Virus record (IMG/VR): IMGVR_UViG_3300038420_000063
Span: 1-23,421 of that record
Direction: 5' to 3' (one strand)
DNA: 23,421 nucleotides
From: a virus
The notes below the pieces were generated by a model. That model was not told where the DNA came from. It saw nothing but the letters and a program-made list of their open reading frames with translations, and did no database searches. The position numbers and the translations under genes are program-made. Positions 1 through 23,421 of this stretch are shown piece after piece; the first letter of the stretch is position 1, and every line of letters begins with the position of its first letter.

Positions 1-1
1 C

Positions 2-964
2 CTGGAAGGACGTATTGACGGCTTCCCTCCATAGCTCTTGTTGCAGTTCCAGGAGCTTTTCGTCTGAAAATTCGCTTGCCGGTACTAAAACGTCGCCTGA
101 CGTTGGCCCAGGTTCAACTTTCGGAGTGCCCGGCAAGTGAGCCTCCGCGGGTTTTAGCCCCTCTTTCTTCGCAGCGGCTTCCTCATGCGCTTTGATTGTT
201 TCTGCCTGTTTTTTCAAGGCCTCGTCAGCTTTCTTCTTCGCTGTCTCTGCATCGGCCTTTGCCTTCTCTTCTGCTTTCGCTTTTGCCTCTGCGGCAGATT
301 GCTCCGCTGTGGCCGCAGTCAACTTCTCTTGTGCGAGTTCCAGTTGTGCTTCTGCCCTCATGATCTCGCCGGTTATCTCTGCCAGCGTTCCGGGCGGGAG
401 ATTAAGCGCGGCCTTCGATGCTATGAGCTCCGCTGTGGCATCCTCTTTCGCCCTGGCCCTTTGCTCGAAGTCAAGTATCTTCACCTTTCCCTTGTCTGCA
501 GCATCGATGATGCCTTTGAGATCTTCCTTCGGCGGATACAGGTCAAGGATAAGATCAATCTTCTTTTGATCGCTCAAATCCATGAAAGCGCCGACGTCAA
601 CGGCCTTGATGCCTCCGGACTTGCCGAGGGTTTCATAGTAAAACTCTTTCGCGGAGCGGGCCCCATTGACCTGATGGGCCTGGGTGATGCTGTTAGCCTT
701 TTTGAAGAATCCGCGATCAAATTTGAAGTTGTTGTCGAGAGTGAAGCCAACAACCATCTTTTCCGGAGAGGATGAATAGGCCGCGAAGATTTCCGGATTA
801 GTTTTCTTCGCGGACCCGGGAACGTAGCCCATCAGCGCCAGCATCAGGGCGTCCCGCCTCGCGCTTTTCCCCGCTCCATTCGGACCAAGAAGCAGGGTAA
901 GCCTCCCAAGGGGCTGTTCAAAGGTCAGCCCCTTTATAGATTCACCTTTAATAGAGGTTATCAT
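2..964 (-). CDS. Rad50/SbcC-like ATPase, N-terminal part (partial, runs off left edge)
   Basis: An open frame of 321 codons starts with ATG at 964 and runs past position 1. A perfect Walker A motif, GPNGAGKS, lies at residues 27-34 after a short beta-strand region (LTLLLGPNG). From about residue 190 to 290 the protein is a highly charged Ala/Glu/Lys-rich coiled coil. This order, an N-terminal P-loop followed by a coiled coil, is that of the Rad50/SbcC/RecN-like AAA_23 ATPases that phages use in DNA end processing and recombination. GGAGG lies about 9 bases before the start, and the gene begins 4 bases after the stop of the 409-aa gene, so they are co-transcribed. The C-terminal Walker B half is outside the window. 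The fold call is firm; the exact role is inferred. Confidence 0.85.
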   Translation of the reverse strand, partial: MITSIKGESIKGLTFEQPLGRLTLLLGPNGAGKSARRDALMLALMGYVPGSAKKTNPEIFAAYSSSPEKMVVGFTLDNNFKFDRGFFKKANSITQAHQVNGARSAKEFYYETLGKSGGIKAVDVGAFMDLSDQKKIDLILDLYPPKEDLKGIIDAADKGKVKILDFEQRARAKEDATAELIASKAALNLPPGTLAEITGEIMRAEAQLELAQEKLTAATAEQSAAEAKAKAEEKAKADAETAKKKADEALKKQAETIKAHEEAAAKKEGLKPAEAHLPGTPKVEPGPTSGDVLVPASEFSDEKLLELQQELWREAVNTSFQ

Positions 965-968
965 AGGC

Positions 969-2198
969 CTATGCCTCCATCAGCTCGGTTACTTTCTCCA
1001 TGATCTTCTTCGCAGTATCAACCTCGTACTGATCTGCTTCGAGCTCTTTCAGCTCGAGAGCAAAACACGCCTTTGCAAATTCATCCGGCATACTCTTAAT
1101 TACTGCCCGGAGCTGTTGAATGACCTTTTGATCTTCCTTTGGCCTGGCCTTCTTCTTTTCTTTGGGCTCTTGTGCGGCCCCTTCTTCCTTGTGCTCGCCT
1201 TCCGCACCAGCGGCATGAGCCGTTTCGTCAACCTCGCCGGCATTGACCGCTGCTATATCCGTTTCGTCCAAAGTATCCACTCCGGAAGTGAGCTCAATCT
1301 GCTTAAACTCCGATCTGTCACCGGAAACCATGGCGCTGATTTTTGTTTGGAGATTCTTGTAGGTCGTCGGGTCCCATTTAATGATGTTGCCGCTGGTAGG
1401 CCTCCATGCGATCACAGGAATATTCCATACGCCTGTTTTATCCGGAGCCTTTTGGAGCCCGCTTAAATGCTTTAAGGCGTTCCTGGCAGCGTGTGTTTGG
1501 GCGAGCTGCAGGGAGTTCTTAATCATCTGACTAATATCAGCGTACCAATCAAGAGCCTCATTGTGGCTGGCATTCACCCACAGGGAGCTTGCCTTATCAA
1601 ATTCGTATTCAATCCAGGAGCCGTTCTCTTCCGGTGGGTTTGCTTTTTTGGCAAGGATTTTGAACGCCTGTTGATACTTCTTAGCCTTCGCTAAAAATTC
1701 AATGTTCCTTCGATTGTTAATATCGAAGATAACCGTACGGTCGGATACGATCGGCAGCCCCATGGCTGATAGACGGAAAGCTGCCGCCCGAATTGCCCAG
1801 CCGGTCCAATCGCCGTTTGCATCATGGAGCGCTGCGGGGTTTGCCATGGGCTTGCCATAGACCATGACCTCGACGGGGAAGATCACGCTGGCCGCTGCTT
1901 TCTCTGCCCACATTTCATAACCTTGGGCGGATACGATAATCACGCCTCCGGCTATCGGAAGATTCACCAATCCACCATTTACGAGGCTTAGTTGGCAGAT
2001 CTGCTTGAATGCCCTGACTTCCCCTTCTTTGTCACGAAGGGCAAATACCTCGTCTGTGCCCAGGGCGAGTATGTTATTTTCGACTACCGCCAGTAGGAGC
2101 TTTGCTTCCTGGGGATAGTCCTTCTCGATTCTTTTCACCGCGTCCAGCGGTTTCAACTGTACCGCCGGAAGTTTTGTCGCTGCTGCTTCTTTCGTCAT
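969..2198 (-). CDS. Hypothetical protein (409 aa), candidate recombination-associated protein
   Basis: This is a soluble protein with no signal peptide or membrane segment. The first ~300 residues look like a globular domain (for example the stretch GGVIIVSAQGYEMWAEKAAA). It is followed by an acidic low-complexity linker around residues 320-345, a basic KKKARPK patch and a short helical tail. The start has a perfect SD (AAGGAGG) and is unambiguous. It lies directly upstream of the Rad50/SbcC-like ATPase on the same strand with a 4-base gap. In phage recombination operons that slot is often held by a single-strand annealing protein or exonuclease, and an acidic C-terminal linker would fit. No diagnostic RecT, Erf or exonuclease motif could be recognised, so the function is left open. 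Confidence 0.8.
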   Translation of the reverse strand: MTKEAAATKLPAVQLKPLDAVKRIEKDYPQEAKLLLAVVENNILALGTDEVFALRDKEGEVRAFKQICQLSLVNGGLVNLPIAGGVIIVSAQGYEMWAEKAAASVIFPVEVMVYGKPMANPAALHDANGDWTGWAIRAAAFRLSAMGLPIVSDRTVIFDINNRRNIEFLAKAKKYQQAFKILAKKANPPEENGSWIEYEFDKASSLWVNASHNEALDWYADISQMIKNSLQLAQTHAARNALKHLSGLQKAPDKTGVWNIPVIAWRPTSGNIIKWDPTTYKNLQTKISAMVSGDRSEFKQIELTSGVDTLDETDIAAVNAGEVDETAHAAGAEGEHKEEGAAQEPKEKKKARPKEDQKVIQQLRAVIKSMPDEFAKACFALELKELEADQYEVDTAKKIMEKVTELMEA

Positions 2199-2216
2199 TT
2201 CCTATGACCTCCTTAT
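2196..2216 (-). promoter_or_regulatory. Ribosome binding site shared with the scaffold gene
   Basis: The 21 bases ending in the ATG of the 409-aa gene (AAGGAGG, then GTCATAGGAA-type spacing, then ATG) are identical to the bases at 22665-22685 that precede the scaffold/head gene on the opposite strand. The SD core is a perfect match to the 16S rRNA tail, so both genes should be translated strongly. Confidence 0.7.
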
Positions 2217-2226
2217 AATAATAAAG

Positions 2227-2700
2227 TTATGGTTGTGATTCTTCTCCACTGCTTTCAACAGCATCAGGGCCAGCCTGGTTTTTCGGTAAAGCCGCTTCCG
2301 CCAATTCGAGTGAAGCCTGTTGATCTGCGCTGGACAAAGGCGCCGTACGGACGACGTGCACACCGAAGTCAGTTTCTAAATCTAACCGCGTTAAAGTTTT
2401 CGTCATGTTCCGAAAGTCCAATATCCACTCACAATCGACGTTCCGGTATTCGTAACCGCTGTTGATCTTCCGTGCCAGGAGTCCCAGGGCTGCCTCTCTT
2501 TTCTTTATATCGGCAGTAAGGTCGGCCATTACTTCTTTCTTCCGGTTTTCAAACTCCTGTAGATCCTGATACGTCCGCGCCTGTTCCTGGCTCATTTCAA
2601 TGATCTCTTCCTGGCTAAATTTACAGGGAAGATACTCGACGCATTTCCGGTACTGGATTTGCGGGTCCGGTACCGCATCAACAATCTCGTCGTCCTTCAT
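2227..2700 (-). CDS. Hypothetical protein with central coiled coil (157 aa)
   Basis: The preferred start is the ATG at 2700 (MKDDEIV), preceded by a GAGGAAGAG stretch. An in-frame ATG at 2733 would give 168 aa but would overlap the upstream micro-gene more deeply. Residues about 40-85 (numbered from the longer form) are a charged helix (QEQARTYQDLQEFENRKKEVMA broken here for length) typical of a coiled coil. The tail is acidic and rich in Ala/Ser/Glu. The gene lies 28 bases upstream of the 409-aa gene in the same operon. I do not recognise the family. Its position suggests an accessory role in early DNA metabolism, but that is inference. Confidence 0.7.
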   Translation of the reverse strand: MKDDEIVDAVPDPQIQYRKCVEYLPCKFSQEEIIEMSQEQARTYQDLQEFENRKKEVMADLTADIKKREAALGLLARKINSGYEYRNVDCEWILDFRNMTKTLTRLDLETDFGVHVVRTAPLSSADQQASLELAEAALPKNQAGPDAVESSGEESQP

Positions 2701-2848
2701 CGTTCTTCTCTTCCTCATTTGGCCATAAAACATCTTTGGCCTCTTCGTGGGCGGATGCCCGTTTATACAATCCGGCTTCGTAGGAAAGGCCGAGAGCCCT
2801 TTCCACGGCCGCCATGCCGACGACCTGTGCTTTGAATAGGTTACTCAC
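2678..2848 (-). CDS. Hypothetical micro-protein, GTG start (56 aa)
   Basis: The frame begins with GTG at 2848 and ends with TGA at 2678-2680. The GTG overlaps the TGA of the upstream 66-aa gene as GTGA, and an AAAGGAG SD stands 6 bases before it, which makes translational coupling very likely. The 56-residue product is mostly helical (for example VVGMAAVERALGLSYEAGLY) with an acidic tail ending in a Cys. It overlaps the start of the next gene by about 20 bases. No family is recognised. Confidence 0.6.
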   Translation of the reverse strand: MSNLFKAQVVGMAAVERALGLSYEAGLYKRASAHEEAKDVLWPNEEEKNDEGRRDC

Positions 2849-3045
2849 TGCAAACTCCTTTCCATCCTTTCCGACAGGATTACGATGGCGCAGTTCCCCT
2901 TCCGCCCTTCACGTTCAACCCACCACTTACATTGCATCCCGGCGCAATAGCTGAAAACGAACGTGGACTTCTCGAGCGCTCCTGGCACCAGCGAGGCCAT
3001 ATTGAATATGAACGAAAGAGGACATAACAATTTATCTTCCGCCAT
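2845..3045 (-). CDS. Hypothetical small Cys-containing protein (66 aa)
   Basis: The start ATG at 3045 has a good SD (AAGGAAGG). The product has four cysteines (residues 8, 34, 39 and 52) and a Trp pair (CKWWVEREGRKGNCAIV). This could be a small metal-binding or protein-interaction module, but the Cys spacing does not match a named zinc finger. It is translationally coupled by a GTGA overlap to the 56-aa gene downstream. Function unknown. Confidence 0.55.
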   Translation of the reverse strand: MAEDKLLCPLSFIFNMASLVPGALEKSTFVFSYCAGMQCKWWVEREGRKGNCAIVILSERMERSLQ

Positions 3046-3070
3046 AACTACCTTCCTTTCTTAAAATGTG

Positions 3071-3101
3071 CTCCGGCGCCGATCTCCTATCAACGCCGGA
3101 G
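3071..3101 (-). repeat. Intergenic hairpin (8-bp perfect inverted repeat)
   Basis: CTCCGGCG and its exact complement CGCCGGAG are separated by 15 bases in the 133-base gap between the 58-aa and 66-aa genes. No run of T follows on the minus strand beyond ATTTT, so it is a poor terminator. It could be an mRNA-stabilising or processing hairpin within the operon. The rest of this gap holds only purine-rich sequence and no convincing gene. Confidence 0.5.
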
Positions 3102-3178
3102 GCACCTGCAAATATGATTGTCTGATCCGCTGCTTTTATCCTTCTCTCCCTCTCCCCTCTCCACAAAGCATAGTGGGC

Positions 3179-3355
3179 TTAATTGACCTTCAATATTCCG
3201 CAGGCGATCTGATTTCTTCGGCGCTCCCTCTCCTGATCGCCCGACCATTTCTTCCTGCCGGCGTAAAGGCTAAACCTGATCTTGCCGGAGCCTTTAGGTT
3301 TTGGCTCTGCTTTCCGTTGAAATCTAAACAGGGCTTTCAGATCATTTATGTCCAT
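3179..3355 (-). CDS. Hypothetical small basic protein (58 aa)
   Basis: The start chosen is ATG at 3355 (MDINDLKALFRF), preceded by GAGAGGAAAAAGAAG. The frame is open further upstream, but earlier starts lack a good SD and lie inside the 52-aa gene. The protein is strongly basic (runs such as KAEPKPKGSGK and RERRR), which suggests nucleic-acid binding, though nothing specific can be assigned. It overlaps the upstream 52-aa gene by 14 bases, as is usual in this operon. Confidence 0.5.
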   Translation of the reverse strand: MDINDLKALFRFQRKAEPKPKGSGKIRFSLYAGRKKWSGDQERERRRNQIACGILKVN

Positions 3356-3500
3356 CTTCTTTTTCCTCTCTTTCCTTCGGACAATCCGCTGGTCTTTTGA
3401 CATTGACCTGGGATGATGAAAGGCGCCGCGCATCTATGCCGCAGCAATCATCCATTGTTATTTTTTCACAAAGCAGACAGGGTAAATTTTCCAGTTCCAT
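3342..3500 (-). CDS. Hypothetical Cys-rich micro-protein (52 aa)
   Basis: ATG at 3500 follows the SD AAGGAAAT by 5 bases, and that SD lies in the last codons of the upstream membrane micro-gene. The product carries CLLC near residue 8, a CC pair near residue 19 and a further Cys at about 40, so it may bind a metal. The tail is charged (KEREEKEDGHK). The family is not recognised. Tight spacing on both sides and a good SD argue for a real gene. Confidence 0.5.
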   Translation of the reverse strand: MELENLPCLLCEKITMDDCCGIDARRLSSSQVNVKRPADCPKEREEKEDGHK

Positions 3501-3503
3501 GAT

Positions 3504-3614
3504 CTATTTCCTTCCGAATAAGATTAAAAACAGCGTCAATGCTACAATCACCAGGACCGCCAACATGCCCTGTCCGTAGATCGTTAAATATCTTGTGGCT
3601 CGTCGTCTGTTCAT
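3504..3614 (-). CDS. Single-pass membrane micro-protein (36 aa)
   Basis: ATG at 3614 has a near-perfect SD (AAAGGAGG) 5 bases upstream. Residues 1-10 are basic (MNRRRATRY), and residues about 17-34 are one uninterrupted hydrophobic helix (MLAVLVIVALTLFLILF) closed by GRK. It is predicted to sit in the inner membrane with its basic N-terminus inside. The frame stays open upstream into the tRNA, but no other start has an SD. Its role is unknown; early phage micro-membrane proteins often modify host envelope functions. Confidence 0.65.
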   Translation of the reverse strand: MNRRRATRYLTIYGQGMLAVLVIVALTLFLILFGRK

Positions 3615-3669
3615 AAGTCCTCCTTTATATAACTGCCCCACAAAGCCGCCGGGCTGTGCCGCAAGGCAA

Positions 3670-3738
3670 TAGCGGGGGCCGGAATCGAACCGACACATTC
3701 AAGGTTATGAGCCTTGCTGGGCACCACGCCTCCCCGCG
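3670..3738 (-). tRNA. tRNA with CAT anticodon, initiator-like, short D arm
   Basis: On the minus strand the sequence folds as acceptor CGCGGGG/CCCCGCT, anticodon stem CAAGG/CCTTG with loop CTCATAA (anticodon CAT), five-base variable loop, and T arm GTCGG-TTCGATT-CCGGC, then discriminator A. Position 1:72 is a C:T mismatch, and pairs 2:71, 3:70 and 4:69 are G:C, C:G, G:C, the pattern used by bacterial initiator tRNA. The acceptor and T arm match enterobacterial fMet tRNA closely. Two things are odd. The D-arm region is only 15 bases (stem GGC/GCC, loop GTGGT), and the anticodon stem has two rather than three G:C pairs next to the loop. CCA is not encoded. Elongator Met or Ile2 (lysidine) identity is possible. 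Confidence 0.75.
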
Positions 3739-3747
3739 ATTAAAAGA

Positions 3748-3903
3748 TCACTTTACCCTACCTCCCCACCGCCGCGATCTGAGCGCGTGAGGGTCGCTTT
3801 CGTCTTCCTTCCGCCGTGCCGTTTCCTTGTAGGGACAATCATAAAAGAGCGTCCAGAAACCAACATTGCAGATGAAAGCTGTAGAGAGCTGTTTTCGGGT
3901 CAT
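3748..3903 (-). CDS. Hypothetical micro-protein coupled to HNH-AP2 gene (51 aa)
   Basis: ATG at 3903 overlaps the stop of the HNH-AP2 gene as ATGA and has an AGAGGT SD. The product is 51 aa with aromatic residues in the middle (NVGFWTLFYDCPY) and a strongly basic tail (RSRRWGGRVK). It ends 9 bases before the tRNA. No family is recognised. The overlap and SD support it as a real gene. Confidence 0.5.
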   Translation of the reverse strand: MTRKQLSTAFICNVGFWTLFYDCPYKETARRKEDESDPHALRSRRWGGRVK

Positions 3904-4412
3904 ATCGTTACCTCTTGCGAGGATGATGAACGTAAAAAATTCGGGCTTGCAAACTCACCAAATAGTTCTATTGCATGCAGGTCATAGGCGAGGGCCGCGC
4001 AGAATTGGCATGGGAAAACACCTATGATATGTGCTTTATAGTTTGATGTGATTTTAGATAACCAGACATCAGAAAAGCGCGACACACCTTTATAGTGGGA
4101 CGACATTGGCCTCGTTGACTTCTTTTTGTTCTGTGCATTTTGCGTGTACGTTGCAAGGCGAAGATTGCCCCTTCTACAATCAAGGCCGTTGCCATTTTTG
4201 TGATCGACCACGAATCCCGCAGGAACGTCAAGAATGTGGCGATCCATCTTTCTGTCGGCAGACGTCATACCCGGTGCGCGGCTTGATCGAATCGCATACC
4301 ACTTGCCTTGACTCTTTCTTTCCGTGGCAATCCACTTGAATTGATTTAGGCGCTCAAAATCCTCGTCGTCAACGATTGCGACCTTGCCTTTGTTTAGCTG
4401 TATTTCTTTCAT
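3900..4412 (-). CDS. HNH homing endonuclease with C-terminal AP2 DNA-binding domain
   Basis: The 170-aa protein has an HNH nuclease core at residues ~58-96 (VVDHKNGNGLDCRRGNLRLAT, key residues D70, H71, N73, N83). A C-terminal AP2-like domain follows at ~106-158 (YKGVSRF, then W117, AYD, FGEFASPN). This is the classic free-standing HNH-AP2 homing endonuclease of phages, which cuts DNA lacking it and spreads by recombination. SD GGAG lies 5 bases before the ATG. It is the first gene behind the strong leftward promoter, so it is likely expressed early. Such genes are often selfish and not needed by the phage. Confidence 0.9.
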   Translation of the reverse strand: MKEIQLNKGKVAIVDDEDFERLNQFKWIATERKSQGKWYAIRSSRAPGMTSADRKMDRHILDVPAGFVVDHKNGNGLDCRRGNLRLATYTQNAQNKKKSTRPMSSHYKGVSRFSDVWLSKITSNYKAHIIGVFPCQFCAALAYDLHAIELFGEFASPNFLRSSSSQEVTI

Positions 4413-4444
4413 GTGATCTCCGGATTTTTTGTTGCTATGGTGGG

Positions 4445-4473
4445 ATAGTACACTAAGACATGTATCTTGTCAA
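4445..4473 (-). promoter_or_regulatory. Leftward sigma-70 promoter
   Basis: Reading the minus strand, TTGACA (4473-4468) and TACTAT (4450-4445) are separated by exactly 17 bases. Transcription should start near 4438, about 26 bases before the HNH-AP2 start codon, leaving room for its SD. It serves the whole left operon. Confidence 0.85.
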
Positions 4474-4488
4474 GGATTATTTTACATC

Positions 4489-4517
4489 TTGACAGAATGC
4501 ATCGTGTAGTGTATAAT
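4489..4517 (+). promoter_or_regulatory. Rightward consensus sigma-70 promoter
   Basis: TTGACA (4489-4494), a 17-base spacer and TATAAT (4512-4517) are a perfect match to the consensus. The next gene's ATG begins 7 bases after the -10 box, so transcription should start at or next to the start codon. Confidence 0.9.
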
Positions 4518-4524
4518 CCCACCC

Positions 4525-4728
4525 ATGACTAAAATAGACCGGCTTCGCAAACACTGCATCCGGCTCATGGCCGAGAAGGGCTATGCCAAAAGGGGAGGGC
4601 AAAGCGTACTTGCTGAACGCATGAATATTAACCGCAACTCGCTGTCAATGGCACTCTCCGGCTATCGTTCCGGGCCAGGTGCGGAGCAAACGTTGAACAA
4701 TTTAAAAAAAGAGCTCGCGCAGATTTAA
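4525..4728 (+). CDS. Small helix-turn-helix transcriptional regulator, leaderless (67 aa)
   Basis: Residues about 27-50 (SVLAERMNINRNSLSMALSG) form a helix-turn-helix of the XRE/Cro class: A30 in the first helix, an N-R-N turn, and a recognition helix. At 67 aa it has the size of Cro-like proteins. No SD precedes the ATG, and the -10 box ends only 7 bases upstream, so the mRNA probably has no leader, as for lambda cI made from PRM. It sits within the mirror-image promoter and is the natural candidate to bind it. Whether it acts as repressor, Cro or activator cannot be read from sequence. Confidence 0.75.
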   Translation: MTKIDRLRKHCIRLMAEKGYAKRGGQSVLAERMNINRNSLSMALSGYRSGPGAEQTLNNLKKELAQI

Positions 4729-4850
4729 ATAAGAATAGGGAAGGGGCACAGAAACCCCCATGTAGCCCAGCCAGCACATGCTTTTTATGTCTCTTCCCTT
4801 TCATAACATATTTTTTCTGTTCTCTAAACATCTTTTTCGTAGGAGCCACC

Positions 4851-5042
4851 ATGCACGACATCGACGACATCGACAAATGTACCGAAGTCTTTTCCCTAAA
4901 AATCCCCGAAGTTACAAAACTCAAACTCGACAAGTTGAGCCCTTCCATAAAAAAGAAACTAAGAGAAGAAATCCTTTATGCTATGGCCCGCGTTCTTCAT
5001 GATGCTGACTTTGACCCTAATCTATATCTGAAGTCGGAATGA
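4851..5042 (+). CDS. Small hypothetical protein, possibly ribbon-helix-helix-like (63 aa)
   Basis: ATG at 4851 has a TAGGAG SD. After an acidic head (MHDIDDIDK) there is a short beta-like stretch (VFSLKIPEV) and two likely helices (SPSIKKKLREEILYAMARVLHD). A strand followed by two helices is the order of ribbon-helix-helix DNA-binding proteins, but this is a shape argument only. The 122-base gap before it has no clear promoter. It is followed after 22 bases by the leader ORF of rusA. Confidence 0.55.
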   Translation: MHDIDDIDKCTEVFSLKIPEVTKLKLDKLSPSIKKKLREEILYAMARVLHDADFDPNLYLKSE

Positions 5043-5064
5043 CGCAAGGTATACAAGGTGATAA

Positions 5065-5127
5065 ATGGTTTTTAAGGTAGACCCTTTGAAATTGCAGGGG
5101 TTTTCTGAGAAAGCGGTAAACGAATGA
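5065..5127 (+). CDS. 20-aa leader ORF upstream of rusA
   Basis: ATG at 5065 has the SD AAGGTGAT at good spacing. The frame codes for 20 residues and ends with TGA at 5125-5127, overlapping the rusA ATG as ATGA. The rusA gene itself has no convincing SD, so its translation probably depends on ribosomes finishing this ORF. The peptide has no recognisable features. Confidence 0.45.
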   Translation: MVFKVDPLKLQGFSEKAVNE

Positions 5128-5549
5128 ACCTCTTTACGATCACAGTACCAGGGAAGCCAATAGCAAAGAAGAGGCCGAGGTTCTTTCGGCGCGGGGAATT
5201 TGTCGGTACTTATAATGACCAGCGCACCGCGGAAAGCCGCTTCATGTGGGAGTGCCAGGCCCAGCTTATGAAGATCGGCTGGATTACGCCTATCGCTCGA
5301 GATCTGCCGGTCGAGCTCGTCTGTAAGTTCTATTTCGATTACCCGAAAAAAGAGCGCAATATTGATTGGTCGACGACGCGGTTTTACGCAAAGCGGCCGG
5401 ATCTGGATAACCTGGTCAAGTTTATCAAGGACTGTTTTAACAGCTTCGTATGGCACGACGACGCCCAGGTGGTCCGGATTAGCGCCTTGAAATTCTACGG
5501 CCTGGTACCCAGGACGGAGATCTCGGTTGGAACGATGGAGAAGGAATGA
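5124..5549 (+). CDS. rusA: RusA-family Holliday junction resolvase
   Basis: The 141-aa protein has the RusA fold signature: an N-terminal strand with PGKPIAKKRPRF, then the acidic catalytic cluster RPDLDNLVK (D93, D95) and WHDDAQV (D112/D113) that binds the metal ions. RusA enzymes cut four-way DNA junctions made during recombination and tidy concatemers before packaging. Length is normal for the family (about 120-140 aa). Its stop overlaps the ATG of the next gene as ATGA. Translation is probably coupled to the upstream 20-aa leader ORF. Confidence 0.9.
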   Translation: MNLFTITVPGKPIAKKRPRFFRRGEFVGTYNDQRTAESRFMWECQAQLMKIGWITPIARDLPVELVCKFYFDYPKKERNIDWSTTRFYAKRPDLDNLVKFIKDCFNSFVWHDDAQVVRISALKFYGLVPRTEISVGTMEKE

Positions 5550-5713
5550 AAGAAGAAGAATTACCCTTATTCAATCTGCCGACCAATATCGATATACCAA
5601 CCTGTAATCGTAACGAGGCTTATCAGAGTATTCGGCCGGAGCTGGGCCGCCGCCAGGAACAAGTGCTGAATGTCATTAAAATGCACTCGCCTATCTCCAA
5701 AGGAGATAGTTAA
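5546..5713 (+). CDS. Short winged-helix-type protein, probably truncated (55 aa)
   Basis: The frame begins inside the rusA stop (ATGA) and ends at TAA 5711-5713, which overlaps the next ATG. The sequence NEAYQSIRPELGRRQEQVLNVIK resembles the first helices of phage winged-helix proteins. In those the domain continues with a recognition helix and wing; here it stops right after VIKMHSPISKGDS. The last codons are occupied by a hairpin and the SD of the PAPS-reductase-like gene. It is either a shortened gene whose end was lost when the downstream gene arrived, or a minimal translational-coupling partner. Confidence 0.6.
   Translation: MKEEELPLFNLPTNIDIPTCNRNEAYQSIRPELGRRQEQVLNVIKMHSPISKGDS
5691..5709 (+). 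promoter_or_regulatory. Hairpin that masks the ribosome site of the PAPS-reductase-like gene
   Basis: CTATCTCC (5691-5698) and GGAGATAG (5702-5709) are a perfect 8-bp inverted repeat around the loop AAA. The SD AAAGGAG of the gene starting at 5713 lies in the loop and 3' arm. When folded the SD is paired; ribosomes translating the upstream 55-aa ORF run through the hairpin and would open it. Confidence 0.65.
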
Positions 5714-6429
5714 TGTTAACGGTTAGTTATTTCAGCTCCGGTGTTTCATCGGCAGTAGCCACGAAATTGGAAATAAATCAGATTGACCGGATATTTTACA
5801 CCCATATTAACGATCAACACCCTGATACGATGCGCTTTGTGAAGGCTTGTGAGGCATGGTTCGGAAAGCCAGTGGAAATATGGCAATCTCCATATTTTAA
5901 AACCGTTGACGAAGTTTGCCGTTATCGAAAGTTCATTAAGGCCCCAAATGTCGGAGCACCTTGTACAACGGTCTTGAAAAGAGATGTGCGTAAGCGGTTT
6001 GAATACGAAAACACAGATAATTTGCGAGTGGTGTGGGGCTTTGACTGTAATGAAAAGAATCGTATCGTAAATATCAAGCAGCACATGCCTGAGCAGGAGC
6101 ACATTTTCCCTCTGGTCGAACGGAATATCACCAAAGAAGAAGCTCATGAGATTCTGAACGCTAGTGGGATAAAACGCCCTGTCATGTATGATATGGGATA
6201 TCACAACAATAATTGCATTGGCTGTGTTAAAAGTGGTGGGATGGGATATTTCAACCGAATAAAAATTGATTTTCCAGAAGTTTTTGCATCACGGGCAAAG
6301 CTGGAGCGTGATTTAGGGTTTTCGATTATCCCGGGAATTTACCTTGATGAACTAAAACCAGAGCAAGGTCGCCACGATCCGCCTATCACTGGGGATTGTG
6401 GGATTTTGTGCGAGGCAATGGCACTTTAG
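5713..6429 (+). CDS. PAPS reductase / ATP-pyrophosphatase-family protein
   Basis: The 238-aa protein starts with an N-type ATP pyrophosphatase loop (FSSGVSS, residues 7-13, a variant of SGGxDS). It continues with HPDTMRFVKACEAWFG, GAPCTT (C84), WGFDCNEKNR, and a Cys pair in NNNCIGCVKSGGMGYF (C168, C171), ending with CGILC (C229, C233). Members adenylate a substrate, and several (PAPS reductase, TtcA, DndC) then handle sulfur, often with an Fe-S cluster. Five conserved-looking cysteines make cluster binding plausible. Phages carry such genes often; the substrate is unknown, and DNA or tRNA thio-modification is a guess. Start chosen for its SD, which lies in a hairpin. Confidence 0.8.
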   Translation: MLTVSYFSSGVSSAVATKLEINQIDRIFYTHINDQHPDTMRFVKACEAWFGKPVEIWQSPYFKTVDEVCRYRKFIKAPNVGAPCTTVLKRDVRKRFEYENTDNLRVVWGFDCNEKNRIVNIKQHMPEQEHIFPLVERNITKEEAHEILNASGIKRPVMYDMGYHNNNCIGCVKSGGMGYFNRIKIDFPEVFASRAKLERDLGFSIIPGIYLDELKPEQGRHDPPITGDCGILCEAMAL

Positions 6430-6655
6430 GCAGTTTTATACACTTCTTTTTCTTTTTAGGTTTTGGGCGATATGAGAGAACAACATCAACAATTTTATCG
6501 AGTTCGGGAGGGGTCTTTTTCATTCTGGAAGTGTATCAAGAGGCAGGTTCAATCGAGTTTACAAATTTAATTGCGGATAGGCCACCGGTGCCGATAAGGC
6601 CGGTTTCCCGACCGGCTTTCCGCTAAAATAATCGGGCAAAACTACGGGAGGTTTT
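6430..6655. other. Intergenic region with a pyrimidine tract and a GC-rich hairpin
   Basis: This 226-base gap holds a T-rich stretch (~6437-6463), the 8-base palindrome CACCGGTG (6583-6590) and the hairpin listed separately. A 32-codon frame from 6471 has no SD, and a longer open frame has no start with an SD. I see no convincing gene here. It may be residue left when the PAPS-reductase-like gene was gained. Confidence 0.4.
6596..6619 (+). terminator. Weak terminator-like hairpin
   Basis: AAGGCCGGT (6596-6604) pairs with ACCGGCTTT (6611-6619) over nine positions with one G:U, around a six-base loop. Only three T residues follow the GC core, so termination would be partial at best. Confidence 0.4.
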
Positions 6656-7036
6656 ATGATAAGCGGCAAAACCTATGCGGAGAAGCTGAAAGACCCACGA
6701 TGGCAGAAGAAACGCCTGGAAATTTTCGAGCGTGATAAGTGGACGTGCCAGGCCTGTGGCGATACAACACAGACACTTAACGTACACCACCGTTTTTATA
6801 AAAGTGGCCTGGACCCCTGGGAGTATAACGAAGTTGACCTTGTAACCCTGTGTGATAATTGCCACGGGATTGAACGAGATCAGCGGGCAGAATGGGAGCA
6901 ATCATTACTTTTGGAGCTTCGATACTCATGTTTTGTGGGGGATTTAGAAAAAATATGTTTTGCCCTGTGTGCAAAAGGAACCCTCGAATATTTATACAAG
7001 GCTGGCACAGAAATTATGCCGAAGGGGGGGGAATAG
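6656..7036 (+). CDS. HNH endonuclease (126 aa)
   Basis: The N-terminal half is a standard HNH domain. KDPRWQKKRLEIFERDKWTCQACG leads into zinc ligands C31 and C34, NVHHRFY gives the catalytic H44-H45 pair, and LVTLCDNCHGIE supplies C66, C69 and H70. The C-terminal half is not conserved in a way I recognise. SD GGGAGG lies 4 bases before the ATG. It lies two bases ahead of the replication-like gene. It may be a phage nuclease for packaging or a host-DNA nuclease rather than a homing enzyme, since it is in line with the operon and well coupled. Confidence 0.85.
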   Translation: MISGKTYAEKLKDPRWQKKRLEIFERDKWTCQACGDTTQTLNVHHRFYKSGLDPWEYNEVDLVTLCDNCHGIERDQRAEWEQSLLLELRYSCFVGDLEKICFALCAKGTLEYLYKAGTEIMPKGGE

Positions 7037-7037
7037 C

Positions 7038-8153
7038 ATGGCAAGACCCGAGCGTAAAGACGTGGACTATTTTCCCTTCATTGTAAAGGACGGAAGAACC
7101 CTTTTTGTCCTGGAATCGAAGTATGAGCTGGCCGGCATAGGTTTCTTTACTAATCTGTTCCGGTTTCTCGCAAAGCAGCCGGACCATCATATATGTATTG
7201 GGGATGCCTCGGACCGCATGTATTTCTTTGCCAGGGTGAAATGTAAGGACGAAAATATGGGTATGGATATGCTCGACATGATGGCAACGACGGGCAAGAT
7301 CGACGCCCCTTTATGGCGAGAAAAGAGGGTAATCGCAAGCGAGGATTTTCTTGATTCTATTAAGGATGCGTACAAAGACAGGAAAAATCCCATCATCACT
7401 ATAAATGAAATACGGGCGCTTTATGCCAATAACCGAGCGGGTAATGCGGTTTCTGGTGGGGATAACGTGGCAATAACCGAGTTTCCTTCTCAAAAAGAGC
7501 CGGATAATACACATACTAAACTAAAGGATACTAAACTAAAGAAAAGCAAAGGGGAGGGATTACCCGAACGGGAAAAGAAAAAGACCGAAAAAGGAGAGTT
7601 TAATGCCTTCCTCACACAGTATGGAATAGTGATTGGAAAGATCATGCAAAAGATAACCAATCGGGTCCAGGTAAAGCATGCTACTAATTGGGCAGAAGGA
7701 CACTTCCATGATGGAACAAATCGTGATGCGCTTTTACACACACTTGAAGCCGTCGTAAATTCAAAGAAGCCAATCATAAACATGTATAAGTACCTGGACG
7801 ATATTCTATCGAAAGAGAATGGCAATTACAACGAACGCGAATACCAGGAAGAGCATAAAGACGATAAAGGCAGCCCCGAGGAAGATAAGAAGGCACTCGA
7901 AAGCCTGGGTAGTGTTTTGAAAGGCATTATACCGGCAGAGAACCATGACGTCACAATAAAAGCACAGTGTGGTAAGTGTAATAAATTCTATGACCATACC
8001 CTTGTTGAAAACGGCGTATGCTGTTTTTGTAATCCAGGCATCATAACAATGAAGTGCCCTCAATGCACCAGGACCGTCGGTAAGAACATTCTTAACCAGG
8101 ACACAGGACTTTGTATTCACTGCGAGCCAAGAGCGACACATGGCAGAATTTAG
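7038..8153 (+). CDS. DUF4373 (Lin1244/Lin1753-like) replication-associated protein with zinc-rich C-terminus
   Basis: The start at 7038 (MARPERKDVDYFPF) follows a GGGGGGG SD. MARPxRKxxDYFPF is the typical beginning of DUF4373, found in phage replication-initiation-like proteins, with winged-helix features in residues 1-130 (ESKYELAGIGFFTNLFRFLA). A charged linker (~150-200) is followed by a second helical part. The last 75 residues hold CxxC pairs (CGKC, CCFC, CPQC, CIHC), consistent with two zinc ribbons. The product is 371 aa. It probably helps load the replication machinery. An earlier ATG in the same frame lies inside the HNH gene and lacks an SD. Confidence 0.75.
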   Translation: MARPERKDVDYFPFIVKDGRTLFVLESKYELAGIGFFTNLFRFLAKQPDHHICIGDASDRMYFFARVKCKDENMGMDMLDMMATTGKIDAPLWREKRVIASEDFLDSIKDAYKDRKNPIITINEIRALYANNRAGNAVSGGDNVAITEFPSQKEPDNTHTKLKDTKLKKSKGEGLPEREKKKTEKGEFNAFLTQYGIVIGKIMQKITNRVQVKHATNWAEGHFHDGTNRDALLHTLEAVVNSKKPIINMYKYLDDILSKENGNYNEREYQEEHKDDKGSPEEDKKALESLGSVLKGIIPAENHDVTIKAQCGKCNKFYDHTLVENGVCCFCNPGIITMKCPQCTRTVGKNILNQDTGLCIHCEPRATHGRI

Positions 8154-8574
8154 AGAATCACAGGAGCTTTTAGAGATAGCTCAAAAACTTATAGAACGTA
8201 TCGACAGGGTAGGGCATATCAATGTCAAAGAAATACTCTTTCTCGACGAACTTGAACTCACGCCAAAAGCTCTCGCACGTTGCTACAGCTTACAAGATCT
8301 ACCCATCCAATTCTTTACCGACAAAAAATACTGCATTGTTGTTTATCGAGCGAATATTGATTACCTTTCCAAACCGCAACTTGTTATTTTGGTATTACAT
8401 GAACTGATGCACATTCCACTATTAGGCCAAAAGACCATAGATCACGACGTTAAAGACTTCGCAGCGCTCTTAAATCTTAACTGGAATTGGACAAAACGAG
8501 GCGCAGAAGTGCCGGATATACTCGAAATAGGCTCTACGAGCGAGTTTGACGAAAATTCGCCGCTCGAGGATTGA
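8140..8574 (+). CDS. Putative phage metallopeptidase (HExxH)
   Basis: The 144-aa protein carries the zinc protease motif HELMH (H87, E88, H91) followed by DHDVKDF (H102, D103), the layout of the putative phage metallopeptidase family. The preceding hydrophobic strand LVILVL fits. The family is common next to terminase genes, but its target is not established. It overlaps the replication-like gene by 14 bases and has only a weak SD (AGAG), so translation is probably coupled. No signal peptide is present, so it should act in the cytoplasm. Confidence 0.8.
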   Translation: MAEFRESQELLEIAQKLIERIDRVGHINVKEILFLDELELTPKALARCYSLQDLPIQFFTDKKYCIVVYRANIDYLSKPQLVILVLHELMHIPLLGQKTIDHDVKDFAALLNLNWNWTKRGAEVPDILEIGSTSEFDENSPLED

Positions 8575-8593
8575 CGAGGATGAGAAAAAAGAT

Positions 8594-9172
8594 ATGGCCA
8601 TGAGCATTGATACGGCAGAAATCGTAGAAAAAACAGATACGCACGAAGCCACAACGTACAGACCAAATCCAGCGGGGCGAAAGCTCCTGGAAGTTCTTTT
8701 GAATCCGGAGCATAGGTTCAAACCGGTAACTGAGATCTGTGTACTGGCAAAAATAAACAGAAGAACTTACTACCGCTTGGCGCATGATAAAAAATTTATG
8801 TGCCATTACAAAAGCGAGAGCCAGCGTTTTGTTCGTATGAGCCAGGGGCCCATGGTAAGCGCCCTGGTGAAATCCGCGGTCCGAGGAAATCCCCAAAATC
8901 TTAAAACAGCTTTAGCTATGGCCGATCTCTACAAAGAGAAGATGGGCATGGTCCTTAATCCGGATGCGAATGGAAACCCGCAGCCGGTCCAGTTGAAAAG
9001 CGACATGGAGCTGGCCGTGAAGTTTGCACGGGCCGCGCATCTATTGTTAAGTAATCCCCAGGTGGCAAAACTCATACAGGATAAACTTAATGCAAACACA
9101 AATGCTGGGAACGGAATCGATAGCGGAGATAACGCGATTGATCTCGTACCTGACGCCACAGACAAAGATTGA
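8594..9172 (+). CDS. terS: Terminase small subunit (probable)
   Basis: The 192-aa protein contains an N-terminal helix-turn-helix-like segment (RFKPVTEICVLAKINRRTYYRL) that resembles the DNA-recognition domain of small terminases, then helical segments for oligomerisation (MVSALVKSAVRGNPQNLKTALAMADLYK). It is directly upstream of the large subunit. ATG at 8594 was chosen because it follows the metallopeptidase stop with a GAGG 14 bases upstream. A TTG further upstream would extend it inside the previous gene. It overlaps the TerL frame by 83 bases if TerL starts at 9090. Confidence 0.75.
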   Translation: MAMSIDTAEIVEKTDTHEATTYRPNPAGRKLLEVLLNPEHRFKPVTEICVLAKINRRTYYRLAHDKKFMCHYKSESQRFVRMSQGPMVSALVKSAVRGNPQNLKTALAMADLYKEKMGMVLNPDANGNPQPVQLKSDMELAVKFARAAHLLLSNPQVAKLIQDKLNANTNAGNGIDSGDNAIDLVPDATDKD

Positions 9173-10679
9173 GCTTCACCAGGTCCTCGACGATATAGTG
9201 CCGGATTGGGGCCCGCTGCCTGGCCAGCAAAGCCTCGCGTATGAAAGCGCGGCCGATATTCTTTACTATGGCGGGGCTGCCGGCGGCGCTAAATCAGATC
9301 TGCTCCTGGGCCTGGGCCTTACGAAACATACGCTTTCAGTTATCTACCGGCGTGAATCTACACAGCTCGAAGGGCTCACGCAGCGGCTTATCTACGACAT
9401 GCTCAACTCGAAAAAGGGCTGGAATGATACCAAGCATACACTTCGTCGCGGCGGCCGGCTGATACAATTCGGCTCTTGCAAGGATGCAGGTGACGAGATT
9501 GCTTACCAGGGCCGCCCGTACGATCTTGTAGGCTTTGATGAAATTACACATTTCCTCTATAGCCAATTCCGCTTCCTCATCGGCTGGAACCGTACGACGA
9601 AACCAGGGCAGCGCTGCCGCGTGGTATGCACCGGTAACCCGCCGACGGCCGCAGAAGGTCGATGGGTTATTGAGTTTTGGGCGCCATGGTTGGACCCGCA
9701 GCATCCAAACCCCGCCGCACCTGGCGAGCTCCGGTGGTTTTCAACGATCGACGGTAAGGACCAGGAAGTTGAGGACAGTACGCCGTTTGATCATAACGGC
9801 GAGCTCATAACCCCAAAATCCCGTACATTCATTCCTTCCAAAGTAACCGACAATCCTTTCTTGATGGCCACCGGCTACATGTCACAGCTCCAGGCGCTTC
9901 CGGAACCATTGAGATCTCAAATGCTCCGCGGCGATTTCCAGGCCGGCGTATCCGACGACGTTTGGCAGATCATCCCGACGTCATGGGTAGAAGAGGCCAT
10001 GAAACGCTGGACGCCCGACGGTAAGAAGGGTTACATGACGTCTGCCGGTGTTGATGTGGCCAGGGGCGGCAGTGCCAACACGGTAATTGCTACGCGGTAT
10101 GGCACCTGGTATCCCGAGCTCAAGAAGTTTCCTGGGTCCGAAACTCCTAACGGGGCAATCACGGCCGGCTTGATCATATCGGTTGTGCAAGACGGCGCTC
10201 CGGTCCATATCGATGTTATCGGCGTCGGCGGTTCTCCATACGATCACCTGGTATCGAACAACGTCCAGGCAATCCCTATTAACAGTGCATCGAACGAAAA
10301 CCTGGAAGGGCAGAAAGACAAAGCCTCGGACCGGCTGTCCTTCCGGAACTGGCGCTCGCTTATGTGGTGGCGGTTTCGAGAAGCCCTTGACCCTCTCTTC
10401 AATGCGAACCTGGACCCCAGGCATAAAGACTATCAACCACCGGTCGCGCTGCCGCCGGACCCGAAACTCAAAGCAGATCTGTGTGCTCCCAGGTGGAAGT
10501 TGACGTCAAGCGGCATCCTGGTTGAGCCGAAGGTCGATATTGAAAAACGCCTGGGCCGATCGGTTGATGATGGCGACGCGGTGATCATGGCATGGATAGA
10601 TACGCCGAAGGTTGCGCCGAAGCATGTCGGCTCGAATTGGCGGGCTCACAAACCGAAGGGCTCCTGGAGGTCGGGATGA
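9090..10679 (+). CDS. terL: Terminase large subunit (ATPase and nuclease)
   Basis: This is the packaging motor. The ATPase half shows Walker A (GGAAGGAKS, residues 61-69), Walker B (DLVGFDE, 145-151, E151 catalytic) and coupling motif (CTGNPP, 180-185). The nuclease half shows the RNase-H-like acidic residues at GVDVARGG (D322), HIDVIG (D375) and VDDGDAV (D494/D496). The 529-aa length is normal. The start at 9090 has AGGA 8 bases upstream but gives an unusually long overlap with terS; a GTG at 9198 is an alternative that would still keep Walker A. The stop overlaps the next ATG. Confidence 0.93.
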   Translation: MQTQMLGTESIAEITRLISYLTPQTKIELHQVLDDIVPDWGPLPGQQSLAYESAADILYYGGAAGGAKSDLLLGLGLTKHTLSVIYRRESTQLEGLTQRLIYDMLNSKKGWNDTKHTLRRGGRLIQFGSCKDAGDEIAYQGRPYDLVGFDEITHFLYSQFRFLIGWNRTTKPGQRCRVVCTGNPPTAAEGRWVIEFWAPWLDPQHPNPAAPGELRWFSTIDGKDQEVEDSTPFDHNGELITPKSRTFIPSKVTDNPFLMATGYMSQLQALPEPLRSQMLRGDFQAGVSDDVWQIIPTSWVEEAMKRWTPDGKKGYMTSAGVDVARGGSANTVIATRYGTWYPELKKFPGSETPNGAITAGLIISVVQDGAPVHIDVIGVGGSPYDHLVSNNVQAIPINSASNENLEGQKDKASDRLSFRNWRSLMWWRFREALDPLFNANLDPRHKDYQPPVALPPDPKLKADLCAPRWKLTSSGILVEPKVDIEKRLGRSVDDGDAVIMAWIDTPKVAPKHVGSNWRAHKPKGSWRSG

Positions 10680-10879
10680 AAGCTGACGCGACATGCAAAT
10701 ACTGTGGCGCGAAGCTCTAGCTGGGGAAGAGCAAGGACATTACCCCGAACTTGAGGGCGAGTGCGATCTGCATATTCGAGCGCGGCCATGCTGCATGTAA
10801 AGATGGTGTGGTCCGGTGGCCGAAGGCGCTGACAGACGAAGAGGCCATGGAAGTATTTTCAGAAGCGGATGGAGGTTGA
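10676..10879 (+). pseudogene. Small zinc-finger-like gene interrupted by an in-frame amber codon
   Basis: The ATG overlaps the terL stop (ATGA). The frame reads MKADATCKYCGAKL, then TAG (10718-10720), then continues open for 52 codons to TGA at 10877-10879. Read through, the product would be 67 aa with C7, C10, C32, H38 and C41, a plausible zinc finger, and a well-formed acidic tail (WPKALTDEEAMEVFSEADGG). Other genes here end in TAG (409-aa gene, HNH at 7036, 11100), so amber is a normal stop in this phage. No start codon with an SD follows the stop. It is a recent nonsense mutation, a sequencing error, or suppressed in the host. Confidence 0.6.
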
Positions 10880-10920
10880 ATAATAACCGGTATAGCAAAA
10901 GTCAAAAAGGAGGACTGAGA

Positions 10921-11100
10921 ATGGAGAAAGCATTATTTGTGATAGGTGCGTTGTTGGTAATCGCGGTGATCTGTTATTTCATTTGGCGAAACAATCCAAA
11001 GACGGTAGCCGAGGGGAAGGCCGTAGCGGCAGATGTAGGGGATGCGGCGGCCAAAGTGGCCGAGGACGTTAAAGCCGGCGTGGCCGATTTGAAGAAGTAG
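10921..11100 (+). CDS. Single-pass membrane protein (59 aa)
   Basis: ATG at 10921 follows a near-perfect SD (AAGGAGGA). Residues about 4-23 are a transmembrane helix (LFVIGALLVIAVICYFIW), followed by an Ala/Val/Lys-rich helix (the repeated pattern of A-A-D-V-G-D and A-A-K-V-A-E-D-V-K) that looks amphipathic. The layout is N-terminal anchor and cytoplasmic or periplasmic helix. Membrane micro-proteins near terminase genes include holins and pinholins, but one helix and no lysin nearby leave this open. The frame extends upstream, but only this start has an SD. Confidence 0.65.
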   Translation: MEKALFVIGALLVIAVICYFIWRNNPKTVAEGKAVAADVGDAAAKVAEDVKAGVADLKK

Positions 11101-11129
11101 GAATCCAGGAGGGGGGAGGGGGTCAAGCC

Positions 11130-11228
11130 ATGAGCATCTACTACTTCCAGCTCGGCGGTTTGCGCCGCGAGTTCCATAAGGATACCGTGAAGTTTGGGTT
11201 TAAGCCGGAGGCAGCCCATGAAGACTAA
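11130..11228 (+). CDS. Micro-ORF duplicating the N-terminus of the 213-aa protein (32 aa)
   Basis: The frame begins MSIYYFQLGGLRREFHK. The 213-aa gene 200 bases downstream begins MLYQLGGLSREYHH. The shared pattern is Y-QLGGL-RE-(F/Y)-H at the same distance from the start. The upstream purine run includes GGAGG. The protein stops after 32 codons, so it is either a remnant of a tandem duplication or a short gene using the same N-terminal motif. It overlaps the next ATG by 11 bases. Confidence 0.5.
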   Translation: MSIYYFQLGGLRREFHKDTVKFGFKPEAAHED

Positions 11229-11322
11229 CAAAGACTATTCGACGAACAGGGTCCTCGAATGGTGCTACGCCGTGTGGGTGGTCATAATGTTGTTGTTGTC
11301 ATGGTTAATAACGAAAACGTGA
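11218..11322 (+). CDS. Single-pass membrane micro-protein (34 aa)
   Basis: ATG at 11218 has GGAGG 6 bases upstream. After MKTNKDYSTNRVLEW the residues CYAVWVVIMLLLSWLI form one transmembrane helix ending in TKT. Its start lies inside the end of the previous micro-ORF, typical of coupled genes. Function unknown. Confidence 0.55.
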   Translation: MKTNKDYSTNRVLEWCYAVWVVIMLLLSWLITKT

Positions 11323-11338
11323 AGGAGGGAATTGCTTT

Positions 11339-11980
11339 ATGTTGTATCAATTAGGCGGTTTAAGCCGAGAGTACCATCACATAGCCGACCGTAACAAGGT
11401 GCCCGTAGTCTACGAGCCGACAATGGTGATTCTCAATGAGCGCATGAAAGGCCGCAGTTTCCATATACCACAGGAAGCCATGTGGAAATACATCGAGCCG
11501 AAGGATAACCAAGATGCAATCGACGCCGACCAGCGCGATTTCAACGAAATAATAAAGGCGATCAATGAGCGCTTCATCAACCTACGGGTCCGGAAGAAGA
11601 TCACTCCGAAGAGTAACGCCCTGGCATGGGATGAGATAGGCCTGGAAACGTGGCAACTACAGATAGCCATGCGGGCCGCGGACTTCGCCATGAAGTCAGC
11701 CATGCGAAACAAGATGCTCCTGTGCCTGGTGTTTAACCTGTCCCTCTGTTTGCAGATATTCGAGATCACGGTTTCCGGTGATTCCATGGCCCAGCTCTTA
11801 ATGTTCATCCAGGACGGACTTGACGAGCTAAAGAACATGGCGCCGCTGGAACCGGAGAAGGGCCAGGTAGCCGGCGAGGCCACGATGTACGAAGGCACTA
11901 CGAAGATCGGCACCAGCGAGGTTAGGATTACGGATACTGAACTGATTACCGAGCACAGCGAAACGGAGGGGAGTGCGTGA
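11339..11980 (+). CDS. Hypothetical phage protein (213 aa)
   Basis: ATG at 11339 has AAGGAGGG about 9 bases upstream. The N-terminus repeats the motif of the 32-aa micro-ORF (YQLGGLSREYH). The middle is helical and charged, residues ~125-142 are hydrophobic (MLLCLVFNLSLCLQIFEI) and could be a membrane segment or a buried core helix. The tail is Thr/Glu-rich (TDTELITEHSETEGSA). It lies between terminase and portal genes, where small head or lysis factors often occur. No family recognised. Confidence 0.65.
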   Translation: MLYQLGGLSREYHHIADRNKVPVVYEPTMVILNERMKGRSFHIPQEAMWKYIEPKDNQDAIDADQRDFNEIIKAINERFINLRVRKKITPKSNALAWDEIGLETWQLQIAMRAADFAMKSAMRNKMLLCLVFNLSLCLQIFEITVSGDSMAQLLMFIQDGLDELKNMAPLEPEKGQVAGEATMYEGTTKIGTSEVRITDTELITEHSETEGSA

Positions 11981-12060
11981 CGGAAGAGGAGTTTATCTAT
12001 AACTTTATTATCCCTATACTCGTGGTGTGGTGGATGCTATGGGAATGTTTTGAGCTATGA
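11977..12060 (+). CDS. Membrane micro-protein, GTG start (27 aa)
   Basis: GTG at 11977 overlaps the previous stop (GTGA), with GGAGGGG just upstream. The 27 residues are an acidic start (TEEEF) and one hydrophobic stretch (NFIIPILVVWWMLW) ending ECFEL. The stop overlaps the next ATG. Size and overlaps at both ends support a coupled micro-gene, but the product has no known counterpart that I recognise. Confidence 0.45.
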   Translation: MTEEEFIYNFIIPILVVWWMLWECFEL

Positions 12061-12266
12061 CAAAAAATCTTGCGCCGGAAGGCCGCGAAATGCTTAATGG
12101 TTTGACTTTCGTTTTGGGCCGTCAAAAAAATTCTATTGACATTCATACCCGAGCTGGTGTAGAGCATGTCCAAATAGAACCTTGTTTTACCGGTCAGATC
12201 GTTTTACATTTCAACGAAGGCGGTTTTGCCGGAGCTGAAAAAAATGTGAAGATGAAATTGAAGTAA
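12057..12266 (+). CDS. Hypothetical protein (69 aa)
   Basis: The ATG overlaps the stop of the 27-aa gene (ATGA) and has no SD of its own, so it relies on coupling. The sequence alternates strands (LTFVLGRQ, SIDIHTRAG, GQIVLHFNEGG), which suggests a small beta domain. One Cys, no membrane segment. It is the last gene before the terminator-like hairpin that precedes the portal gene. Function unknown. Confidence 0.55.
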   Translation: MTKNLAPEGREMLNGLTFVLGRQKNSIDIHTRAGVEHVQIEPCFTGQIVLHFNEGGFAGAEKNVKMKLK

Positions 12267-12307
12267 CACAGTCCAGGACAACGGAAAGCTCTCCCGCCGA
12301 GTAAGCG

Positions 12308-12353
12308 CCGTTCCTGTTTTTGTGGCTTATGCCACGACAGGAGCGGTTTTTTT
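12308..12353 (+). terminator. Strong terminator-like hairpin that contains the portal SD
   Basis: CCGTTCCTGT (12308-12317) pairs fully with ACAGGAGCGG (12337-12346) with one G:U. An inner stem GTGGC/GCCAC (12322-12326 / 12331-12335) caps it, and seven T residues follow (12347-12353). The AGGAG at 12339-12343 in the 3' arm is the only SD for the portal ATG at 12354. Confidence 0.75.
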
Positions 12354-14570
12354 ATGGCCTCTACTCTCGATAATGTAAAAACCCAACGGACCGGAATCGC
12401 CCAGGGCGAACGCAAAAAAGAGATCGAAGGCATTGAGGTTTGGGAGAAGAAAGATAACCCACTGGACCAGGACGAGGCCCAGGAGCGGTTACGAAAGCTC
12501 ATGCAGTGGCGGCGCCAGGCCAGGATAGCACAGGCCGACAACCGCACGGAAATGGCTACCGACGAGGATTTCTACGACGGTATCCAATACACGCCCGAAG
12601 ATCTCAACATCTTACTTAACCGCAACCAGGCCCCCCTTGTCTATAACGTCACAAAGAACACAATCAACTGGCTGCTCGGCACCGAGCGCAAATCCCGCAT
12701 AGACTACCGCATACTGCCCCGAAAGAAGAAGGGCGCTCAATCCGCGAAGATCAAGACGAAGATGTTTAAGTACATCAACGACGTCAATAAGGGCGAGTAT
12801 ATGCGGTCCCTTGCCTTTGAGGATTGCGTCAAGGCCGGCCTGGGATGGATAGAAGTGGGAGCCCGTAACGTGAAATGGGATGAGCCCATATTCATCCGGC
12901 GTGAAACCTGGCGTAATATTTGGTTTGACCACCTATGCCGCGAGCCGGACGGCCGCGATCAGCGATTCCTCTTCCGCGAAAAGTGGGTTGACCTGGACGT
13001 GGCCATTGGTCTGTTTCCCGAGCGTGGCGAACGCATAAAGGTCCAGGCCGAATCAGTCAATAGTATGTATCCGTATCTTCCCGACGACGTGGTTATCACC
13101 GATTATGCGTCGGAGTTTGATATGGAAAGTGATCTTTCTATCTTCTACGGCGGGCCCTGGGATGGCGCGCGGCAGCGGGTAAAGCTGATCGAGGGCTGGT
13201 ACCGGATGCCGCAGCGAGTGAAGATCATGCAGATGCGTGACGAGGACACGCCCTACGGGGCCCTGGACGGCGCAATCTACCGGCCGGAGTGGGAAGAGCA
13301 CAAATACCTGGTCGAAGGTAAATACTTCACGACGTACGAAACATTGAAGATGGTTATACGTCATGCCATTTGGGTAGGCAAGACGTTCTTACAAGATAGC
13401 CTCAGCCCCTATAATCACGACCGATTCCCCTTTATTCCTTTCTTCTGTTACCGCCGCCAGCGCGACGGCATGCCCTACGGCGTCATTCGGGATATACGCG
13501 ACCCGCAAGACGATCTGAACAAGAGGCGCAGTAGGTCACTGTTCTTGCTGACGGCAAAGCAAGTTATCGCCGAGAAAGGCGCGGTTGATAATAAGAACGA
13601 GGCATCCGAAGAGCTGCATAGGCCCGACGGATGGGTGGACACTAACCCTGGTAAGAAGTTTGAGGTTATTACCCAGGAACAGTTAGCCAAGGAACATGTC
13701 GAGCTGGCCCGTGACGACGAGCGATTCATTCAGAATATCGCTGCCGGCACTACCGAAGAGAACCTGGGCCATGAAACCAATGCAATATCCGGCAAGGCAA
13801 TCCAGGCCCGCGAATCCCAGGGGCTTACGACTTCCGGCGTGGTGTTTGACAATTACTACTTCGGCTTCCAGCTCGAGGGAGAGGTCCTTAACTCGCTGAT
13901 CGAGCAATTCAAAGACAAACAGGAAGAGTTCCGCGTAACCGGCGACGAATCGAAGGATGAGTTTGTCGAGGCAAATAAGTGGAATCCGGAAACGAGAACA
14001 TTTGAGAACAGCATCACGGAATCAAAGGCTGATTTCTATATCGGCAAACAGGACTTCCGCGAAACTATCCGGCTCGCGCAGATGGATAAGCTGAGTGAAA
14101 TGATAATGAACTTGAGTAAGGCTATGCCGGAAGTAGCTATCAAATTACTCGACCTGGTTGTGGACTTCATGGACGACTTCGAGCATCAAGACGAAATGGT
14201 TGCCCGTATCCGCGACATTAACAAGATGCACGCTCCGGAAGATGAAATGACCAAAGAGGAACGCGAGGCCTTGAAGCAACAGAAAGAAAAAGCCCAGGCA
14301 GAGCAAGAGGCCATAAAACAGATGCAAACGGCCCTGGCCCAGCTCAACCTACAGATGGCTCAGGCTAAAGTGGACGCCGAACAGGCGAAGGCATTTAAGA
14401 CAAAGATCGATGCCGTGGAAAAGAAGCTCGACGGCTTCTTGAAGGCTGTGGAAACAGCGACGGCACTTTTGGCCAATCCCGCGGCGGTTGCGGCTGCCGA
14501 CAAGCTGATTAAAGAAGCAGAAGCCTCGCCAGGAGGCGGGGATAATAAAAAAGAGGAGGTACAACAGTAG
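12354..14570 (+). CDS. Portal protein, P22 type
   Basis: The 738-aa protein matches the P22-like portal family in order and content. There is an N-terminal arm, then DEDFYDGIQY, VYNVTKNTINWLLGTERKSR, AGLGWIEVGAR, WRNIWFDHLCREPDG and the stem/wing region with HDRFPFIPFFCYRR and DDLNKRRSR. NAISGKAIQARESQG and FDNYYFGFQ follow. The C-terminus (from ~620) is a long coiled coil rich in Gln/Ala/Lys, comparable to the barrel of P22 portal. Twelve copies form the DNA channel at a capsid vertex and dock the terminase. ATG at 12354 directly follows the U-tract of the hairpin. Its stop overlaps the GTG start of the GT9 gene. Confidence 0.9.
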   Translation: MASTLDNVKTQRTGIAQGERKKEIEGIEVWEKKDNPLDQDEAQERLRKLMQWRRQARIAQADNRTEMATDEDFYDGIQYTPEDLNILLNRNQAPLVYNVTKNTINWLLGTERKSRIDYRILPRKKKGAQSAKIKTKMFKYINDVNKGEYMRSLAFEDCVKAGLGWIEVGARNVKWDEPIFIRRETWRNIWFDHLCREPDGRDQRFLFREKWVDLDVAIGLFPERGERIKVQAESVNSMYPYLPDDVVITDYASEFDMESDLSIFYGGPWDGARQRVKLIEGWYRMPQRVKIMQMRDEDTPYGALDGAIYRPEWEEHKYLVEGKYFTTYETLKMVIRHAIWVGKTFLQDSLSPYNHDRFPFIPFFCYRRQRDGMPYGVIRDIRDPQDDLNKRRSRSLFLLTAKQVIAEKGAVDNKNEASEELHRPDGWVDTNPGKKFEVITQEQLAKEHVELARDDERFIQNIAAGTTEENLGHETNAISGKAIQARESQGLTTSGVVFDNYYFGFQLEGEVLNSLIEQFKDKQEEFRVTGDESKDEFVEANKWNPETRTFENSITESKADFYIGKQDFRETIRLAQMDKLSEMIMNLSKAMPEVAIKLLDLVVDFMDDFEHQDEMVARIRDINKMHAPEDEMTKEEREALKQQKEKAQAEQEAIKQMQTALAQLNLQMAQAKVDAEQAKAFKTKIDAVEKKLDGFLKAVETATALLANPAAVAAADKLIKEAEASPGGGDNKKEEVQQ

Positions 14571-15661
14571 TGGCGATTTCCCTTATAAATTCTACAGGAG
14601 AGGAATTGAAGCTGCCCACGAAGGCGGCGAGGGAGTTCTTTAGCTGCCCGAAAGGCATTAACAAGGTCATGTGTCTGCCGTGCTCTGACAAGATTGAACC
14701 CCAGGGCGAAGCGGCCATGACGAAAATCTATGAGATCAAGAACATTAAACGGAAGAAGAAAATGGCGGGCACGGTGGTAATCCGGATGGGCGGGGTGGGC
14801 GATCTGCTTATGCTGTCCTCGGGATTGCGTGAACTGAAACGGCGTGGCGAGCTGCTTACGCTGGCAACGATACCGGAGAACATGGCTTTTCTAAAGGCCC
14901 TGGACATAGGCAACGTGATCTCGATTGAAGATCTCGGCCGGTACGAGTTTGAACGGGTTAGAGATCTGCGGTTTGCGGTTGAGCCTAAAGAAATGGGCTC
15001 TATCTGCAAATCTGATTGGGCTACCTACACGACGAAGGACCGCTCGGATGCCTTCGACGAACTGTTAGGAGTAGCCCCTGCACGGAAACGGTTTTTGATT
15101 CCAAAGGTAACCGTACCGCCGACGCTATTGAAAGAGATATATCCCTACGAGAAGGGCGGTTTTATCCTGGTGAACGGCTCCATGGGAGCCTCGGCACGGG
15201 CGATAATCATAAAATATCTTGTGCCGCTTTGTAAAAAGCTGGTGAAGCTGACCGGCGGCATGCCTGTGGTCTTAATGGGAACCTCGCAGAACTGGAACCA
15301 TGAGGTAGTAAAGAATATCAGCGTACCAGGCGTCGTCAATGTCATTGACAAGACAAACACGGAGGAAATGATCGCGCTTTGCTCCCTGGCCAGCCTGGTG
15401 ATTACGCCGGATACCGGCACTCTTCATATTGCCGCGGCACTCAAGAAGAAAACGCTGGCCCTATTCGGGAACATAAACCCGAGGACCCGCATATCGTATT
15501 ACTCGACGGTCCATGCGCTTTATCCCCAGGGCGAGCTCCATTGTATTCCATGCTGGGATACGCACCCGTGCATAAGCAAAGCTGGCGAGCAGACAAAGTG
15601 TATGAAACTTTTAACACCGGACCGCGTGGTGAACGCGGCAAAGGAAGTAGGAGGATTCTAA
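14570..15661 (+). CDS. GT9-family glycosyltransferase (heptosyltransferase-like) with N-terminal extension
   Basis: From residue ~66 the protein is a GT-B glycosyltransferase of family 9: TVVIRMGGVGDLLMLSSGL (acceptor-side loop GGVGD), GGFILVNGSMG, and the donor-site signature TPDTGTLHIAAAL. The family transfers heptose or a related sugar from a nucleotide sugar. Residues 1-64 are an extra domain (with FSCPKG and CLPC) not found in ordinary heptosyltransferases. The GTG start overlaps the portal stop, with GAGGAGG about 10 bases upstream. In-frame ATGs at 14717 and 14762 could give the plain enzyme. It is the first gene of the glycan cassette. Confidence 0.85.
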   Translation: MAISLINSTGEELKLPTKAAREFFSCPKGINKVMCLPCSDKIEPQGEAAMTKIYEIKNIKRKKKMAGTVVIRMGGVGDLLMLSSGLRELKRRGELLTLATIPENMAFLKALDIGNVISIEDLGRYEFERVRDLRFAVEPKEMGSICKSDWATYTTKDRSDAFDELLGVAPARKRFLIPKVTVPPTLLKEIYPYEKGGFILVNGSMGASARAIIIKYLVPLCKKLVKLTGGMPVVLMGTSQNWNHEVVKNISVPGVVNVIDKTNTEEMIALCSLASLVITPDTGTLHIAAALKKKTLALFGNINPRTRISYYSTVHALYPQGELHCIPCWDTHPCISKAGEQTKCMKLLTPDRVVNAAKEVGGF

Positions 15662-15663
15662 CC

Positions 15664-16221
15664 ATGCAAGAAAACATATTCGACATACCGAGCACGACTA
15701 CGCGGATAGAGTGTTACGTTCTTTTTGAACTGGCATCGAAACTATTACCAGGGAGTACCCTGGTCGAGATCGGCACCGGCGCCGGCCGCGTGACGGCAGT
15801 GTTGGCCGATGCAGTAGCCGGCAAGGGCTCTATACTTTATACGGTTGATAACTACTCGCAAAACGAGAAGTACGAAAGTTACGGCAACTGGAACCTGGAC
15901 AATACGAAAAGATGGATGGCAAAGCTCAATGTCGGCGGGCATGTCCAGTATATCCAGGCCGATAGCGTAACCACCGGAAAGACGTTTGAGCATCCGGTTG
16001 ACTTCCTTTACCTGGACGGAGCGCACCGGTACAAAGACGTATGTGCCGATATTGCCGCCTGGTATCCGCGGGTAAAGAACGGCGGGATTATCGCCGGCCA
16101 TGATTTTGATTTCAACTGCGACGACGGCCGCAACGTGATTAAGGCAGTGTTTGACAAGCTGGTGAAGTTTCCGGACAAGGCCATGACCGTACGCGAAAGG
16201 GTATGGTGGATGGAGAAATGA
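15664..16221 (+). CDS. SAM-dependent methyltransferase (185 aa)
   Basis: The SAM-binding loop is VEIGTGAGR at residues 34-42. It is followed by an acidic residue in TVDNYS, then VDFLYLDGAHRYKDVCADIAAWYP and GGIIAGHDFD. This is the Methyltransf_24 pattern, often found in polysaccharide and natural-product clusters, where the DGAH/GHD residues hold a metal for O-methylation of sugars. ATG at 15664 has GGAGG 9 bases upstream; the longer frame upstream lies inside the GT9 gene. Its stop overlaps the next ATG. Confidence 0.85.
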   Translation: MQENIFDIPSTTTRIECYVLFELASKLLPGSTLVEIGTGAGRVTAVLADAVAGKGSILYTVDNYSQNEKYESYGNWNLDNTKRWMAKLNVGGHVQYIQADSVTTGKTFEHPVDFLYLDGAHRYKDVCADIAAWYPRVKNGGIIAGHDFDFNCDDGRNVIKAVFDKLVKFPDKAMTVRERVWWMEK

Positions 16222-16547
16222 ATTGTCCAAGAAGAAGCGAAGCGCCCTATCAAATTACAGAGCCACCCGATAGCTGGGATAACCAGGACGGAACATGCTC
16301 TTATTGTGGGAGTATCTCACCGGCAGAAATGTTTAGGCGAGTAGAGGCTGGGGTGAAAGTAGAACCGACTGATAAAAATTACAAAATCTATATCGGTCAA
16401 AACAAGTTTTACCTACAGCATTTGACGGTCGAAGAACGTCACAAGTTTATAAAGCTGTATAACGACAAGGTAATGCAAATGGCCTATCCAGGATACTTTT
16501 ATCGCCTTCCTTTCTTTATGAAGGTCATAAAGAAGGAGGACGCATGA
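16218..16547 (+). CDS. Phage protein with CxxC zinc-binding-like motif (109 aa)
   Basis: ATG at 16218 overlaps the previous stop; an earlier ATG at 16203 is possible. The protein shows NCPRRSEAP, then DGTCSYCGSISPAEMFRRVEAG, then TDKNYKIYIGQNKFYLQHLTVEE, and ends GYFYRLPFFMKV. A C-S-Y-C-G-S segment followed by KxYI and FYxxHL is a layout I associate with unnamed phage proteins. Its two cysteine sites (C4 and C27/C30, numbering from 16218) suggest metal binding. It lies inside the glycan cassette and overlaps the GT2 gene by ATGA. No function is known to me. Confidence 0.65.
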   Translation: MNCPRRSEAPYQITEPPDSWDNQDGTCSYCGSISPAEMFRRVEAGVKVEPTDKNYKIYIGQNKFYLQHLTVEERHKFIKLYNDKVMQMAYPGYFYRLPFFMKVIKKEDA

Positions 16548-17341
16548 ACATAGCCGTCTGCATGTGTTTGAAATCTTCCGAAGGCATCGAGGCCTACTAT
16601 GTCGATATGGCCCTCAAGAGCCTTCTGCCCTATGTCAGCGTCGTATATGTCCAGGACCAGGGATGCACGGATGATACGATCGAGATTATTAAAGTGACCG
16701 TAGGCGATAAGATTCCCCTGGTGATCGAGCAAGAGTTTAATCCGCTGCCGCGTTTCAGCATGGGCTACAACGAGCCAAAGTACCGGAATAAGGCGATCGA
16801 ACGCTGCGAGGAAGTGTTTAGTCCGGAGTGGATATTGCAGTGCGACGCCGACGATATATTCACGCCGCACCTGTTTGAAACGATACTGGCGACGGACCTT
16901 ACAGGCATTAACGGTTTTTTCTATGCTTCGGACCGCTTCATCACGCCGGAGTATAAGAGCGGTTGGCGCGGAGATCTCATCGAGTACGGCGGGCGCATGT
17001 GGGTTGACCCTCATTACAAGTTTTGGCGGGCAAGCTGCCGCGTGAGGTATCCGGACCGCGAGGGCGGGCAGTTCCATAACGTGCCGACAAATGACCCCTC
17101 GCCGCTGCTTTGCGTCGATGGCATCTGTAATATACATCTGCATAGAATGTTTGGCCCGAAGTCCTGGAACTTTTGGAGAAGCGACGGCGACGTGTTCGAG
17201 GAAAAGACGCCGTTCAATCCCCGTACACAGGCCCCTAAATGGTTTTCGAGCCCGCAGAATATGGGAAGCGCGGTCAAGGTAGATTATCCCTGGCCGGACT
17301 TCATACTGAACAAATGGAAGGAATGGGCCACCTATGACTAA
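16544..17341 (+). CDS. GT2-like glycosyltransferase (265 aa)
   Basis: The N-terminus MNIAVCMCLKSSE begins a GT-A fold, with QDQGCTDDTIEI as the nucleotide-binding loop and LQCDADDIF (D101, D103) as the DxD motif that holds the metal and the sugar diphosphate. Aromatic residues follow (FWRASCRVRYPDREGGQFHN). Length is typical for a soluble GT2. SD AAGGAGG lies 4 bases before the ATG. The next gene starts 8 bases before its stop. It should add a sugar to an acceptor in the cytoplasm; donor and acceptor are unknown. Confidence 0.8.
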   Translation: MNIAVCMCLKSSEGIEAYYVDMALKSLLPYVSVVYVQDQGCTDDTIEIIKVTVGDKIPLVIEQEFNPLPRFSMGYNEPKYRNKAIERCEEVFSPEWILQCDADDIFTPHLFETILATDLTGINGFFYASDRFITPEYKSGWRGDLIEYGGRMWVDPHYKFWRASCRVRYPDREGGQFHNVPTNDPSPLLCVDGICNIHLHRMFGPKSWNFWRSDGDVFEEKTPFNPRTQAPKWFSSPQNMGSAVKVDYPWPDFILNKWKEWATYD

Positions 17342-18641
17342 ATACGCGACCGCAGTTATACCCTATTGTCATACGCCGGTATGGATACAGATTTGCGTGG
17401 CGGCTTTCAAGGAGTTCAAGAACGACCGAGATCTCGAGATCATGGTCATTGATAACTGTACCTACGGCCGCGGCGAAACCATAAAGGCAATAACTGAAAC
17501 AGCGCTCGGTGAAGGCGTGAAGGTAATACCCCAGGGGAAGCAAGTCACCGATGGCCGGTATTATACTTCCCATGCCTCGGCCATTGATTACGCTGTCCAG
17601 TTTATCGAAACGCCGTACATGTTTGCGACGGAATCCGATGTTACGCCGGTCCGTGACGGCTGGCTCGATTGGTATGCGTCATTCGTCCAGGACGAAGGCA
17701 CGGCCATGGTGGGCTGGTACTGGCCCGAAAGGCATTATATCAATCCGAGCTGGACGCTTCTCAATATGCGGATACTCCGGATGATAGCCGAGGAAATCCG
17801 GAATAACAGGGAAACCGTCTTTGTGAAAGGCGAGGGATACAGGGAACGCTTTAATCAAGAGCATTGGAAAGATCTGATAGAGCAAGGCATGTTTGGTCCG
17901 TTCAGCGAAATGCGTGGCTTTACCAACGGCCTGGATATTCCAGGCGGGATTAACCATCAAGTGCCGGCCTATGGCCATGACACGGGGAGCTGGCTCTATT
18001 ACCGGCTTTCCAATCAGTATGAATGTGCCAGGGTGCCAGGTGGTACGGTATTGATACCGGATTGGCAAGCGATCGGGGCCCCGCCGCAAGATTACCAGTT
18101 CGTCGGACCGTCAGAGGCCGAAGCGTACTTGAAACATCATTGTGCCGGCACGGTATCTCACAACTTCGAGAAACAGCTTATCATTACTGAATGGGAAGCC
18201 CTTTGCCTCGAGTGGTGGATGAAAAGAGAGTACCGGCTATGGGAAGAGATTGTACCGGAGTTCGTAAGAAAAGAATCGATAGCGAAGGGCCTTATCCCGA
18301 AACTTGAAGATCAGATGGCCCAGGCAAACAGAAGCGTTCATATTCTACGGCCTGGCGATAAGGTGCGGGCCTACCATTACGAAATGTGCGAATCGATACG
18401 CGGCCAGGTTGAAGAATACAAGATACCTGGTACCGGCCTGGATGGTGAGATCGTCGGCTGGAACGGTGACCTGGGCGGCTTTGTCGTAAGGTTTGAAAAC
18501 GGGAAACCGCCGAACGATGAGGAAACGAAGAAAGCGCGGTGCTTACACTTTGGTCATGCTCCCGAGTATTTCCGGCTGCATGAGATAGACGGCCAATGGT
18601 ACGCGGTGTTTCACCCGCACATGCTGGTAAAGAGGAAGTGA
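17334..18641 (+). CDS. GT2-like glycosyltransferase with C-terminal SH3/KOW-like domain (435 aa)
   Basis: The first ~110 residues are GT-A like: TAVIPYCHTPVWIQI, IMVIDNCTYG, HASAIDYAVQF and MFATESDVTP (E100-S-D102 in place of DxD). A middle part (110-270) carries the acceptor region (GLDIPGGINHQVPAYGHDTG, with HDTG like many GT2s). Residues ~340-435 form a separate beta-rich module (HILRPGDKVRAYHYE, DGEIVGWNGDLGGFVVRFENG) that resembles SH3/KOW domains and may bind the acceptor. Start overlaps the previous gene by 8 bases. The extra domain is unusual for a family 2 enzyme. Confidence 0.75.
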   Translation: MTKYATAVIPYCHTPVWIQICVAAFKEFKNDRDLEIMVIDNCTYGRGETIKAITETALGEGVKVIPQGKQVTDGRYYTSHASAIDYAVQFIETPYMFATESDVTPVRDGWLDWYASFVQDEGTAMVGWYWPERHYINPSWTLLNMRILRMIAEEIRNNRETVFVKGEGYRERFNQEHWKDLIEQGMFGPFSEMRGFTNGLDIPGGINHQVPAYGHDTGSWLYYRLSNQYECARVPGGTVLIPDWQAIGAPPQDYQFVGPSEAEAYLKHHCAGTVSHNFEKQLIITEWEALCLEWWMKREYRLWEEIVPEFVRKESIAKGLIPKLEDQMAQANRSVHILRPGDKVRAYHYEMCESIRGQVEEYKIPGTGLDGEIVGWNGDLGGFVVRFENGKPPNDEETKKARCLHFGHAPEYFRLHEIDGQWYAVFHPHMLVKRK

Positions 18642-18642
18642 C

Positions 18643-19332
18643 ATGGCATTAAGCTCGGCAGAGGGTAAGGACCTCTTTGTTGATTGGATAAAGAACTTTG
18701 CGACCCTTTATAAATATACGAGGTACCTTGACATAGGCTGCGGCGCCGGCCTTTACGGGATACTCATACGGCAGATTACCACGCCGGAGTTCCTACGGCA
18801 ATTCACGACAAGCGCCTGGTGGGGCGAAGTTCCGGAGATTATTGTCGATGCTGTTGAGGTATTTCCCGAGTATATCAAACGGTATGGCATAGACAAGATA
18901 TACAACAACATAACCGTCGCGGATATTCGGCAGATCTACCAGGACATTAAAAACTACGACGTCATAATCATGGGTGACGTGCTCGAGCACATGACGAAGG
19001 AAGAAGCGATCGAGGTTGTTAATGCACTTAAAACGAAGTGCTGTTTTATATGGGCGGCGCTTCCCATGGAGTTTGAAGGCAAAAGATGGTCACACGGCTA
19101 TCTCCAGCTTCCGGAAGAGTGGGAGGAAAACCCGTACGGAAAGCACTTGCACGATTGGACAGTTAATGAATTGAAGGAAGCATTTAACCCGCTTTGGATT
19201 GTGCCGTTTATTCAAACGGGCACGATGCTTATAGAAGGCGAGATAGTGCCCGATATTTGGCAGATTGTGGCGCATGCAAAAATAGCTGATGCAACCAGGA
19301 GGGCGAATGAAGCCAAGCAAAGTGCCGGATGA
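18643..19332 (+). CDS. SAM-dependent methyltransferase (229 aa)
   Basis: Motif I is YLDIGCGAGLYG (residues 28-39), and motif IV/post I is DVIIMGDVLEHMTKEEA. The pattern is of the Methyltransf_11/23 class, which includes enzymes acting on sugars and small molecules. A start codon two bases after the previous stop has AGAGGA upstream. The C-terminal part (WEENPYGKHLHDWTVNEL, then FNPLWIVPF) resembles sugar-cluster methyltransferases with a His pair near the active site. Its end overlaps the next gene by 26 bases. Confidence 0.8.
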   Translation: MALSSAEGKDLFVDWIKNFATLYKYTRYLDIGCGAGLYGILIRQITTPEFLRQFTTSAWWGEVPEIIVDAVEVFPEYIKRYGIDKIYNNITVADIRQIYQDIKNYDVIIMGDVLEHMTKEEAIEVVNALKTKCCFIWAALPMEFEGKRWSHGYLQLPEEWEENPYGKHLHDWTVNELKEAFNPLWIVPFIQTGTMLIEGEIVPDIWQIVAHAKIADATRRANEAKQSAG

Positions 19333-20239
19333 GAGAGTATTCGAGCGATTCATGTCGGACGACCTGGTGACCAGGTATGATTCCTCGGCCATGTTTGGCC
19401 CGAGCTCATGCGAGGTCCACAGGCACATGTGGTACGAGTTCAAGGGCGAAAAGAGGCATGGCGGGGAAAACAGGACAATAGGGCTCGGATGGCTATTGTA
19501 CGGATTTGTGCGGGCGATCAGGCCGAAGGTGATTGTCGAAGTGGGCTGCGCCGGCTCTACCATCTGCATGCTGTGGGGATTGAAACACAACACCTATTAT
19601 CCGGAGCCCGAGGGGCATCTATACGGGATAGATAATTTTTGGTGGGGCGACCCGATGGAACGGGATGGCAAGGTTGCCACGCTTCCTTATTTCCATTTCA
19701 TAGATGAGCTCAAAGAGCTCGGTTTGGAAGATCTCATTACCTTCTATCACGATAGCAGCCAGGTTATCGGGCCTACCTGGGATAAGCCTATTGATATGCT
19801 CATGGTTGACGGCGACCACGCGAAGGAAGCGGTATTAGCGGATTGGCAGAATTTCTCAAAATGGATAGTACCAGGCGGTTATGCCTTCTTCCATGATCTG
19901 ATTGCGATACCTAATCAGATCGGCTACCCGCTGGAAGAGATTGTAGGGCCGGACTTCACCTTCATGTGCGAGCCGGACCACTTGAGCCTGGGCATCATGC
20001 AAAAGAAATTTACCGTCAATTACGATGCGGTCATAGACACAAGGTTCAGATCAAGGCTCGAGGATAAAAACGAAACATGTATTACGCTGATGAACGCCAG
20101 GGATTCCGGCGTCGTCGCGCCGTACAACGGCCGTTATTTCCCGCGACCCGATAAGTGGAATGAAGTGGTAAACCGGTGGGCTGATGAGGGCAAGATCACC
20201 GAGGAAGATAGGAAAGATTGGATTGATGGGAGCTTCTAA
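19307..20239 (+). CDS. SAM-dependent methyltransferase / cephalosporin-hydroxylase-like (310 aa)
   Basis: ATG at 19307 has AGGAGG just upstream; an ATG at 19289 in frame is less likely. The SAM site is VIVEVGCAGSTICMLWGL (residues 75-92). It is followed by LYGIDNFWWGD, then IDMLMVDGDHAKEAVLADW and GGYAFFHDLI, again the metal-using DGDH/HD pattern of Methyltransf_24 and CmcI-like enzymes. The C-terminal third (from ~235) is an extra region ending in a possible recognition helix. It is the third methyltransferase of the cassette. TAATG overlap links it to the acyltransferase. Confidence 0.8.
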   Translation: MKPSKVPDERVFERFMSDDLVTRYDSSAMFGPSSCEVHRHMWYEFKGEKRHGGENRTIGLGWLLYGFVRAIRPKVIVEVGCAGSTICMLWGLKHNTYYPEPEGHLYGIDNFWWGDPMERDGKVATLPYFHFIDELKELGLEDLITFYHDSSQVIGPTWDKPIDMLMVDGDHAKEAVLADWQNFSKWIVPGGYAFFHDLIAIPNQIGYPLEEIVGPDFTFMCEPDHLSLGIMQKKFTVNYDAVIDTRFRSRLEDKNETCITLMNARDSGVVAPYNGRYFPRPDKWNEVVNRWADEGKITEEDRKDWIDGSF

Positions 20240-21003
20240 TGTTTGAGATTGGCGAAGATGTAACGATTGAGCCAGGGGCCATTGTAAACGTGAAGGAAGG
20301 GCGTATCGGTGACCGGTCCATAATCCGGTCCGGAGCCCGCATAGAAGGATACAGGGTGGTCCTGGGCACGGAATCATATCTCGATCACGGCGCCTGGATA
20401 GGCGGCGGGTCCTGTTTTGACGAGTGCGCTTTCCTCAATGCCGGATGCTGGCTGCACCTGGGATGGAACGGGCAGATCAATATTGCCAGGGGAGTTACGA
20501 TCGGTGACGAAGTGGGCCTGGGTATCGAAACAAAGATATTCACTCACGGCGCTTATCTTCCTATCGACTACGGATTTCCGGCACAGTGGGCGCCGGTGAA
20601 AATAGGCAGCCGCGTATGGTTGCCGAGCGCATGGGTTAATCCAGGCGTGACGATCGGGGATAACGTGGTTGTGGGTGCACGGTCCTTAATCAACCGAGAT
20701 TTACCGGCCGGCTGCTTTGCAGCGGGTATTCCGGTCAAGATAATTGAAGAGGATAAATACCCTGTTGCCGCTGATTTTGCCGCAATAACGTGGAGAGCTG
20801 GTGAAACTGTTTTTGATGTTTTAAGAAGAACGATCGACGGGCCCGTGACGGAAGAAAGCGAAAAGATGAAAAACCAGTTTCGACGTAACGGGATAAGATT
20901 CAAGTATTACGCAAAAGATGGGGAGTATGTACCGTGGAAAGAGTGCTCGCAATCGGCAGCCACATCGACGACATTGAGATCGGCTGCGGAGGCTCGTTGC
21001 TGA
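20239..21003 (+). CDS. Left-handed beta-helix (hexapeptide) acyltransferase
   Basis: Residues ~1-170 are made of hexapeptide turns (IGEDVTIEPGAIV, IGDRSIIRSGARI, ITIGDEVGLG-like and VTIGDNVVVGARSLI). A catalytic-type His is in KIFTHGAYL, and RDLPAGCFAAGIPVKII closes the helix, as in WbbJ/Maa-like acyltransferases. They move an acetyl group from CoA to a sugar hydroxyl or amino group as trimers. The last ~20 residues (KECSQSAATSTTLRSAAEARC) are read from the start of the PIG-L gene in another frame and look non-native. The ATG overlaps the previous stop. Confidence 0.85.
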   Translation: MFEIGEDVTIEPGAIVNVKEGRIGDRSIIRSGARIEGYRVVLGTESYLDHGAWIGGGSCFDECAFLNAGCWLHLGWNGQINIARGVTIGDEVGLGIETKIFTHGAYLPIDYGFPAQWAPVKIGSRVWLPSAWVNPGVTIGDNVVVGARSLINRDLPAGCFAAGIPVKIIEEDKYPVAADFAAITWRAGETVFDVLRRTIDGPVTEESEKMKNQFRRNGIRFKYYAKDGEYVPWKECSQSAATSTTLRSAAEARC

Positions 21004-21515
21004 AACACCGTGACGCCGGCGATAATATGTTGCTGGCAATCTTGAAGGCTGATGAAGAGATTACAGCGCGGGCGAGCGTAAGAAAAGGGGAGCAACGGGC
21101 TTCTCAAATTATGCTGAAAGCGGAAATGCGGCTGTTTAACCATACGGACGATATTGAAAGTTTAGTCAAGGAGCTTGATGATTATAAACCTACAGTCCTC
21201 TATTTTCCATTCGAGAAGGATTATCACCAGGACCATCATAGGGCCTCGACGGTAGGCTTTGCGGTATCCCGCAGAGTAGAGATAACAGTCTTGAAATATT
21301 TGGTAACTACTTCGCACTCGTTTTATCCGAATTACTTGAGGGTTATCGATATTGAAGAGAAGAAAAAACTGGTTTCAGTGTTTGCGTCACAGATGGTACG
21401 CCGGCCGAAGTTTATGGAGATCATGGTAGCACAGAATAAATTTTTCGGCTCGCTTATACCTGGTGATGGCCATTATGCTGAAGGGTTTGTGCTACATCGC
21501 CTTGTTCAGTGGTGA
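20934..21515 (+). CDS. PIG-L family N-deacetylase
   Basis: AIGSHIDDIEIGCGG (H10, D12, D13) is a variant of the PHPDDE zinc motif, and DYHQDHHRAS (H98, D100, H101) supplies the second zinc-binding group. The enzymes remove acetyl from GlcNAc-type sugars in GlcNAc-PI, mycothiol, bacillithiol and LPS precursors. The GTG start at 20934 has GGGGAG 8 bases upstream and lies inside the acyltransferase frame, 70 bases before its stop. Length (193 aa) is slightly short for the family (200-270). Its 3' end overlaps the antisense HNH gene by 24 bases. Confidence 0.85.
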   Translation: MERVLAIGSHIDDIEIGCGGSLLKHRDAGDNMLLAILKADEEITARASVRKGEQRASQIMLKAEMRLFNHTDDIESLVKELDDYKPTVLYFPFEKDYHQDHHRASTVGFAVSRRVEITVLKYLVTTSHSFYPNYLRVIDIEEKKKLVSVFASQMVRRPKFMEIMVAQNKFFGSLIPGDGHYAEGFVLHRLVQW

Positions 21516-21941
21516 CTTATGAGAAAAGCGACCCCGACTTCTTCCTTTAGACTTGGCATCTTTATTATTGGTTTCCTGTGTTCCCAAAAACAGGTGAGCG
21601 GGATTAACGCAGGGCGGGTTATCGCATTTATGAAGAATGAGCATTTCTTTTGGTATGGGGCCATGGTGAAGTTCATACGATATGCGGTGGGCCAACAGAT
21701 TATGTCCAGGAACCCGAAGGCGCCCGTATCCATAAATATCCTTACCACCTTTCCACAGCCAACAAGAATTGGTTTTATCAACTTTTTGCCAAAACTTTTC
21801 ATCTATGGATTTTGTTTTTGCACAAGTTCTACTGCAATTCACCCTCTCGCCCCTGGCGATTTCGTGAGGCAGCGCATAATGAATTTTTTTACACACAGGA
21901 CAAATTACTTCACATTGTGCTGGGGAGGTACGCATTAACAT
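21492..21941 (-). CDS. Antisense HNH homing endonuclease
   Basis: The 149-aa protein has an N-terminal Cys cluster (C14, C17, C36, C40) and then the HNH_3-like domain. SCWLWKGGKDIYGYGRLRV leads to AHRISYELHHGPIP and LILHKCDNPPCVNPAHLFLG (H85, H104, C106, D107, C111, N113, H116), then TQETNNKDAKSKGR. This is the pattern of free-standing phage homing endonucleases. It is the only gene on the minus strand within the rightward structural region, and it carries its own SD (AAAGGAG, 7 bases from ATG). A possible -10 box, TATAAT on the minus strand, lies near 21965, but its -35 is poor. It is likely a selfish insertion. Confidence 0.88.
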   Translation of the reverse strand: MLMRTSPAQCEVICPVCKKIHYALPHEIARGERVNCSRTCAKTKSIDEKFWQKVDKTNSCWLWKGGKDIYGYGRLRVPGHNLLAHRISYELHHGPIPKEMLILHKCDNPPCVNPAHLFLGTQETNNKDAKSKGRSRGRFSHKSPLNKAM

Positions 21942-21999
21942 GAGGCTGCTCCTTTTGCATTTTATTATATCCTATCATAAGGATTTTAATTACACAGGC

Positions 22000-22017
22000 G
22001 GTATTAAGGAGAATACC
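22000..22017 (+). repeat. Small hairpin with an SD-like loop
   Basis: GGTATT (22000-22005) and AATACC (22012-22017) pair perfectly around AAGGAG. There is no start codon in range after it; the true SD for the next gene is GGGAGG at about 22032-22038. It may be a leftover of a former gene start disturbed by the HNH insertion. Confidence 0.4.
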
Positions 22018-22045
22018 ACTAACCTAAACAAGGGAGGTAACGGAT

Positions 22046-22291
22046 ATGACAGCGGGAACCATAGCAGTATTACGAATGTTGAATGAAGAGGTTTTGGGCG
22101 TTATCAGTGACACGCTCGGCAATCTCTACATGGGAACCAACCAGGGGAATGTTTATAAATATGCAATCGCATCGGCAACTTTAACGAAGCTGTGCAACAT
22201 CGGAGGTAATGTCATAGACCTGACACTATATGGCAATTACCTCTATCTCGGCAGCCCCGGCGGTAAGTTGCTGACCGTTACGATTTCGTAG
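22046..22291 (+). CDS. Small two-blade beta-propeller-like protein (81 aa)
   Basis: ATG at 22046 has GGGAGG upstream. The sequence has two similar units: VLGVISDTLGNLYMGTNQGNVYKY and VIDLTLYGNYLYLGSPGGKLLTV. Both follow the pattern hydrophobic-x-D/L..., G-N-x-L-Y-x-G, then G-K/N-V/L. These resemble WD40/YVTN-type propeller blades. Two blades cannot close a propeller, so it would have to assemble as a multimer or be a fragment of a longer gene. It lies just before a second small head-region gene. Function unknown. Confidence 0.5.
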   Translation: MTAGTIAVLRMLNEEVLGVISDTLGNLYMGTNQGNVYKYAIASATLTKLCNIGGNVIDLTLYGNYLYLGSPGGKLLTVTIS

Positions 22292-22302
22292 GAAGGTGCC
22301 CT

Positions 22303-22536
22303 ATGAGAATCACGGGAGAGAAAAAGAAAAAAAAGCGGAAGAGTGTTTTGAGTGCTCCTTACAGCGAAGAGGATTGGCAAGCCAGGGCCGATGCCGAGGC
22401 CATAGCGCGAGCGGAAGCCGTGAAGGCTGACCCCGAGCGCATGAAACGAGCGAAGGCATGGGCGGCCAGGGAGCTTGAACGGAATAAAACGAATCAGGCC
22501 GAGGCTGCGAAGCTGGTTGAATTAGGTACGAGTTAA
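22303..22536 (+). CDS. Small highly charged protein (77 aa)
   Basis: ATG at 22303 has GGAAGG at good spacing, 11 bases after the previous stop. A basic head (GEKKKKKRKS) is followed by a long Ala/Glu/Arg-rich helix (QARADAEAIARAEAVKADP, ERMKRAKAWAARELERN). It is probably a single helix or coiled coil, comparable in composition to small head-assembly or nucleic-acid-binding phage proteins. No family recognised. Confidence 0.55.
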   Translation: MRITGEKKKKKRKSVLSAPYSEEDWQARADAEAIARAEAVKADPERMKRAKAWAARELERNKTNQAEAAKLVELGTS

Positions 22537-22598
22537 ATACGTTAAAATCAGGGTTTGCTTGAAGATCGGCCGGTCTGAGAGCGACGAATAGAAAGACG

Positions 22599-22642
22599 AA
22601 GGGCGGCAAGTAGGTGCCTACTCATCTACTACCGCCCTTTTT
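22599..22642 (+). terminator. Strong hairpin terminator before scaffold gene
   Basis: AAGGGCGG (22599-22606) pairs with CCGCCCTT (22632-22639), extended by AGTAG/CTACT (22609-22613 / 22626-22630), and is followed by a T run (22638-22642). An internal alternative stem GTAGG/CCTAC competes with the second part. It lies in the 146-base gap (22537-22682), which otherwise contains no gene. Like the hairpin before the portal, it stands just ahead of a head gene with a strong SD. Confidence 0.75.
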
Positions 22643-22664
22643 CTTTGCCCTGATCATCAACGAA

Positions 22665-22685
22665 ATAAGGAGGTCATAGGAAATG
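22665..22685 (+). promoter_or_regulatory. Ribosome binding site of the scaffold/head gene
   Basis: A perfect AAGGAGG SD and the following spacer plus ATG are identical over 21 bases with the start of the 409-aa gene on the opposite strand (2196-2216). Confidence 0.7.
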
Positions 22686-23421
22686 GCAGAGGAAATTAAG
22701 GAAGTTCCCGATGTTTTAGTGGACCAGGAAGTTACCCTGGAGAATTGGAAGATCCTTGCCGAAGCCGGCTACACTGCCGACGAATTGAAGGACCTGTCGA
22801 AAGATGAGCTCGAAGGTATCCTGGATTCGGCCAGGGGCGGTGACGACGAAAAGACAGAGCTTACTCCGGAGCAACTTGCCGCGATCGCAGCGGGTGAGGA
22901 AACGGAAGAGGCTAAGGCCTTACGGCTGAAAGCGGAAAAGGAAGCGGCCGACGCTAAAGCCCTCGAGGACGAGGCAAAGGCAAAGGGCATAACCGTCGAA
23001 CAGCTAAAGACCGAGAAGGCTGCGGCGGTTGTGGCTGTGGAGGTTACGCCGGCCCCAGCTCCGGCGGGCCAGCTCACGGATGATGATTTGCTCGACTTTG
23101 AGCCGGTAATTTCAGCATCCGAGATCGTGGTTGAATATAAACCGCCGGCTGAACTCCAGGCAAAGCTCGATGATCTCGAGGCTAAATTGGATACCGGCGA
23201 GATTCAACGAGCGGATTACAACAAACAGCGCGACGAAATCAGGGATACGATAACGGACCAGCGCCAGGCGGCCCGTGACGCAGCCCGTGAAGATCTCGTA
23301 TGGAGGAAGGAGCAACAATACTTTCTCAATGCCAGGACGGAATACCTCGGAGATAAAAAGGCCGATGGCAAATTCGTTCATAACTTGAAGAGCAAGACCC
23401 TCATGGGTGCATTAAGGGAAG
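22683..23421 (+). CDS. Probable scaffolding/head assembly protein (partial, runs off right edge)
   Basis: The frame is open from ATG at 22683 to the end (246 codons). It starts with a short acidic N-terminus (AEEIKEVPDVLVDQEVTL). Then comes a highly acidic, Ala/Glu/Lys-rich helical region (for example EAKALRLKAEKEAADAKALE), a Pro-rich hinge (VTPAPAPAGQ) and a further coiled coil (YKPPAELQAKLDDLEAKL). This composition and the position after portal fit P22-type scaffolding proteins, which line the inside of the procapsid. No sequence motif proves it. A strong SD suggests high expression, as expected for a scaffold. The C-terminus is outside the window. Confidence 0.6.
   Translation, partial: MAEEIKEVPDVLVDQEVTLENWKILAEAGYTADELKDLSKDELEGILDSARGGDDEKTELTPEQLAAIAAGEETEEAKALRLKAEKEAADAKALEDEAKAKGITVEQLKTEKAAAVVAVEVTPAPAPAGQLTDDDLLDFEPVISASEIVVEYKPPAELQAKLDDLEAKLDTGEIQRADYNKQRDEIRDTITDQRQAARDAAREDLVWRKEQQYFLNARTEYLGDKKADGKFVHNLKSKTLMGALRE

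Follow-up and report, generated by a model that had tools for sequence, protein, structure and literature searches.

A recurrent sugar-building and tailoring gene island in the late head operon of uncultured podovirus-like phages

Results

We report a real and selected sugar-building and tailoring island inside the late head operon of an uncultured group of podovirus-like (short-tailed) phages, as had been supposed in a preliminary description made from the sequence alone. In the window, that is the whole stretch of 23,421 nucleotides of viral DNA analysed here (IMG/VR record IMGVR_UViG_3300038420_000063), the interval from the portal gene to a scaffold-like gene encodes one GT9 and two GT2 glycosyltransferases, three methyltransferases, a hexapeptide acyltransferase and a PIG-L deacetylase (Table 1). 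We read the island as a cytoplasmic virion-glycosylation module with a phage structural protein as its putative acceptor, a reading in which belief and doubt weigh about equally.

Table 1. Features of the window from the portal gene to the scaffold-like gene
Feature	Coordinates	Strand	Evidence
Portal gene, upstream border of the island	12354..14570	+	phrog_156, E 3.5e-138
GT9 glycosyltransferase (heptosyltransferase family), GTG start	14570..15661	+	PF01075, 2e-14
MT24a, class I SAM methyltransferase, variable member	15664..16221	+	PF13578, 1e-20
Small CxxC protein	16218..16547 (possible start 16203)	+	homologues in 10 phage records
GT2a glycosyltransferase, recurring member	16544..17341	+	PF00535 in alignment rows, weak; DADD motif
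GT2b glycosyltransferase, recurring member	17334..18641	+	PF00535 in alignment rows; GT2 structures by Foldseek
MT12, class I SAM methyltransferase-like, recurring member	18643..19332	+	weak PF08242, 2.2e-4
MT24b, class I SAM methyltransferase, variable member	19289..20239	+	PF13578, 1.8e-14
Hexapeptide (left-handed beta-helix) acyltransferase	20239..21003	+	PF00132, 1.7e-10
PIG-L / LmbE family de-N-acetylase, recurring member	20934..21515	+	PF02585, 5.4e-10
HNH (homing-type) endonuclease, right border	21492..21941	-	PF13392, 3.8e-13; phrog_1872, 9.3e-36
g22, small protein	22046..22291	+	homologues in loci with and without island
g23, small protein	22303..22536	+	homologues in loci with and without island
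Scaffold-like gene, downstream border, runs off the window	22683..23420	+	named by position

Layout of the island

The nine open reading frames claimed for positions 14570-21515 are all present, starting right after the portal gene. They form a tight run with gaps of -70 to +2 nt, as had been stated, but the ATGA/TAATG overlaps described as usual occur at only four of the nine junctions if the start of the CxxC protein is taken at 16218. Between portal stop and GT9 start there is an overlap of 1 nt in the window and of 4 nt in L019, L035 and L028; in L005 the GT9 start lies 77 nt past the stop, and in L032/L004 a 207-aa gene stands between the two. Translational coupling of portal and GT9 may occur in several of these phages, but it is not universal.

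The window portal is approximately 40% identical to the portals of Serratia phage Parlo and Burkholderia BcepMigl. At the other border, the scaffold-like gene owes its name to its position ahead of the capsid gene, and the PHROG families it matches have no known function. In the L007 contig its full length is 357 aa, followed by a 68-aa ORF and then by the capsid gene, which in the relative L032 matches PF13252. Homologues of g22 were found in L006 and L015, which have no island, as well as in L019, L032, L033 and L035, which have one. An HNH endonuclease that the preliminary description did not mention stands beside the island; it has no match in L032, and a 53% relative occurs in L015 together with a different insert at the portal-scaffold site, where L015/L021 carry about 6 kb of other ORFs.

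Glycosyltransferases and tailoring enzymes

The GT9 assignment was borne out by PF01075 (53.9 bits, curated cut-off 22), and the protein carries a TPDTG motif and has a profile match in the PDB to HepII (1psw, 1.5e-8). It stays below the NCBIfam equivalog cut-offs for heptosyltransferase I (36.3 vs 185.3), II (50.2 vs 134.6) and III (23 vs 170.2). An N-terminal extension of approximately 65 aa, for which the structure model is poor (pLDDT mostly <50), is conserved in all six GT9 proteins of the portal-scaffold site. The co-occurrence of this extension with the cassette, raised as a point to check in the preliminary description, was found, as tblastn at E 0.1 detected the extension in no cassette-less locus among those compared.

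The window's own GT2a and GT2b have no Pfam match, and their reading as GT2-like enzymes is carried by matches of their relatives. PF00535 was matched by 5 out of 7 rows of the GT2a alignment (best 2.2e-4) and by 4 out of 6 rows of the GT2b alignment (best 6.3e-10), and PF13704 by 4 out of 7 GT2a rows (best 3.6e-5), the window's row being among none of them. GT2a has a DADD motif. The predicted model of GT2b matches GT2 structures in Foldseek (among them SpsA at E 7e-6 and TarP), and a C-terminal extra part of about 100 aa is common to the window and L032 and missing in the other four rows.

Among the tailoring enzymes the three methyltransferases could be recognized, MT24a and MT24b by PF13578 and MT12 weakly, its PF08242 match (2.2e-4) being below the curated cut-off. 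MT24a is 81% identical in L032 and also occurs in L004; MT24b is present in L033 and L035 and missing from L019 and L032. The hexapeptide acyltransferase (PF00132 with 40.6 bits, cut-off 27) resembles galactoside O-acetyltransferase 1kqa (PDB, 3.7e-15), and its repeats together with its likeness to solved sugar acetyltransferases mark it as a hexapeptide sugar acetyltransferase; no NCBIfam equivalog cut-off was reached among the matches listed. The PIG-L deacetylase (PF02585 with 40.3 bits, cut-off 28.2) has an intact metal-binding motif, HIDDIEIGCGG, as well as the motif HQDHH, and matches the GlcNAc-malate deacetylase structure 6p2t (7.3e-13). Its best NCBIfam match, bacillithiol BshB1 (TIGR04001), scores 59.4 bits and thereby stays below the cut-off of 182.5.

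The CxxC protein had been counted as part of the sugar-building cassette and resembles a protein widespread in phage head operons. Nothing above cut-off was found for it in Pfam, and in 4 out of 4 records examined of the 10 phage records with homologues these lie in the terminase/portal/head segment, which makes a sugar enzyme unlikely. The protein probably stands outside sugar chemistry. Other cargo includes a radical-SAM/SPASM enzyme inside the islands of L019 and L035, a Com-like zinc ribbon ORF in the L035 island and a GNAT in that of L033.

Recurrence across phage lineages

Six lineages have the cassette at the portal-scaffold site (window/L007; L032/L004; L005; L019; L035; L028/L033), their portals being 51-80% identical to that of the window, and it is absent in some relatives, one of them with a portal 79% identical. 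L007, L037 and L038 are nearly identical to the window over the cassette genes covered, and L002 and L003 match the window's virus up to the GT9 start or the portal. A chance gain in one genome, the outcome named beforehand as speaking against the island, is ruled out by the six lineages and by the recurrence of the window's virus in other contigs.

Counting only lineages whose contig covers the gene in question, GT9, GT2a and GT2b each occur in 6 out of 6 (GT2a is split over two ORFs in L005 and clipped by the contig end in L028, and GT2b is clipped likewise in L005), MT12 and PIG-L each in 5 out of 5, and an orthologous hexapeptide enzyme in 4 out of 5, L033 having a different hexapeptide protein and the GNAT. 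A core of GT9, GT2a, GT2b, one methyltransferase and PIG-L recurs, and the other tailoring enzymes vary.

In a phage collection of 50,697 records (tblastn, E 1e-5) no match was found for the window GT9 or for GT2a, GT2b and the radical-SAM enzyme of L035; PIG-L gave one match with 33.5% identity, and the hexapeptide matches were partial. The cassette DNA had a single 78-base match in this collection. Portal loci from named bacterial assemblies, 41 in number and several of them ending soon after the portal, gave no cassette match by either tblastn or profiles. Eight viral loci were cassette-negative by profiles in a scan of 49 loci, of which several end soon after the portal and for which most of the positive controls had themselves gone into the profiles. 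Among named bacterial assemblies, the closest portal relatives are on Geobacter MAG contigs (52% and 43%), which is only suggestive as a pointer to the host; GT2b was found at E 1e-15 in 0 out of 141 genomes of the order of these MAGs, a set without positive control. An integrase occurs in none of five cassette records searched (four lineages, fragments or of unknown completeness) and in 3 out of 4 cassette-less records, two of the four sharing one sequence. A literature search with most subscription papers outside its range found no account of this cassette.

Selection, gain and loss

For seven cassette genes compared with the relative whose portal is 80% identical, dN/dS is 0.05-0.23, and for comparison 0.09 in the portal, 0.14 in the scaffold-like gene and 0.05 in the capsid gene; these ratios, from one lineage pair, are rough, as most dS values lie above 1. 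The cassette is under purifying selection where tested. The low dN/dS values together with the recurrence in other lineages are an argument that the cassette is more than chance.

Recent transfer was ruled out, since the cassette has the same GC (0.49-0.53) as the neighbouring head genes and has diverged from its relatives much as the portal has. A single clade of the six bearers was rejected on the portal tree (16 rows, AU p 6e-53), where the opposite side of the test included one row of unknown cassette state (L016). On this tree, with many of its forks open and two of its branches long, the cassette state changes at least five times (15 rows counted). The island is gained or lost repeatedly.

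Discussion

If the island serves virion glycosylation, its enzymes would be produced along with the portal and capsid proteins. A structural protein of the phage would then receive a short chain of sugars, assembled by GT9 and the two GT2 enzymes from nucleotide sugars of the host, PIG-L would strip an N-acetyl group off one sugar, the hexapeptide enzyme would acylate the sugar so treated, and the methyltransferases would cap. As the tailoring enzymes are swapped between lineages, the phages would carry different glycans. The preliminary description spoke of a full pathway, which is too strong since sugar-nucleotide synthesis families have no match among the proteins of the run, and its order of transfer, deacetylation, re-acylation and methylation can only be inferred. 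We likewise infer the identity of the sugars, the acceptor and the role, which may be shielding, adsorption or stability. The missing match to sugar-nucleotide synthesis families was also counted towards cytoplasmic glycosylation of a virion protein. Eight head and tail families downstream of the island each occur with and without it, and the tail-fibre-like genes farther downstream are singletons, so that no target is singled out.

The enzymes might instead alter the envelope of the host in late infection, acting for example on LPS core made in the cytoplasm, so that progeny or competitors would be kept from adsorbing to the infected cell or to its remains. The classical role of family GT9, that of the LPS heptosyltransferases, is in the LPS core, and the Geobacter MAGs with the nearest portals are Gram-negative. 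The glycosyltransferase islands of pelagimyophages are also interpreted in this sense in passages of PMC7029224. We consider such remodelling rather unlikely, however. Judged by hydropathy alone, none of the nine window proteins has a membrane-like stretch (top 19-residue value 1.43, usual mark 1.6); in four relatives 1 out of 38 rows exceeds the mark, the MT12 homologue of L032 with a peak of 1.81. No flippase or ligase family is matched in the cassette either, and it therefore lacks the makings of gtr/oac-type seroconversion. The 41 bacterial portal loci without cassette, several ending early, and the cassette records without integrase, which are fragments, point the same way, and late expression would leave scant time for renewal of the surface LPS.

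Hypermodification of the phage DNA with a glycan as a shield from restriction is very unlikely in our view. Phage glycosyltransferases are capable of it (Pyle 2024, as cited in the relevant part of PMC12619734). MT24a and MT24b match a PHROG named DNA methyltransferase, and the L035 island contains the Com-like ORF. Together with the GNAT of L033 this ORF faintly resembles the DNA-modification pair of Mu. The island sits in the head operon, however, PIG-L and Methyltransf_24 are usual in glycan and small-molecule loci, and nine records, the 62-kb L019 contig among them, contain no PF00303 (thymidylate synthase/hydroxymethylase), an absence that is not final as most records are incomplete. The lack of a membrane stretch and of a thymidylate-synthase-type hydroxymethylase therefore favors virion glycosylation over gtr seroconversion and glycosylation of hydroxymethylated bases. 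We also regard it as improbable, if less so than DNA modification, that the enzymes make a soluble sugar metabolite or modify a non-virion protein of phage or host, the head operon being a tolerated cargo site. The other ORFs of L015/L021 at the same site, the radical-SAM/SPASM enzymes and BshB1 as best NCBIfam match of PIG-L would fit this; the BshB1 score far below its cut-off and the recurrence of the set at one site in six lineages, which argues for a link to morphogenesis, speak against it.

The preliminary description took the cassette for a possibly undescribed virion glycosylation system; virion glycosylation by phage enzymes as such is already known. According to parts of PMC12363180 and PMC12619734, capsid and tail-tube protein of the mycobacteriophages Che8, Corndog and Myrna are glycosylated by enzymes that the phages encode. 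Both systems have phage-encoded glycosyltransferases. In the mycobacteriophages the glycan product is demonstrated, whereas here it is predicted; the present island differs in being led by GT9 and in including PIG-L, a hexapeptide enzyme and methyltransferases. The Xanthomonas jumbo phage XacN1 has two glycosyltransferases and at least two detected glycoproteins, and in Chlorella virus PBCV-1 the major capsid protein owes its glycosylation at least in part to enzymes of the virus; the sections of PMC5852040 that mention these cases describe no comparable island. The host recognition cluster of pelagimyophages, read as modifying the host O-chain, likewise has glycosyltransferases in a hypervariable island within the structural region, but belongs to T4-like myophages, has a mean length of 44.6 kb and tail fibres, and GT8 is most represented in it (PMC7029224, in part). 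Phage gtr glycosyltransferases act on the O-antigen (PMC7326821, in part), and share with the island that glycan-modifying genes are phage-borne. The gtr/oac proteins of serotype-converting phages (flippase, membrane glucosyl- or acyltransferase) are multi-span membrane proteins, and no such protein was found in the window cassette.

In its mode of operation the island could be likened to a flagellin glycosylation island set in a phage head operon. In enterobacteria, soluble glycosyl-, methyl- and acetyltransferases encoded beside the structural gene decorate flagellin; the set is variable and next to the gene served, tailoring enzymes are swapped, and some islands contain HNH endonucleases, as found beside the phage island (all from portions of PMC4875605). 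The differences are the bacterial chromosome, flagellin as target and usually genes for sugar synthesis. We tentatively propose, with less confidence than for virion glycosylation as such, a soluble, GT9-led phage counterpart in which the core builds a glycan on a virion protein, exchangeable tailoring slots diversify it, and homing endonucleases in and beside the island aid its spread from phage to phage. Such slots would be those of the methyltransferases, of alternative hexapeptide/GNAT acyltransferases and of the radical-SAM enzyme.

If the acceptor is a virion protein, environmental phages would run multi-step glycan pathways that diversify their surface, as bacteria do with their flagella, and the core set of GT9, GT2a, GT2b, methyltransferase and PIG-L would provide a defined signature for searches and co-expression. 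If it is LPS, the island would represent a soluble, non-gtr route of host remodelling during infection. With either outcome the meaning of many unexplained phage glycosyltransferases would become testable.

Organization of the cassette

The window is a linear viral record of 23.4 kb whose late genes run from terminase and portal through the cassette and two small genes to the scaffold-like gene, so named from its position before the capsid gene. The cassette comprises GT9, the methyltransferase MT24a, a CxxC protein, two GT2-like glycosyltransferases (GT2a, GT2b), the methyltransferases MT12 and MT24b, a hexapeptide acyltransferase and PIG-L, in this order and with intergenic gaps of -70 to +2 nt; a minus-strand HNH endonuclease follows. 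The window's own GT2a and GT2b matched no Pfam family; Pfam matches occur in 5/7 rows of the GT2a alignment, where they are weak, and in 4/6 rows of that of GT2b. The predicted GT2b structure (mean pLDDT 72) matched GT2 structures with modest TM-scores of 0.2-0.3 if normalised by query length, and of 0.48 (SpsA, 1h7q) and 0.62 (6p61_C) by target length.

The preliminary description had counted the CxxC protein into the sugar cassette. Its homologues occur in ten phage records and, since they sit amid terminase, portal and head genes in all four records examined, it is probably baggage of the head operon. The proposed co-occurrence of a GT9 N-terminal extension with the cassette is supported: the extension is present in 6/6 GT9 proteins at the portal-scaffold site and was not found in any cassette-less locus searched (E 0.1).

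Occurrence in related phages

The window portal shares approximately 40% identity with its counterparts in Serratia phage Parlo, Burkholderia BcepMigl and similar phages. Records of three isolates, Parlo, Mwe-JY07 and PBC5, were examined; in these the cassette is absent after the portal, and a single gene of 290-323 codons comes next. Two scans of viral contigs (L-numbers; 6 + 17 loci, 5 common to both) provided 18 portal loci, some of them near-identical. The recurring core is GT9, GT2a, GT2b, MT12 and PIG-L together with some hexapeptide enzyme.

Island-bearing loci at the portal-scaffold site
Locus	Portal identity to window	Content
Window, L007		Island as described above; 99.98% DNA identity to each other
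L032/L004	80%	207-aa ORF, GT9, MT24a, GT2a, GT2b, MT12, hexapeptide, PIG-L
L035	54%	GT9, GT2a, MT12, MT24b, GT2b, radical-SAM, hexapeptide, PIG-L; small ORFs interspersed
L019	55%	GT9, GT2a, MT12, GT2b, radical-SAM, hexapeptide, PIG-L
L033		GT2a, MT12, MT24b, GT2b, GNAT, different hexapeptide protein, PIG-L; contig begins inside island
L028	51-53%	Left part only, contig end cuts rest; counted with L033 because of 127 identical bases in common
L005	73%	Left part only, contig end cuts rest

No island follows the portal in L006 (portal 79%), L013, L014, L017, L023 and L020, the last contig stopping before the scaffold gene, and L015 and L021 carry different cargo at this site; one small ORF of the L015 cargo looks like a LamG/ConA-type protein. 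L016, L018, L022 and L024, too short past the portal, were left unscored, and L002 and L003 stop too early to score the rest of the island. A larger glycosyltransferase/methyltransferase cluster with GT9, GT2a and GT2b homologues occurs in a 101.8-kb phage contig (L036), preceded by genes read as beta-helix proteins and lying ~60 kb away from the terminase match.

Neighboring elements

Coordinates of accompanying features
Locus	Position	Feature
Window	3669-3739	tRNA-Met, anticodon CAT
Window	5713-6429	PAPS-reductase-family protein (PF01507; phrog_424)
Window	22540-22680	Folded RNA just 5' of scaffold-like gene
L006	2351-2490	Folded RNA, same place
L004	2680-5220	Terminase large subunit, in-frame ~300-codon interruption near residue 147
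L019	6530-9058	As in L004; Hint domain match, under cut-off
L035	12504-12725	Match to Mu Com (PF10122; 32.5 bits vs 22.9) in a zinc-ribbon protein encoded between acyltransferase and PIG-L
L035	15431-17405	Major capsid gene split in two; intervening 272-aa ORF without Pfam match
L007	21408-21611	ORF of 68 aa that separates the scaffold-like gene from the capsid gene, no Pfam match
L033	45-740; 1574-2233	Two ORFs resembling homing endonucleases and containing NUMOD3, located beside and between genes of the cassette
L015	12225-17463	Portal-scaffold cargo: several small ORFs, HNH 53% like the window's

The RNA is strongly folded and alike in the window and L006 (z-scores -5.6 and -4.5): a helix junction and an inner hairpin are followed by a T run, and at least one stem pair is, by eye, altered on both sides. 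Rfam gave no match. This fold was not seen upstream of the scaffold-like gene in L032, L033, L013 and L015, and the L035 and L019 sequences fold differently there. The window terminase is uninterrupted; the ends of the L004 insert are read as those of an intein, with an HNH-like ORF encoded on the other strand, and the capsid-gene interruption is possibly an intron or intein. Parlo has a gene annotated as CsrA-like at the place of the 68-aa ORF.

Potential function and acceptor

The solved relatives of PIG-L are deacetylases of GlcNAc-malate or diacetylchitobiose, those of the hexapeptide enzyme mainly sugar O-acetyltransferases and some N-acetyltransferases. The simplest reading of both enzymes is that a HexNAc would be deacetylated and acylated. 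No protein of the window's run matched families of sugar-nucleotide synthesis, so nucleotide sugars would come from the host. Hydropathy indicated no membrane-like stretch in the nine window cassette proteins; in four relatives 1/38 rows peaks high (MT12 of L032, 1.81).

A virion protein is the candidate acceptor favored by the place in the head operon and by the GT9 start, which overlaps the portal stop in 4/6 lineages. None of the eight head/tail families compared tracks the island, each being present both with and without it, and the fibre-like genes farther downstream are singletons. The family membership of GT9 points to LPS as acceptor; DNA is the least likely one.

Earlier papers already describe virion glycosylation by phage-encoded enzymes, glycosyltransferase islands inside phage structural regions and flagellin glycosylation islands (PMC12363180, PMC12619734, PMC7029224, PMC5852040, PMC4875605). 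Among the papers listed by our literature search there was no description of the present enzyme combination at the portal-scaffold site; this combination and its site may be what is new.

History of the association

On the portal tree at least five cassette state changes are counted, and a single clade of cassette bearers was rejected. The dN/dS values of the seven cassette genes common to the window and L032 are 0.05-0.23. Between the window and L019 identity is 55% for GT9, 70% for PIG-L, 64% for the hexapeptide enzyme, 42% for GT2a and 38% for GT2b, compared to 55% for the portal. As the divergence of the cassette proteins, GT2a and GT2b excepted, is thus similar to or lower than that of the portal, the association appears to be an old one in which the cassette was repeatedly lost or exchanged.
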